This document shows, one piece after another, positions 1-60,853 of a stretch of 60,853 nt of DNA. Made by a program: the position numbers and the translations under genes. Source of the DNA: an uncultured Prochlorococcus sp. Its GTDB lineage: Bacteria; Cyanobacteriota; Cyanobacteriia; PCC-6307; Cyanobiaceae. Where the stretch lies: the NCBI GenBank assembly GCA_902587615.1, contig CACILY010000003.1, positions 1-60,853 of the forward strand, read 5' to 3'. Positions within the stretch are counted from its first letter, which is position 1. The number at the start of each line of letters is the position of its first letter. Below the pieces are notes generated by a model that had not been told where the DNA came from, did not search any database, and saw only the letters and a program-made list of their open reading frames with translations.

Positions 1-420
1 TGCTTCTAGGACTTGGCTTGGCAGTCCAGATTGGTCAAATAGTCTTGCTCCTATTCGTTTATCTCTTCCTAGTGCACTGAAAAGATGGGATATTTCAATT
101 AAAGATGATCCCCAATTTTTTCGATAATTGTTGGCTGCTTCTAAAAGTTTTTCTAAATCTTCACCAATAAATAATGTATCTCCAGTTGAGGTTGGGAGGT
201 TGGCTAAAAAACTTTCTAGACTTTCTAGAAGATTTGTTTGATTGAGAGGTAAAGGGTCTACAAATTTTTTATAGGATTTATTAGTAAAAATAACTTGAAT
301 TAAGTGTTCAACATCTAGATTTCCGTGTCTCCATCTTTTTGCAATCTCTTCACTTGCAAGTAAGAGGCTCCATGCTTCATCGCTGAATTTGTCAGGATCA
401 GTTGTAAGGCTCGTTACCAT
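1..420 (-). CDS. clpB: ClpB-type Hsp100 chaperone, N-terminal part only
   Basis: Open reading frame that starts with ATG at 420 and runs off the left edge, giving the first 140 residues. Translation shows a Clp N-terminal domain: DKFSDEAW near the start, RWRHGNLDVEHL around residues 28-39, then a second repeat with ISHLFSALGRDKRIGARLF. This two-repeat substrate-binding domain precedes the two AAA+ modules in ClpB, which disaggregates proteins with DnaK/DnaJ in the cytoplasm. The AAA+ modules lie outside the window, so ClpB is preferred over ClpC on the sequence of the N domain, not on the full architecture. Cyanobacteria often carry two clpB genes; which one this is cannot be told here. It is divergent from eno, across a gap of about 150 bases. 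Confidence 0.85.
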   Translation of the reverse strand, partial: MVTSLTTDPDKFSDEAWSLLLASEEIAKRWRHGNLDVEHLIQVIFTNKSYKKFVDPLPLNQTNLLESLESFLANLPTSTGDTLFIGEDLEKLLEAANNYRKNWGSSLIEISHLFSALGRDKRIGARLFDQSGLPSQVLEA

Positions 421-562
421 TTTTTTGCAATTTCGCTAATTCAAGGATTTTCATTATTTTCCTGCATAATTTGCTAGGAAAATTATTTTGAAATACCAGG
501 AGTGCTAAACATCACAGAGACAATACAGCCTAAGCCCCATAGGATCTTCAAAAGTTGTCTGA

Positions 563-1861
<1,299 letters not shown>

Positions 1862-1869
1862 TTTTTATA

Positions 1870-3543
1870 CTATTGATTAACACCTGGGAATTTATCTATT
1901 CTGCCATCTCTATTCATTTTTAGTTGTAACTTTAGCCATTCAAAAGATACTGGGCATGCAATCACTATTGGAAATAATGATAAGATAGGTTTATTACTAG
2001 AACCTAAAAGAGCAGCTGTAATTCCTAGGCATCCCAAGAGTATTGATTGACTCATTGATTGTTGAGCATGAATCATTCTTCGGAGTTGTCTGTCAGATTC
2101 TCCCATCCTAATTTGTAATTTCAGATCGCCTTGTTCCAGCTTTTCTAGACTTTCGTCTAGGCGTTTTGGAATTGCCACTGCCCTGCTGCCTAAATCACCT
2201 ACTTGGCGACTGATTTCGTTAATTAAATCATTTGGATTTGAATTGTTAGAAGTCATGATTGGAATTAAGTATGGCTTTGCTATGGCAATTAAATTAAAGC
2301 TTGGGTCAATACTTCTTCCAACCCCTTCAAAGGTTGAGAGCGCTCTGAAAACAAAAATTAATTCAATTGGTAATTGAAAAGGTTTGCCATACATTAGATC
2401 ATATATATCTCCAGAAAGTTTTTCAAAAATATTTGGTTTAAAAGGTGGTGTCAAAGCTTCATTAAGCATTACTCTGACGAATCTTCTAACAGGACCTAGT
2501 TCAATATTGGAAGCTATTACTCCTGCTTTTTGCAATTCATGTACGAGTGATGATGCATCTCTTAGAGCAGCTGCTTTGACCATGGATCCAAGTCTTTTGC
2601 GCAGTCGATCCGAAATTAATCCCATCATTCCAAAGTCGTAATAAATTAAGGAGCCATCTGATGAAATCGCAAGATTTCCTGGATGAGGATCAGCGTGGAA
2701 GAAACCAAATTCAATAAGTTGCTTTAGATAACTTGTTGCTCCAATTTCAATAACTGATGCTGGTGTAATGCCTTTGTTTCTTAAAGATTCTTTATCATTT
2801 ATCTTTATTCCAGGCAGATATTCTAGACATAAGACATGTTGAGTACTTAGTTCCCAGATAACAGCAGGAACAAGAACATTGGGCTCATCTAAAAATTGCT
2901 GGCGAAATCTAGCTGCATATTGCGCTTCTATTCTAAAATCTAGTTCTTTCAGTAAAACTTTTCGACACTCTTTTGCTATCCCAACCCAGTCTCTTCCATT
3001 ACTCCATGCTTGATTCTTTTGTAATATGCTGGCCACTTGTTGCATAACTTCTAGATCAAGTCGAAAGAGTTTTTCAAGATATGGCCTTTGGATTTTGAAA
3101 ATAACTTCTCTACCATCTTGTAATTTCGCTTTATGAACCTGAGCTATTGAGGCGGAACCAATTGGTATTTGATTAATATCAATAATTTCTTGGAATTTAA
3201 CTTGCAACTCTTTTTGTAGAATTTTTTCTGCAGTTTCGAAGGCAAAAGAAGGAACTTTATCTTGCAAGTTTGCTAATTCAGTTATCCATCCAGCTGGCAG
3301 AATATCTGGTCTTGCAGAAAGAAGTTGTCCTAGCTTAATAAATGCTGAGCCAAGTTGCAGAATTTCTTGTGTTAACCAATTTGCTCTTAATCCTTGCCTG
3401 TAGATTTTTCTTGCTTGAGTAAATCCGCCAATATAACTCCATTTACGAGCATCTAACCAAAGAAAGAAAATTAATTTTAGGATTGCTTTCCATATTTTTA
3501 AAGCTCGGAAAATACTTTTTAAAGTAGTTATTATTAATGACAT
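1870..3543 (-). CDS. ABC1/UbiB family atypical protein kinase
   Basis: A 557-residue member of the ABC1/ADCK/UbiB atypical kinase family. The family signature KLGQLLSARPDILP is at residues 70-83 (KxGQ motif 70-73), followed by the Ala-rich nucleotide loop IGSASIAQVHKA near 128-139, the catalytic HADPHPGN at 283-290 and DFG at 303-305. Two hydrophobic segments at the C terminus suggest membrane attachment. Cyanobacteria carry several ABC1 paralogues linked to prenylquinone metabolism in plastids and bacteria, but the substrate of this one cannot be inferred. The next gene upstream on the same strand, the 106-residue unknown, is 20 bases away, so the two may be cotranscribed. Confidence 0.9.
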   Translation of the reverse strand: MSLIITTLKSIFRALKIWKAILKLIFFLWLDARKWSYIGGFTQARKIYRQGLRANWLTQEILQLGSAFIKLGQLLSARPDILPAGWITELANLQDKVPSFAFETAEKILQKELQVKFQEIIDINQIPIGSASIAQVHKAKLQDGREVIFKIQRPYLEKLFRLDLEVMQQVASILQKNQAWSNGRDWVGIAKECRKVLLKELDFRIEAQYAARFRQQFLDEPNVLVPAVIWELSTQHVLCLEYLPGIKINDKESLRNKGITPASVIEIGATSYLKQLIEFGFFHADPHPGNLAISSDGSLIYYDFGMMGLISDRLRKRLGSMVKAAALRDASSLVHELQKAGVIASNIELGPVRRFVRVMLNEALTPPFKPNIFEKLSGDIYDLMYGKPFQLPIELIFVFRALSTFEGVGRSIDPSFNLIAIAKPYLIPIMTSNNSNPNDLINEISRQVGDLGSRAVAIPKRLDESLEKLEQGDLKLQIRMGESDRQLRRMIHAQQSMSQSILLGCLGITAALLGSSNKPILSLFPIVIACPVSFEWLKLQLKMNRDGRIDKFPGVNQ

Positions 3544-3563
3544 TAATTAATATTCAATAATAC

Positions 3564-3884
3564 TCAATTGATTAAATCAAACTGTTGATTTAAATCTGCA
3601 ACTTTCTGTCGAATCCTAGCGATTTTTTCTAATGATCTTTTGAGATGAGATTGATTTTCAGATGAGGTTTGATTTGAATTCTCTTGATTCTCTTCTTCTT
3701 CAATTCTTTGAGCCTCTTCATAAATTTCTTCTTTCAAAACCCCCCATTCTTTTTTAAATTGATTGGGTGCATCTTTTGCAATTAAGGTCAATTCTTCTGC
3801 CGTATTTATTAATTTTTCACCTAGTCTAGCTGACAGACGATTAAGAGCTGCTCTAATTAGGATGTCTTTGTTTGCATTATTCAT
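3564..3884 (-). CDS. Small helical conserved hypothetical protein
   Basis: A 106-residue protein I do not recognise. The N-terminal half is predicted to be helical (LNRLSARLGEKLINTAEELT), the middle is very acidic (EEIYEEAQRIEEEENQEN), and the C terminus carries heptad-like residues (LEKIARIRQKVADLNQQF) typical of a short coiled coil. No signal peptide or membrane segment is visible. It lies 20 bases upstream of the ABC1 kinase gene on the same strand and may be its operon partner. Codon use and composition look like those of its neighbours. Judged real because of length, ATG start, an AAGA-rich leader and tight packing. Confidence 0.7.
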   Translation of the reverse strand: MNNANKDILIRAALNRLSARLGEKLINTAEELTLIAKDAPNQFKKEWGVLKEEIYEEAQRIEEEENQENSNQTSSENQSHLKRSLEKIARIRQKVADLNQQFDLIN

Positions 3885-3926
3885 CTTATTTTTAAGAGAA
3901 ATACTATTTTAGTTGATTTTGTTTAG

Positions 3927-4325
3927 TTATGGATTTGGTAACTTTTTTAGCATCTCATTAATATTATGCCTCTTAAAGAAAAACTTGGTTTCTAAAGACA
4001 AGGAATTATAGGTTGCCTCTTTTATTATACTCTCTTTGGCTTTTGTTATCGATTTATTAGCACTATTTTTAGAAGGTATTTCAATAGTTTCTTCTGACAC
4101 TTTATATTTAATAACATCATTTGTATTCATTTTTTCTTGTTTCTGCAAAGATTTATAGTTGGGCAAATTGTTTTTGTGTGTTGACTTCATAATTTCTTTT
4201 GAATTGCTTTGCTTAACTGCAAAAATTTTTTTTGTAAGGCTATAGCCTGAACCAAACACCGCACCTATAAACAGGGGCAAGAGCCATAACTGAATGAGTT
4301 TAGTATTGTTGTTGCTCGTCTTCAT
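3927..4325 (-). CDS. Hypothetical protein with one N-terminal membrane anchor
   Basis: A 132-residue protein without a recognised family. Residues 10-30 (LIQLWLLPLFIGAVFGSGYS) form one hydrophobic segment preceded by a short polar, lysine-containing tail, fitting an uncleaved signal anchor. The rest is polar, lysine- and serine-rich and looks low-complexity, so the bulk would lie in one aqueous compartment. The ATG at 4325 follows GAAGGAA, a plausible ribosome binding site, and its leader contains a small CGGGA/TCCCG hairpin (4345-4357). A fast-evolving lineage-specific protein is likely. Confidence 0.6.
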   Translation of the reverse strand: MKTSNNNTKLIQLWLLPLFIGAVFGSGYSLTKKIFAVKQSNSKEIMKSTHKNNLPNYKSLQKQEKMNTNDVIKYKVSEETIEIPSKNSANKSITKAKESIIKEATYNSLSLETKFFFKRHNINEMLKKLPNP

Positions 4326-4577
4326 TTCCTTCAGATTGTTGTGGCGGGAGGATCCCGTTAGAGCAATTACTTGATGGATTGCAAGATTGACTAAATTCTT
4401 AGTTAAAAGCTTCTTTCATTTTTCCATATTCGTCATTTTTGTCATTAAAGTCGATTTAATTAGGGCATGTATTAATGCAATTGGTTGAAAAATTCAATTC
4501 ATCCTAATTAGCTTATAAAATAAGAGCATAATTTTCTGCAAAGACTAGCTAAACACTTAATAGGAGAGCATTAACCC

Positions 4578-5534
4578 TTGGAAACAATTGAAACAGATGT
4601 GGTGATTATCGGAGGTGGTCCAGCTGGCTGCAGTTGTGCTCTATATACCGCTAGAGCAGATTTGAAAACAGTAATTCTTGATAAGAACCCATCAGTTGGA
4701 GCCCTTGCAATTACTCATCAAATCGCTAATTATCCCGGTGTCTCTACTGAAATGAGCGGAGATGATTTGTTGACTTTGATGAGAGATCAGGCAATTCAAT
4801 ATGGAACTGACTACAGAAGAGCTCAGGTATTTGGTGTTGATGTGAATGGAGACTGGAAAACAGTATTTACTCCTGAAGGTACTTTTAAAGCAAAAGCTCT
4901 TGTCCTTGCAACTGGAGCAATGGGTAGACCTGCTTCGTTTAAAGGGGAAGCGGAGTTCTTAGGAAGAGGTGTTAGCTATTGCGCAACTTGTGATGGTGCT
5001 TTTTATCGAAATAAAGAAGTTGCTGTTGTTGGAATAAATAAAGAAGCAATAGAAGAAGCACAGGTCCTAACTAAATTTGCATCTAAAGTCCATTGGATTA
5101 CTTCCAATGATCCAGCTGAGGATAACTTTGAAGCTAAGCAATTAATAAATCAGGAGAATGTCAAGCACTGGAGCAAAACAAGACTGATGTTGATTGAGGG
5201 GAATGAATCTGGCGTAACTGGAGTAACTATTAAAGATAGAGGAGAAGAACAAAAACAATCTTTAGCTTTAGAAGGCGTTTTTGTTTATATGAGTGGTTCT
5301 AAACCTATTATTGATTTTCTTGGTGGTCAAATTGCACTGAATGAAACTGGAGGAGTATTAGTCGATGATTTCATGGCAACAACCTCTGAAGGAGTATGGG
5401 CTATAGGAGATATTAGAAACACTCCTTTCAAGCAAGCCGTGGTTGCTGCTTCTGATGGATGCATTGCTGCAATGGCAATTGATAGATTCTTAAATAGTAG
5501 AAAATCTATAAGAGTTGATTGGGTTCATTCTTGA
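4578..5534 (+). CDS. Thioredoxin-reductase-like flavoprotein (DDOR-like, NADPH motif lost)
   Basis: A 318-residue flavoprotein of the low-molecular-weight thioredoxin reductase fold. The FAD dinucleotide motif GGGPAG is at residues 12-17, the redox-active CATC is at 135-138, and the C-terminal FAD motif is GVWAIGDIRNTPFKQAVVAASDG. The place where NADPH-dependent enzymes have GGGxSAxEEA reads VVGINKEAIEEA (150-161), and the following HRRxxxR phosphate-binding motif is absent (VHWITSNDPAEDN). Loss of both motifs matches the cyanobacterial diflavin-linked disulfide oxidoreductase (DDOR, Synechocystis Slr0600 type), whose electron donor is not NADPH. Start is TTG at 4578 behind AGGAGA. A classic trxB label would probably misstate the donor. 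Confidence 0.8.
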   Translation: METIETDVVIIGGGPAGCSCALYTARADLKTVILDKNPSVGALAITHQIANYPGVSTEMSGDDLLTLMRDQAIQYGTDYRRAQVFGVDVNGDWKTVFTPEGTFKAKALVLATGAMGRPASFKGEAEFLGRGVSYCATCDGAFYRNKEVAVVGINKEAIEEAQVLTKFASKVHWITSNDPAEDNFEAKQLINQENVKHWSKTRLMLIEGNESGVTGVTIKDRGEEQKQSLALEGVFVYMSGSKPIIDFLGGQIALNETGGVLVDDFMATTSEGVWAIGDIRNTPFKQAVVAASDGCIAAMAIDRFLNSRKSIRVDWVHS

Positions 5535-5579
5535 TGTGAAAAAATTCTAAATCATTAGTTAAATTATTTTCTTACTATT

Positions 5580-5861
5580 TTAAAGAGGAATTGCTTCAGA
5601 AACATATGCAACACCTCCATAATAACTTAAAGTTGACTTTATATTTTCTCTAATTTGATCAATTATTTCCTGCTCACAAAAAACAATTACATGTGCATTG
5701 GATCCAAATCCAGTAAATTCCATATCTTCCGTAACTACTCTTTCAGGGCCTCTTCCTGTGGCATGTTTCATTACTGTATAACCAGGTGCCTTCGCATTCT
5801 CTAATGCAGTTAAAACAGCATCTAACTCTCGTTCACTAAAAATTAAGTCTAGTCTTTTCAT
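5580..5861 (-). CDS. sbtB: PII-like carbon regulator SbtB
   Basis: A 93-residue PII-superfamily protein, last gene of the bicA-sbtA-sbtB run and 12 bases after sbtA. SbtB binds adenine nucleotides (cAMP, AMP, ADP, ATP) and controls the bicarbonate transporter SbtA. Visible features are the N-terminal strand-helix MKRLDLIFSERELDAVLTAL, a T-loop-like GRGPERVVTEDMEFTGFGSN segment, and the C-terminal strand VIVFCEQEIIDQIRENI. It stops at SEAIPL and has no C-terminal CGPxGC redox loop, the R-loop found in Synechocystis SbtB of about 110 residues. Identity rests on fold-like motifs plus location directly after sbtA. Confidence 0.88.
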   Translation of the reverse strand: MKRLDLIFSERELDAVLTALENAKAPGYTVMKHATGRGPERVVTEDMEFTGFGSNAHVIVFCEQEIIDQIRENIKSTLSYYGGVAYVSEAIPL

Positions 5862-5873
5862 TTGATTAATCCA

Positions 5874-6869
5874 TTAACTAACTGTAGGAATTAATTTATT
5901 CACTAAACTCATATATATCGGAATTCCGACAATAATATTAAATGGAAAAGTTAACCCAAGTGTTGTAGAAATATAGTAGCTAGATTTAGCTTCTGGAACT
6001 GTCATCCTCATTGCGGCTGGTACTGCTAAATATGAAGCACTGGCACATAAAACAACGAATAAAAGTGCGTTACCTGGACCTAGCGATAATGCTTTTGCCA
6101 TTAGAACACCAAGAAATGCGTTAAAAATAGGCATCAATACGGCAAAGCATATTAAGAAAGAACCTGCTTTCCTTAATCTAGGAAGTCTTTGGGCCGCGAC
6201 GATTCCCATATCTAAGAGGAAAAAACATTCGGCCCCATAAAATAATTTGCCCGTAAATGGCTGCATTTTTTCCACTCCGGCAGGGTTATTGGTTGCTGTA
6301 AGGAATCCAATTAAAAGGCTGCCAAGTAGTAAATATACAGATCCATTCAACATTGATTCATGTAGTATTGAACCTAATTTCATTGGCTTTCTATGAGGTC
6401 TATTTTTTGGAGCAGCAATTTTTACTAGTAGCAGACCAACAATGATTGCAGGCGATTCCATTAATGCCAATGCTGCAACCATAAAACCATCAAAGTGAAT
6501 GCTCTGACTCTCTAGAAAACTCTCTGCAGTTATAAATGTTACGGCACTAATTGATCCATAAGCAGCTGCAATTGCTGCTGAATTAAATACATCAAATTTC
6601 AGGCGAAGTATAATAAAGCAAATCAATGGTATTACAAGAGACATTAATATCGCTGCTCCAACGGTAGGTATTACTCCTCCTGTAAAACCACTTTTTTCAA
6701 GCTCAATTCCTCCTTTAAATCCAATAGCAAGTAATAGATATAAAGAAAATAGTTTTGGTAAAGGTGCAGGTATCTCTAAATCAGAACGTAATAGAACTGC
6801 AATAGTTCCTAAAAAGAAAAATAAAATTGGTGGCGATAAAACGTTTTGAAGTATTAAATTAGCTTCCAT
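5874..6869 (-). CDS. sbtA: Sodium-dependent bicarbonate transporter SbtA
   Basis: A 331-residue polytopic membrane protein of the SbtA (DUF897) family, high-affinity Na+/HCO3- symporter of the cyanobacterial CO2-concentrating mechanism, expected in the cytoplasmic membrane. It has about ten hydrophobic segments in two inverted halves, each containing a family-typical motif: AAAYGSISAVTFITAESFLE in the first and VLCASASYLAVPAAMRMTVP in the second. A hydrophilic loop rich in lysine and arginine (KIAAPKNRPHRKPMKLGS) separates the halves. It is flanked by bicA (42 bases upstream) and sbtB (12 bases downstream), which fits co-expression of two bicarbonate transporters and their regulator. Confidence 0.93.
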   Translation of the reverse strand: MEANLILQNVLSPPILFFFLGTIAVLLRSDLEIPAPLPKLFSLYLLLAIGFKGGIELEKSGFTGGVIPTVGAAILMSLVIPLICFIILRLKFDVFNSAAIAAAYGSISAVTFITAESFLESQSIHFDGFMVAALALMESPAIIVGLLLVKIAAPKNRPHRKPMKLGSILHESMLNGSVYLLLGSLLIGFLTATNNPAGVEKMQPFTGKLFYGAECFFLLDMGIVAAQRLPRLRKAGSFLICFAVLMPIFNAFLGVLMAKALSLGPGNALLFVVLCASASYLAVPAAMRMTVPEAKSSYYISTTLGLTFPFNIIVGIPIYMSLVNKLIPTVS

Positions 6870-6911
6870 GGAAAAGTAATAATGTACTTAGTTATTAAAG
6901 GATTTAAAATA

Positions 6912-8594
6912 TTATTTATTTAAATCTTTTAATGCAGCTTGTAGTGCATCTTTTCTCGACCCAATTACTTCTACCCCAAATTTAGAGAGCCTTTCTTTGA
7001 CTCTTCCGCTAGCTCCTGCAACGTAAGCTTTCCTGGAATTGATTTTGGCTTCTTGAACCATGTCTTCTATAGCAAGAGTTGCAGTAACTCCAAGTCGTGG
7101 TACATCAGTAATATCTAAAATTAAAACTTTATAATTTTTGACAAGCATCATTCGCTCAGTGATCCCTTTTGCAGCTCCAAAACTTAAAGGTCCTCTAAGT
7201 CTAAATAGCATTGCTTCTCCTGAGCATTGGTCTAAAAGATTTTGTTCTTCAGTATTTAATGGTGAATCATCTATAGCACTATTATCTGAACTATCTATAG
7301 GGTTATCTGCTTCCATTCCTTCTAGTTGTGTTTGTGTAATAGAATCAATTGTTAACATATTTGCAATAAATACTCCTACAAGAACAGCCCAAATTAAATC
7401 CCAAAAAACTGTCATTAATAAGACGCCATACATTACTGCAGCAGTCTTTAAAGAAAGTTTATGAGCTCTCAATAAAAATCCCCAATCGATAATATCTAGG
7501 CCAACTTTTATAAGAATGCCTGCAAGTAATGCAGTTGGAATTTGCTCAGCAAGGGGACCTGCACCTATAAGGACAATTAAAAGTACGATGGAATGCATCA
7601 TCCCTGATAAGGGCGTGGAACCTCCGGACTTCACGTTTATGACTGTTCTCATTGTGGCTCCTGCGCCAGGTAGGCCTGAGAAAAGCCCTGCAACAGCATT
7701 TCCTATGCCTTGACCAATTAATTCTCTATCTGAGTTATGGCGCGTTTGAGAAATATTGTCTGCTACTAGAGAAGTTAGGAGAGAATCAATTGCTCCCAGG
7801 ACTGCAAGAACAAGACCAGCTTTAAGAATTATAGGAAAATATTGATTAAAACTAGGAATACTTAAAGATGGGACCCCTTTAGGAATTTCTCCTATTCGAT
7901 CAATTGCAGTATCTCCAAAAAAGAAAATTGAAATTGGAGTAACTATTAATAGGGCTAAGAGAGGAGAAGGTAACCATTGACTGATTTTTCTTGGTGTTAG
8001 AAAAACAATTCCAAGGGTCATTATTGCAACACCTATTGCAGCACCATTCGGTTCAAAATTGTTTGCAACAGTTTGGAGAGATTCAATTACTCCTCCTCTT
8101 GTACTAATTCCTAGAAGTGGTCCAATTTGTAGAGCAATGATAATTACTCCTATTCCTGACATAAAGCCTGAAACAACTGAATAAGGAACAAGAGTTATAT
8201 ATTTTCCAAGCCTTAAAATGCCAAATAAAATTTGAAATAAACCGCCAAAAACAACTGCTGCCATTACAAGAGGTAATATTTGCTCGGCAGAAAGATCTCT
8301 AGGAACACCTACTGCAGCAAGACTTGCAACAACTCCAGCAACTGTTACGCTCATTGGCCCTGTTGGCCCACTGACTTGTGAAGGAGTTCCTCCAAATAAG
8401 GCTGCTAGGAATCCAACAACAACAGCTCCGTATAATCCATAAATGGCACCACCTGGACCAAGTGCAGCATTGCCAAATGCTAGTGCTAGGGGTAAGGCAA
8501 CAACAGCGGCTGTTAAGCCACCTAATAAATCACCCCTTACATTTTTTAAATGAAAGCCGTGAATAAAAGCCACTAATGCGCTCCAAAGTCTCAT
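6912..8594 (-). CDS. bicA: SulP-family bicarbonate transporter BicA
   Basis: A 560-residue SLC26/SulP transporter. Residues about 1-400 hold the membrane core, opening with the SulP signature DLLGGLTAAVVALPLALAFG, then SGPTGPMSVTVAGV and the substrate-region IGQGIGNAVAGLFSGLPGAG. Residues about 440-560 form a cytoplasmic STAS domain (FRLRGPLSFGAAKGITERM, VLILDITDVPRLGVTATLAI). SulP proteins carry various anions; bicarbonate is inferred from the resemblance to cyanobacterial BicA and from the adjoining sbtA-sbtB. BicA is the low-affinity, high-flux counterpart of SbtA. First gene of a three-gene run on the minus strand. Confidence 0.9.
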   Translation of the reverse strand: MRLWSALVAFIHGFHLKNVRGDLLGGLTAAVVALPLALAFGNAALGPGGAIYGLYGAVVVGFLAALFGGTPSQVSGPTGPMSVTVAGVVASLAAVGVPRDLSAEQILPLVMAAVVFGGLFQILFGILRLGKYITLVPYSVVSGFMSGIGVIIIALQIGPLLGISTRGGVIESLQTVANNFEPNGAAIGVAIMTLGIVFLTPRKISQWLPSPLLALLIVTPISIFFFGDTAIDRIGEIPKGVPSLSIPSFNQYFPIILKAGLVLAVLGAIDSLLTSLVADNISQTRHNSDRELIGQGIGNAVAGLFSGLPGAGATMRTVINVKSGGSTPLSGMMHSIVLLIVLIGAGPLAEQIPTALLAGILIKVGLDIIDWGFLLRAHKLSLKTAAVMYGVLLMTVFWDLIWAVLVGVFIANMLTIDSITQTQLEGMEADNPIDSSDNSAIDDSPLNTEEQNLLDQCSGEAMLFRLRGPLSFGAAKGITERMMLVKNYKVLILDITDVPRLGVTATLAIEDMVQEAKINSRKAYVAGASGRVKERLSKFGVEVIGSRKDALQAALKDLNK

Positions 8595-8715
8595 ATAACT
8601 CTTCTAAGCCTATATCTTTGAGGTCTTTTCGTTCGGCCTTCCCTCCATTTTATTTTTCCCAATGATTAATTTGAACTGAGAAAATTAATAGTTAATGAGT
8701 TATAAAGCCAAAACG

Positions 8716-9660
8716 ATGGCTGATGTTGGTTATCGAGATTATTTCAAAACTCTTGGTGTAGGGCGTAATGCTAGTGAATCTGATATTAAGCGGGCTTTTA
8801 GAAAACTGGCTCGTCAGTACCACCCTGATGTAAACCCTGGTAATGATTTAGCTGAAGCAAAATTTAAAGAAATTACCGAAGCTTATGAGGTCCTTTCGGA
8901 TTCAGATAAACGTAAGAGATATGAACAATTCGGACAGTACTGGAATCAAACTGGAGGAATGGGAGGTTCTTATTCTTCAGGTGCTGAGGTTAATTTTGGG
9001 AATTATGGAAATTTTGATGAATTTATAAATGATCTTCTAGGAAGATTTGGAGGGAATAGTAGAGGGACCGCGGGGTTTTCTGGTGGCTCTAAGTTTTCGC
9101 AGAATCCTTCTCAAACTCGAATTAATTTAGATGCAGAAATAACACTTTCTATTACATTCGCTGAAGCTTTTAAAGGCACAGAAAGAACTCTTTCTGTTAA
9201 TGATGAACGAGTGCAAATTAAGATTCCCAAGGGTATTAAACCCTTGTCCAGACTGAGAGTGAAAGGAAAAGGAAATTTGCAACCTGGAACGGGAAGAAGA
9301 GGTGATTTATATTTAAAAATCGATGTTCAGTCTCATCAGATCTGGCGTTTAGACGGTGATCAACTTAGAGCTGATTTGCCAGTTTCTTTTGATGAAATTG
9401 CTTTAGGTGCAACTATAAGCGTTTTTACTCCAGATGGAAGTGCTCAACTAAATATTCCCGCGGGTACTATGCCTGGTCAAAATTTACGTTTAAAAGGTAA
9501 GGGATGGCCACGGACAAATGGAAGAGGTGATTTGATTTTTAATTTAAAAATGCAATTCCCTTCTAAATGGTCAAAACAAGAGCTTGAACTTCTTGAAAAT
9601 TTGGTTCGTTTGCGAAGTTTTGACCCTAGAAAAGATTGGTTTAATTCCGCGATGTTGTAA
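8716..9660 (+). CDS. DnaJ-like (CbpA-type) co-chaperone
   Basis: Type II J-domain protein of 314 residues from the ATG at 8716. The J domain begins at GYRDYFKTLGV and carries HPD at residues 36-38; a Gly/Phe/Ser-rich linker follows (about 75-135), then two CTD-type substrate-binding domains (INLDAEITLSITFAEAFKGT; SFDEIALGATISVFTPDGS). The CxxCxGxG zinc finger of true DnaJ is absent, as in CbpA and cyanobacterial DnaJ3. An upstream in-frame ATG at 8695 adds seven residues (MSYKAKT); I prefer 8716 because family members start right before the J domain, though neither start has a clear ribosome binding site. It stimulates DnaK ATPase in the cytoplasm. Confidence 0.9.
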   Translation: MADVGYRDYFKTLGVGRNASESDIKRAFRKLARQYHPDVNPGNDLAEAKFKEITEAYEVLSDSDKRKRYEQFGQYWNQTGGMGGSYSSGAEVNFGNYGNFDEFINDLLGRFGGNSRGTAGFSGGSKFSQNPSQTRINLDAEITLSITFAEAFKGTERTLSVNDERVQIKIPKGIKPLSRLRVKGKGNLQPGTGRRGDLYLKIDVQSHQIWRLDGDQLRADLPVSFDEIALGATISVFTPDGSAQLNIPAGTMPGQNLRLKGKGWPRTNGRGDLIFNLKMQFPSKWSKQELELLENLVRLRSFDPRKDWFNSAML

Positions 9661-9701
9661 CTGGCATCTACGATTAATATGATTAATCAGTTTTGGGCCT
9701 A

Positions 9702-10700
9702 ATGGATCTAACCTATCGCCCCCGTCGCCTCCGTCGTTCTTCTGCTCTAAGAAGCTTGGTACGAGAGCATATCTTGCATCCTTCGGATTTTATTTATCCA
9801 CTCTTTGTTCATGAAGGATCAGAGGTCCAGCCCATTGGGGCTATGCCTGGAGCGAGTCGTTGGGATTTGGAGTCTTTAATTGGAGAAGTTCAAAGGGCAT
9901 GGAATTTAGGAATACGTTGTGTTGTGTTATTTCCAAAAATAAATGAATCCTTAAAGAGCGAAGATGGAGCAGAGTGTTTTAACGAAAAAGGACTCATTCC
10001 GAACGCGATCAGAATCTTGAAAAAGGAAATACCTCAAATGACGATTATGACTGATGTAGCCTTGGACCCTTACTCAAGTGATGGCCATGATGGGATTGTT
10101 AGCTCTGATGGAATCGTTTTAAACGATGAGACAATTGAGTTCTTATGTCGACAGGCTGTTGTTCAGGCGCAAGCGGGAGCAGATTTGATTGGACCTAGCG
10201 ATATGATGGATGGTCGTGTAGGAGCAATAAGAGAAGCTTTAGATGATGAAGGCTTTGAGGATATTGGAATTATCAGTTATTCGGCAAAGTATTCATCTGC
10301 TTATTATGGACCATTTCGTGAGGCTTTAGATTCTGCACCAAGACTTATTAGTTCAAAGCCTATCCCAAAAGATAAAAGTACATATCAAATGGATCCGGCA
10401 AATGCTAGAGAAGCGATTACAGAAGCCCAGCTTGATGAGCAAGAAGGTGCAGATATCTTGATGGTTAAACCTGGATTAGCTTACTTGGACATTATTTATC
10501 GATTAAGAGAGGAATCTCAATTACCTATAGCTGCGTACAATGTTAGTGGTGAATATTCAATGGTAAAGGCGGCGGTTGAGAAAGGTTGGATAGATGAGAG
10601 ATCGGTCGTTCTGGAAACCTTATTGAGCTTTAAGAGGGCGGGTTCAGACTTGATATTGACTTATCATGCATGTGATGCAGCTAAATGGTTAAACGAATAA
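9702..10700 (+). CDS. hemB: Delta-aminolevulinic acid dehydratase (porphobilinogen synthase)
   Basis: Condenses two 5-aminolevulinate molecules to porphobilinogen, an early step towards chlorophyll and haem. The protein is 332 residues from ATG at 9702 (MDLTYRPRRLRRS); a TTG three codons earlier is less likely. The metal-site segment reads DVALDPYSSDGHDG, the aspartate-rich Mg-type and not the cysteine-rich Zn type, as in other cyanobacteria. Both Schiff-base lysines are present, in ISYSAKYSSAYYGPFREA and DILMVKPGLAYLDI. It lies 41 bases after dnaJ and 40 bases before the VOC gene. Confidence 0.96.
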   Translation: MDLTYRPRRLRRSSALRSLVREHILHPSDFIYPLFVHEGSEVQPIGAMPGASRWDLESLIGEVQRAWNLGIRCVVLFPKINESLKSEDGAECFNEKGLIPNAIRILKKEIPQMTIMTDVALDPYSSDGHDGIVSSDGIVLNDETIEFLCRQAVVQAQAGADLIGPSDMMDGRVGAIREALDDEGFEDIGIISYSAKYSSAYYGPFREALDSAPRLISSKPIPKDKSTYQMDPANAREAITEAQLDEQEGADILMVKPGLAYLDIIYRLREESQLPIAAYNVSGEYSMVKAAVEKGWIDERSVVLETLLSFKRAGSDLILTYHACDAAKWLNE

Positions 10701-10740
10701 GAATCTTTAAATCTATAGATAAATTCTTATCTTTTTAATA

Positions 10741-11142
10741 ATGACTCAAAAGACGTTAGGAAAAACACCATGTGTCCAAAGACTCGGCCATGTTGCTATA
10801 CGAGTCAAGGATGTCGAACGGGCAAAGTCTTTCTATATGAATCTGGGTATGAGACTCGTTTGGGATGATCTTGATTGGTGTTATTTAGAAGCTGGATCAG
10901 GTAATGATGGTCTTGCTTTATTAGGTCCAGGATATAAAGCTGCGGGACCACATTTTGCCTTCCATTTTACAGACAGAAAAGAAGTTGAACAGATTCATAA
11001 TCAATTAAAGAAATCTGGTATTTCAGTAGGTCCTTTACATGATCATCGCGATGGCACAGCATCTTTTTATTTGCAAGATACTGAAGGCAATTGGCTGGAA
11101 ATGCTGTTTGTACCTGGAGAAGGAATAGCAACTAATCAATGA
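10741..11142 (+). CDS. Glyoxalase/VOC superfamily protein
   Basis: A 133-residue single-domain vicinal oxygen chelate protein with the beta-alpha-beta-beta-beta repeats of the fold. The first half opens RLGHVAIRVKDVERAKSFY; the second has PHFAFHFTDRKEVEQIHNQL and ends FYLQDTEGNWLEMLFVPGE, where His and Glu residues at the usual metal positions (GHVAI, HFAFHF, WLEMLF) are present. Function could be lactoylglutathione lyase, a dioxygenase-like activity or another VOC reaction; sequence alone does not decide. Its TGA lies at the start of the GAGGAGG ribosome binding site of mutS2, so the two are probably cotranscribed. Confidence 0.85.
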   Translation: MTQKTLGKTPCVQRLGHVAIRVKDVERAKSFYMNLGMRLVWDDLDWCYLEAGSGNDGLALLGPGYKAAGPHFAFHFTDRKEVEQIHNQLKKSGISVGPLHDHRDGTASFYLQDTEGNWLEMLFVPGEGIATNQ

Positions 11143-11159
11143 GGAGGAACATTTTTTGA

Positions 11160-13577
11160 ATGGATCTTCTTAATAATGGTTGTAATGAGCAATCTCTAGG
11201 TCCGGCTTTTCAAGAGACCTTAGAGTTATTGGAATGGCCTAGAATATGTGAGCATCTTTCCACGTTTGCAAGTACATCTCAAGCCAAACGTAAAAGTCAA
11301 GATCTCTTGATACCACTTGATATTAATACTAGTCGTCGATATTTATTAGAAACTGTAGAAATGAGTGAATTAGACCAAGTTCTAGATGGAGGACTCAATT
11401 TTGAAGGGATTCACGATATCGAAAGTATTTTTATGCGTTGCTTCAAGGGAGGATGTGTTTCTGGCGAAGAGTTATTGACAATTTCACATACTTTAAGGTC
11501 TGCAAGGAGATTGAGACGTCAAATTCAAGATCCAATACTTAGGCCAACTCTATCATCGTTGTTAGTTGAATTGGCAACTTTACCTGAATTAGAACGACTG
11601 ATTGAATTCACATTGGAGGATGGAGGAAGGATTGCTGATAGAGCTAGCTCAGAGTTATCTCAGTTGCGTCGACAATCTAAATCTTTACGTCTTGATCGTA
11701 AATTAATTTTGCAAGATTTGATAAGGAAATATTCTTCACTTCTTCAAGATACAGTCATAGCAGAGAGATTTAATAGACCTGTTATTGCATTGAAATTGGG
11801 CGTTGCTGACCAGATTCTTGGAACTGTTCACGATAGTTCTGCATCGGGGAACACTGTTTATGTAGAACCCCAATCTGTTATTCAATTAGGTAATCGTATA
11901 GCCCAATATGAGCTGGAAATTGTTCAAGAAGAGCAAAGGCTACTAATTGAATTAAGTACTGAAGTTGGTGAAAATTTTCTGAAATTAAAAAAACTCTATC
12001 AAATTATGTTGCAATTAGACTTAGCACTTACACGAGCTCGATATGGAAAGTGGCTAAAAGGTGTACCTCCTATTATTGAAGAAGAAGAAAATACTCCTTT
12101 TTCTATTAAAGGGTTTCGCCATCCATTGCTTGTTTGGCAAGAACAGGTTGAGAATGGAAAGCCAGTTGTTCCTATTAGCTTAGAGATTGGCTCTGATTTG
12201 AGAGTAGTCACTATTACAGGACCAAATACTGGAGGAAAAACTGTCACTCTTAAAAGTATGGGATTAGCAGTCTTAATGGCTAGAAGTGGTTTATTTTTAC
12301 CATGTATTGGTAAACCCTCTTTGCCTTGGTGTAATCAGGTTCTTGCTGATATTGGTGATGAACAGTCACTTCAGCAAAATCTTTCAACTTTTAGTGGACA
12401 CATCGTTCGTATTTCGAAAATTCTTAGTGCAATAGCTACAAATCCTGGACCTTCAATAGTATTACTTGATGAAATAGGAGCAGGGACTGACCCAATAGAA
12501 GGAACTGCTTTAGCAAGGACTTTATTAAAGGCAATGTCTGAACGAGCAAGATTAACTATAGCTACTACACATTTTGGAGAATTAAAAGCTTTAAAATATA
12601 GTGATTCTCGTTTTGAGAATGCTTCCGTTGCTTTTGATAGTGAGACGATCAAACCTACTTACCATTTATTATGGGGAATCCCTGGAAGGAGCAATGCCTT
12701 GGCTATTGCTCAACGATTAGGTCTTGATCCTGAAGTAATTCAGAGGGCTCAAGATCTCATTGCCCCTAAAGGGATCGAAGATGTTAATGAAGTAATTAAA
12801 GGCTTAGAAGAGCAACGACAGCGACAACAAGTTGCGGCAGAAGATGCAGCAGCTTTATTAGCTAGAACCGAGGTTCTTCATGAGGAATTACTGGTTCAGT
12901 GGAAAAAACAAAGTGAACAATCTGTTGAATTTAAAGAAGTAGGACGGCAAAAACTTGAGACGACGATACGTGAAGGGCAACAAGAAGTTAGAGAATTAAT
13001 TAGTCGTTTGCGTGATAACGATGCAAATGGTGAAACTGCTAGAAAGGCAGGACAAAGACTCAGAAAAATTGGGATAGATTACTTAGCACAAACATATCAA
13101 CCTAAAAAAAATGGCTGGTTTCCCAAAATAGGTGATCGTGTGAGATTGATCTCACTAGGGAAATCGGGAGAAGTTGTTTCTATTTCAGATGATGGGTCTG
13201 ATATAACAGTTATTTGTGGAATTTTCCGTAGTACCGTCCAAATAAATGCGGTAGAAAGTTTAGAGGGGCAGAAGCCTACTTCACTGGAGCCAATCGTCAA
13301 TATACAAGCCAATGTTTCTTCAAACACGCAATCAGCAATTAGGACCAATCGAAATACTATTGACGTTAGAGGTCTTAGAGTTCATGAAGCGGAAACAGTA
13401 ATAGAAGAAAGATTGAGGAATTTCTCAGGACCCTTATGGGTAATTCATGGTATAGGAACAGGAAGATTAAAAAGAGGATTATTGCAATGGTTGGATAGTC
13501 TTTCCTATGTTGAGAAAGTGACAGATGCGGAGCAAAAAGATGGAGGAGCAGGATGCAGCGTTATTTGGCTTCAATGA
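11160..13577 (+). CDS. mutS2: MutS2 family ATPase/endonuclease
   Basis: An 805-residue MutS2. The helical core and lever are followed by the MutS ATPase with Walker A TGPNTGGKT from residue 353, Walker B IVLLDEIGAGTDP, and TTHFGELK. A coiled-coil region comes next, then a KOW-like segment (GDRVRLISLGKSGEVVSI) and a C-terminal Smr domain from about residue 734 (IDVRGLRVHEAETVIEERL; WVIHGIGTGRLKRGLLQWL) that carries the nuclease activity. MutS2 is known for anti-recombination roles and, in Bacillus, rescue of collided ribosomes; it lacks the mismatch-recognition domain of MutS. Start ATG at 11160 sits 12 bases after GAGGAGG. Confidence 0.95.
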   Translation: MDLLNNGCNEQSLGPAFQETLELLEWPRICEHLSTFASTSQAKRKSQDLLIPLDINTSRRYLLETVEMSELDQVLDGGLNFEGIHDIESIFMRCFKGGCVSGEELLTISHTLRSARRLRRQIQDPILRPTLSSLLVELATLPELERLIEFTLEDGGRIADRASSELSQLRRQSKSLRLDRKLILQDLIRKYSSLLQDTVIAERFNRPVIALKLGVADQILGTVHDSSASGNTVYVEPQSVIQLGNRIAQYELEIVQEEQRLLIELSTEVGENFLKLKKLYQIMLQLDLALTRARYGKWLKGVPPIIEEEENTPFSIKGFRHPLLVWQEQVENGKPVVPISLEIGSDLRVVTITGPNTGGKTVTLKSMGLAVLMARSGLFLPCIGKPSLPWCNQVLADIGDEQSLQQNLSTFSGHIVRISKILSAIATNPGPSIVLLDEIGAGTDPIEGTALARTLLKAMSERARLTIATTHFGELKALKYSDSRFENASVAFDSETIKPTYHLLWGIPGRSNALAIAQRLGLDPEVIQRAQDLIAPKGIEDVNEVIKGLEEQRQRQQVAAEDAAALLARTEVLHEELLVQWKKQSEQSVEFKEVGRQKLETTIREGQQEVRELISRLRDNDANGETARKAGQRLRKIGIDYLAQTYQPKKNGWFPKIGDRVRLISLGKSGEVVSISDDGSDITVICGIFRSTVQINAVESLEGQKPTSLEPIVNIQANVSSNTQSAIRTNRNTIDVRGLRVHEAETVIEERLRNFSGPLWVIHGIGTGRLKRGLLQWLDSLSYVEKVTDAEQKDGGAGCSVIWLQ

Positions 13578-13650
13578 TTTGATTGATGCTTATTAATTAA
13601 GATATTTTTTACATTTTTCTAGATTTAGTGCTAGGACTTGACAGGACTAG

Positions 13651-14649
<999 letters not shown>

Positions 14650-14737
14650 AAACTTTATAAATTCTTTCTTGAAAGTTGAATACTGACTTGTCGAAGAGAG
14701 AAGAATTAGCCATAACTAATATGGAATAAATAAAATT

Positions 14738-14920
14738 ATGAATTTCTATAGTTGCTTTGATAACAATGGTGATGTTATAGCTCGATGTCAAACATCAGAA
14801 GAAATAGAGGTTTTAAAAAAGATGGGAAGACCTATTCAGGAAGTTCGTGAAATGAGAAATGAAGAGTCTGTAGTTTGTTCATTGATGAGTAGTCCTTCTG
14901 AATTTAATATGGAATATTGA
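14738..14920 (+). CDS. Small conserved hypothetical protein
   Basis: A 60-residue soluble protein I cannot name. Its central part, CQTSEEIEVLKKMGRPIQEVREM, looks like a compact helix-turn-strand and the last 15 residues are probably disordered. Three cysteines (positions 6, 17 and 49) are present. It is the last gene of the plus-strand run that includes obgE, 88 bases downstream, and a strong terminator follows 16 bases after its stop, which supports it being translated. The ATG at 14738 has no strong Shine-Dalgarno sequence. Confidence 0.7.
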   Translation: MNFYSCFDNNGDVIARCQTSEEIEVLKKMGRPIQEVREMRNEESVVCSLMSSPSEFNMEY

Positions 14921-14936
14921 TTAATTATTTTCAGGT

Positions 14937-14968
14937 AAAAAAAAGCGGGTGTAAACCCGCTTTTTTTA
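14937..14968. terminator. Bidirectional intrinsic terminator between a small gene and cp12
   Basis: A run of A, arm AGCGGGT, loop GTAA, arm ACCCGCT and a run of seven T. The A and T tracts extend the stem, so it can act on both strands. It lies between the 60-residue protein gene (plus) and cp12 (minus), both of which end here, so it probably serves both. Confidence 0.92.
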
Positions 14969-14975
14969 TGAGTAT

Positions 14976-15194
14976 TTAGTCGTCATAAACTAGACACTCT
15001 GGTTCATCCGGGTTTGCATCACAGAATAATTCCAACGCATTTGGATCGTGATGATCTTCCGGATGGTGCTCTTTATATTCCTCGAGGGAGTGAAGTTCAT
15101 CAGTGAGATGGCGGACTTTTGGATCATTTCCCTCTGCTTTAGCAGATTGGATCTCTGATTGATCCTTTTGAATGTGGTCCTCGATAGATTTCAT
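14976..15194 (-). CDS. cp12: CP12 Calvin-cycle regulator, short form
   Basis: A 72-residue, highly charged CP12 protein. CP12 bridges GAPDH and phosphoribulokinase into an inactive complex under oxidising conditions (dark). The C-terminal GAPDH-binding module is intact: LELFCDANPDEPECLVYDD, with Cys58 and Cys67. The N-terminal half (ITEEI-like helix, then HLTDELHSLEEYKEHHPEDHH) has no cysteine, so the N-terminal redox pair used for PRK binding is missing, a form known from marine picocyanobacteria. ATG at 15194; the strong terminator follows its stop. Confidence 0.92.
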   Translation of the reverse strand: MKSIEDHIQKDQSEIQSAKAEGNDPKVRHLTDELHSLEEYKEHHPEDHHDPNALELFCDANPDEPECLVYDD

Positions 15195-15389
15195 GGAGTC
15201 TTTGCTGGTGCAGTGCCTCGTTCAACATCATTACGATAATTAACTTGAGCATTTATGCCATCTCTGTAAAGGTTAATTGGTTTGCTTTACAACACCATTC
15301 TCAAAAAATGTATACCAAGCTACAAGCCTGACTTCTTGTTCGATTCTTTAAATTAAAGCTGATTAATGCTTTGGCGAATTGCAATGGAT

Positions 15390-16046
15390 TTATACAGGCT
15401 TGATTAATTGCTTATTGTTCTGGAGATATTCGAAGACACTTTTATCTCCAATATCAGCAGAAGGATCTGTTCCAAATTTTTTAAGAGCCATAGTCAACAA
15501 TAGAAAAGCAGAAATCATTAATATTCCCATGACAATGGAGCTATTGAATATTTGAGTTATATGTCCAAGGAGGGCTATTGGCACTAATGCAGTCAAGCCA
15601 ATTGCTTCAGGTCTACGAAAGCAAAAGAACTCTTTAAATCCTAAACCTGTTAAAGCTGCAAACATAGGTCCTATTGCGATGGTAGAAATAGGATTTTCTA
15701 TGAAATTAACAAGTATATTTTCAGGGCCAATTTTTACGATATAAGTCGCTATTCCAATACATCCCATGCACCAAAGAATTTGTAGTGCTTTATGAAGAGG
15801 ACTTAGGTATATATGTATCCATTTCAAAGCCAAACCAAGTCCTATTACCATCAACAAAAGTGGAATCCATACCCAAGAGGGTCCCCAAATTAACCATTGG
15901 ATCAATCCTGATGTAAATGATATGCCACAGATCAGTACGGATAGCCTATAGTTTTGAACTTCTTTTTTATCATTCATTGTTATTTGATATGAGCCATATA
16001 AACCTTTGAATTCAGGCTCATTGAGGTCTTTAGATAGGTCAGTCAT
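15390..16046 (-). CDS. DUF2301 integral membrane protein
   Basis: A 218-residue membrane protein with six or seven hydrophobic segments after a polar N terminus (about 30 residues). Segments such as LSVLICGISFTSGLIQWLIW, VWIPLLLMVIGLGLALKWIH and the GFKEFFCFRRPEAIGLTALVP loop match the cyanobacterial/plastid DUF2301 family, for which no function is established. It ends in a hydrophilic tail. It starts 32 bases before the end of the glutathione-transferase-like gene upstream on the same strand, so cotranscription is possible. About 195 bases separate it from cp12; I see no gene there. Confidence 0.8.
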   Translation of the reverse strand: MTDLSKDLNEPEFKGLYGSYQITMNDKKEVQNYRLSVLICGISFTSGLIQWLIWGPSWVWIPLLLMVIGLGLALKWIHIYLSPLHKALQILWCMGCIGIATYIVKIGPENILVNFIENPISTIAIGPMFAALTGLGFKEFFCFRRPEAIGLTALVPIALLGHITQIFNSSIVMGILMISAFLLLTMALKKFGTDPSADIGDKSVFEYLQNNKQLIKPV

Positions 16047-16078
16047 AAATATCGAATTTTTATTATTCTATTCAAATT

Positions 16079-17083
16079 TTATTGATTCACTATTTTTATG
16101 AGATTCGGGGCATTGGGAACAATATTGCTTGGCCTTAAAGGGAACAAAGCACCAAAATAGTCATTTCTCCATGCATCTGAATCGCAGGTTTCTGAGATTT
16201 TAGGAATTGCAAAGAATTTTTTTCTCCAATTCCAAAGATTAGGGAATGACCAAAGCGGTTCTTGACTGCATCCAAATAGAGGAGAATAAATGCTCTCCCA
16301 TCTAATCAATGTGGGGAAAAGTCTTATATCTGCTATTGTCATCTGCTCTCCACATAGCCAAGGCCCCTTTTTAGAAAGACTTTTCTCAATTTTCAGTAGA
16401 GCATTAAAAAGTTCTTTAGAAGCTTTGTTATAAGCGCTTTGATTTCTAGCAAAACCACATCTGTATACACCATCATTTACATAAGGTTGAATGATTTTTT
16501 GCCATTGATTGATTTCTTCTTTTAAATTCTCTGGAGCAAAATTTGGAGAATTTGTTTTCATTGTTGGCCATAAATTTAAAGTTTCAACTAATTGAGCACT
16601 TTCATTCCCAAGTAATTGAGGAGTTTTATTTGATGCATTTCCAGGATCAATCAGTGCAGGAACTGTGGCTCTATGATCTGGGGGACAATTACAAATTTTA
16701 TATATTTGAATAAGTGAATTACATCCTAAAAATTTAGGACTTATTTCCCATAGACCCTTATCCCGATTTGGAATAGCTACATTTAAATGAAGATAATCTT
16801 CTAACTCTCGTAACTTGCATACCAACCAGGTTCTATGCGCCCATGGACAGCTTCTACCAATAATTAGAGTTGGTAACTGTGCTGAAGATCTATTTAAAAT
16901 ATCCTCTTTTAAAGGAACAAGAGCATTTAATTTTTGACTCTTAGGCCTTTTATAGTTTCCATTACTATCAGCTGGCGCCAAGCCTTGCATTAATTGGCTC
17001 CATTGCCAATGCCATGCCTTTTTTGCCACGTAAACAGCTGCGGGGTGGATTGACATTTGAGGAACTTTTTTAGCTATTTTCAT
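16079..17083 (-). CDS. Glutathionyl-hydroquinone reductase-like (Ecm4/omega-GST family)
   Basis: Glutathione S-transferase of the xi/Ecm4 class, 334 residues from the ATG at 17083. The N-terminal thioredoxin-fold active site is RSCPWAHRTWLVCKLRELE, with the catalytic cysteine of CPWAHR; the C-terminal helical GST domain contains GPWLCGEQMTIADIRLFPTLIRW. Family enzymes reduce glutathionyl-hydroquinones; the actual substrate here is not known. A TTG start at 17125 would add 14 residues but overlap the divergent aspartoacylase-like gene, so I use the ATG, which leaves 27 bases between the two starts and still keeps the GST fold complete. Confidence 0.83.
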   Translation of the reverse strand: MKIAKKVPQMSIHPAAVYVAKKAWHWQWSQLMQGLAPADSNGNYKRPKSQKLNALVPLKEDILNRSSAQLPTLIIGRSCPWAHRTWLVCKLRELEDYLHLNVAIPNRDKGLWEISPKFLGCNSLIQIYKICNCPPDHRATVPALIDPGNASNKTPQLLGNESAQLVETLNLWPTMKTNSPNFAPENLKEEINQWQKIIQPYVNDGVYRCGFARNQSAYNKASKELFNALLKIEKSLSKKGPWLCGEQMTIADIRLFPTLIRWESIYSPLFGCSQEPLWSFPNLWNWRKKFFAIPKISETCDSDAWRNDYFGALFPLRPSNIVPNAPNLIKIVNQ

Positions 17084-17110
17084 AATGTTATGAAATTTTC
17101 TTGAATCTTC

Positions 17111-18019
17111 ATGAGAGAGTTTCAAGTTCTTTTAGTTGCAGGAACTCACGGCAATGAGATCAATGCATCATGGCTTTTTGATCAATGGGATAAGAAACCA
17201 GAACTGATTAGAACCTATGGAGTAAAAATTATCAAGGAAATAGGAAATCCTTCTGCTCGTAAAAAATGTACTCGTTATATTGATCGTGATTTAAATAGAA
17301 GCTTTCTTCCAGATTTATTTGACTCTTCATCTGATGACTATGAGATAAATAGAGCAAAGTATTTGATAAATCGTCATGGAATAAATGCTGATGATCCTTG
17401 CCAAATAGCTTTTGATTTGCACAGCACTACAGCTGGAATGGGATGCTGCATAGTTATTTATGGCCGAAGACCTACTGATCTTGCATTAGCTTCTTTAATT
17501 CAAAATCGTCTTGGACTTCCAATTTATCTGCATGAATCAGATAAATCTCAAAGTGGTTTTCTTGTTGAATCATGGCCATGTGGATTGGTAATTGAAGTTG
17601 GACCAGTCCCTCAAGGTGTATTGAATCAGCAAATTATTCAACAAACAAAATTGACTTTGGAAGCATCTCTTGAAGAAATCTCCAAAATTAAATTTGGGAA
17701 GTCTCGATTCCCTAGACAATTAATTGTGCATAGACATATTGGCAGTATTGATTATCCAAGGGATATGAATGATCAAACTGAGGCAGTAATTCACAAGGAA
17801 AGACAAGGAAATGATTGGCAACCTATAGACTTAGGCTCTCCTTTATTTATAAATTCAACTGGAGATATCATTAAATTTTTGGACAATACTAATTTAGTAC
17901 CAGTATTTATTAATGAAGCGGCCTACTCAGAGAAAAATATTGCAATGAGCTTTTCTAAAAGAGAAGTTTGGTTCTTTCTCTCAGAATGGAAAGATGCCTT
18001 AATTGATTTAATTAGTTAA
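17111..18019 (+). CDS. Aspartoacylase-like zinc deacylase (AstE/AspA family)
   Basis: A 302-residue protein of the succinylglutamate desuccinylase/aspartoacylase family of zinc carboxypeptidase-like enzymes. Zinc ligands are visible in GTHGNE (His13, Glu16) and DLHSTTAGMG, the substrate-binding arginines in RYIDRDLNRSF, and the catalytic glutamate in VIEVGPVPQG. The C-terminal half forms a beta domain (EAVIHKERQGNDWQPIDLGS). Family members hydrolyse N-acetyl-aspartate or related acyl amino acids; the physiological substrate in cyanobacteria is unclear. Its stop is directly followed by the stop of the convergent lipoprotein gene. Confidence 0.85.
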   Translation: MREFQVLLVAGTHGNEINASWLFDQWDKKPELIRTYGVKIIKEIGNPSARKKCTRYIDRDLNRSFLPDLFDSSSDDYEINRAKYLINRHGINADDPCQIAFDLHSTTAGMGCCIVIYGRRPTDLALASLIQNRLGLPIYLHESDKSQSGFLVESWPCGLVIEVGPVPQGVLNQQIIQQTKLTLEASLEEISKIKFGKSRFPRQLIVHRHIGSIDYPRDMNDQTEAVIHKERQGNDWQPIDLGSPLFINSTGDIIKFLDNTNLVPVFINEAAYSEKNIAMSFSKREVWFFLSEWKDALIDLIS

Positions 18020-18385
18020 TTAACCACAGGCCCAAATTGATTGTTCTTTTGTACAAGGTATGTCAGTTTTTCTGCCATCTTCCCAATAGATTCTGATACG
18101 ATCATCATTAGAGCCTTCTCTAAATGTAATTGATTTTATAGGGCTAGATAACTTTGTTTCTTCTGAATCTATATAAGAATCTGAGCTTGATTCTATTAAC
18201 TTTTCTAATTTAGATACTCTAATTTTTAAGTCATTCATTTCTGCTTCTTCATATGAGTAAACTTTTATAGACTCCCCTTTATTATTGTTTTTGCAAGATA
18301 CAAGACCAGATAGCAAAATTAATAATAAAATCCCAGCAAAATTCCTACCCTTTTTTATTTGGTTTTGGAGAAAAATTGATTGCAA
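18020..18385 (-). CDS. Small putative lipoprotein
   Basis: A 121-residue protein with a type II signal peptide: basic N terminus, hydrophobic core FAGILLLILLSG and lipobox LVSC with Cys31. The mature part is polar, has a short coiled-coil-like stretch (EAEMNDLKIRVSKLEKLIES) and ends with a strand-rich segment (RIRIYWEDGRKTDIPCTKEQ) containing two cysteines that could pair. I do not recognise a family. The start codon is TTG at 18385. Convergent with the aspartoacylase-like gene, with adjoining stops, and divergent from psbA across 340 bases. Confidence 0.68.
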   Translation of the reverse strand: MQSIFLQNQIKKGRNFAGILLLILLSGLVSCKNNNKGESIKVYSYEEAEMNDLKIRVSKLEKLIESSSDSYIDSEETKLSSPIKSITFREGSNDDRIRIYWEDGRKTDIPCTKEQSIWACG

Positions 18386-18725
18386 ACAGTGACCTCAAAT
18401 TATTTTAAATGTAGCAGTATTGAGCTCGATTAGATCAGTGCTTCTGAAGTCTAGGGTTCTAGTTTTCTATGAACTAGAAACTTTTTAGGGCCTAGTCTTG
18501 TGGTTCTGAGATCGCTTGTTTGGTGATTTGATGGACAACAGAGAAAATCTTCTGGCACTTTCAGGTTTGAATCCTTAGACCTTATAAGGCTTGATCTTTG
18601 TAATCTCTTCATAACTTGTACTTAACGCTTCTCGCAGTAAGGCCTTTTTTCATTTAAACTCCTCCTGGCAGGTACTACCTGTTCTTATTTAACTTCCCTA
18701 TTTAAGGGATACAAAATACGTCCTC
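18386..18725 (+). promoter_or_regulatory. psbA upstream region with several palindromes
   Basis: The only gap over 300 bases in the window; no convincing ORF is seen on either strand. It contains four symmetric elements: TTCTAGTT/AACTAGAA with a 7-base loop (18457-18479), CCTTATAAGG (18580-18589), CAGGTA-C-TACCTG (18669-18681), and TCCCT-ATTTA-AGGGA (18695-18709). The last one holds the AAGGGA that is the only Shine-Dalgarno-like sequence before the psbA ATG at 18726, so a leader hairpin could mask it. I cannot place a promoter with confidence. Light-dependent control of psbA is known in cyanobacteria; linking these elements to it is inference. Confidence 0.55.
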
Positions 18726-19808
18726 ATGACCACCATTAGGCAGCAACGCTCGTCGTTGCTCAAAGGCTGGCCACAATTTTGCGAATGGGTTACATCCACT
18801 GATAACCGGATTTATGTCGGTTGGTTCGGTGTATTAATGATCCCTTGCCTTCTTGCGGCAGCTATCTGTTTCATCGTTGCTTTTGTTGCAGCACCTCCAG
18901 TTGATATTGATGGAATCCGTGAGCCTGTTGCAGGTTCATTTATTTATGGAAACAACATCATTTCTGGAGCTGTTGTTCCTTCAAGTAATGCAATAGGTCT
19001 TCATTTCTACCCAATTTGGGAAGCTGCAAATGTTGATGAGTGGCTTTACAACGGCGGTCCTTACCAGCTTGTTGTTTTCCACTTCCTCATTGGTATTTGT
19101 GGTTGGATGGGCCGTCAGTGGGAGCTTTCATACCGTTTAGGTATGCGCCCATGGATTTGTGTTGCTTATTCCGCACCTGTTTCTGCTGCTTTTGCAGTAT
19201 TCCTTGTATACCCATTTGGTCAGGGATCTTTCTCTGATGGAATGCCTTTAGGTATATCTGGAACCTTTAACTTCATGTTTGTGTTCCAGGCAGAGCACAA
19301 CATTCTTATGCACCCATTCCATATGGCTGGTGTTGCTGGAATGTTTGGTGGTGCTTTGTTCTCTGCAATGCATGGATCATTGGTTACTTCTTCATTGATT
19401 CGTGAAACTACAGAGACAGAATCACTTAACTATGGTTATAAGTTCGGACAAGAAGAAGAGACTTACAACATCGTTGCCGCTCATGGCTACTTTGGTCGTC
19501 TGATCTTCCAATATGCGAGCTTTAATAACAGCCGTAGCTTGCACTTCTTCTTGGCTGCTTGGCCAGTTATTTGCGTATGGTTAACCTCTATGGGCATTTG
19601 CACCATGGCGTTTAACTTAAATGGATTTAACTTCAATCAGTCTGTTGTTGATTCAAGTGGAAAGATTGTTCCTACATGGGGTGATGTACTTAACCGTGCA
19701 AACCTAGGTATGGAAGTAATGCATGAGCGTAATGCTCATAACTTCCCACTTGACCTTGCTTCAGCTGAGTCAACTTCTGTAGCTCTTGTAGCTCCAGCGA
19801 TTGGTTGA
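18726..19808 (+). CDS. psbA: Photosystem II reaction-centre protein D1
   Basis: D1 core subunit of PSII, 360 residues, binding P680, pheophytin, QB and most Mn-cluster ligands in the thylakoid membrane. Five transmembrane helices are present; conserved segments include GREPVAG-type [31 protein letters not shown], the His198 region FHMAGVAG and the QB loop [22 protein letters not shown]. The residue equivalent to position 130 of Synechocystis D1 is Gln ([11 protein letters not shown]; numbered 131 because of one extra N-terminal residue), the low-light D1:1-like state. The C-terminal DLA followed by 15 residues is the CtpA processing site. Followed by its own terminator. Confidence 0.98.
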
Positions 19809-19830
19809 ATTGAAGCGTAACTAAGTTAAT

Positions 19831-19866
19831 AAAAAAGCCTCCTTTTATAAGGGGGCTTTTTTATTT
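19831..19866 (+). terminator. Intrinsic terminator of psbA
   Basis: Poly-A tract, arm AAGCCTCCTT, loop TTAT, arm AAGGGGGCTT (one G-T pair) and a T-rich tail, 22 bases after the psbA stop. It separates psbA from aroC, so psbA is likely monocistronic. Confidence 0.9.
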
Positions 19867-19950
19867 TTTGTCTTATACCTTTTAATTATGATTAATAGTT
19901 GATAACTTCTTAATAGGATCGTTTTACTTTCCTGAGCAAATTAGTGAATT

Positions 19951-21048
19951 ATGGGAAGTAGTTTTGGCGTCCTTTTTCGAATAAGTACCTTTGGTGAATC
20001 TCATGGAGGAGCCGTAGGAGTGATCGTAGAAGGATGTCCTCCAAAATTGGAGATAAATTTGGATCAAATTCAATTTGAACTTGATAGAAGAAAACCAGGA
20101 CAAAGTAAAATCACTACTCCTAGAAAAGAATCTGATCAGTTAGAGCTTCTTAGTGGAGTTGAAGGCAGTAAAACTTTGGGTACTCCAATAGCGATAGTTA
20201 TACGAAACCAAGATCAGCGCCCTAATGATTATTCCGATATTAAAAAGATATTTCGTCCTTCTCATGCAGATGCGACTTATCAATTGAAATATGGCATTCA
20301 AGCTTCAAGCGGAGGTGGTCGTGCTTCAGCACGAGAAACAATTGGCAGAGTAGCGGCTGGCTCAATTGCAAAACAGCTTCTATTTAAAGAAAATCAAACC
20401 GAAATTCTTGCATGGGTTAAAAGAATTCATGATATTGAAGGAGAGATAGATCATAATAAAGTTAGCTCTGAAGAAATCGAATCAAATATTGTTAGATGCC
20501 CTGATCAGGGTTTGGCAAAGTTAATGATTGAACGAATTCAATCAATTAGTAAAGAAGGTGATTCTTGTGGGGGTGTGATTGAATGTGTAGTGCGTAATCC
20601 TCCAGTTGGATTAGGTATGCCCGTTTTTGACAAATTAGAGGCAGATCTTGCTAAAGCTTTAATGTCTTTACCCGCAACTAAAGGTTTTGAGATTGGTTCA
20701 GGGTTTCAAGGAACTTTGCTAAAAGGAAGTGAGCATAATGACTCTTTCGTTCCATCATTGAATGATAGTTCGCTACTTAAAACCTCTACTAATAATTCTG
20801 GAGGTATACAAGGAGGTATAAGTAATGGAGAACAAATCACTCTAAGAGTTGCATTTAAACCAACAGCAACGATTCGAAAAGATCAGCAAACAATTGACTC
20901 AGAAGGTAATGCAGTCACATTAAAAGCAAAAGGACGTCATGACCCATGTGTTCTGCCAAGAGCTGTTCCAATGGTTGAAGCTATGGTTGCAATTGTTCTC
21001 GCCGATCATCTCTTAAGACAACGTGGTCAATGTAATAATCAGAGCTGA
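19951..21048 (+). CDS. aroC: Chorismate synthase
   Basis: Last step of the shikimate pathway: FMN-dependent conversion of 5-enolpyruvylshikimate 3-phosphate to chorismate. The 365-residue protein has all three family signatures: [17 protein letters not shown] near residue 15, the [14 protein letters not shown] and [16 protein letters not shown] region around 108-130, and [17 protein letters not shown] near the C terminus. ATG at 19951 directly precedes [19 protein letters not shown], the normal family N terminus. It is flanked by psbA (142 bases upstream, with a terminator between) and the convergent ftsH. Confidence 0.97.
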
Positions 21049-21103
21049 TAAAATCGAGAAATATTTTCATTAATTTTTAATCAATAATCGCAATTTAAAT
21101 TTT

Positions 21104-22954
21104 TTATTGTGCATATTCTGCAACTTTAACTTCATTATCAATCAATAGCTTTTCTAATTCTTCTGAATTAACAGTTTCTTTCTCTATTAATAAATCAGCT
21201 AATTTATCCAGAATTAAGCGATTATTAGTAAGAACTTTTGTAGCTCGTTTGTAAGCAACTTCCACTAATTCTGAAACCTCTGAATCAATTGTTGCAGCAG
21301 TGTCTTCAGAGAAATCTCTTTCAGATGCAATATCTCTTCCTAGAAACATTCCACCTTGAGATCTACCCAATGCAATAGGTCCTAGCTTATCGCTCATGCC
21401 AAACCTTGTGACCATTTGTCTTGCTACTTGTGCAACTTGTTTGAGGTCATTTGATGCACCAGTTGTTACTTCATCTTCTCCAAAGATTATTTCTTCAGCT
21501 ACTCGACCTCCTAAAGCAACTGCCATTTGATTTTGGAGATATGATCTTGAGTACAAACCTGATTCCATTCTCTCCTCATTTGGTGTGAAGAAAGTTAATC
21601 CTCCAGCTTGGCCTCTTGGAATTATTGAAATCTTTTGAACTGGGTCATAATCAGGCATAAGGGCTCCTACAACTGCATGACCAGCTTCGTGATAGGCAAC
21701 TAAGCGTTTACGTTTTTCACTCATTACTCGATCTTTTTTCTCTGGCCCAGCCATAATTCTTTCGATAGCATCACCTATTTCGTCATTACTTACTTCAGTA
21801 AGATCTCTTCTTGCAGCAAGTATTGCTGCTTCATTCAGTAAATTTGCTAGATCAGCTCCAGTAAAGCCAGGACTTCTTCTTGCAACCTGGTCAAGATCAA
21901 CATCTTTTGCCAGAGTTTTTCCTCGAGCATGAACTTTGAGGATTTGCAATCTTCCTGAATAATCAGGCCTATCTACAACTACTTGTCTGTCAAAACGACC
22001 AGGCCTCATTAATGCTGCATCTAATACATCTGGTCTATTAGTGGCTGCAACAATAATTATTCCAGTATTTCCTTCAAATCCATCCATTTCAGTCAGTAAT
22101 TGATTAAGAGTTTGCTCTCTTTCATCATTACCTCCTCCAAGACCAGCCCCTCTTTGTCGACCAACCGCGTCAATCTCATCAATAAAAACTATGCAAGGAG
22201 CATTCTTTTTTGCTTGTTCGAAAAGATCACGAACTCTACTTGCACCTACTCCTACAAACATTTCTACAAACTCTGATCCTGAAATTGAGAAAAAAGGCAC
22301 AGCGGCTTCTCCAGCTACTGCTTTTGCTAAAAGTGTCTTACCTGTTCCTGGAGGTCCTACAAGAAGGACTCCTTTTGGAATTTTTGCTCCTACAGCTGTA
22401 AAGCGATCGGGATTTTTTAAGAAATCAACTACCTCTGCAAGTTCAAGCTTTGCACCTTCTATTCCTGCAACATCGCCAAAAGTAACTTGAGTTGAAGGTT
22501 CCATTTGTAATCGAGCTTTGCTTTTCCCAAAACTCATTGCAGGGTTTCCACCCCCTCCTGATTGTGCTCTTCGGAAAAGTAGAAATAGTCCGCCTAGGAG
22601 TAGTAATGGAAAGATAAGACTTGTTGCTGCCTGTTGAATTGGGTTTGCTTGGGTAATTGGTTGGACTGCAATATCAACATTGTGAGCTGATAAAAGCTCT
22701 AGCAGGTCTTTATCCGGAGCAAGGTTGACCCTGGCACGACTCCCATCGCTTTCTACTATTTGAGCTGTTCCTTTATCTGGGGAAATTAATACTCTGCTTA
22801 TTTGATTTTCTTGGACTGCTTCTATAAATTCGCTGTATCGCAAACTCTTAGAAGGATTTGTTTGATTAGGTTTATCAAAGAAGGCACTACCTACAATAAT
22901 AACCACTATTACCATCAGGACGTAAAGACCAATGTTTCGCCAACGTTTGTTCAA
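21104..22954 (-). CDS. ftsH: FtsH membrane metalloprotease, thylakoid type
   Basis: AAA+ zinc protease of 616 residues. Transmembrane helix 1 is at about 8-25, a lumenal/periplasmic domain follows, and helix 2 at about 113-127. Walker A GPPGTGKT is at 200-207, Walker [12 protein letters not shown] at about 255-265, the second region of homology [20 protein letters not shown] next, and the zinc site HEAGH at 422-426. It resembles Synechocystis FtsH2 (Slr0228), the protease that degrades photodamaged D1; location near psbA fits but does not prove this. Start is TTG at 22954, right before [13 protein letters not shown]. Cyanobacteria have several FtsH paralogues. Confidence 0.94.
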
Positions 22955-22999
22955 GGTTCTTGTGCTTGTTATGGAGAACTATGTTAGTAGTTTTTAGGC

Positions 23000-24175
23000 C
23001 TAATAGTTGGACCTTAGAACTTCCACAACGCTTTTGAATGCAAACCATTCAGGAATATCCTCACCAGAGCGAAGCATTTCACGGAATTGCGTACCGCTGA
23101 GTTTTTTTATTTTTAGGCCCAGTTCTTTAGCTTTTTCTGCAGTTACATAACCTTTTTCTTCTGTATAAACCAAATTCAAAGAAGGCACTGTTTGCATACT
23201 TAGTTCGGCTGAACATTCTTTTGCAAAATCTTGAGCTTCATAAGGTTCATAAAAATCTTCTCCAGTTAGGCTTGATTTGCAACCTGCCATATCTCTTCCA
23301 ATAATAAAATGTGTACATCCATAGTTTCGGCGAATGATCATGTGTTGCAGGGCCTCTCGAGGGCCTGCCATATGCATTGAGTAGGGTAAATATGACCATC
23401 TAATATTTTTGTTATTCACTTCCGCAGCAAGGCGTTCATAGGTTTGTACGCGCACAGAGCCAGGAATGTCATCTTGTTGAGTGGGTCCACACGTTGGATG
23501 AACTAGAGCGACAGCGTTTTCCTGGACATTTTCAGCGGCCAGAGCTCTTGTGAAAAGTTCATAATGGGCTCTATGGATTGGATTTCGACATTGGAAAGCA
23601 ATTACATCATGTCCTTTAGGTAGCTCTGCTCTGACTTCTCTGGGTGTTTTGCAGGTGAACTCTCTTTTTGGCAGTTCTAGTCCTTGAACTTTTCCACCTA
23701 GATAATATTTTTTTCTTTCTAAGGCAATCATTTTGACCGCAGGATGCTCTAAAGATGTAGTGCCATAACAAAATTTTGCTTCAGTTACCTTATCTGGTTC
23801 CCACCTTTCCTCTATATCTAGTACGGCAAGGTTTTGCCCTTTATAAGTTAAAAGTAGCCGATCTCCTTCATTTAAATCTTCTCTATCCGTATCAATAATT
23901 AACGGCAGGCCAAATAACTTTCCAGAAGAAGTTCGATGTTTTTTTACTACAGAGTTGTAATCACTCTGAATCATGAAGCCCCTATAAGGAGAAAAACCTC
24001 CAACGATAAGTAATTCAACATCACATGCATTGCGGTCAGAACACTCTAAGGATTTAGTAGTACTTGACTCGATTTTTTCTTTTTCATTGATTGGAACCAT
24101 AAGATTTACAAGTTCTCCTCCCCAGGCAGAAATTAAGCCCGAGTCTGTTGACGTTGAATATTGGTTAGTAAGCAT
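23000..24175 (-). CDS. sat: ATP sulfurylase (sulfate adenylyltransferase)
   Basis: Forms adenosine 5'-phosphosulfate from ATP and sulfate, first step of assimilatory sulfate reduction. Active-site motifs are QCRNPIHRAHYELF, HPTCGPTQQDDIPG, RNYGCTHFIIGRDMAGC and the C-terminal SGTQFREMLRSGEDIPEWF. I place the start at the ATG at 24175 (391 residues), because the longer frame, open to 24247, would begin inside the psbO terminator and its extra N terminus (LIKDFENYRYLIWENFF) matches nothing in the family. The protein is the usual cyanobacterial length of about 390 residues. Confidence 0.95.
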   Translation of the reverse strand: MLTNQYSTSTDSGLISAWGGELVNLMVPINEKEKIESSTTKSLECSDRNACDVELLIVGGFSPYRGFMIQSDYNSVVKKHRTSSGKLFGLPLIIDTDREDLNEGDRLLLTYKGQNLAVLDIEERWEPDKVTEAKFCYGTTSLEHPAVKMIALERKKYYLGGKVQGLELPKREFTCKTPREVRAELPKGHDVIAFQCRNPIHRAHYELFTRALAAENVQENAVALVHPTCGPTQQDDIPGSVRVQTYERLAAEVNNKNIRWSYLPYSMHMAGPREALQHMIIRRNYGCTHFIIGRDMAGCKSSLTGEDFYEPYEAQDFAKECSAELSMQTVPSLNLVYTEEKGYVTAEKAKELGLKIKKLSGTQFREMLRSGEDIPEWFAFKSVVEVLRSNY

Positions 24176-24247
24176 TGAAAAAAAGTATTCGAAGAAATTC
24201 TCCCAGATTAAGTACCTATAGTTTTCAAAGTCTTTAATTAAGGCCAT

Positions 24248-24281
24248 AAAAAAGGGGGGACTAATAAGCCTCCCCTTTTTA
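24248..24281 (-). terminator. Intrinsic terminator of psbO
   Basis: Read on the minus strand: AAAAAGGGGAGG, a 9-base loop region, then TCCCCCCTTTTTT. It begins 45 bases after the psbO stop, so it ends the psbO transcript. It also lies just upstream of the chosen start of sat. Confidence 0.85.
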
Positions 24282-24326
24282 TTTAGTTTGCCATTTTAGG
24301 CAGGATAGATTTCTTTATTTTTGTAT

Positions 24327-25127
24327 TCAGGCTTTGCGACCGTAGAAATTACCAGTGATTTTAACGTCAGTGGCATCTTTGGATCCCAAATCATTATCTG
24401 AAGGTTGAATTGCTGTAAAACTACCTGAAAATTCATTTGTGTCAGCGTCAACATTCTCAATGGATAAGGTTATTTCTCCTTTACCAGCGAGATCCTGTTT
24501 AACGTTTTCTCTGGCGAGTTCTTCATCGTCGCCACCTAGGGCTACAAGACCTTGGGCGTATTCAACACCTGTATCTTTTGCACGACTTTTTGGATCAAGA
24601 AAATCTCCAGTCCTATAGCTAGGAGTGAAGGTTGATCCTTTGAATTCTGCACCAGGACTTATTGACTTGCTTCCATCAGCAACCATGTCTTTAACAGAGA
24701 AGGCTAAAGGAAACTCTTCTCCGTTAGGAGCAAGAACTGTAATCAACGAAAAGTCAATACCACCTTTTTCAGTGAATTTGCCACCAGATAGGTCTCCATA
24801 TACCTCGTCAATACTTGTATTGAAACGAGGACTGATGATTTTTGCAGGAACGAAATCAGCTTTTTTACGTCTGTTTTCGGAAACCTTTACAAATATCTCT
24901 GTTGGTTGAAGGCAAAGGTTTGTAAATGATCCATCTGTGTTAATGGATCCGTTAGATTCGGCTGGAAGAACTGTGCACCTACCTGCTTGGCCAGTATTTA
25001 CAATGTCGCCAAATCTTGCGTTACCCCTTTCGGGACCTTTAACGAAGGCGGCTGAAACATCACTTGGAGCAGCTAAGAAGGTTAGGCAGAAAGCCAGTAC
25101 CAGGGCTAATAGAGGACGAAATCGCAT
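24327..25127 (-). CDS. psbO: PSII manganese-stabilising protein PsbO
   Basis: Lumenal extrinsic 33-kDa subunit that stabilises the Mn4CaO5 cluster. From ATG at 25127 the protein has 266 residues: a signal peptide (RFRPLLALVLAFCLTFLAAP) with a likely cut near SDVSA-AF, then a mature beta-barrel. The single disulfide pair of PsbO is present (GRCTVLP and FTNLCLQP). Other family segments are EVYGDLSGGKFTEKGGIDFS, FKGSTFTPSYRTGDFLDPKS and the C-terminal ITGNFYGR. An upstream in-frame ATG at 25175 would put 16 polar residues in front of the signal peptide and is less likely. Confidence 0.96.
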   Translation of the reverse strand: MRFRPLLALVLAFCLTFLAAPSDVSAAFVKGPERGNARFGDIVNTGQAGRCTVLPAESNGSINTDGSFTNLCLQPTEIFVKVSENRRKKADFVPAKIISPRFNTSIDEVYGDLSGGKFTEKGGIDFSLITVLAPNGEEFPLAFSVKDMVADGSKSISPGAEFKGSTFTPSYRTGDFLDPKSRAKDTGVEYAQGLVALGGDDEELARENVKQDLAGKGEITLSIENVDADTNEFSGSFTAIQPSDNDLGSKDATDVKITGNFYGRKA

Positions 25128-25335
25128 GGGAGGGGAGCCAGAAAAGGCCAAATGACTGCGGTATAAACCGCCCAATTAATCAGATGGAGCTTACAGGGGA
25201 AGAAGGTCGATAAGTGCAGCGTTTTGCAGCTCTCAACAACCCGTAGCTTATTGAAGGTTATGAAATTTGCTCGAAATGTTCCAAAACCCAGTTTGGGTAA
25301 GACTTTTTTGATTTTTGCAAAAAAAACGACTTTAA

Positions 25336-26646
25336 CTAAGTTGTAGGAAATTTACATTTCAACTTTATAATTTCATCCAGTAATTTATGGGCTAACGAAA
25401 GCTTTGATAATGCAGGTATATTTACAGCCATTCCATTTGGCCCTAATAAAAAACCACCATTGAAATTTGCTTGGAAGCCTTGGTGAGGTCTATCAATTGG
25501 GTTAGCCATCAGAAGATCACAACCTTTTAATACTCTCTTCTTCTCTCCTTCAGTCTTAATTTCATTGTCATCCCCTGTGAGAGCAGAAAACCCTAAAATT
25601 ATTTGATTTGATTTTCGCTTAGAAGTTATTTCGCTGAGTAAATCAGGTACTAGCTCTAACTCACTGCCAATGGCTTCAATAAAAGTGCTTTTAGCGACTT
25701 TCTCATTTGGTAGAACTCCTTTTCTTTTTACATCGCTTACTGCTGCTGCCATTGCAATTGCATTCGCTGAGCTTTGTAAATTCTCAATATGTGATCTCAT
25801 TTGATCTGCAGTCAAGCCTGGATAATTATTTATTCCTTCTTGTAGAGAAAAAGGTAATTGAAGATATCCTTGAATTAAATCAACTTCCGCTCCTCTAAAT
25901 CTTGCTGCCTGAGCTATTAGTAATCCCATTAGACCGCTACTTTTATTAGTAATTTCTCTAGCGGGATCTAATGATTCTCTTGTGGCGCCAGAAGTGACTA
26001 ATAATCTTTGACCTTTCCAATCAAAATTTAAGAAATTGTTTTTATCTTTGACTATTAATGAGCTTTCAATCGCTAATTGAATTACATCATTACTAATCAT
26101 TCGCCCATCACCTATTCGATCACATGCGAGTAAGCCTTGAGTAGGAGGTAGTTTTAAAACTCGTAGATTATGTTCCAGTAATTCCCAGTTTCTTTTTATA
26201 GCTATGTTCTCCCACATGGCTGTGTTCATAGCAGCAGCTGCGATTACAGGTATTTCTGAGGCTAATAAAACACTTGTTAAAAGTCCTTCTGCTAAGCCAT
26301 TAACCCATCTTGCTAAAGAAGACGCGCTAAGAGGAGCAATGACTATAATTTCAGCCCATTCTGCTAAGGCGATGTGCAGAGGTTTTGTTTCTATTGGATC
26401 CCATTGATCCTTGTCTTGGTAACAACGATTTCTGCTTAGAGTAGCCAGAGATAAAGGACTAACAAATTGAGAAGCACTTTCAGTAATTATGCAGCGTACA
26501 TCTGCTCCAGACTTTATTAATTCACTTACCAATAGGGGCGTTTTAACTGCAGCGATACTTCCAGTTACACCTATTAGAATTCTTCTACCTGCCAAGGTTT
26601 TGGCTGATTTGAAAGGGTAATTTTTGACAGATTGAAAATTTCTCAA
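25336..26646 (-). CDS. coaBC: Bifunctional phosphopantothenoylcysteine decarboxylase/synthase
   Basis: Two steps of coenzyme A synthesis in one protein of 436 residues (formerly dfp). The N-terminal CoaC half is an HFCD flavoprotein: RRILIGVTGSIAAVKTPLL, the catalytic-His region KPLHIALAEWAEIIVIAPLS, AAAMNTAMWEN and the substrate-clamp segment LLACDRIGDGRM. The C-terminal CoaB half begins at about residue 225 with LLVTSGATRESLDPAREITN and ends with the nucleotide-binding KGCDLLMANPI region. Start TTG at 26646 is uncertain; the core begins about 20 residues later. Divergent from the 66-residue protein gene. Confidence 0.95.
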   Translation of the reverse strand: MRNFQSVKNYPFKSAKTLAGRRILIGVTGSIAAVKTPLLVSELIKSGADVRCIITESASQFVSPLSLATLSRNRCYQDKDQWDPIETKPLHIALAEWAEIIVIAPLSASSLARWVNGLAEGLLTSVLLASEIPVIAAAAMNTAMWENIAIKRNWELLEHNLRVLKLPPTQGLLACDRIGDGRMISNDVIQLAIESSLIVKDKNNFLNFDWKGQRLLVTSGATRESLDPAREITNKSSGLMGLLIAQAARFRGAEVDLIQGYLQLPFSLQEGINNYPGLTADQMRSHIENLQSSANAIAMAAAVSDVKRKGVLPNEKVAKSTFIEAIGSELELVPDLLSEITSKRKSNQIILGFSALTGDDNEIKTEGEKKRVLKGCDLLMANPIDRPHQGFQANFNGGFLLGPNGMAVNIPALSKLSLAHKLLDEIIKLKCKFPTT

Positions 26647-26773
26647 ATTAATCCAATTAAAAAATCAGTCTTTTTAAGTTGCTATAAGCTTTAAGGTATT
26701 ATTTTATCTCTTCAACGCTAAAATAAAATCATACCTAATTAGGTAAAAGAATTTCACAAGATAAGATAGATCA

Positions 26774-26974
26774 ATGTCTCAGTCCAAAAGAGAGCAAGTT
26801 GTTAGTCATCTGCGTTACATCCGTCAGGAATTGCGCGAAATGAATCAAGGCGTCCTAGAAGAGGGAATTGTTCCTGAAGCTGGAGAAATTCGTGGAGTAA
26901 TGGCACAAATGGAAGCTTTACTAGAATTATTGGAAGGTAAGCCAAAGGCTAAGTCAAAAATAGAAGATAAGTAG
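26774..26974 (+). CDS. Small conserved helical protein
   Basis: A 66-residue protein, probably two helices (KREQVVSHLRYIRQELREMN and EIRGVMAQMEALLELLEG) separated by a turn with EEGIVPEAG, and a basic C-terminal tail. No membrane segment or cysteine. I do not recognise a named family, but the regular amphipathic pattern and the clear ATG support a genuine gene. It stands alone between coaBC (divergent) and the Ycf20 homologue, 121 bases downstream. Confidence 0.7.
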   Translation: MSQSKREQVVSHLRYIRQELREMNQGVLEEGIVPEAGEIRGVMAQMEALLELLEGKPKAKSKIEDK

Positions 26975-27095
26975 TTTAACCTTGCATAGATATACTTATG
27001 TTTTTCTATATCGAGCTATTGAAGAAGTACATTCTCAAATTTAACCATTGTTCTTTATGAGTAATTATTAATCCTTTACTTATAATAATAATCTT

Positions 27096-27437
27096 ATGTC
27101 AAAGAAGTTTCAATCTACAAACTTATATAAAAATTTTGGAGATTTATTAAAACGCTTAGAGGATTGGGCGGTAAATCCTTGGAGAAGGTTGTCTTTATAT
27201 TTGATTATTTTTCTAGGCGGTTTCTTTTTAGGAAGTTCTTTGGGAATGATTAATGGTGCTATGTCTTTAATGGATCCAGTAGGAGCTATGTATACTGTTT
27301 TGCTTTTAGAATTGATGGTTAGAATAAGAAAAATTTCTCAACTTTCTAATAAATCTTACATTGCAATAAATGTTATTGATATGGCACGTATGGGATTGTT
27401 GTATGGATTATTTATGGAAGGATTTAAACTATTATAG
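27096..27437 (+). CDS. ycf20: Ycf20 family membrane protein (DUF565)
   Basis: A 113-residue protein of the Ycf20/DUF565 family. The signature NPWRRLSLYLIIFLGGFFLG is followed by SSLGMINGAMSLMDPVGAMY, and there are two or three transmembrane segments (about 33-55, 60-80 and 92-110). Ycf20 proteins occur in cyanobacteria and plastids; plant relatives influence non-photochemical quenching, while the bacterial role is unknown. Convergent with pyrB, 23 bases apart. Confidence 0.82.
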   Translation: MSKKFQSTNLYKNFGDLLKRLEDWAVNPWRRLSLYLIIFLGGFFLGSSLGMINGAMSLMDPVGAMYTVLLLELMVRIRKISQLSNKSYIAINVIDMARMGLLYGLFMEGFKLL

Positions 27438-27460
27438 TTTATAGCGATTAATTTATTGTT

Positions 27461-28486
27461 TTAATTAGAATGCTTTTTTGAAGTGGTTAGTAAATATAGA
27501 AGAGCCATTCTAATAGGAATGCCATTTCGTACTTGCTTATCTATTAAACTTCTTGAATTATCCTCTAATAGATCGCTGCTAATTTCAATGCCTCTATTCA
27601 CAGGCCCTGGGTGAAGAATTGGGATCTTTTTCTCGCAGACTTTTAGGTTCTCATGAGTAATCCCATAGTCACGATTATATCTATAGAAATCTGTGATTAA
27701 GTTACCTTGCATTCTTTCTTTTTGTAATCTTAATGTCATTACTGCGTCAGAACCCTTTAGCGCATCTTTAAGTGATCTCATGATAATTACCTTCCCCCGA
27801 TTTTTTATTGGATCAATTTTTTGTCCTGGTGGTGGCTCTTTAATGAAATTTGAAAACTCTTCTGGTAAAAGGCTTTTGGGACCACAAAGAATGACATTAG
27901 CACCACAAGCTGTAAGGGCCCATAGATTTGAACGTGCAACTCTAGAATGTAGAATATCTCCGACTATTGTTATATTTTTTCCTGAAAGTATATCTGGTAC
28001 AGGATTATTTGGCTGAAAGAAATTTGCTAGTGTAAATATGTCTAGCAGTCCTTGACTTGGGTGACTATGCACACCATCTCCCGCATTTAATATTGATGTG
28101 TTGATATTTTTTTCATCTAAATAATGTGCTATTTCTTCTGATAAATTAGTAGAGCTATGGCGAATAATTAATACATCTGCACCCATTGAGATATAAGTAA
28201 GAGCAGTATCAAGTGGTGTTTCTCCTTTTTGTAGAGAACTTGAGTTAGCTGAAAAACTTTGAACATCTGCTGATAATCTTTTCGCAGCAAGCTCAAAGCT
28301 GCTTCTAGTTCTAGTACTAGCTTCGAAAAATAAAGTTGTTATTAAACGTCCTTGAAGAGCAGGAATTTTTCTTGTTCCGGTAATTGGTAAAACTTTGAAT
28401 CGATTAGCAAGTTCAAAAACGGCTAAGTAATCTTCTCTGGAGAATTTAGCAAGGTCTATAATATGTTTATGCTTCCAATTGGTCAT
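27461..28486 (-). CDS. pyrB: Aspartate carbamoyltransferase catalytic subunit
   Basis: Makes N-carbamoyl-L-aspartate, the committed step of pyrimidine synthesis. The 341-residue protein has the carbamoyl-phosphate site [19 protein letters not shown], the [20 protein letters not shown] loop, [16 protein letters not shown], and the aspartate-site motifs LRLQKERM and [10 protein letters not shown]. No regulatory (PyrI) subunit is nearby. ATG at 28486 is five bases from the stop of the DNA glycosylase gene, which lies upstream on the same strand; the two are probably cotranscribed. Confidence 0.96.
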
Positions 28487-28491
28487 TCAAA

Positions 28492-29091
28492 TTAATTAGT
28501 AAGTGGACTTAATGAATTTTTTTTAAATGGAGTTCTATCTCCTTTTGCTCGTTTACTTACACTTCGACTTGACTGAAGATACCAGCGCCAGGACAAATAT
28601 TTTGCTTCTTTAATTCCAATTCTTGTGGTTCTCACAATTTTTTTCATACTTTCAGATGCTGAAGGTTTCGCTAGCCATAAACCATTCTCTCTAGAGATAG
28701 GCAAATTGTCATGCCTTTTATTAATCCCAAATTTTCTTGAAAGTAGGCCTGGCCCAGAAGCTATTCGTTCGTTTTCTCCAGGGATTGCAATTGCTCTTAA
28801 AAGCACTCCACTTGCCCAGTTTGTTTTGTCAGTAACAACATTTACACAGTAATAAGAACCATATGTGAGATATACGTAGAAATGTCCAGGTGGACCAAAA
28901 AGAGTTTCATTTTTCTTTGTTCTTTTTCGAAATCCATGACATGCAGGTTCTACCTGAGAGTAAGCTTCAGTTTCTACGATTATTCCTCCTATAAGCTTTT
29001 CTTTCCCCTCACTTCTTATCAGGAAGCAACCTATTAAATCGGGCGCTACTAATTCTGCAGGGCGAAAAAAGAATTTTTTCTGCAAAGGCAA
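28492..29091 (-). CDS. 3-methyladenine DNA glycosylase (AAG/MPG family)
   Basis: Removes alkylated purines in base excision repair. The 199-residue protein has the AAG family pattern: FFFRPAELVAPDLIGCFLIR at the N terminus, IVETEAYSQVEPACHGFRKR with the catalytic glutamate, NETLFGPPGHFYVYLTYG and YYCVNVVTDK, and GPGLLSRKFGINKRHDNLPI. It ends with a basic, Ser-rich tail. The start is TTG at 29091, followed directly by the conserved start of the fold. No partner repair genes are adjacent. Confidence 0.9.
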   Translation of the reverse strand: MPLQKKFFFRPAELVAPDLIGCFLIRSEGKEKLIGGIIVETEAYSQVEPACHGFRKRTKKNETLFGPPGHFYVYLTYGSYYCVNVVTDKTNWASGVLLRAIAIPGENERIASGPGLLSRKFGINKRHDNLPISRENGLWLAKPSASESMKKIVRTTRIGIKEAKYLSWRWYLQSSRSVSKRAKGDRTPFKKNSLSPLTN

Positions 29092-29206
29092 TGTTTCTTT
29101 TAGAAAATCTTGAGGAGATTGATTAATTATTTTGATTCATAATATTTTCAACAATAGCTATAAGTTATTCATAAGAAAACATTTCAAGTTTATTTTCTGT
29201 TGAACT

Positions 29207-30007
29207 ATGTTAGAAAAAAGAACCAAAATCATCTCAGAACCTCTAGAAAGTTCTCTACCTATTCGTCTTGATCTAAGAAGCTGGCCAGAAGTAGAAAGTT
29301 ATTTGAAACAATGCAAAGGTGTGATTTTACCTATTGGTTCTACAGAACAGCATGGACCTACAGGAGCTATAGGAACAGATGCATTAACGGCAGAAGCTGT
29401 AGGGTTAGAACTTGGTCGCTTAACAGGAATATTTGTTACTCCAGTCCAGGCTTTTGGGATGGCAGAACATCATCTTGGATTTCCTGGAACGATGAGTCTG
29501 AAACCAACTACTTTAATAAATGTAATTAATGATTTAGTGTTATCTTTAGCTCAAAATGGGTTTGAAAGAATTTTTTTTGTTAATGGCCACGGAGGTAATA
29601 TCGCTCCGCTTAAGGCAGCTTTTCATCAGATTTATAGCAATGCAATAAATCAAAATCTACCAGTGGCTTCGAATCTTAGACTTAAGTTGGCAAATTGGTT
29701 TATGGTACCTGAAGTTTTTCAAGAAGCTCGGAAATTATATGGTGATCGAGAAGGTCAGCATGCTACTCCCAGTGAAATAGCATTAACTCTGCATCTTTTT
29801 CCCAGTTTGCTTGATAAGCATCTTCCTCTTCCTGCGCCGGCTCCTGTCGGCCCAATAAATAATCATCAGGATTTTCGTGCTAGGTATCCTGATGGTCGAA
29901 TGGGATCAGATCCTTATTTAGCTAAACCATTGCATGGGAAAATTCTTCTTGAAATAGCAGCTAAGTCCTTGAGTAAGCAATTATTAACTTTCCTGGAGGA
30001 ATCATGA
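29207..30007 (+). CDS. Creatininase family amidohydrolase
   Basis: A 266-residue member of the creatininase/MftE/FAPy-deformylase family of metal amidohydrolases. Metal-binding motifs are ILPIGSTEQHGPTGAIGTDA (Glu and His ligands, then Asp), AEHHLGFPGTMSL, FFVNGHGGNIAPLKAA and the GDREGQHATPSEIALTL segment with a further Glu/His. Substrate cannot be told; creatinine is unlikely in a phototroph, and members act on various amide or formamide substrates. Its stop overlaps the gatC start by four bases (ATGA), so translation is probably coupled. Confidence 0.87.
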   Translation: MLEKRTKIISEPLESSLPIRLDLRSWPEVESYLKQCKGVILPIGSTEQHGPTGAIGTDALTAEAVGLELGRLTGIFVTPVQAFGMAEHHLGFPGTMSLKPTTLINVINDLVLSLAQNGFERIFFVNGHGGNIAPLKAAFHQIYSNAINQNLPVASNLRLKLANWFMVPEVFQEARKLYGDREGQHATPSEIALTLHLFPSLLDKHLPLPAPAPVGPINNHQDFRARYPDGRMGSDPYLAKPLHGKILLEIAAKSLSKQLLTFLEES

Positions 30008-30297
30008 CTAAAATTACATCAGAGGATGTTTGTAAAGTCGCAAACTTAGCTCGATTGGAGTTAGACGAAAAAGAAGTAATTATTTATGCAGAGCAACTGC
30101 AAAAAATCCTTGGCTATATCGATCAATTGGAAAAGGTTAATACTGATCAAATACCTCCAACCACTAGAGCAGTAGAAGTTGTCAATGTCTTCCGTGATGA
30201 TTCAATACTCAATAACAGTTCAAGAGAAGACTTGCTTGAATTAGCACCTTCTAGAGAAGGTGACTTTTTTAGAGTACCTAAAATTTTATCTGATTAA
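30004..30297 (+). CDS. gatC: Glu-tRNA(Gln)/Asp-tRNA(Asn) amidotransferase subunit C
   Basis: A 97-residue GatC, which stabilises the GatA-GatB amidotransferase that corrects misacylated Glu-tRNA(Gln). Family features are VCKVANLARLELDEKEVIIY at the N terminus, LQKILGYIDQLEKVNTDQIP and the conserved PSREGDFFRVPKIL C terminus. ATG at 30004 follows GGAGG and overlaps the upstream stop. gatA and gatB are not in the window. Convergent with crtR with adjoining stops. Confidence 0.93.
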   Translation: MTKITSEDVCKVANLARLELDEKEVIIYAEQLQKILGYIDQLEKVNTDQIPPTTRAVEVVNVFRDDSILNNSSREDLLELAPSREGDFFRVPKILSD

Positions 30298-31332
30298 TTA
30301 CTTACCTTTTGGATTAGGAATAATCGCTGTTCTATGTATTAAAGATATAAATTTCTTTCTCCAATTCCTTTTTGGCAATAATTTAGCAAAATTTCTCATT
30401 TTACTCCGGTTCTTTTTATGACTTCTTATTCCCAGAAAAATATCATATAAAAAATTAAATGAATCTTTACTAGATTCAAAAATACCCATTCTTTGTGGTG
30501 AACCTTTTTGATCTAAAAGTACTTTAGTTGCTTCATAAGCAGGCTTATATTCAAACCAAGGAATAGATGGCCATAAATGATGAACAAGATGATAGTTTTG
30601 CCCCATTATCAGCCAGTTCATAACTCTACTTGGATATACTCTTGCGTTTTTCCATCTATTTCTAGATAAGAAAGGTCTATGAGGGAGATAATCGAAAAAT
30701 ATTCCTAAAGTAACTCCCACCATTAATGCAGGGCCAAACCAAAGATTATAAATAACATTCATAAAATTAAACTTTATTCCAGCTAGTACTATTGTTATAA
30801 ATAAACCTCTTTCTAAACCCCATTGCATAAGCTCATATTTTCTCCATAACTTTCTTTCAAAAAAGAAGTATTCGTGATAAAAAAACCTTGGAGCAATTAA
30901 CCATACTGGACCAAAAGTACTAACAATATGATCAGGATCGTTTTTTGGATCATTTACATATTTATGATGTTCTAAATGAACTCTTGTGAATACTGGGAAG
31001 CTGAATCCAAGTAATATTGCTGCCCCATGTCCCATGGCTTGATTAATCCATCGATTTGGATGGGCAGCATTGTGACAAGCATCATGGATGACTGTCCCTT
31101 CCATATGAAGGGCTAAAAAAGCCAACCCAACCAATACAGGTAAGGGCCATTCACCTTGATACCACTGCCAAATACTAAGCGTTGCTAAAAAATATCCTCC
31201 GATAAATAATCCGACAGTGATATTTAATTTGTCTGGAGGGTCTAGATACTCCTGAATATCCTTTTGCCAATCAATTAGTGATTTTTTATTTAAAATCTCA
31301 GATTGTTTTGGAGGACTTAAGGTCTGGTTCAT
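30298..31332 (-). CDS. crtR: Beta-carotene hydroxylase CrtR
   Basis: Membrane di-iron oxygenase, 344 residues, that hydroxylates beta-carotene (to zeaxanthin; alpha-carotene in Prochlorococcus). The histidine clusters of the fatty-acid-desaturase-like family are present: HDACHNAAH around residue 103, HLEHHKY around 138, and HLVHHLW in the C-terminal half. Hydrophobic segments between them would make four membrane helices. Plant-type BCH or P450 hydroxylases are excluded by this pattern. ATG at 31332; the tRNA-Leu gene lies 56 bases further upstream on the same strand. Confidence 0.93.
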   Translation of the reverse strand: MNQTLSPPKQSEILNKKSLIDWQKDIQEYLDPPDKLNITVGLFIGGYFLATLSIWQWYQGEWPLPVLVGLAFLALHMEGTVIHDACHNAAHPNRWINQAMGHGAAILLGFSFPVFTRVHLEHHKYVNDPKNDPDHIVSTFGPVWLIAPRFFYHEYFFFERKLWRKYELMQWGLERGLFITIVLAGIKFNFMNVIYNLWFGPALMVGVTLGIFFDYLPHRPFLSRNRWKNARVYPSRVMNWLIMGQNYHLVHHLWPSIPWFEYKPAYEATKVLLDQKGSPQRMGIFESSKDSFNFLYDIFLGIRSHKKNRSKMRNFAKLLPKRNWRKKFISLIHRTAIIPNPKGK

Positions 31333-31388
31333 TGAATGATAGAAATTGGAGCATGAAGGCCAAACACAACCCCAATCTAATTAATCAG

Positions 31389-31470
31389 TGCCCACCGGGA
31401 GACTTGAACTCCCACGACCGAAGTCACTGGTACCTAAAACCAGCGCGTCTACCAATTCCGCCAGGTGGGC
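31389..31470 (-). tRNA. tRNA-Leu (anticodon TAG)
   Basis: Minus-strand cloverleaf of 82 bases without encoded CCA: acceptor arms GCCCACC and GGTGGGC plus discriminator A, D arm with GGTAGACGC, anticodon arm CTGGT-TTTAGGT-ACCAG giving TAG, a long variable arm (TGACTTCGGTCG), and T arm GGGAG-TTCAAGT-CTCCC. The long variable arm supports a class II leucine tRNA. Between crtR and ileS; no sign of an integrated element next to it. Confidence 0.96.
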
Positions 31471-31592
31471 AAGTTGATTTGAAATTACTATATAACCCTC
31501 TATGAAATGTTCTTTTAAAATCTCACCAAATTATTTGAATTTTGAAAATCGTACCTCCTAGGCCTCATAATCAATTTTAATGAGACATCATT

Positions 31593-34499
31593 GTGAAACA
31601 GGAGAAACATAAGGACCTTAATCAGCGTCCCTCTTACAAAGACACTCTGAATCTATTAAAGACGAGTTTTAGCATGCGTGCCAACTCGAGCGTGCGGGAG
31701 CTAGAATTACAAGCTTTTTGGAAAGAGAAAGGCATAGATTTCAAGCTTGGTTTAGAAAATGAAGGCCCTCTTTTTACATTGCATGATGGTCCTCCATATG
31801 CGAATGGATCCCTTCATATGGGGCATGCTCTAAACAAAGTTCTTAAGGACATAATCAATAAATTCAAGATTATGCAAGGACAAAAAGTACGTTTCGTGCC
31901 TGGTTGGGATTGTCATGGATTACCCATTGAATTAAAAGTGCTTCAGACTCTTGATACAAAACAACGCGAAGAACTAACTCCTTTGAAATTGCGTAAGAAA
32001 GCTGCTTCTTATGCTCAGAAACAAATAGAAAGTCAAATGAAGGGCTTCAAGAGATGGGGGATTTGGGGTGATTGGGAAAATCCTTATTTAACTCTTGATA
32101 AAACTTATGAGGCGGCTCAAATTGAATTATTTGGAGAGATGGTCCTTAAAGGCTATATCTATAGAGGACTAAAGCCAGTGCATTGGAGCCCGAGTTCAAG
32201 GACTGCATTAGCAGAAGCAGAATTGGAATATCCAGAAGGTCATATTAGTCCAAGTATTTATGTATCTTTTTCTGTTATTCAAGTACCAAGTAAGTTGAGG
32301 AAACTTCTTCATGAAAATGGAATAGAGCTTCCAAATCATCAAGATGAGATAAGTAAAACTTTAAAGGTTGCAATTTGGACTACTACTCCATGGACTTTAC
32401 CTGCGAATGTAGCAATATCAATTAACTCCAATCTTGATTATATTTTTGCCTCTGATGATAAAGGTGAGTTAATAGTTGTAGCGGAAGATCTATTGTTAAC
32501 TTTTATTCAAACTATTGGCAAAAATCTAGTTCCAAAGGCAAAAGTAAAGGGATCTTTCCTGGAAGGAATTGTATATAGGAATCCAATAATTGATCGAAGA
32601 GGTGAGGTGGTAATTGGTGGAGATTACATTACTACTGAATCTGGAACAGGTCTTGTTCATACTGCACCAGGTCATGGTATTGATGATTTTAAAACTGGTA
32701 TAAAATATAAATTACCTATAATTTGCCCAGTTGATGAAAGAGGCATATTTACTTCTGAAGCTGGTCAATTTGAGGGATTAAATGTTTTAAAGGATGCCAA
32801 TAAAGTAATTATTAAATCTCTTGAAGACTCCAATTCCTTATTGAAAGAAGTACCTTATTTGCATAAATATCCCTATGATTGGAGAACAAAGAAACCAACA
32901 ATATTCAGGGCGACTGAGCAATGGTTTGCATCTGTTGAGGGTTTTCGAAGCAATGCTCTTGAATCAATTCAATCAGTCGAATGGTTACCTAATTCAGGAA
33001 GAAATAGGATTAATGCAATGGTTAAAGATAGAGGGGATTGGTGTATTTCTAGGCAAAGAACATGGGGTGTTCCGATACCAGTTTTTTATGAAAAAGATGG
33101 TCAAGAAATTCTACTTAATGAGGAAACATTGAGTCATATTAAATTATTATTTTCTAAATATGGAGCTGATATTTGGTGGGAAAAAGATGAAGTTGAATTG
33201 CTTCCACCTTCTTATGCTTCCGAAGCTAATCGTTGGAAAAAGGGTACAGATACTATGGATGTTTGGTTTGATTCTGGTTCAAGCTGGAAGGCTGTTATTG
33301 CTCAAAGAGAAGAATTAAAATATCCTGCTGATCTTTATTTAGAGGGATCTGATCAACATAGAGGATGGTTTCAATCCTCTCTACTTACTTCTGTAGCGGT
33401 AAATAATCATTCACCATATAAGACAGTTTTAACTCATGGTTTTGCTTTGGATGAGAAGGGACGTAAAATGAGTAAATCTCTAGGTAATATTATTGATCCT
33501 TCTCTAATTATTGAAGGGGGTAAAAATAAAAAGAATCAACCTGCTTATGGAGCAGATGTCTTAAGATTATGGGTAAGTTCAGTAGATTATTCAGTAGATG
33601 TTCCTATAGGTGAAAATATTTTAAAACAACTCGCTGATGTATATAGAAAAGTTAGAAATACATCACGATACTTACTAGGTAATTTGCATGACTTTGATCC
33701 AAATAAGGATGCTGTACTTATAGATGAATTACCCCTTCTTGATAAATGGATGCTTAATAGATCATCCGAAGTAATGAATAATATTACGTCTGCTTTTAAT
33801 GCTTATGAGTTCTCTAAATTTTTTCAGATTATTCAAAGTTATTGTGTAGTTGATTTATCTAGTTTTTACTTGGATATTGCTAAGGACCGATTATATGTTA
33901 GTGCGCCAACAGATTTTAGGAGAAGATCTTGCCAGACTGTTCTTGCTTTAATCATAGAGAATCTTGCAGGTTTAATATCGCCTGTCTTATCACATATGTC
34001 TGAGGATATATGGCAGAATATACCTTATAAATTAAAAGAAGAATCTGTTTTTCAAAGAGGATGGCCTGAAGTTCCGTCTGAATGGATAGATGATTCATTG
34101 AATAATCCTGTTAATTACTTACGAGATTTAAGAAGCTTAGTGAATAAATCTTTAGAAGAGTGCAGAGCAACCAATCAAATTGGATCTTCTCTTGAAGCTG
34201 CTGTAAGAATTGATATTAATGAAGACTATCTTAACGAATCTATTCAGTGGCTAGAGACTAAAGGCGATTCTTCCGTTGATAATTTGCGAGATTGGTTGTT
34301 AGTTTCTCAATTGCAGATAGGTGGAGATCCATGGGCTGAAATACTGACTACTCAAGATTGTGATATTGGAACTATTGAGATAGCAAAATCTAGGGGATTA
34401 AAATGCAATAGATGCTGGCATTATGAAACTCATATTTCATCTCATAATGGATATGAATCACTCTGCGATAGATGCATCAATATAATTGAAAGATTGTAA
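31593..34499 (+). CDS. ileS: Isoleucyl-tRNA synthetase
   Basis: A 968-residue class I synthetase. The Rossmann fold carries the HIGH-type motif [12 protein letters not shown] near residue 69 and the KMSKS loop near residue 624; between them is the CP1 editing domain with [13 protein letters not shown] and [24 protein letters not shown] and [13 protein letters not shown] are further signatures. The C terminus has the zinc knuckle CNRCWHYE ... CDRC of bacterial-type IleRS. Start is GTG at 31593; the first about 30 residues are variable, and an ATG at 31674 ([10 protein letters not shown]) is an alternative. Confidence 0.96.
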
Positions 34500-34520
34500 T
34501 ATTTACTAGATTTAATTTAG

Positions 34521-34844
34521 TTAATCCCAAGAATTGGGATTCAAAAATACATTTGGTTTCTCTGGACCTCTAATTAGTTTTTGATTCTTTGGATCGATAG
34601 GTCCTAGAAATAATTCTGCCGAACATAAAGTTGCATTTTTAGGTAATATTGAATTATTAAGATTGGAGTTTGTTGTATGTGTTATAGAACTACTAAAACC
34701 TTTAAATATCAATATCTCAAGAGATTCTTCCGAACCAATTTCATTCTTAATAAAACCTTTTAGAATAAGTACTCTATTTATCTTATCTTCACTAATCTTT
34801 TCTAGGCTTTTCAGAAGATTGTCTTTTCGTATAAATCTAAGCAT
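34521..34844 (-). CDS. Conserved hypothetical protein, 107 residues
   Basis: Soluble protein that I cannot place in a named family. The N-terminal half looks like an alternating helix/strand domain (NRVLILKGFIKNEIGSEESLEI, LIFKGFSSSIT), the C-terminal half has a turn-rich segment ending PEKPNVFLNPNSWD, where repeated proline and asparagine suggest an extended tail. The stop of the DUF3177-like gene is one base upstream of its ATG, so the pair is probably cotranscribed and translationally linked. That tight spacing is the best evidence it is real. Confidence 0.7.
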   Translation of the reverse strand: MLRFIRKDNLLKSLEKISEDKINRVLILKGFIKNEIGSEESLEILIFKGFSSSITHTTNSNLNNSILPKNATLCSAELFLGPIDPKNQKLIRGPEKPNVFLNPNSWD

Positions 34845-34845
34845 T

Positions 34846-35457
34846 TTAAAATTCTCCTGCTATTCTTCCCTGCTTTGGTAAACGTATTAGGAACCATTGT
34901 ATTAACCCAACTAGATAAGCAATCAAAGTCATATAGCCAACAAACCCTGCTAATGAGACTGTCCAATCTGCGCCAAAAAGAAAATTAAAAATCATTTGAA
35001 CAACTCCGTGAAGAGATTGGGGTGCTTCTAGCCAGGGACTGCAAATCAGACTATTGGTTGAGTTCATGCAAGAGAGACTAAGGAAGCTCATGAATCCATA
35101 AAAAATATTTAAAAACGTCATGCACCATCTCCATATTCTTACTGTTAGAGGTAATGCACTTTGTGAGGGAAGATCATCTAGCTCTTCATTGATATCTACC
35201 CAGAACCATAAGGATAGGACAATTAAAATTGGAGCGAGAAAAGAGATTAAATAACCGATCTGTTGTTTGCCAGTTAATAACAGAATGCTAATCAGCATTA
35301 GGCTGGAAACTTTCCAATAGATTGATAGAAGCCTGGTAATCAAAGCTTGCTTTCTCATTGCGGCCCAAAGCAGAATGATTAGCGGAAGCCCAATAGAGAA
35401 GGTAGCGGCAAGACGATATGTAAGCCAAACAAGAGTGCTGTATTGGAGCTCTGTCAC
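34846..35457 (-). CDS. DUF3177 family membrane protein
   Basis: A 203-residue integral membrane protein with five or six hydrophobic segments (for example LAATFSIGLPLIILLWAAM, LSIYWKVSSLMLISILLL, FLAPILIVLSLWFWV and YMTLIAYLVGLIQWFLI). A conserved acidic loop DINEELDDLPSQSALPLTVR lies after the third segment. It fits the cyanobacterial DUF3177 family, of unknown function. Start is GTG at 35457 (MTELQYS). It is followed closely by the 107-residue unknown on the same strand. Confidence 0.72.
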   Translation of the reverse strand: MTELQYSTLVWLTYRLAATFSIGLPLIILLWAAMRKQALITRLLSIYWKVSSLMLISILLLTGKQQIGYLISFLAPILIVLSLWFWVDINEELDDLPSQSALPLTVRIWRWCMTFLNIFYGFMSFLSLSCMNSTNSLICSPWLEAPQSLHGVVQMIFNFLFGADWTVSLAGFVGYMTLIAYLVGLIQWFLIRLPKQGRIAGEF

Positions 35458-35558
35458 AGAAATTCTTCAGAAGATTTCATTATCATTCATCACTGTGCAG
35501 TTTTAATATCTGTTGATTAGCTTTTTCTGCAGTCATAATCCAAAGACGCGATTCAATA

Positions 35559-36257
35559 ATGAGACAACACGTAAATCCTCTTAGTAGTTTTTTCCAAACG
35601 CCAATTGAGCTTCCCCGGTTAACTGAATTATTTGGAAATGATCAATTGCCATTGCATCTAGATATTGGATCTGCAAAAGGAAAGTTTTTAATAGAGTTGG
35701 CAACTTCCGAAAGTAAATGGAATTATCTAGGAGTTGAGATTAGGACTCCTCTTGTAATAACTGCACAAAGAGAAAAAGATATAGCTGGCCTTGATAATTT
35801 ATCATTTTTATATTGTAATGCAAATGTTAGCTTAGAAAGTTTTTTAGGAAAACTTCCTGATGGAAGATTACAAAGAGTCTCCATTCAATTTCCAGACCCT
35901 TGGTTTAAAAGAAGACATTATAAAAGAAGAGTACTTCAGTCTTCACTATTAATATCAATTGCTCGATCTTTAAATATAGGCTCAGAGTTGTTTATACAGA
36001 GTGACGTATTTAATATAATTCAATCAATGGAAAAACTGATAGAGATAAGTGGATGTTTTGTAAGGAAGCACCCTGAGAAAATCAGGTTTCTAGATCGTAA
36101 CCCATATAAAGTAACTACAGAAAGAGAAAGCTATGCAATTCAAAAAGAATTGAAGGTTTATAGAATCTTATTTTATAGAAATTCCAATAATATTCCTGAT
36201 ATCTCTTTCTTAGAGAGTAGATTCCAAGAATTTAATAATATACAAAATGATTGTTGA
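35559..36257 (+). CDS. trmB: tRNA (guanine-N7-)-methyltransferase
   Basis: SAM-dependent enzyme that methylates G46 in the tRNA variable loop. The 232-residue protein shows LHLDIGSAKGKFLIELA (SAM-binding motif I), YLGVEIRTPLV (motif II-like), and the TrmB-specific QFPDPWFKRRHYKRRV active-site stretch. The C-terminal part ends in KVTTERESYAIQKELKVYRI, containing the TxxE motif near TTERE. ATG at 35559 gives a normal family length. Followed 38 bases later by the thioredoxin-like gene. Confidence 0.95.
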   Translation: MRQHVNPLSSFFQTPIELPRLTELFGNDQLPLHLDIGSAKGKFLIELATSESKWNYLGVEIRTPLVITAQREKDIAGLDNLSFLYCNANVSLESFLGKLPDGRLQRVSIQFPDPWFKRRHYKRRVLQSSLLISIARSLNIGSELFIQSDVFNIIQSMEKLIEISGCFVRKHPEKIRFLDRNPYKVTTERESYAIQKELKVYRILFYRNSNNIPDISFLESRFQEFNNIQNDC

Positions 36258-36295
36258 TAGATATACTTAATAAAGATGTATAATGATTTGCTTTT

Positions 36296-36853
36296 ATGCC
36301 TGAGATAAAGAGTAACTCATTATTAAGCTTTTATCAGAAAGTCTTTTTGCTTTTTGCTGTTTTAATATTAATGACAACTGTATTTCTTTACAGAGGTGGT
36401 TTTAGCAAAGAGTTTCAACTCGAACAATTGGCTAGACGATCTCTTGAGCCTAATAAGGCATTATTAAATGGTAGGCCAACAGTTTTAGAGTTTTATGCAG
36501 ACTGGTGTGAGGTTTGTAAAGCAATGGCTCCAACACTTAGCCAACTTGAAGATAAGTATCAAAGTAATGTTGATATTGTAATGCTAAATATTGAGAACCC
36601 TCTTTGGGAAGGTTTTGTTGATAAATATCAAGTGAATGGAATTCCACAGTTTGATTTTTTTAATTCCTCAGGAGATCATAAAGGAATGACAGTTGGTTTT
36701 AAGGAAGCAAAAGAACTGGAATTTATATTGGACTCTCTAATAGCTGATAAGTCACTAGATAAAATTAACTCATCGATATCTAGGAAATCTGATGTAAGGG
36801 ATTATAAAAGTAATTTAAATAATAATGGAATTCGACCAATGAGCCATAGTTGA
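36296..36853 (+). CDS. Membrane-anchored thioredoxin-like protein (TxlA/HCF164 type)
   Basis: A 185-residue protein with one N-terminal transmembrane anchor (about residues 15-31) and a thioredoxin fold. The active site is YADWCEVCKAMAP with Trp70, Cys71 and Cys74; the cis-proline lies in VNGIPQFDFF. This WCEVC signature is shared with cyanobacterial TxlA and plastid HCF164, a lumenal thiol reductase needed for cytochrome b6f assembly. The C-terminal 40 residues are polar and probably disordered. Assignment to the HCF164 role is inference from the motif and anchor. Confidence 0.85.
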   Translation: MPEIKSNSLLSFYQKVFLLFAVLILMTTVFLYRGGFSKEFQLEQLARRSLEPNKALLNGRPTVLEFYADWCEVCKAMAPTLSQLEDKYQSNVDIVMLNIENPLWEGFVDKYQVNGIPQFDFFNSSGDHKGMTVGFKEAKELEFILDSLIADKSLDKINSSISRKSDVRDYKSNLNNNGIRPMSHS

Positions 36854-36857
36854 TTAA

Positions 36858-37490
36858 TCACCATTCTAGAGCTTCAGAAACTCTAGGAAAGTTTTTAACA
36901 AATATACTTTTGCATTCTTTTGCTATATCCATATGTTCTTTTTGCGTACCATGTCCAGTCCTGAGTGATATATAATGAATCCAAGATCTACAAGATCCTG
37001 ACATGTAAATTCTTGTGGGAGTTGCAATTGGAAGGATAAATCTTGCACATTCTTTGGCGACTCCATTCTCTAGCATTTCTTCGTATAATTTCTTACTATC
37101 TTCAAACTGTTTTTTAATTTTCTCTTGAAACTTTATTTTGAGATTTTCAGGAAAATCAGATGTAGAGTTTTGCCTATTCTTATCATCTTGTCTCCTTAAA
37201 TCAGGGACAGGAATGTCTCCTAGTTGAGTACTATCTGAATAACGTTGCGAGAATTCTTGGAACGTAAATGACCTATGCCGTAGTATTTGTGCTGCTATTC
37301 CTCTATTAGTTTCGATTTGTAGTGTCATATAAGCTTGTTCAAATACACTCCAATGTTCATTCTTAATACAGTATTGAAGTAATTTTGAATAGTTAGTATT
37401 ATCTTGATTTTTCGGATTACTTACTCTTGCAATATAGGCCATATTTTTTTCGGCCTCTGGAGTTATTGTTATTAACTTGACAATGCTCAT
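36858..37490 (-). CDS. thyX: Flavin-dependent thymidylate synthase
   Basis: Methylates dUMP to dTMP with FAD and methylene-tetrahydrofolate, replacing ThyA. The 210-residue protein carries the ThyX motif RHRxxxxxxxS as RHRSFTFQEFSQRYSD at residues 71-86, plus ARFILPIATPTRIYMSGSCR and HYISLRTGHGTQKEH near the C terminus. It is the last gene of the cobA/O-like - dcd - thyX run, two bases after the dcd stop, coupling dUTP production to its use. Confidence 0.96.
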   Translation of the reverse strand: MSIVKLITITPEAEKNMAYIARVSNPKNQDNTNYSKLLQYCIKNEHWSVFEQAYMTLQIETNRGIAAQILRHRSFTFQEFSQRYSDSTQLGDIPVPDLRRQDDKNRQNSTSDFPENLKIKFQEKIKKQFEDSKKLYEEMLENGVAKECARFILPIATPTRIYMSGSCRSWIHYISLRTGHGTQKEHMDIAKECKSIFVKNFPRVSEALEW

Positions 37491-37492
37491 GA

Positions 37493-38086
37493 TTAAATCT
37501 TTGCCAAAGTTACTTTCTCTTCTTGGTATTGATATTTACCTTTCCTATCCCGATATGTTGTTTCACAAGGATCTCCTTCGAAGAATAATAACTGGCATAT
37601 TCCTTCATTTGCATAGATTCTACAATCTGCTCCTGAACTATTACTAAACTCAAGTGTTAAGTGACCTTCCCAGCTCGCTTCTGCTGGAGTTGTATTAACG
37701 ATAATCCCTAAACGAGCATAAGTACTTTTACCCAGACATATAACCGTAATATTTTCAGGGACTTTCATCCTTTCTAGTGCGACTCCTAGTCCATAGGAAT
37801 GTGCAGGTAAAATAAAATATTTTCCATCTTGATCTTCATTCAAGGGAGTTCTTTCCAGATTATCTGGATTGAATTTTTTGGGATTCATCACAGTCCCAGG
37901 GATATGACGAAAAATCAGAAATTCTTTTGATGAAAGTCTTAAATCATATCCATATGAAGAACATCCAAAACTCAATACAGCAGACTCTTTTGTTTCTGGG
38001 TCAAGGTGACGAACAAGCTTTTCCTGGAATGGAACTAGCATTCCAGCTTCAGCTTGTTCTGCAATCCAACGATCATTTTTTAGCAT
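37493..38086 (-). CDS. dcd: dCTP deaminase
   Basis: Deaminates dCTP to dUTP in the pathway to dTTP. The 197-residue protein has the trimeric dUTPase/Dcd fold: SCSSYGYDLRLS-like FGCSSYGYDLRLSSKEFLIF, ILPAHSYGLGVALERM, GKSTYARLGIIVNTTPAEA with the catalytic glutamate downstream of SWEGHLTLEFSN. It sits between the adenosyltransferase-like gene (8 bases upstream) and thyX (2 bases downstream), which consumes the dUMP derived from its product. Confidence 0.96.
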   Translation of the reverse strand: MLKNDRWIAEQAEAGMLVPFQEKLVRHLDPETKESAVLSFGCSSYGYDLRLSSKEFLIFRHIPGTVMNPKKFNPDNLERTPLNEDQDGKYFILPAHSYGLGVALERMKVPENITVICLGKSTYARLGIIVNTTPAEASWEGHLTLEFSNSSGADCRIYANEGICQLLFFEGDPCETTYRDRKGKYQYQEEKVTLAKI

Positions 38087-38094
38087 TTGTTATC

Positions 38095-38676
38095 TCAGCG
38101 TAATTCGGTTACTTGATCGGCCATCTCAAGAATTCCATTAGGAATAGAAGGCCCTGTAAGGATGATATCGGTTGCGCAGGGTTTGTTTTGAAGCGTTGCA
38201 ATTAAGTCACTTTCTTCGATGTATCCAAATCTGATTGCAAGGCCAATTTCATCAATAACTAATTTTTCAATCAGCCCTAATGAAAGTTGTTGTTTGCATA
38301 CATCCCAAATGGCTTGAATTTTTTGAAGAAAATAGTCCTTTGAATTTTCTGTGTTCAGCATACTTTCAGTTATGCAACAGGAAAAATCAGGTCTTAACCA
38401 ATTCAGTCGGCCACAAAGACTAATTCCTTTAGTAGGTCCTTGATTAACTCCACCTCGTAATAACTGAGCCACTAAAACCCGACTACCTAGACCTGCAGAT
38501 CTTATTGCTTCACTAAGGACTCCTGAAAAACTACCTCTAGCCTGTCCTGTATGTATTTGAATTTGTCCTTGAGTTGAAACTATATGGAGAGGATGCTGGG
38601 GTATAGGTTCTACAACTCGTAAATTCTCACGATCTCTAAAAAACGGCTCTTCAATTGACTTAATACTTACAGTCAT
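38095..38676 (-). CDS. Cob(I)alamin adenosyltransferase homologue (CobA/CobO-like) with degenerate P-loop
   Basis: A 193-residue protein from ATG at 38676 (a TTG lies one codon earlier). The core HTGQARGSFSGVLSEAIRSA, then GLGSRVLVAQLLRGG, aligns with the CobA/CobO nucleotide-binding region TGxGKGKTTAALGLALRAxG, but the P-loop lysine and the Thr/Ser pair are replaced (G-Q-A-R-G-S-F-S). The rest, including VIDEIGLAIRFGYIE (the Walker B-like DEI) and DIILTGPSIPNGILEMADQV, matches well. CobA/CobO transfers adenosyl from ATP to cob(I)alamin. Whether the substituted protein still does so is unclear. First gene of an operon-like run with dcd and thyX; divergent from ntcA. Confidence 0.8.
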   Translation of the reverse strand: MTVSIKSIEEPFFRDRENLRVVEPIPQHPLHIVSTQGQIQIHTGQARGSFSGVLSEAIRSAGLGSRVLVAQLLRGGVNQGPTKGISLCGRLNWLRPDFSCCITESMLNTENSKDYFLQKIQAIWDVCKQQLSLGLIEKLVIDEIGLAIRFGYIEESDLIATLQNKPCATDIILTGPSIPNGILEMADQVTELR

Positions 38677-38746
38677 CAAATCTTTAAGGAATCAAGTTCA
38701 TATATAGTTTCAATCTAGCGTCGCTTAACCACTTCACAATAAATTT

Positions 38747-38764
38747 AACACTATCCATAGTGTT
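38747..38764. promoter_or_regulatory. Perfect 18-base palindrome between cobA/O-like gene and ntcA
   Basis: Arms AACACTA and TAGTGTT around TCCA, in the 264-base gap between two divergent genes. The shape and position suggest a regulator binding site or a leader hairpin of the minus-strand operon or of ntcA. It does not match the NtcA consensus (GTA-N8-TAC). No T-run on either side, so a terminator is unlikely. Confidence 0.5.
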
Positions 38765-38940
38765 GTTATGATTATTTTAATTTTCTGATTTGTCGAGCTT
38801 TCTTAATTCACAGGTATTTTTGTGCAAATATTAAATTGTCTGCATGTCTGATTAATAAGGTATCAAGGTTTAAAAAAGTCACCATGGCTACATTTGCTTT
38901 CATACTGCCAAATTAATGTTCGGACATCCAATTTGAAAAC

Positions 38941-39681
38941 GTGGCCGATTCCAGTAGGGGCTTCACTAGGTACTCCAGCACAAAAGCCTCCCAATTTGCT
39001 GGCAATAAGCCTTCGACATCAACAGAGCTTGATCGTCAATCAACATTAATGGATGTAATTAAATCTCTTGATGGAGCAAATACTGAAGTAGTTGATAGAT
39101 CTAAAACCATTTTTTTTCCTGGAGACCCTGCCGAAAGAGTTTATTTAATAAGGAGAGGTGCTGTTCGACTTTCAAGAGTGTATGAGTCAGGAGAAGAGAT
39201 TACAGTAGCTTTATTAAGAGAAAATAGTCTTTTCGGGGTACTTTCACTGCTTACTGGGCATAGATCAGATCGGTTCTATCACGCCGTAGCCTTTACGAGA
39301 GTTGAAATGATGACTGCACCTGCTGCTTCTGTTAGAAAAGCAATTGAAGAAGATACAGGCGTGGGATTATTACTGCTTCAAGGTTTGTCAACTAGGATTT
39401 TGCAAACTGAGACGATGATTGAAACTCTGACTCATAGAGATATGTCATCGCGTTTAGTAAGTTTCCTGCTTGTCCTTTGCAGAGATTTTGGCGTACCAGA
39501 AGAGAAAGGAATCACGATTGATCTACGACTTTCTCATCAAGCTATTGCTGAAGCCATAGGGTCAACAAGAGTAACTATTACACGTTTATTAGGGGATTTG
39601 AAAAGTATAGGATTACTGCAAATTGAGCGTAAAAAAATAACCATATTTGATCCTATTGCCCTGGCAAAACGTTTCAACTGA
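38941..39681 (+). CDS. ntcA: Global nitrogen regulator NtcA
   Basis: CRP/FNR-type transcription factor of 246 residues that activates nitrogen-assimilation genes in response to 2-oxoglutarate. The effector domain contains [20 protein letters not shown] and [20 protein letters not shown]; a long dimerisation helix follows; the helix-turn-helix near 195-218 is [20 protein letters not shown], the NtcA recognition helix. GTG start at 38941 with an N-terminal 35-residue polar extension. Upstream, GTATCAAGGTTTAA (38860-38873) is one base from the NtcA consensus and could be an autoregulatory site, but the nearest -10-like sequence is too far for confidence. Confidence 0.97.
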
Positions 39682-39743
39682 AGAATTTTGCTCCAAGATA
39701 GTATTGATTTTGTTTAAATCCATTACTTCAAAGGCTTTTTCCT

Positions 39744-40739
39744 GTGACAGGTTGGTTGCTAATTGTTTCTTTGCTGATTCTTGGGGGACTTTTGTCGACT
39801 GTTGGAGATCGGCTAGGCAGCAGAGTAGGTAAAGCTAGATTAAGTGTTTTTAAATTAAGACCTCGAAGTACTGCTGTCTTTATAACTGTATTAACTGGAA
39901 GTCTTATAAGTGCTATTTCTTTAGGACTTATGCTGCTTGTTAGCAGGCAGCTTCGAGTTGGTTTGTTTGAGTTGGATGATCTGCAGAAGAAATTACAACA
40001 GAGTAGATCTGAACTTATATCTCTTCAGGACGAAAAAATAGTTCTTGAGGAAAAAATAGGGATTGATGAAAAAGAACTTAAAAATTTAGAGAATAATTTA
40101 CTGGCTTTAAGAAGAGGAGATGTTGTTATTACAAGTGGTCAATCTTTAGCAACTTCAACCTTTACTTTGGAAAATGAAGCTCAGATGAGGCAAGAAATTG
40201 AGACTATTTTGCAAAGAGCAAATTTATATGCTTTTCTTAGGATCAGACCTGGAGAACCTCCAAATAGAAGAATACTTCTTGTTAGAAAAGATCATATAGA
40301 AAGATTAGAGGGGGTAATTAATAAGGGAGGGAGTTGGGTCGTTAATATTCGTTCTGCAGGAAATGTTTTACGAGGAGAGAATTATGTATATGCATTCCCA
40401 GATGTAATTTCAAATAGAAATATAGTTAAAAAAGGTGAGGTCATAGCAAGTATAGATCTGAAAGAAGATGATCTTACTAATTCTTCAATTAGTAAAAAGA
40501 TAAAAATCCTTTTATCTTCAACTCTTGCAGAGGTTAAAAGAAGAGGCTCTTTGATATCAGAATTACAAATTAATGCAAATGATATTAATAAAATTGCAAA
40601 GGGATTAGATAATAATGATAATTTGATAATTAAATTAGAAGCAATATCAAGTGAAACTAGTTATACTGCTGACAAGGTTTATGTTGTATTAAAGATTAAG
40701 GAGATACCCTACATTGATTACTATGAAGATGAGTTATGA
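39744..40739 (+). CDS. DUF3084 family membrane protein
   Basis: A 331-residue protein of the cyanobacterial DUF3084 family, function unknown. Two N-terminal membrane helices (about 3-21 and 45-67) flank a loop with GDRLGSRVGKARLSVFKLRPR; a coiled coil follows (about 75-122, DDLQKKLQQSRSELISLQDE), then a soluble domain with LRIRPGEPPNRRILLVRKDH and VVNIRSAGNVLRGENYVYAF. The architecture suggests a membrane-anchored scaffold or regulator facing one compartment. GTG start at 39744. Its stop overlaps the start of the next gene by four bases, suggesting translational coupling. Confidence 0.8.
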   Translation: MTGWLLIVSLLILGGLLSTVGDRLGSRVGKARLSVFKLRPRSTAVFITVLTGSLISAISLGLMLLVSRQLRVGLFELDDLQKKLQQSRSELISLQDEKIVLEEKIGIDEKELKNLENNLLALRRGDVVITSGQSLATSTFTLENEAQMRQEIETILQRANLYAFLRIRPGEPPNRRILLVRKDHIERLEGVINKGGSWVVNIRSAGNVLRGENYVYAFPDVISNRNIVKKGEVIASIDLKEDDLTNSSISKKIKILLSSTLAEVKRRGSLISELQINANDINKIAKGLDNNDNLIIKLEAISSETSYTADKVYVVLKIKEIPYIDYYEDEL

Positions 40740-41167
40740 TTAATTTAATTTCAGTTGATCCTGGAAAGGAGAAATGTGGAATTGTATTAGTAGACAAAGA
40801 GTCTGGAGTTGTTTTGGAGGGACGAGTTGTTCATGCAAGTGCTCTTATAAGTACAATAATCGAATTTAAAAATAACTTTTCTATAGAGTTTGTATTGCTT
40901 GGGAATGGGACAACTAGTGATTTTTGGGAATCGGAGATTAAAAACAAGTGTTTAATTGAAACAAAATTATTTGAAGAAAAGAATACAACTTTACGTGCTA
41001 GGTATAGATACTGGGAATTATGGCCTAAAAATAAGCTTTTAAACTTAATACCTAGCGGATTAATTATACCTAATGAGAATTTAGATGCCGTTTCTGCTTT
41101 AATACTTATAGAGGATTTTTTAGATATGAAATTTACTTGGCCTAACAATAAAAATTTTAAAATTTAG
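40736..41167 (+). CDS. RuvC/YqgF-like RNase H-fold protein
   Basis: A 143-residue protein with the RNase H-like fold of Holliday-junction resolvases. Opening ISVDPGKEKCGIVLVD carries the catalytic-type Asp8; EEKNTTLRARYRY around residues 80-92 corresponds to the DERxTT-type motif of YqgF; NENLDAVSALILIEDF near 114-127 supplies the C-terminal Asp (Asp117). So the acidic triad is intact. It is shorter than RuvC and differs from YqgF in detail, so the substrate (DNA junction, pre-16S rRNA or other) is open. It overlaps the DUF3084 gene by four bases and, at its 3' end, the convergent DUF3146-like gene by 11 bases. Confidence 0.78.
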   Translation: MINLISVDPGKEKCGIVLVDKESGVVLEGRVVHASALISTIIEFKNNFSIEFVLLGNGTTSDFWESEIKNKCLIETKLFEEKNTTLRARYRYWELWPKNKLLNLIPSGLIIPNENLDAVSALILIEDFLDMKFTWPNNKNFKI

Positions 41168-41411
41168 CTCTAATTGTGAAATTATAATCTCCTCCAGTTT
41201 CAAGTTTATAATCAGCTTTTATTAGAAAGCGCTCTAATGAATCTTTGATTAGTGCCCTGCCAAGAGGTGGTTCAATTAATAACTCCCCTCTGTCAAATAT
41301 CCAAGTGAAGTTCCATTTAAAGTTACTAGCAGAGATAGTACCCTTTATAGACTTCTTGGAGAAACTTTGTTCACATATGCTTAGATATGCAATGGTTTTG
41401 GGCTTATTCAT
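41157..41411 (-). CDS. Small conserved protein, probably DUF3146
   Basis: An 84-residue soluble protein, strand-rich (GTISASNFKWNFTWIFDRGE, LLIEPPLGRALIKDSLERFL) with no membrane segment. I think it belongs to the cyanobacterial DUF3146 family, with moderate certainty; function is unknown. It lies eight bases downstream of pth on the same strand and is probably cotranscribed. Its last codons overlap the convergent RNase H-like gene by 11 bases. Confidence 0.68.
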   Translation of the reverse strand: MNKPKTIAYLSICEQSFSKKSIKGTISASNFKWNFTWIFDRGELLIEPPLGRALIKDSLERFLIKADYKLETGGDYNFTIRAKF

Positions 41412-41419
41412 TATCAGAT

Positions 41420-42037
41420 TTATTTTTCTAGGGATTCATGCCTATATCCATTAATGTAATTACTAGCCCGTTCTATTCCCACTTTTTCTAGTAAGTTAAG
41501 ACTTACAATAATTTCATTAAGAACTTCACTTATTAGGGATTCTTCATTTTTGTGGAATGATCCAAGTACATGAGTATGGGTCCTTTTTTTTCTTAGTTCT
41601 GGAATATTAGATGGAGAACCAATGCCAACTCTTAATCTCCAGAATTCTTGACTCCCAATATGTTTAATAATACTTTTAAGTCCATTATGTCCACCTGAGC
41701 TGCCTTTCTGACGGAGGCGCAATTTTCCTAGCGGAAGATCTATATCATCAACAATAACTAGAATTTGGTCTTGATTTATTCCAAACCAATCCATTGTTTT
41801 TCTTACCGATAAACCACTCTCGTTCATATAGGTAGTTGGCTTAAGAAGTTTTTGGGATTTATTTCCTGGATTATGTTCAGCGATCTCTCCAAAAAGTTTT
41901 TTGGAGAGACGAAATTTAATTAATTGGTGGTCGGCTATTTTGTCTAAAGCCATAAAGCCTATGTTATGCCGGGTGTGTTCGTACTTAGCACCAGGGTTAC
42001 CTAGACCTACCATGAGCCGTAAGTCGAAGTAGTTCAT
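41420..42037 (-). CDS. pth: Peptidyl-tRNA hydrolase
   Basis: Releases tRNA from peptidyl-tRNA dropped by ribosomes. The 205-residue protein begins RLMVGLGNPGAKYEHTRHNI with the catalytic His and Asn region, followed by KPTTYMNESGLSVRKTMDWF, ILVIVDDIDLPLGKLRLRQK with the catalytic aspartate region, and GSSGGHNGLKSIIKHIG. ATG at 42037 gives the standard length. The next 285 bases to psbH hold no gene I can support. Confidence 0.95.
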   Translation of the reverse strand: MNYFDLRLMVGLGNPGAKYEHTRHNIGFMALDKIADHQLIKFRLSKKLFGEIAEHNPGNKSQKLLKPTTYMNESGLSVRKTMDWFGINQDQILVIVDDIDLPLGKLRLRQKGSSGGHNGLKSIIKHIGSQEFWRLRVGIGSPSNIPELRKKRTHTHVLGSFHKNEESLISEVLNEIIVSLNLLEKVGIERASNYINGYRHESLEK

Positions 42038-42322
42038 TTAATCCATAAAACGATTATTTATTTTGAATTTGCCGAATCATATAAATTTGGTAAATTTTTC
42101 CGAGCTTCGTTGATCCATAGTTTTTAGATACATTCCTTACCCCTTATAGCTCCTTGAAGGACCTTAGAAGGCTCCCTGGCTTAGGTAAAGAAGCTCACCC
42201 ATTCATTAATCATGAATATCCAATTGACTGAACTGACGACAAAAACTACCTAGGACAAATTAATGCCGAAGATATTCATCGCACACAAATCAACCAGAAA
42301 TTTTTATTAGCTATCTAAATAT

Positions 42323-42526
42323 TTAGCCAACACCGTTCCAGTTAACACTAAAACCTTGTAAAAGGAGAGATTGGTTGTAGATCTGGAGCATTATTACTAA
42401 GAAAACAAGCAGGAGTGATCCAATTAATGCCATCACAGGTACTGCTCCCCAACCAGGAACAACTTTTCCTTGTCCTGAGTTGCCAATGGATTTGAGTAGA
42501 CTTCCTAGAGCTGTTTTTTGTCCCAT
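42323..42526 (-). CDS. psbH: Photosystem II protein PsbH
   Basis: A 67-residue one-helix PSII subunit involved in assembly and QB-site stability. From [13 protein letters not shown] the sequence carries [20 protein letters not shown], the signature before and through the single transmembrane helix, and ends [19 protein letters not shown], as in cyanobacterial PsbH. A longer frame to an ATG at 42619 adds 31 residues that do not fit any PsbH, so I use 42526. Plant psbH has an N-terminal phosphorylation extension that is missing here. Divergent from psbI, about 300 bases apart. Confidence 0.95.
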
Positions 42527-42821
42527 GTCGAAACTTGGACCTCTATTAATGTTTGAATTTTGACATTGTATGAGACCTTCTCCACAAGGTGCTTCTAAAT
42601 TTAGGAATTTTTCATGCAATATTATTTTTATTTCTTATTTTTTGAGTTAAGGCAATCTCTAAGAGGCTTGTGAAGGTAGGACATTTGCCGAAATTTCTTG
42701 GTTTAAGACTCAGAAACATTTCAATCCATACCAATTAGTGCTTCTGTAACACCTTTTTTACTCTTTTATCAATAAAGGGTCACATAGGATATGTTTGCTT
42801 TTATAGAAGTTGTAAGTATTC

Positions 42822-42950
42822 ATGCTCGCCCTCAAGATTTCCGTATATACGGTAGTTTTCTTTTTTGTTGGAATCTTTCTTTTTGGTTTCTTGGCAAGTG
42901 ACCCATCAAGATCACCTGCAAGAAAGGATCTAGAAAGTCCACAAGACTAA
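42822..42950 (+). CDS. psbI: Photosystem II protein PsbI
   Basis: A 42-residue protein: ATG at 42822, stop at 42948-42950. Translation begins [20 protein letters not shown] and continues [20 protein letters not shown], the conserved PsbI pattern of one membrane helix followed by a stromal DPSRxPxRKD tail. PsbI is a one-helix subunit next to D1 and CP43, needed for PSII stability. The gene is easily missed because of its size. A large hairpin (42977-43017) follows 26 bases after the stop. Confidence 0.95.
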
Positions 42951-42976
42951 GCTTCCTGCCTCTATTCCCTTCATGA

Positions 42977-43017
42977 CACGAGAAATACTGGACTGGTTCA
43001 GTCCTTTATTTCTCGTG
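42977..43017 (+). repeat. Long nested inverted repeat downstream of psbI
   Basis: Outer arms CACGAGAAATA and TATTTCTCGTG, inner arms GGACTG and CAGTCC, loop GTT; the two stems are separated by a two-base internal loop (CT/TT). This makes a 41-base hairpin of 17 pairs. It lies between psbI and the LptD-like gene. There is no T-run after it on the plus strand, so it may be an mRNA-stabilising or processing structure and not a normal terminator. Confidence 0.75.
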
Positions 43018-43057
43018 AACATGTAAATATCTATGTTGTCGGCAAGACAGGGAAATT

Positions 43058-45127
43058 TTGGCGGCTAGACAACTTTGGAAGTACTTAATAATTTTTCTTG
43101 CCTCTGGAGGAATTCTTGTTTCGCCAATTGAGGCCTATAGCACTTATGTCCCATTTAACATATTAAATGGGAAAAGGTTGAGATTTAGACATAATAATAG
43201 GCTCTACAATAAGAACTCAGACGTTATAAAAAGCTCATATATTTCATCTAAAAACTATATTAACAATCAATCTATTGGTAATTCGCAAGAAGAATCTATT
43301 TTGCAGATAAAGATAACTGCTGATCGACAATATGACCTTAGTGAAGAACTATTTGTTGCGGAAGGGAATGTAGTAGTAAGTTTAAATAGAGCAGTTTTAA
43401 AGGCAGAGCGTATTGAATTTAATAGAATTAAAAATAGTATTCAAGCTATAGGCGATGTAGTTTTTCAAAGTGGATCACAATATTTTAGGGCGGATTTATT
43501 AAGATATAATCTCATTGCAAAAGATGGTGAAATCCAAAACATATATGGAGTTATCGATATATCAAATATGGCTGATGATTTGAATCTAATTTCTCTTGAT
43601 AAAGAGCCAATTAACCCAGAAAGACTTCTAAAAGAATTGCCTATAAATAACATTCAATTAAAAGATGGTTTTCAATTGCAGGGTGGAAGTATGGCGTCAT
43701 CTGTGAATTCAATTACTAAGGTTAATTTAACTAATGGTTCTATAAAACGTTGGAGGTTTCATGCTCCTTATATCAAAATTAGATCTGACAGATGGGAAGC
43801 TGATAGAGTTACATTTACTAATGACCCTTTTAATCCTAGTCAGTTAAGAATTGAGGCTATTAATGTTCTTGCAATAGAAAATGAAGATAACTCTATTGTG
43901 ATTTCATCTAAGGAGAGTAAGTTAATTCTAGAAGAAAGAATTTCTATACCTTTAGGAGAAAGGAAATTTGGTGAAAATGAAGTTGTTAGATGGGAATTTG
44001 GAGTTGATTTTAAAGATCGTGATGGTTTATTTATTGGGCGTAGATTTAATCCGATTGAAGTAGTAGATGATCTTGAAATTAGTCTTCAACCTCAATTTCA
44101 AATTCAGAGAGCTATTTCTGGTAAAACAAATAGCTATATAAAAAATGGATCTTCACCAGCAAGTGACAAAGTAAATAGTACAGTAATGACCTCTGACTTG
44201 TTTGGTCTTAAAACAGGCTTGAAAGGAACTAAATATGGTTGGGATATAGATTTTACTGGTGATATAACTACATTTAATGGGAGAAGATTTGCAAATGGTT
44301 CTAGATATTGGGGTAATTTTAGCAGGGATTTGAACTTCTACTCCATTAATGACCTTAAGTTATCTTTTTTTGGGTCATATCGATATAAAGCATGGAATGG
44401 TTCATTGGGTGAAACAGATATTCACTCTGCCTACGGTGGCTTTATGCAAAAACAATTTAATTGGAGATCAGGGAGAATTGAAAATGAGTCTTCTTTTTCT
44501 ATGGGCATGGGGAATTATCAGGCTGAAGCTTTTACCGAGAAGCGCATTATCTCTTTGTGGAAATCAAGCATTTATGGTTCTTTAGATAGCAAGATACCTA
44601 TTTGGAAAAGAGCTAAACTAGAGTTGCCAGAGGAGATATTATATCGCTACTCTCCAGTATTGATTACATCAGAGATATCATTAAATACTAATTTAACTCT
44701 ATCAAATTTTCATTACGAGAATGGTGATCAACAAGCTTTATTGAAAATTTCCGCTGGTCCGGAAATGATTATTGGAGATTTTAATAGACCTTTTCTCGAT
44801 TATACGAGAATCTCTTTAAAACCAGGAATTAAGTTGAAAGATGGTGCAAGTCCATTTAAATTTGATAATGACATAGACTTGAAAACAATTGGTATTGAGT
44901 TTGATCAACAAATATATGGTCCACTCATTTTAAGTACCATGCTTGAATTTAATATAGATAAAGATTCAAATAATCATGGCAATTTGTTGAATTCTAAAAT
45001 AGCATTAATTACTCAGAGAAGGGCTTATGATTTAGGTATATTTTATCAGCCTCATGATAAGGCTGGTGGGGTAATGATTAATATTAATGGATTTAATTTT
45101 AATGGCACAGGTAATTCATTTTTATAA
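43058..45127 (+). CDS. LptD-like outer-membrane protein (OstA-N plus DUF3769)
   Basis: A 689-residue protein with a signal peptide (WKYLIIFLASGGILVSPIEA, cut near residue 26). Residues about 90-165 form the periplasmic LptA/OstA-like beta-jellyroll (ITADRQYDLSEELFVAEGNV, LKAERIEFNRIKNSIQAIGD). The C-terminal half is rich in alternating aromatic beta strands as in an outer-membrane barrel, with a penultimate Phe at the C terminus. This is the arrangement of the cyanobacterial LptD (DUF3769) that places lipopolysaccharide in the outer membrane. I find no cysteine in the whole protein, so the disulfides essential for E. coli LptD cannot form. Start is TTG at 43058. Confidence 0.8.
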   Translation: MAARQLWKYLIIFLASGGILVSPIEAYSTYVPFNILNGKRLRFRHNNRLYNKNSDVIKSSYISSKNYINNQSIGNSQEESILQIKITADRQYDLSEELFVAEGNVVVSLNRAVLKAERIEFNRIKNSIQAIGDVVFQSGSQYFRADLLRYNLIAKDGEIQNIYGVIDISNMADDLNLISLDKEPINPERLLKELPINNIQLKDGFQLQGGSMASSVNSITKVNLTNGSIKRWRFHAPYIKIRSDRWEADRVTFTNDPFNPSQLRIEAINVLAIENEDNSIVISSKESKLILEERISIPLGERKFGENEVVRWEFGVDFKDRDGLFIGRRFNPIEVVDDLEISLQPQFQIQRAISGKTNSYIKNGSSPASDKVNSTVMTSDLFGLKTGLKGTKYGWDIDFTGDITTFNGRRFANGSRYWGNFSRDLNFYSINDLKLSFFGSYRYKAWNGSLGETDIHSAYGGFMQKQFNWRSGRIENESSFSMGMGNYQAEAFTEKRIISLWKSSIYGSLDSKIPIWKRAKLELPEEILYRYSPVLITSEISLNTNLTLSNFHYENGDQQALLKISAGPEMIIGDFNRPFLDYTRISLKPGIKLKDGASPFKFDNDIDLKTIGIEFDQQIYGPLILSTMLEFNIDKDSNNHGNLLNSKIALITQRRAYDLGIFYQPHDKAGGVMININGFNFNGTGNSFL

Positions 45128-45143
45128 ATTCCAATAAGATCTC

Positions 45144-45755
45144 TTAATTAAATTTATTGAGATAAGGTAAATTCAAAATTGTTTTATTTAATTCTTCCTT
45201 ATTTCCCATTAGCTGCGAGGTTGCATCCCATTTTCCAGTTCTTAGCATATTTAAAGGTCCACTCTCAATTTTGAAGCTGATTCTATTATCTTTATGATTA
45301 AGTAATTGTTGTTTTAAATTAAACTCCCAAATGTTTTCTTGGTCTTGTTTTATTAATTCTTTTAAGTTATTTATCTCGTTTTTTGAAATAGTCGCACAAG
45401 GGATTCCAAGTGCTAGACAATTACCGTAAAAAATCTCAGCAAAACTATTGCCGATAATTGCACGAATACCCCATCTCATAAGTGCCTGTGGAGCATGCTC
45501 ACGGCTTGAACCACAACCAAAGTTTTCATCTACTATTAAGATTTTGGATCCCTTATTCACTTTTAAATCAAATGGGTGGGTTCCTTTTAGGCTTATTCGA
45601 TCATCTGCAAAAACTTTATCTCCTAATTGATTAAAACTGACACATTTTAGAAATCTTGCTGGAATGATTCGATCTGTATCAATATCATTACCCGATAAAA
45701 CAAGGCATTTCCCAGTGATTTTATCGATAACACCTTTAGGGAAAATTGATTTCAT
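45144..45755 (-). CDS. leuD: 3-isopropylmalate dehydratase small subunit
   Basis: Small subunit of isopropylmalate isomerase in leucine synthesis, 203 residues. Motifs include VLSGNDIDTDRIIPARFLK, ILIVDENFGCGSSREHAPQA and IRAIIGNSFAEIFYGNCLALG. It lies 41 bases downstream of leuC on the same strand. Convergent with the LptD-like gene, 16 bases apart. Confidence 0.97.
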   Translation of the reverse strand: MKSIFPKGVIDKITGKCLVLSGNDIDTDRIIPARFLKCVSFNQLGDKVFADDRISLKGTHPFDLKVNKGSKILIVDENFGCGSSREHAPQALMRWGIRAIIGNSFAEIFYGNCLALGIPCATISKNEINNLKELIKQDQENIWEFNLKQQLLNHKDNRISFKIESGPLNMLRTGKWDATSQLMGNKEELNKTILNLPYLNKFN

Positions 45756-45796
45756 AGAATCTCAATTAGATAGTTAGGTTAAAATCTATTTGTTTG

Positions 45797-47200
45797 TTAA
45801 AGCATATTTCTTACATCAGTTACTTGGCCTTTAATTGCCGCCGCCGCAACCATTGCTGGGCTCATTAGTAAAGTTCTTCCATTTGAAGAGCCTTGTCTGC
45901 CTTTAAAGTTCCTATTACTTGAACTCGCACTGATTTGATTACCTTCTAACTTATCAGGGTTCATCGCAAGACACATCGAACAACCTGGTTCTCTCCATTC
46001 AAATCCAGCGCTTATAAAAAGATCATTTAAACCTTCTTTTTTTGCTTCTTTTGCAACTTGCTCAGACCCAGGAACTACAAAAGCTTTTATACCTCTAGCC
46101 ACATGACGACCCTTGGCAATTTTGGCTGCTGCTTTAAGGTCACTTAGCCTCCCATTAGTACAACTGCCAATAAAACATACATTTATAGGGACGCCTTCAA
46201 TAGGCGAACCTGGTTTTAGATCCATATATGAATATGCCTCTTTAGCTATTGAAAGCTCACTCCCTTTCAATGCTTCTGTCTTGGGGATGCATTCATCTAT
46301 AGCAATCCCTTGGCCAGGAGTTATTCCCCAAGTAACTGTGGGAGCGATTTCGGAAGCATTAAATATCACTTCATCATCAAATTGAGCTTTTTTATCACTA
46401 GAGAGTCTTTTCCACCATTTCACAGCTCTATCCCAAGCTTCTCCAGTTGGAACATTTTTTTTGCCTGCTAAATATTCAAATGTTATTTCATCTGGATTGA
46501 TATATCCGCAACGTGCCCCACCTTCTATAGCCATATTGCATATAGTCATCCGTTCTTCCATACTTAAAATTTCTATTGCAGGGCCTGCAAATTCATACGC
46601 GTAACCAACCCCACCTTTGACCCCTAAATTTCTAATTACATGCAATATTAAATCCTTTGCATAAACTCCTTTACTGAGAGATCCTTCAAACCAAAGTCTT
46701 CGCACTTTTAATTTGTTCATAGAAATGCACTGACTAGCCAGTACATCTCGGACTTGGCTAGTGCCTATGCCGAATGCGATTGCGCCAAAAGCTCCATGAG
46801 TCGAAGTATGAGAATCACCGCATGCAACAGTCATCCCAGGTTGAGTTAGACCTAATTCAGGAGCCATGACATGAACTACGCCTTGGTTGCCACTCCCAAG
46901 TCCATATAGCTTGATTCCAAAATTTGTACAATTCTCTTCTAACTTGGCTAGCATCTCTTCTGCAAGAGGATCTGCAAAAGGACGTTTTTGGCTAGTAGTG
47001 GGAACTATGTGGTCAACAGTTGCAATAGTTCTCTCTGGAAAACGAACTTTTAAACCTTTTTCATTAATTGCAGCAAAGGCCTGGGGACTAGTTACTTCAT
47101 GTATGAGGTGAAGACCTATAAATAATTGAGTTGATCCACCGGGTAGATCAGCTACACGATGAAGATCCCAAACTTTGTCATAGAGAGTCCCTGAACTCAA
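45797..47200 (-). CDS. leuC: 3-isopropylmalate dehydratase large subunit
   Basis: Catalytic [4Fe-4S] subunit, 467 residues. Start TTG at 47200 gives [20 protein letters not shown]. The family motifs [22 protein letters not shown] and [15 protein letters not shown] are present, and the cluster cysteines lie in GSCTNGR and [10 protein letters not shown]. The cinA stop is 25 bases upstream on the same strand, so glyA-cinA-leuC-leuD may be one transcription unit. Confidence 0.97.
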
Positions 47201-47225
47201 TTTTTAATCCATTTAGCCTTATACA

Positions 47226-48509
47226 TTAGCTTTTATTGAGAAGAAGTAAGCGAAGTTCATCTAGAGCTCTTAAAATACTCAATCTTTGGATCTCAATTCT
47301 TGTTCTATTTGAATTGAATCTATTTTCATAGGATTTAATACCATCCGGTCCTGCTATACAAAAATCAACTAGGCCAATAGGTTTTTCAGAACTTTCTCCT
47401 GTTGGCCCTGCTATTCCACTTACTGAAATGCACCAAGTTGTTGATAATTTCTTTAATGCTCCTGTTGCCATGGCTTCAACTACGGGTATAGAAACAGCGC
47501 CAAATTCTTTCAAGAGTGTCGGTGGTACTTCAAGAAGTTTTTGCTTGATTGAGTTGTTGTAAGCAATTATTCCTCCAACAAAGACATCTGACGAACCTGG
47601 AATAGTTGTTAAAGTTGCTCCTATCCCTCCACCAGTACAAGACTCAGCGACGCATATAGTCTCTTTGCGATCTCTTAAAAGTTGTATTACTACGGATGCC
47701 AAACTTTCATTATTTGATCCAAAGAATTTAGCTCCTGTCCTTTTCAGGATTTCTTTCTCAACTGGTTTGATTAGATCTTGAGCTCTTTCTAAATTCTTTG
47801 ATTTCGCAGTAATTCTTAGTCTTACTTCTCCTATTGATGCATATGGAGCAATAGTAGGATTTGATTTTTCCAGTAAATCACTTAAGAGTTCTGCAAGGAT
47901 TGATTCTTTAATACCACTAAAATGCAAAACTTTACTTGCAAAATAACCTTGATGGATTTCATTTTTCTTGAACCATGGAATTGCAGTTGAAAGCCACATC
48001 TCTTTCATTTCAGAAGGAACCCCTGGAAATGTAAGTATCGTGAAGTCATCTATAGGACTCCAAATTATTCCTGGCGCAGTTCCTGAAAGATTTGGAATGA
48101 TTTCTGCATCAATTGGAAGTAAGGCTTGCTTACGATTGATTTCAGGAACTAAACAATTTCTACCAGTTAATTTTTGTTGAATGTCCATCCAAATTGCTGG
48201 ATTCTCATGAAGTCTGCAATTAAATGCAGCTGCAATTGCTTCTGTAGTTAAATCATCAGGAGTTGGCCCTAGACCACCTGTCGTAATAAGATATCTACAT
48301 CGTTTAGAAGCTTCGATAATTGCTTCTTTAACACGTGCACAATTATCTCCAACAACTGTTTGTCGGTAATGGGATAAACCTATTGAATAAAGCTCTTCTG
48401 AAAGCCATTTTGCATTGCTATTAAGAATATTTCCCAGTAAAATCTCTGTCCCAATGCAGAGGATTTCAACACTATTATTTTTATTAGATCTAGTTAATAT
48501 ATTACTCAA
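47226..48509 (-). CDS. cinA: CinA family protein (competence/damage-inducible type)
   Basis: A 427-residue two-domain CinA. The N-terminal MoCF-like domain has [37 protein letters not shown] and [12 protein letters not shown]. The C-terminal domain is NMN/ pyridine-nucleotide amidohydrolase-like: [20 protein letters not shown] and [11 protein letters not shown]. CinA domains act in NAD salvage (ADP-ribose pyrophosphatase and NMN deamidase) and the name comes from competence regulons; no competence genes are here. Start TTG at 48509 overlaps the glyA stop region by eight bases. Confidence 0.93.
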
Positions 48510-49788
48510 TTCTTTTCTTATAGAGAGGGAACTCTTGGCAAAGTGAGTTAACCATGGTTTTACATTCTTCTTTAATAGAATTATCTTCTGGATTTAAAAG
48601 TCTATTTGAAATGATATCTCCAACTTTTAAAAAAGCTTTTTCATTAAACCCTCTTGTTGTTAGGGCGGCAGTACCAAGTCTTAGACCGCTAGTAACAAAA
48701 GGAGATTCAGGATCAAAAGGTACTGTGTTTTTATTTGCGGTGATATTTATTTCGCTTACTAATTTATCGGCAGTTTTCCCTGTCATTCCAATGCTTCGGA
48801 GATCAAGTAGAACTAAATGATTGTCGGTTCCTCCGCTAACAATATTTATTCCTCTTTCTTTCATTCTCTCAGCTAATACTTTTGCATTCGATAGAACTTT
48901 TTCTATATACGAATGAAAACCTGGCTGAAGCGCTTCTTCAAAGGCAACAGCTTTTGACGCAATTACATGTTCAAGGGGACCACCCTGAGTCCCAGGGAAT
49001 ACTGCTTTGTCAAATCTTTTCCCAAATTCTTCGTCTTTACAAAGTATTAGTCCCCCTCGAGGTCCGCGAAGTGTTTTATGCGTGGTTGTCGTAACCACAT
49101 CACAGAAAGGAATTGGATTCGGATGAAGCCCTGCTGCTACAAGTCCTGCTATATGGGCTATATCTGCCATCAAATATGCACCCATCTCATCTGCGATCGA
49201 GCGAAATGCTTGGAAATCAATCGTTCTCGAGTATGCAGAATATCCACAGATAATTAATTTGGGTTTATGCTCTACAGCTAATTGGCGCAGTGCATTGAAG
49301 TCTATAGTTTCTGTCTGGGGATTAACTCCGTAATGAATTGCTTTAAACCATTTGCCACTTACATTTACAGGAGATCCATGAGTTAGATGTCCTCCATGAG
49401 AGAGATTCATCCCCATGATGGTATCTCCTGGATTGAGAAGACTTAAAAAAACAGAGAAATTCGCTTGCGCTCCACTATGAGGTTGAACGTTAGCCCAACC
49501 TGCCTTGAAAAGTTTTTTTGCCCTTGAAATTGCTAGTTTTTCTATCTCATCAATATATTCACACCCTCCGTAATAACGTTTACCAGGTAGTCCTTCTGCG
49601 TATTTATTGGTTAGTACAGATCCTTGAGCCTCCATCACTGCTGAAGAGGCAAAATTCTCACTAGCAATTAGTTCTAAATGACTTTCCTGCCTATTAAGTT
49701 CTTGATTAATTAGGTTAGCTATAGAGGGATCTGAGTCTTGTAAAGCAGTATTAATTGATGGCAAGTAACTTGTCCTCCGTTTTTCCAT
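48502..49788 (-). CDS. glyA: Serine hydroxymethyltransferase
   Basis: PLP enzyme interconverting serine and glycine with tetrahydrofolate, relevant here for one-carbon units and photorespiratory glycine. The 428-residue protein shows [59 protein letters not shown] and the PLP lysine in [19 protein letters not shown] at 49788 ([20 protein letters not shown]) gives the normal length with a slightly extended N terminus. First gene of a minus-strand run with cinA and leuCD. Confidence 0.97.
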
Positions 49789-49896
49789 AATTCAGATTTG
49801 ATCGTAATCAAAAGACTCTGCTTATGATGAAAAACTTAGGCTTATTTTCTATATATACTGATTACCTCAAAAAAGATCATTTCTAGTTTCTAAAAC

Positions 49897-49969
49897 GCGC
49901 CTGGAGAGATTCGAACTCCCGACCCTCTGATCCGTAGTCAGATGCTCTAATCCGCTGAGCTACAGGCGC
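49897..49969 (-). tRNA. tRNA-Arg (anticodon ACG)
   Basis: Minus-strand cloverleaf: acceptor GCGCCTG and CAGGCGC plus discriminator G, D arm GCTCAGCGGATTAGAGC, anticodon arm CTGA-CTACGGA-TCAG giving ACG, short variable loop GGGTC, and T arm GGGAG-TTCGAAT-CTCTC. CCA is not encoded. It sits between glyA and a DUF3181-like gene; no duplication of its 3' end was seen nearby. Confidence 0.95.
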
Positions 49970-50161
49970 ATCAAAAATCAATATGAGCTCATTAAGGGTG
50001 ACTTCGTCAACTGATGGGCTGCAAATAACTACAAAATCTAATTAGTTCTAAGACTCCATTGCAATTGATTCGATAAGTTTTATGTTGAAACTAAATAGAC
50101 TCAACCTCATGTTTAGCTCTTTTCGCTGAGATAGGTGAACTTACAAAATTAGGAATTTCTT

Positions 50162-50452
50162 ATGGGGCTTGTACCAGGTGAAATCAGAGAGATAGAAATA
50201 GCTATTGCTGATCGAATTTATATACAAGTTGCAAATTGGCACCTTTATTTGGGGGATGCAGGGTTAGCGAATCAATTAGCCATTGAATGCAAGGCTAATT
50301 TGGACCAAGGCTCAGAGGTTGCTGCTCGTAAGGCACTTGAGTCAGTTCAAGTGAAGTTGGGAGGTGGAAATACACAGTTGCCTTTAGCTAGATTAATTCC
50401 ACCAGGACAAATTTTTGACTTAGAAGAGATTTTGGACCCTTATTCCAGATAA
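50162..50452 (+). CDS. Small conserved cyanobacterial protein, probably DUF3181
   Basis: A 96-residue soluble protein, mostly helical, starting MGLVPGEIREIEIAIADRIY and continuing with a basic helix near GSEVAARKALESVQVKLGGG; it ends PPGQIFDLEEILDPYSR. It fits the DUF3181 family of cyanobacteria to the extent I recall it; no function is known. The next gene starts 25 bases after its stop, so the two may be cotranscribed. Confidence 0.72.
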   Translation: MGLVPGEIREIEIAIADRIYIQVANWHLYLGDAGLANQLAIECKANLDQGSEVAARKALESVQVKLGGGNTQLPLARLIPPGQIFDLEEILDPYSR

Positions 50453-50477
50453 GGTTAAAGATATTGACTTAATTAAT

Positions 50478-50741
50478 TTGCTGATCATTGAGGTTACTAA
50501 CGCTCGCGATGTTGTTCGCCAACGTGTGGGACGTCTTGGGGAAAGGTTTATTGGCAAAGTTTTTGATGCTGATGCTCAGGTTGAAAAGGCACTCATTCAA
50601 GAAATGGAAACTGCTTTTCAAGAGTTTGGTATAGAGGCCAGGATTCTTTCTGTAGACGGTCTCAAACTAGATGGCTCAAAATCTTTGGAAATATCTCTTC
50701 AAGTGAGAGAAGAAAGGGATATTTTACTTAGAAAAGAATAA
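50478..50741 (+). CDS. Small conserved hypothetical protein
   Basis: An 87-residue soluble protein without a family I know. It begins LIIEVTNARDVVRQRVGRLG and has a helix-strand pattern (DADAQVEKALIQEMETAFQE, IEARILSVDGLKLDGSKSLE). The chosen start is TTG at 50478; nearby CTG or ATT are alternatives, so the N terminus is uncertain. Its last codons overlap the 3' end of the convergent murJ by 18 bases. The preserved pattern and the short gap after the DUF3181-like gene suggest an expressed pair. Confidence 0.65.
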   Translation: MLIIEVTNARDVVRQRVGRLGERFIGKVFDADAQVEKALIQEMETAFQEFGIEARILSVDGLKLDGSKSLEISLQVREERDILLRKE

Positions 50742-52334
50742 TTTCCTCCTGAAAATTTTATTTAGTTCATTTACTTCATTTACTCCTAGTAAATTCGTAG
50801 AGATAATAAAAGAAAAAACATTTACTCCTATAATTAATAATACTTCCATAAATAAACTGATCATGTTTTCAGGCCAAATAAATGTTCTACAAATAGACGA
50901 AGCAATAATTCCTGAGAATAGCCCTGAACAAATTAGCTTTACAAAGGAAAAAAACCATTTTTTTATAGGCAAATTTATTAGTCGACTATTTAGTCTATAT
51001 AAGAGTGCTATACAAGTTAAAAGGTTTACTAATCCCGTCCCAAATACAAGACCTTGGCCTCCAAGATTAAAAGGAATTTGAGAACCCCATGGAGTAGGTC
51101 CTCCAACCATAATCCAATCTATTACTATATTTAACCAAATACCAATTACTGATAGTTTGAAAGGAGTATTAGCATCACCTAATGCATAAAAGACTCTTAC
51201 TAATAAATCTCGACATAAATAAACAGGCATGCCTACTCCATAAGCTATTAGTAGTCCAGAAACAAGGTTAATTGCATTCTCATTGAAAGCACCCCTTCCA
51301 TAAATTAGTTCAATAATTGGAGTCCTTCCAGAGATAAATATTGTGCCTAGACAGATCATACTTACCAAAGAAAACATCAACCCTTGATCAATTCTTTTAT
51401 TTAGTAAGGAATGATTATTTGCTCCACTTAATTTTGAAAATATTGGTAATAATGGTATTAAAAGTGCATTAGAGATTAATCCTAGAGGTGCTTGAATAAT
51501 AAAGTTTGCATAACTAAGACCTGCTGCAACTCCAACTAATTCAGAAGCGAAAAAAAGGTCTGTAAATACATTTATTTGGAGCATTCCTGAAGAAAGTGTT
51601 GCAGGTACAATTATTTTCCAAACTTCCCTAACTCCTGGATTATTCCAATCCCAAACCAGCTTCATTTTCCAAATTCCCTTCTTCATTAATGAAGGTATTT
51701 GAACGACCCATTGTGCAATTGCTCCAATCAATGTGGCAATTGCTAGTAAATAGGCCCCTTTAAAAACAAGATTTATCGATTCAAATCTTTCTCCTTGGCT
51801 TATCCAAAATCCTCCAATAATAATAATAATCGAAATACTAGAAAAGATTGGTGCAATTGATGGAATGAAGAATTCATCTCTAGAATTTAGAGAGCCGAAG
51901 CTAATCCCTATTAATCCAGAGAGGAAAGCTATAGGAGCCATTATTTGTAATTGCATAACTGCAATTCTATGAATATCACTATTCAAACCAGGTCCAACAA
52001 TCTTTATTATTGGATCTGCTAAAATGAAAATAGCTAAACTAATTAAAAACAAAAATGTAGTAATATTGGTATTTATTGCTGTAGTTAAATATGCTGCTTC
52101 TTTACGAGACTTTTGGGTTAGTATTGTGACCATTGCATTATGAAATGGTCCATTGATTCCTCCAAGAAGAATTAGGAAAAATCCTGGTATTATGTATGCA
52201 TAGTTATAAGCATCATATGCAGGGCCGATGCCAAAGGCTCCAGCAATTACTAATTGTCTAATCATTCCACCTATTTTGCTAATTAAAGTTCCTGAGGTAA
52301 CAATAAGAGCTATATTTTTAATAGATTTAGCCAT
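50724..52334 (-). CDS. murJ: Lipid II flippase MurJ (MviN family)
   Basis: A 536-residue polytopic membrane protein of the MOP superfamily, moving lipid II across the cytoplasmic membrane for peptidoglycan synthesis. About 14 hydrophobic segments are visible. Family residues are SKIGGMIRQLVIAGAFGIGP at the N terminus, ILLGGINGPFHNAMVTIL and YGRGAFNENAINLVSGLLIAY. The central basic residues of the substrate cavity (RQ, KR regions) are compatible. ATG at 52334, 35 bases from the frame of sfsA on the opposite strand. Confidence 0.93.
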   Translation of the reverse strand: MAKSIKNIALIVTSGTLISKIGGMIRQLVIAGAFGIGPAYDAYNYAYIIPGFFLILLGGINGPFHNAMVTILTQKSRKEAAYLTTAINTNITTFLFLISLAIFILADPIIKIVGPGLNSDIHRIAVMQLQIMAPIAFLSGLIGISFGSLNSRDEFFIPSIAPIFSSISIIIIIGGFWISQGERFESINLVFKGAYLLAIATLIGAIAQWVVQIPSLMKKGIWKMKLVWDWNNPGVREVWKIIVPATLSSGMLQINVFTDLFFASELVGVAAGLSYANFIIQAPLGLISNALLIPLLPIFSKLSGANNHSLLNKRIDQGLMFSLVSMICLGTIFISGRTPIIELIYGRGAFNENAINLVSGLLIAYGVGMPVYLCRDLLVRVFYALGDANTPFKLSVIGIWLNIVIDWIMVGGPTPWGSQIPFNLGGQGLVFGTGLVNLLTCIALLYRLNSRLINLPIKKWFFSFVKLICSGLFSGIIASSICRTFIWPENMISLFMEVLLIIGVNVFSFIISTNLLGVNEVNELNKIFRRKLFFSK

Positions 52335-52410
52335 AGGTTAAATGTAGAACTAAATTCATTTATTAATCTTGATTTTGTCGAGTATTATTCATGATCCCAA
52401 GAGCTTGCAA

Positions 52411-53184
52411 ATGTTAAAGATTGGAGATCCACTTTTAAAGTTTGAAAGTTTGCATGAAGGCATTTTACTGAAACGTTATAAGAGGTTTTTGGCAGATGTG
52501 GAACTTGATAATGGAGAAATAGTTACAGCACATTGTGCTAACACTGGACCTATGAGGGGAGTTTTGAATGTAGGAGGTCGTGTCAGGCTTAAATATGCTC
52601 CATCACCTACGCGGAAATTATCTTGGTCTTGGGAGCAAGCGCAAGTCTTAAACTTGAAGGAATCTTTGTGTTGGGTGGGTGTTAACACCTTTTTGCCTAA
52701 CACTCTTGTGCTAATGGCTATTAAGGCTGGTTGTTTACAAAAAGAATTAGGATTGATTTCAGATATTAAAAAAGAAGTTGTTTATGGAATTAATAGAAGA
52801 AGTAGAATTGATTTGCTTTTATACCCTGAGTGTCAAAATTTTGATCAACGTAATATTTATATTGAAGTAAAAAATACTACATGGACTCAAGGAGAATTAG
52901 CCCTTTTCCCAGACACAGTAACCACAAGAGGTCAAAAGCATTTAACTGAATTAATTAATGTAATTCCTAACTCAAGAGCTGTATTAATACCTTGTATAAG
53001 TAGAGACGATACAAAGGCTTTTGCTCCAGGAGATTCAGCTGATAAAGAATATGGAAACTTATTTAGGATTGCAGTAAAAAAAGGAGTGGAAATAATACCT
53101 GTTTGTTTTGGGTTTCATAAAGACTATATTTCGTGGCAGGGTATTCGTCCGTTTAACAACTATCAAGTTCTACAAAGGGCTTAA
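52411..53184 (+). CDS. sfsA: SfsA family protein (sugar fermentation stimulation)
   Basis: A 257-residue SfsA homologue. Typical segments are LLKRYKRFLADVELDNGEIV, HCANTGPMRGVLNVGGRVRL, and the nuclease-like IYIEVKNTTWTQGELALFPD with EVKN, where restriction-endonuclease-like folds bind metal. Start is ATG at 52411, matching the short N terminus of the family; a TTG frame to 52369 would add 14 residues. SfsA was first seen as an E. coli maltose regulator; its true activity is unclear, and the nuclease-like fold suggests nucleic-acid binding. Confidence 0.92.
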   Translation: MLKIGDPLLKFESLHEGILLKRYKRFLADVELDNGEIVTAHCANTGPMRGVLNVGGRVRLKYAPSPTRKLSWSWEQAQVLNLKESLCWVGVNTFLPNTLVLMAIKAGCLQKELGLISDIKKEVVYGINRRSRIDLLLYPECQNFDQRNIYIEVKNTTWTQGELALFPDTVTTRGQKHLTELINVIPNSRAVLIPCISRDDTKAFAPGDSADKEYGNLFRIAVKKGVEIIPVCFGFHKDYISWQGIRPFNNYQVLQRA

Positions 53185-53204
53185 ATTTATTGAATTCATA
53201 TTTG

Positions 53205-53218
53205 GTAGCAACAAATAC
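53205..53218 (+). promoter_or_regulatory. NtcA binding site upstream of amt1
   Basis: GTA-GCAACAAA-TAC: a perfect GTA-N8-TAC NtcA box. A -10-like CATAGT (53241-53246, 4 of 6 to TATAAT) begins 22 bases after the box, the spacing of NtcA-activated promoters, and the amt1 ATG is about 57 bases further on. Only the box and spacing are seen; binding is inferred from the known class of promoter and from ntcA being in the same window. Confidence 0.8.
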
Positions 53219-53240
53219 TTGCAGATGATCAGTTTGAGTA

Positions 53241-53246
53241 CATAGT
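53241..53246 (+). promoter_or_regulatory. Candidate -10 element of amt1
   Basis: CATAGT, one of the weaker matches to TATAAT, at the spacing expected downstream of the NtcA box. No -35 hexamer is needed in this promoter class because NtcA replaces it. Position is a guess by spacing. Confidence 0.5.
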
Positions 53247-53303
53247 GATACATGTAATACCTGGTTTTTAAATGCCAGAGATCTCGCAGTTCAGCAATTT
53301 TTT

Positions 53304-54806
53304 ATGACTACTGCTTTGCATGCTGCTCCTTCTCGACGAAATCATCGTCGACTACAGGAAGCCAGTCTTCTAAATGGTCCAATGCTTTTAGTGAAAAGCA
53401 TTCGTGGGTTAAGAACAAATCGTGCTTTGATTTGGCTAGCAACCGTTCCTTTAGCTCTTCTGGGCTTAGGTGTTTTTAATTTTGCTGCACAAGCAGAAGT
53501 AGGTTTGTCTGATTTGACAGGGGCTCAGGCCGCAGCATTTTTGGCTGACAATCTTTGGTTATTTATTGCAACCATTCTTGTGATTTTTATGAATGCAGGA
53601 TTTGCAATGGTTGAAGCCGGAATGTGTAGGCAAAAAAATGCAGTTAATATTCTTGCGAAAAATCTTTTTGTCTTTGCTCTTGCAGTAACTGCCTATTGGT
53701 TTATTGGATATTCCTTAATGTATGGAGGATCCGTTATAGATGGATGGGTTTATTTTCAGGGTCTTTTTGTTGATCCTGATCCTTCAGGAGCAATTGAATG
53801 TGCTGCTGGTCTGGCAGGGGAAGGTTGCTCTCAATTAGTTCCATCAGTTGATTTTCTTTTTCAGGCAGCATTTGCTGGTACTGCAGCAACCATTGTTTCT
53901 GGACTTGTTGCTGAGAGAGTTAAATTTGGAGAATTTGTTGTTTTCTCATTAGTTTTAACTGCTTTTATATATCCAATTGCTGGCAGTTGGCAATGGAATG
54001 GTGGTTGGCTATCAGAACTTGGATTCATTGACTTTGCTGGATCATCAATCGTTCATTCAGTTGGTGGATGGGCTGGACTCGTAGGAGCAATGCTTCTTGG
54101 CCCTCGTATTGGAAAATTTGTTGATGGCAAAGCACAGGCAATGCCAGGACACAATATGGCTATAGCTACTTTGGGAGCTTTGGTTTTATGGATTGGCTGG
54201 TATGGCTTTAATCCTGGATCAGAATTAGCCATGGATCAATATGTTGCTTACGTTGCAGTTACCACTACTTTGGCTGCTGCTGGAGGCGCAATAGCCGCAA
54301 CAATTATTTCTACTGTTACTTCAGGTAAGCCAGATTTGACCATGATTATTAATGGAATCCTTGCTGGTTTAGTCAGTATTACTGCTGGTTGTGGGAATAT
54401 GACTTTCTCAGGATCATGGATCGCTGGATTTGTAGGTGGAGTAATTGTTGTTTTCTCAGTATCTGCTTTAGATGCGGCTGGTATTGATGACCCTGTAGGA
54501 GCATTCTCAGTTCATGGTGTATGCGGAGTTTGGGGAACTTTAGTTATAGGTTTATGGGGGGTTGAAGGAATGGATCCAGGAGTTGCTGGCATTGGATTAT
54601 TTAATGGCGGTGGACTTTCTCAATTCCTAATTCAGGCTCTTGGGGCAGCTGCTTATGGTCTTTGGACTGTCGCAACTTGTTGGATCGCATGGTCAATTAT
54701 TGGTGGTTTCTTTGGAGGTATACGTGTCTCCGAAGAAGAAGAGTTACAAGGGTTAGATGTAGGAGAGCATGGAATGGAGGCTTATCCAGATTTTGCTTCT
54801 AGTTAG
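53304..54806 (+). CDS. amt1: Ammonium transporter Amt1
   Basis: A 500-residue Amt/Rh-family ammonium channel in the cytoplasmic membrane. The N-terminal 60 residues include a hydrophobic segment (LIWLATVPLALLGLGVFNFA) that may be a signal or first helix; the pore helices follow with NAGFAMVEAGMCRQKNAVNI, FAGSSIVHSVGGWAGLVGAM and DDPVGAFSVHGVCGVWGTL, carrying the paired pore histidines. It ends with a cytoplasmic tail EEEELQGLDVGEHG typical of the family. Directly behind a perfect NtcA box, and followed by its own terminator, so probably a monocistronic nitrogen-regulated gene. Confidence 0.96.
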   Translation: MTTALHAAPSRRNHRRLQEASLLNGPMLLVKSIRGLRTNRALIWLATVPLALLGLGVFNFAAQAEVGLSDLTGAQAAAFLADNLWLFIATILVIFMNAGFAMVEAGMCRQKNAVNILAKNLFVFALAVTAYWFIGYSLMYGGSVIDGWVYFQGLFVDPDPSGAIECAAGLAGEGCSQLVPSVDFLFQAAFAGTAATIVSGLVAERVKFGEFVVFSLVLTAFIYPIAGSWQWNGGWLSELGFIDFAGSSIVHSVGGWAGLVGAMLLGPRIGKFVDGKAQAMPGHNMAIATLGALVLWIGWYGFNPGSELAMDQYVAYVAVTTTLAAAGGAIAATIISTVTSGKPDLTMIINGILAGLVSITAGCGNMTFSGSWIAGFVGGVIVVFSVSALDAAGIDDPVGAFSVHGVCGVWGTLVIGLWGVEGMDPGVAGIGLFNGGGLSQFLIQALGAAAYGLWTVATCWIAWSIIGGFFGGIRVSEEEELQGLDVGEHGMEAYPDFASS

Positions 54807-54830
54807 ATAAATAACCTGAAGTTCGATTTC

Positions 54831-54862
54831 AAAAAGCCTGGAATTGCCCCAGGCTTTTTTAT
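54831..54862 (+). terminator. Intrinsic terminator of amt1
   Basis: AAAAAGCCTGG, 7-base loop, then CCAGGCTTTTTT, starting 25 bases after the amt1 stop. A perfect 11-pair stem if the A/T tracts are counted, followed by T-rich sequence. Confidence 0.92.
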
Positions 54863-54917
54863 TATGTGTGTAAGAATTGATTATTAGTTGTGTTTAAAAA
54901 CAGTTTTAAAGATTGAT

Positions 54918-56126
54918 ATGGATACACAAGCTTTTAAGCAATCTCTTCATAAGTCAGATCGCTATAACAGGCGAGGCTTTGGTTCTGCTACCAAAAGAGC
55001 CGAAGCTCTAGCCCAGGCTTATCAAAGTAATTTAATAGGTGCAATTAGAGAGAATGGAAATTTATTAGAACATGGAAGATTAAAAGTAAAGCTTGCAGAG
55101 GCATTTGGTTTTTGTTGGGGAGTAGAAAGAGCTGTTGCCATGGCTTATGAAACAAGAAAGCATTATCCAAAAGAAAGGATTTGGATAACCAATGAAATTA
55201 TTCATAATCCTTCCGTAAATGATCATTTACGGAAAATGAATGTTCTTTTTATATCTGAAGAAAATGGGATAAAAGATTTTTCAAAAGTAAAAGATGGAGA
55301 TGTGGTTATATTGCCTGCTTTTGGAGCGACAGTTCAAGATATGCAGCTTCTACATGAAAGAGGATGCCATATCATTGATACGACTTGCCCTTGGGTTTCT
55401 AAAGTTTGGCATACAGTTGAAAAGCATAAAAAACATACATTTACATCTGTTATTCATGGTAAATATAAGCATGAAGAAACTCTTGCAACTAGTTCATTCG
55501 CCGGCACGTATTTAGTAGTTCTAGATCTTGAGGAGGCACAATATGTTGCTAATTACATACTTGGTAAAGGTAATCGTAAGGAGTTCTTAGAGCGATTTGC
55601 GAGAGCTTCATCTGAGGGCTTTGACCCTGATATTCATTTGCAGCGACTTGGAGTGGCTAATCAAACCACTATGTTGAAAAGTGAAACTGAAGAGATAGGA
55701 CGATTATTTGAAAAAACAATGCTCAGTAAATATGGTCCTGCTGAATTAAATGAACACTTTTTAGCTTTTAATACTATTTGTGATGCTACTGAAGAGAGGC
55801 AAGGGGCGATGTTTTCCTTAGTAGATGAACCATTAGATGTCATGGTTGTAATTGGTGGTTATAATTCTTCGAATACAACTCATTTACAGGAAATAGCTGT
55901 TAGTAGAGGTATTCGTTCTTTTCATATAGATACTCCTGAAAGGATTGGTGAGGAAACAAATACTATTACTCATATGCCTTTAGGAGAGAATTTAATAACA
56001 CAGCAGAATTTCCTTCCTGATGGAGATGTAACTGTTGGAATTACTTCAGGTGCATCAACGCCTGACAGAGTAGTGGAACATGTCATTCAAAAACTTATTA
56101 AGTTAACTGAGAATAATGATTTATAA
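54918..56126 (+). CDS. ispH: 4-hydroxy-3-methylbut-2-enyl diphosphate reductase
   Basis: Last step of the MEP isoprenoid pathway (IPP and DMAPP formation), feeding carotenoids, chlorophyll phytyl chain and quinones. The 402-residue protein from ATG at 54918 ([20 protein letters not shown]) is the long plant/cyanobacterial type with an N-terminal extension of about 60 residues. The three cluster cysteines lie in [28 protein letters not shown] and [15 protein letters not shown] longer frame opens at 54888, just after the amt1 terminator, but is not needed. Confidence 0.95.
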
Positions 56127-56185
56127 AAGTAATCCACGGTTATGGGATGCACTCTCTTAAAATCATTTTCTAATTCTTATATAAG

Positions 56186-56737
56186 ATGACTGATTCTGTT
56201 AACTCTAAAGATAGAAGATCTAAATCAAATGCATCTTCTCAAAAAGTGGAAGTGGTAGTTCAAAGTCCATCGAATCAAGGAGACGTTGATATTTTGGGTG
56301 AATTAGCCATATTTGCTCTCCGAGTTGGTTTTAGTCTGATGATGATTCATCATGGATTGGAAAAATTAGATGATCCAGAAGGTTTCGCACAGTTTGTTGT
56401 AGGAAAATATTTCCCTTTCTTGCCTGGAGATCCGATAATTTGGACCTATATAGCTGCAATAACTCAAATTGTTTGTCCTATAGGATTGGCTACAGGGATC
56501 TTTGCAAGGATTTCTGCTTTGGGATTGCTTTCAACAATGATTTTTGCATGTTATTTCCATTTCATTGATACAGGTTTAGAAGGCTTCCCCTTCGCTGTAG
56601 TTGAAACACATAATTATACGTTTGAATTATCAGCAATTTATGCTTTGATTTCTTTTTACTTTTTATGTGCTGGCCCAGGAAGACTATCTGCTTTTAGGAA
56701 GACAAATAAAATAACTTATTATCCAAAAGGTGATTAG
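56186..56737 (+). CDS. DoxX family membrane protein
   Basis: A 183-residue protein with a polar, Ser-rich N terminus of about 40 residues and four membrane helices. The DoxX signature is present: ALRVGFSLMMIHHGLEKLDD in the first helix with its His-Gly-Lys pattern, then AAITQIVCPIGLATGIFARI, and a C-terminal helix pair. DoxX proteins occur in thiosulfate oxidation or oxidative-stress complexes; no partner is next to it. It follows ispH by 59 bases and converges with purH, whose stop is three bases away. Confidence 0.85.
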   Translation: MTDSVNSKDRRSKSNASSQKVEVVVQSPSNQGDVDILGELAIFALRVGFSLMMIHHGLEKLDDPEGFAQFVVGKYFPFLPGDPIIWTYIAAITQIVCPIGLATGIFARISALGLLSTMIFACYFHFIDTGLEGFPFAVVETHNYTFELSAIYALISFYFLCAGPGRLSAFRKTNKITYYPKGD

Positions 56738-56739
56738 TT

Positions 56740-58296
56740 TTAATGTAGAAAATGCCTTATCCCGGTGAAAATCATTGAGATATTTAATTCATTACAAGCA
56801 TATATTGATTCTTTATCTTTAATGCTTCCTCCTGGTTGAATGATTGATGTAATTCCGTATTCTGCAGCCAATCGAACGGTATCATCAAATGGAAAAAAGC
56901 CATCACTAGCTAATACTGCTCCAGATGCTTTTTGTCCAGCAGCTTCTAAAGCTAACTTTGCTGAACCTACCCTGTTCATCTGACCAGCTCCTATACCTAA
57001 ACTTTGGCCCTTTGAAGCAATAGAAATAGCATTAGATTTAATATGTCTAACTACTTTCCAAGCGAACTTCAGGTCTTCAAGTTCTTGTGGTTTGGGCTTT
57101 GATTGAGTAACTATTTCCCAATTACTTATTTCAAGTTCTTGATTATCTATATCTTGAATTAAAAGTCCTCCCGCAATACTCCTAATATGCTTTTCATCTA
57201 AGTTATTTATAGATTCTGGCCTGAGTTGTAATACCCTTAAATTTTGTTTTTTAGCAAGAATCTTTTTCGAATCTTCATCGAAATCTGGTGCTACAACACA
57301 TTCTAAGAAAAGACTTGTAAGTTCAATCGCAGTATTTTCCTGTACGCATGAATTTAATGCCACTATTCCACCAAATGCACTCATTCGATCACTTTCAAGT
57401 GCTTTTTTAAGAGCTAAACTTCCTGACTCAGCTATTGCTACTCCACAAGGATTGCAGTGCTTGATTACAACAGCGGCTTTATTAATATATGGTTTTTCAC
57501 CAGACTCTCCATAACCAAATTCTTTTATCGTAGATATAGCCGATTCTAGATCAAGAAGATTATTTGTACTTAACTCTTTTCCTTGTAATTGAATTGCATT
57601 ACCCCATCCTCTATTACTAAAGCTATACCAATCAGCTTTTTGGTGAGGGTTTTCACCGTATCTCAGAGATTGTTTTAGTGGAACTGATTGATTCCAATCT
57701 GATGAATTTAATTCTTCTCTTTGACTCATCCACTTGTAAATATTTAAATCATATTCAGCTGTATGTTCAAATGCATTAATAGAAAGTTCCCTCTTATATT
57801 TGTGAGTTATTTCTCCATTGGATAGTTTATTTAGGAATGTTTTGTATTGATCTGGTCTTGTAAGTATGATTACATCATGATGATTTTTGGCAGCGGCTCG
57901 TATCAAAGTAGGTCCACCAATATCAATGTTTTCTATAGCATCTTCCCAATTAACATTCTGTTTAGAAATAGTTTCTTTGAATGGGTATAGATTTACTACT
58001 ACTAAATCAATTTGTTGTATGCCTTCTTTCTCTAACTCTGATTTGTGGAAAGGATCTTCTCTTCGCGCAAGTATTCCCCCATGAATTTTGGGATGTAATG
58101 TCTTTACTCTGCCTCCTAGTATTTCTGATGCACCTGTATAGTCTGCTACTCGAGTAACAGGAATCTTTTCTGATTGAAGGGTTTTAGCAGTTCCACCACT
58201 GGAAATAATTTGATAACCATATTCTTCGGATAAACACCTGGCTAAAGGTACTAGGCCCTGTTTATTGGAGACGCTTAACAAGGCGATAGGAGACAT
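56740..58296 (-). CDS. purH: Bifunctional AICAR formyltransferase/IMP cyclohydrolase
   Basis: Last two steps of IMP synthesis in one 518-residue protein. The N-terminal IMPCH domain (about 1-190) opens [19 protein letters not shown] and has [11 protein letters not shown] and [19 protein letters not shown]. The C-terminal AICARFT domain carries [37 protein letters not shown] with the catalytic lysine-histidine pair, and [23 protein letters not shown] at 58296; divergent from the esterase gene. Confidence 0.97.
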
Positions 58297-58357
58297 AATA
58301 GAAAATACAAACTTAACCTTTGAGATAACTTACGCAGCAAAGATGCAAATTGCTTGA

Positions 58358-58969
58358 ATGACTGAAGAAATTGTTTGCCTGAACACATCAAATGCTTCCT
58401 ATCGATTGATTTTGCTTCATGGCTGGGGTGCGAATGCTCAAGATTTAATACCTCTTGGTAAAGCTTTAAGTGAATCTCTTTCAAATGACTTAGAGGTGAT
58501 TTCATTAAATGCGCCTTGTAGGCAATCACAAGGAGTTGGTCGGGAATGGTATCCCCTCTTCCCGCCAGATTGGTCTGTAGCCTCTTCTGCAATAGACCAT
58601 TTACGATCCCGTATACAGGCACTTGCTACCGAGGATACGCCGTTAGAGTCTTCGGCTATTTTGGGCTTTTCACAAGGCGGTGCAATGGCTTTGGCTAGTG
58701 GGTGCGACTTGCCTGTAGCAGGTCTTATTTGCTGTAGTGCCTATGCTCACCCAGGCTGGACTCCTCCAGAACACATACCTCCTTTACTCTTGTCTCACGG
58801 CAAGAATGATCAAGTTGTCCCTTTCCAAGCGTCTGAAAAAATTAAAAATCTTTGCACTGAAAAAGGATTGGACGCGAATCTAATACCCTTTGAAGGAGGA
58901 CATGAAATACCAATAGATTTGTTGAATTTATTTCAGAAGAATCTTTTCAAATGGTTCGAAAAGAAATAA
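58358..58969 (+). CDS. Alpha/beta-hydrolase, carboxylesterase/phospholipase type
   Basis: A 203-residue small esterase of the phospholipase/carboxylesterase family. The oxyanion region is LILLHGWGANAQDLIPLGKA, the nucleophile elbow ILGFSQGGAMALASG with Ser, the acid HGKNDQVVP, and the histidine FEGGHEIPIDLL, so the triad is complete. No signal peptide is visible, so it is cytoplasmic. Natural substrate unknown; relatives hydrolyse short acyl esters or lysophospholipids. Convergent with the DUF3155 gene. Confidence 0.88.
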   Translation: MTEEIVCLNTSNASYRLILLHGWGANAQDLIPLGKALSESLSNDLEVISLNAPCRQSQGVGREWYPLFPPDWSVASSAIDHLRSRIQALATEDTPLESSAILGFSQGGAMALASGCDLPVAGLICCSAYAHPGWTPPEHIPPLLLSHGKNDQVVPFQASEKIKNLCTEKGLDANLIPFEGGHEIPIDLLNLFQKNLFKWFEKK

Positions 58970-58983
58970 GCTTTTCTGCTTAG

Positions 58984-59352
58984 TTAAACAAAGGCGTATT
59001 CATATTCTTCAATCTCTTCCCAATCATCAGCTGTAAGTTCTAGACCTTCAAAAATTTTTTCTTCACCTATGCAATCGACAATTGATCTTAAAGAAGGAAA
59101 AAGAAAATGATTCTCTTCTGCATATTGAGCACTAAACAATCCTTTCTCTCCCCAGAAAAAACGATCTGTTGTGTGCTCATTTCTGCGGACATTTAAAACT
59201 GTAGGTGAATTTAATCCACTTTCGGCTATGTAATGTCTAGCGGCCGTAACCGGTTTGTGCTTTCCTGTCTCTAGGTGGAATGTTGGGACATGAGCCATTA
59301 CTCTTTGTCCCGCAAGACGCCTGCGGCTAATTCTCTTGCGCTTCTTAGACAT
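58984..59352 (-). CDS. DUF3155 family protein
   Basis: A 122-residue protein with a strongly basic N terminus (SKKRKRISRRRLAGQRVMAH) and an acidic C terminus (EEIEEYEYAF), a pattern seen in cyanobacterial DUF3155 proteins. The basic start could bind nucleic acid, but nothing proves it. ATG at 59352; the ribosome binding site AGGAG nine bases upstream sits inside the palindrome ACTCCT-TT-AGGAGT. Confidence 0.8.
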   Translation of the reverse strand: MSKKRKRISRRRLAGQRVMAHVPTFHLETGKHKPVTAARHYIAESGLNSPTVLNVRRNEHTTDRFFWGEKGLFSAQYAEENHFLFPSLRSIVDCIGEEKIFEGLELTADDWEEIEEYEYAFV

Positions 59353-59418
59353 AAATACAACTCCTAAAGGAGTAAGAATGGGAATGAATCAGAGAGGCTT
59401 TTTTATCACCTAGATGAA

Positions 59419-59449
59419 ATAATTTCTGAGAAGTTAAAACAGAAATTAT
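59419..59449. repeat. Perfect 10-base inverted repeat (first of two)
   Basis: Arms ATAATTTCTG and CAGAAATTAT around an 11-base loop, in the gap between the DUF3155 gene (minus) and a possible small plus-strand gene. It is flanked by two copies of ATCACCT (59405-59411 and 59448-59454), the second of which starts a further small stem, CACCT-TTCT-AGGTG (59450-59463). No T-run follows on either strand, so a terminator is unlikely. Confidence 0.7.
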
Positions 59450-59460
59450 CACCTTTCTAG

Positions 59461-59646
59461 GTGGTGGTTATGGCTTTATTTTTGTCGATTTTATATACGA
59501 CAAAAATAAATTCTGGTCTATTTAGCAAACCCAGGAAAGCAGCCCCATCAATCTCTGCTATAACCTTGGCAGCACTTAGTGCAGCTTTTTTGCTAAATCA
59601 ACCTTTAAAACAACTCTTCTTAAGGCAATTGGCTAGCCCCATATAA
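59461..59646 (+). CDS. Possible small membrane protein
   Basis: A 61-residue reading frame that may or may not be expressed. It starts with GTG at 59461 (an ATG at 59470 would give 58 residues). It predicts one or two hydrophobic segments (MALFLSILY and ISAITLAALSAAFLLNQPL) split by a basic stretch (KPRKAAP). I do not recognise it. Its early codons coincide with a 12-base inverted repeat, which is unusual for a coding start and lowers confidence. The kinase gene begins 77 bases after its stop. Confidence 0.38.
   Translation: MVVMALFLSILYTTKINSGLFSKPRKAAPSISAITLAALSAAFLLNQPLKQLFLRQLASPI
59476..59509. repeat. Perfect 12-base inverted repeat (second of two)
   Basis: Arms TTATTTTTGTCG and CGACAAAAATAA with a 10-base A/T-rich loop. 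The 5' arm is T-rich and the 3' arm A-rich, the reverse of an intrinsic terminator. It begins 26 bases after the first inverted repeat and lies within the possible small gene, or upstream of the histidine kinase if that gene is not real. Confidence 0.75.
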
Positions 59647-59723
59647 TATCTTAATACTTTTTTTGTAGTTTTCAAGTCGTTTACCTTCCTTTTTGTATGG
59701 CTCATATTTAAAAATGGCCTGAT

Positions 59724-60851
59724 ATGTATTTCTCTGATCGATTTTTAAATTTAATCGAACAACAGTTGATCTCCTATGAGGAAGATCCGGTTGTTGAGCA
59801 ACTTGTTGTCTATGTAGCTCAGAAAAATGATAGCGATGAACCTAGCTTGAAGGTTGTAGGGGAATGGCCTCGTTTAAAAAAAGTTTTACAGCCTTTAGAA
59901 ACAGATCGAGAATTGAGGGCACCATCACCTAATAGGCGTTGGTATCCACTTCAGGAGGGCACTATATTACTCGGAGTATTAAGGGTTGAGAGAGCAGATG
60001 ATATAGAAGAGTGGCCAGAGTCCTTGGATGAGCGATTGCAATCAACTGCAATGACTCTTACTTATTTCCTTGGATTAGAGCTTGAAAGTAAACGACTTTT
60101 AAATCAATTAACCAATCAAAGTGAGCAAATAGGGTTAATGGTTCATCAATTGAGGAACCCTTTAGCTGCGTTGAGAACTTATGCGAAATTACTGTTAAGG
60201 AAATTAGGTGCTGAGAATGATTATCAAGATTTAGTTAAAGGATTATTGAATGAACAAGCTCAATTAACTAAATATGTGTCCGTATTAGATGATTTAAGCC
60301 AGGTCAAATTGCCATCTGCTCCAATGGCTTCATCTAGATTATTGCTTCCACCTGTTTTACATAAAAACAACTCTTTGAATTTAAGAACTTTAATTGAACC
60401 TTTAATTGATAGAGCTTCTGCTACGGCTAATTTGCAAGGGAGGAATTGGATTGGACCAAAGACTTGGCCTGATTGGATTGACAGCCCGAGACCATTTGCC
60501 GAAAGTGTTATTGCAGAAATTTTGGCCAATCTTTTGGAAAATGCTTTTAGATATAGTCCTAAAAATGCATCTATTGGACTTCATTTGAATCATCTAGGTT
60601 TGTGTTTATGGGATGAAGGAGAAGATATTCAAGAAGAGGAACGAAAGCTGATTTTTAATAAGGGTTTTCGTGGGAAAGGCAGTTCTGAAAAAAATGGAAG
60701 TGGACTCGGTTTAGCTCTTGGATCAGAATTAGCTAAGCAATTTGGTGGACAACTTAAATTAATAAGCTGTCCATTCGATTTTGATGAATCACTGCCTAAG
60801 AAAGGCAATGCATTTGTTATTTACCTTCCTAAAGATTCATTGACAGAATAA
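59724..60851 (+). CDS. Sensor histidine kinase, Hik2/CSK-like
   Basis: A 375-residue soluble histidine kinase without membrane helices. The N-terminal 110 residues look like a GAF-type sensor domain (DRFLNLIEQQLISYEEDPVV; GTILLGVLRVERADD). The H-box is LMVHQLRNPLAALRTYAKLL with His141, then the ATPase N-box LANLLENAFRYSPKNAS, G1 CLWDEGEDIQ, F/G2 GRGSSEKNGSGLGLALG-type (GKGSSEKNGSGLGLALGSEL). The H-box resembles that of Synechocystis Hik2 and plastid CSK, which respond to plastoquinone redox state; assigning that role is inference. No response regulator lies beside it in the window. The stop is at the right edge, so the gene is complete. Confidence 0.9.
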   Translation: MYFSDRFLNLIEQQLISYEEDPVVEQLVVYVAQKNDSDEPSLKVVGEWPRLKKVLQPLETDRELRAPSPNRRWYPLQEGTILLGVLRVERADDIEEWPESLDERLQSTAMTLTYFLGLELESKRLLNQLTNQSEQIGLMVHQLRNPLAALRTYAKLLLRKLGAENDYQDLVKGLLNEQAQLTKYVSVLDDLSQVKLPSAPMASSRLLLPPVLHKNNSLNLRTLIEPLIDRASATANLQGRNWIGPKTWPDWIDSPRPFAESVIAEILANLLENAFRYSPKNASIGLHLNHLGLCLWDEGEDIQEEERKLIFNKGFRGKGSSEKNGSGLGLALGSELAKQFGGQLKLISCPFDFDESLPKKGNAFVIYLPKDSLTE

Positions 60852-60853
60852 AA

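Follow-up and report, generated by a model that had tools for sequence, protein, structure and literature searches.

The amt1 upstream region of an uncultured Prochlorococcus: a probable NtcA-activated promoter and a candidate stem-loop in the predicted leader

The NtcA-activated promoter of cyanobacteria, which resembles the class II promoters of CRP, has an established form in which a GTAN8TAC box is centred near -40.5 and combined with a TAN3T -10 element (PMC9430850). The sequence GTAN8/9TAC was reported to be specific for Prochlorococcus NtcA, and 2-oxoglutarate raised the affinity of this protein for the glnA promoter, with SS120 and MED4 weaker than MIT9313 (PMC5767323). The amt1 promoter of Synechocystis PCC 6803 is NtcA-dependent in vitro, where the gene was transcribed with NtcA and 2-oxoglutarate (PMC2758279). 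In Synechococcus WH7803, nitrogen starvation raised amt1 about 46-fold (PMC9430850), whereas the Prochlorococcus promoter described here is known from its sequence alone. The published accounts of amt1 regulation in Prochlorococcus, as represented in the sources cited here, conflict: the gene was reported to be constitutive in PCC 9511 (Lindell 2002, cited in PMC6392094) and to increase markedly in MED4 (Tolonen 2006, cited in PMC5607370), where its transcript was at least 10 times as abundant as those of other nitrogen genes and had a low diel swing (PMC2663038). The amt1 transcript of MED4 was also among the longest-lived protein-coding transcripts, with a half-life of 17.3 min by qRT-PCR, compared with a median of 2.4 (PMC2897979; repeated in PMC3898218).

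The window, a stretch of 60,853 nucleotides from an uncultured Prochlorococcus, belongs to a 1.1 Mb assembly that is 60% complete. The features considered here are the following.

38941-39681, + strand: ntcA, global nitrogen regulator, 246 aa (TIGR03697, 364 bits, cut-off 245)
52369-53184, + strand: sfsA, upstream neighbour of amt1 (TIGR00230, 201 bits), ending 21 bases before the box
53205-53218, + strand: NtcA box GTAGCAACAAATAC, centre 53211.5, by direct reading
53219-53240, + strand: spacer between the NtcA box and the -10 hexamer, exactly 22 bases
53241-53246, + strand: -10 hexamer CATAGT, of the CAN3T type
53252/53253, + strand: predicted amt1 transcription start, at the box centre +40.5 or +41.5, by arithmetic only
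53261-53278, + strand: leader stem-loop, arms CTGGT (53261-53265) and GCCAG (53274-53278), loop of 8
53286-53289, + strand: GCAG leader motif, about 18 bases before the ATG
53304-54806, + strand: amt1, ammonium transporter, 500 aa (TIGR00836, 409 bits, cut-off 343)

An earlier note on this DNA had described a perfect NtcA box before amt1, followed by CATAGT after a gap of 22 bases. Direct reading confirmed both the letters of the box and the exact gap. The box and the -10 hexamer sit between sfsA and amt1, whose ATG is at 53304, and, counted from the predicted start, the leader would have about 51 bases. The locus shares with the NtcA-activated consensus, GTAN8TAC-N21-24-TAN3T, its core, its spacing, the missing -35 element and a nitrogen-related target, and its genome encodes NtcA. 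It differs in its -10 element, CAN3T, and in that the conservation of letters is concentrated in the distal half (GTANCAA). CATAGT thus lacks the first T of canonical TAN3T, with A2 and T6 present at the spacing of 22; the identical hexamer stands at the same place in one relative (L028), and CATATT is found in three others (L003, L004 and L009). The first letters of the -10 element also vary in the NtcA promoters predicted for WH7803 (PMC9430850).

Orthologues of Amt1 were found in 58 of the 60 relatives searched. Among the loci listed, the nearest named relatives by Amt1 were Prochlorococcus single-cell genomes, for example AG-409-P19 (89% identical). The genome carrying L028 (G002) has the same genus code as the window, yet its Amt1 was only 75% identical and fell on a distant branch, while two genomes with other genus codes, G028 and G011, encode Amt1 proteins 91% and 87% identical to that of the window. 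The G002 mismatch is possibly due to gene transfer or a grouping artefact.

Perfect GTAN8TAC cores were common. The window has 13 compared with 6.4 expected, a number reached in 2 of 100 shuffles, and the whole assembly has 159, so a perfect core by itself is weak evidence. One of the 13, at 53238-53251, overlaps the -10 hexamer. Scored with the amt1 matrix described below, it ranked 1215 on the + strand and reached 9.1 bits on the - strand, and no counterpart was seen at that offset in the relatives listed; for these two reasons it is treated here as a chance occurrence. Since the six-letter core alone was not beyond chance, the amt1 upstream regions of relatives were gathered. The best 30 loci from the 60 relatives were combined with 80 named loci, a region with only 29 bases upstream (L036) and a duplicate of the window (L001) were left out, and the 109 usable regions were reduced to 49 non-redundant picocyanobacterial ones, the window included, by collapsing near-copies (at least 70% identical).

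All 49 regions had a core matching at least five of the six letters within -140 to -66, as against a mean of 8.1 and a maximum of 16 in shuffled sequences, and in 21 the core was perfect (shuffles: mean 0.28, largest 3). Six control stretches, comprising 48 or 49 loci each, gave 5 to 23 cores with at least five letters and 0 to 10 perfect ones. The highest counts, 23 and 10 of 49, came from the stretch at -700, which falls in the region of the upstream neighbour, so cores can recur in conserved coding sequence. The downstream element was similarly fixed in position: an xAN3T hexamer occurred at a spacing of 22 in 35 regions, at 21 in three and at 24 in seven. It was found at a spacing of 22 or 23 in 45 regions, or 46 when the aligned site of L033, GTATCAACACGAAC at -102, is taken as its box. 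T was the first letter of the hexamer at spacing 22 in none of the 49 orthologues.

GTA, A12 and C13 were kept in all 48 other genomes, leaving position 11, the proximal T, as the only varying letter of the core; it is T in 21 of the 49 boxes, that of the window among them. The boxes had been chosen for at least five core matches. The six core columns are biased by this selection, but it does not decide which of them varies: all 27 core misses fell on position 11. Most boxes have CAA after GTAN and are preceded by T-rich letters, and the half-sites and the -10 spacing are kept among relatives while the N8 letters change. The proximal T was considered as the mark of a stronger site and dropped, as it tracks G+C content and clade: TAC was found in 20 of 27 low-GC loci vs 2 of 22 high-GC loci (counted before the L033 box was reassigned), in 14 of the 15 members of the window's own branch, and, with six changes on the Amt1 tree, almost exclusively in low-GC Prochlorococcus branches. 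The description of the box as perfect is right as to its letters, but its perfection is not what convinces, since 28 of the 49 orthologous sites are without the proximal T and look equally conserved.

A matrix built from the amt1 sites of the 48 other genomes was scored over the window. The box at 53205 ranked first (16.7 bits, the next 13.0), as did the box together with its -10 element (28.3 bits, the next 11.7). Scored apart, the N8 letters ranked 248 and the downstream part 592, so the signal needs the half-sites. No sigma-70 -35/-10 pair was found in 53100-53420, as expected for an activator-dependent promoter. The amt1-derived pattern TNNGTANMAANNNNTAC matched 11 times in the assembly and is not enriched, since a reversed-pattern control also gave 11 (5 forward, 6 reverse). 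Of the 11 matches, one each precedes amt1, glnA, nirA and a gene for a group-2 type sigma factor; five fall inside long open frames and two where no gene is assigned. The glnA site (L116, 1504-1517) reads GTACTGGTTGATAC-N22-TAGGTT, the canonical layout, and on that layout is an internal positive control. The NtcA-like cores before nirA, which encodes ferredoxin-nitrite reductase, and before the sigma factor, of the RpoD family, are at 1504-1517 of L120 and of L121. ntcA is often autoregulated; within the 300 bases upstream of ntcA in the window (38641-38941), no perfect GTAN8TAC core was present.

The regulator itself is intact. NtcA of the window aligned without gaps to the solved structures 2xgx and 8h3v over residues 48-245, including the DNA-binding helix, and PipX is present in the assembly. 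The earlier note had drawn attention to ntcA lying about 14 kb away in the same window; the distance is 13.5 kb, but it has no bearing on the case because NtcA acts in trans. The 60% complete assembly also contains a short P-II family protein (5589-5861 of the window, - strand, Pfam 50.6 bits), its sole P-II match, for which no NCBIfam match was found. The gene adjoins an apparent bicarbonate transporter gene (5874-6869), and we take the pair to resemble SbtB beside SbtA.

Several observations point to the layout of an NtcA-activated promoter, as had been claimed, 1) the element is present in 49 of 49 upstream regions, 2) it has the top matrix rank in the window and 3) NtcA and PipX are encoded in the assembly. 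On this sequence evidence the locus is very probably the NtcA-activated promoter of amt1, and as such a new instance of a known, ordinary and widely shared promoter type. The binding of NtcA, activation and the start site at amt1 are what we infer from it.

The predicted leader has a second conserved property. In the window, the stem-loop at 53261-53278 has 5 pairs and a calculated energy of -5.4 kcal/mol and begins 8 or 9 bases past the predicted start. Over the 40 bases that follow the -10 element, the mean best stem of the 49 leaders was -6.15 kcal/mol, as against -2.35 in shuffles, and none of 200 shuffle sets was as low; a stem of -3 kcal/mol or better was present in 44 leaders (shuffles: 15.8, largest 23). 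When 36-base segments were slid along the 49 amt1 loci, the stem signal peaked at box +48 with a Z of -14.0, and at offsets of -120 to +24 from the box no Z went beyond -2.3. In 24 ntcA upstream regions, which were not anchored on a start, there was no such peak, the largest upstream Z being -2.4. As a caution, the first amt1 codons also form strong stems, above shuffles (box +132, Z -7.2; coding +30 to +70; 53331-53350 in the window), perhaps as a result of repeated arginine codons.

The arms differ in their letters from genome to genome: CTGGT/GCCAG in the window and CTGGACT/GGTCCAG, GGCGG/CCGCC, AACAGG/CCTGTT and TGGATT/AATCCA elsewhere. Covariation was assessed in the sister clade, using 12 of the 14 rows of the branch (L017 and L021 left out) together with L030 and L067. 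In its 13 distinct rows, 79.8% of the alignment cells pair, G-U pairs included, and 13 cells had changed on both sides, as against 5.7 in shuffles (0 of 500 as high). The covariation score was 0.454, compared with at most 0.141 for slid versions, over which the stem was favoured by having been drawn by eye from L065. A set of 18 rows chosen by hand from the high-light-type loci gave a weaker signal (91.1% paired; score 0.127, and 0.107 after a slide of +3). Stems in the window's own branch were short, at -0.3 to -5.9 kcal/mol. RNAalifold, applied to a 19-row alignment of the window's own clade, returned only the three half-site pairs and no leader hairpin; it neither supports nor excludes the hairpin, as stems that differ in their letters do not stay in register in an alignment. 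As judged from these alignments, it is the pairing and not the letters that is conserved in the leader.

Other candidates were rejected. A known riboswitch or leader RNA is not indicated, as Rfam gave no match for 53150-53420 at E<=1 and none at gathering scores in the loci of five relatives. In 24 of the 49 leaders, the motif GCAG occurs within the final 40 bases (shuffles: mean 6.0, largest 11). Pairing of GCAG with the coding start to hide the ATG, an idea prompted by a predicted fold, was dropped because over the 49 leaders it exceeded neither shuffles (Z 1.9) nor swaps of leaders among genomes (9 of 100 swaps as high). The stabiliser motifs of Synechococcus PCC 7002 are not the same thing, being described as 3' terminators (PMC7406221).

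Several other readings of the locus were weighed. The abundance of perfect cores in the window and the assembly raises the question of whether one merely happens to stand 22 bases before an A-T hexamer, but the positional conservation and the matrix rank contradict this and make coincidence barely credible. Repression by NtcA through the core at 53238-53251, which is perfect and would block the -10 element if bound, is highly improbable given the low matrix scores of that core and the lack of a counterpart at its offset in the relatives listed. A more serious contender is an inherited but weakly used box, amt1 being in effect constitutive, kept high by basal promoter activity and by the stability of its mRNA, with NtcA adding little. 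The constitutive expression reported for PCC 9511 and the high transcript level, low diel swing and long half-life reported for MED4 would all fit, but a dead site would not be expected to keep its half-sites and -10 spacing while the N8 letters change, no NtcA-independent sigma-70 promoter was found in 53100-53420, and the increase cited for MED4 is also against it; we consider it rather unlikely. The conclusion of the earlier note that ammonium uptake is under direct nitrogen control can be kept as far as the NtcA site goes, but a site alone does not amount to strong ammonium control in this strain.

The inverted repeat in the leader could in turn be a DNA operator for another regulator instead of an RNA hairpin, since a position immediately past the start would suit a repressor. 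The arms, however, share no letters between genomes while the pairing, G-U included, is kept, and we regard an operator as improbable. The hairpin stands near the predicted 5' end, its letters vary and, in the window, no T run follows it. Together these features speak for a role of the RNA rather than for an operator or, in this case, for a terminator.

In other bacteria, 5' stem-loops are listed as a protection from cleavage by RNases (PMC7509114). Since the amt1 mRNA of MED4 is long-lived, we propose that the leader hairpin is a 5' stabiliser, by inference and by correlation with the MED4 half-life. The 5' stabiliser stem-loops of E. coli ompA and papA are alike in having a hairpin a few bases from the 5' end (predicted here) of a long-lived mRNA of the transporter or porin class, but the stem of the window has only 5 pairs, its start is predicted and the effect on amt1 half-life is putative. 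The hairpin is apparently undescribed so far: titles and the opening parts of abstracts mentioned no structure in the amt1 leader, with description elsewhere possible, as subscription literature was mostly outside the search.

The sequence of events would then be as follows. On nitrogen shortage, 2-oxoglutarate, and probably PipX, would stimulate the NtcA dimer, which would bind 53205-53218, standing in for a -35 element, and recruit RNA polymerase to the weak -10 element CATAGT. Transcription would begin near 53252/53253, and the resulting leader may fold into the small stem-loop close to its 5' end. The stem-loop may shield the mRNA from decay that depends on the 5' end, so that the protected amt1 transcript could stay high despite varying promoter firing. 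Extended to the picocyanobacteria, the tentative proposal, which could well prove wrong, is that a 5' stem-loop, maintained through compensatory changes, is common to the amt1 leaders of the whole family and gives amt1 one of the longest-lived mRNAs in cells whose other mRNAs last only minutes, with ammonium uptake set by both NtcA and RNA stability.

As far as it can be read from DNA, the promoter confirms that amt1 is under NtcA control in a Prochlorococcus lineage taken to be uncultured. That finding is correct but ordinary, and what merits an experiment is the conserved stem-loop of the leader. Prochlorococcus is among the most abundant photosynthetic cells. Two layers of control, an NtcA promoter and the stability of the leader RNA, would explain why its amt1 can look constitutive despite the conserved box and, if the hairpin does stabilise the mRNA, there would be a concrete reason for the conflict between accounts of amt1 as an NtcA target and as a constitutive gene in Prochlorococcus.
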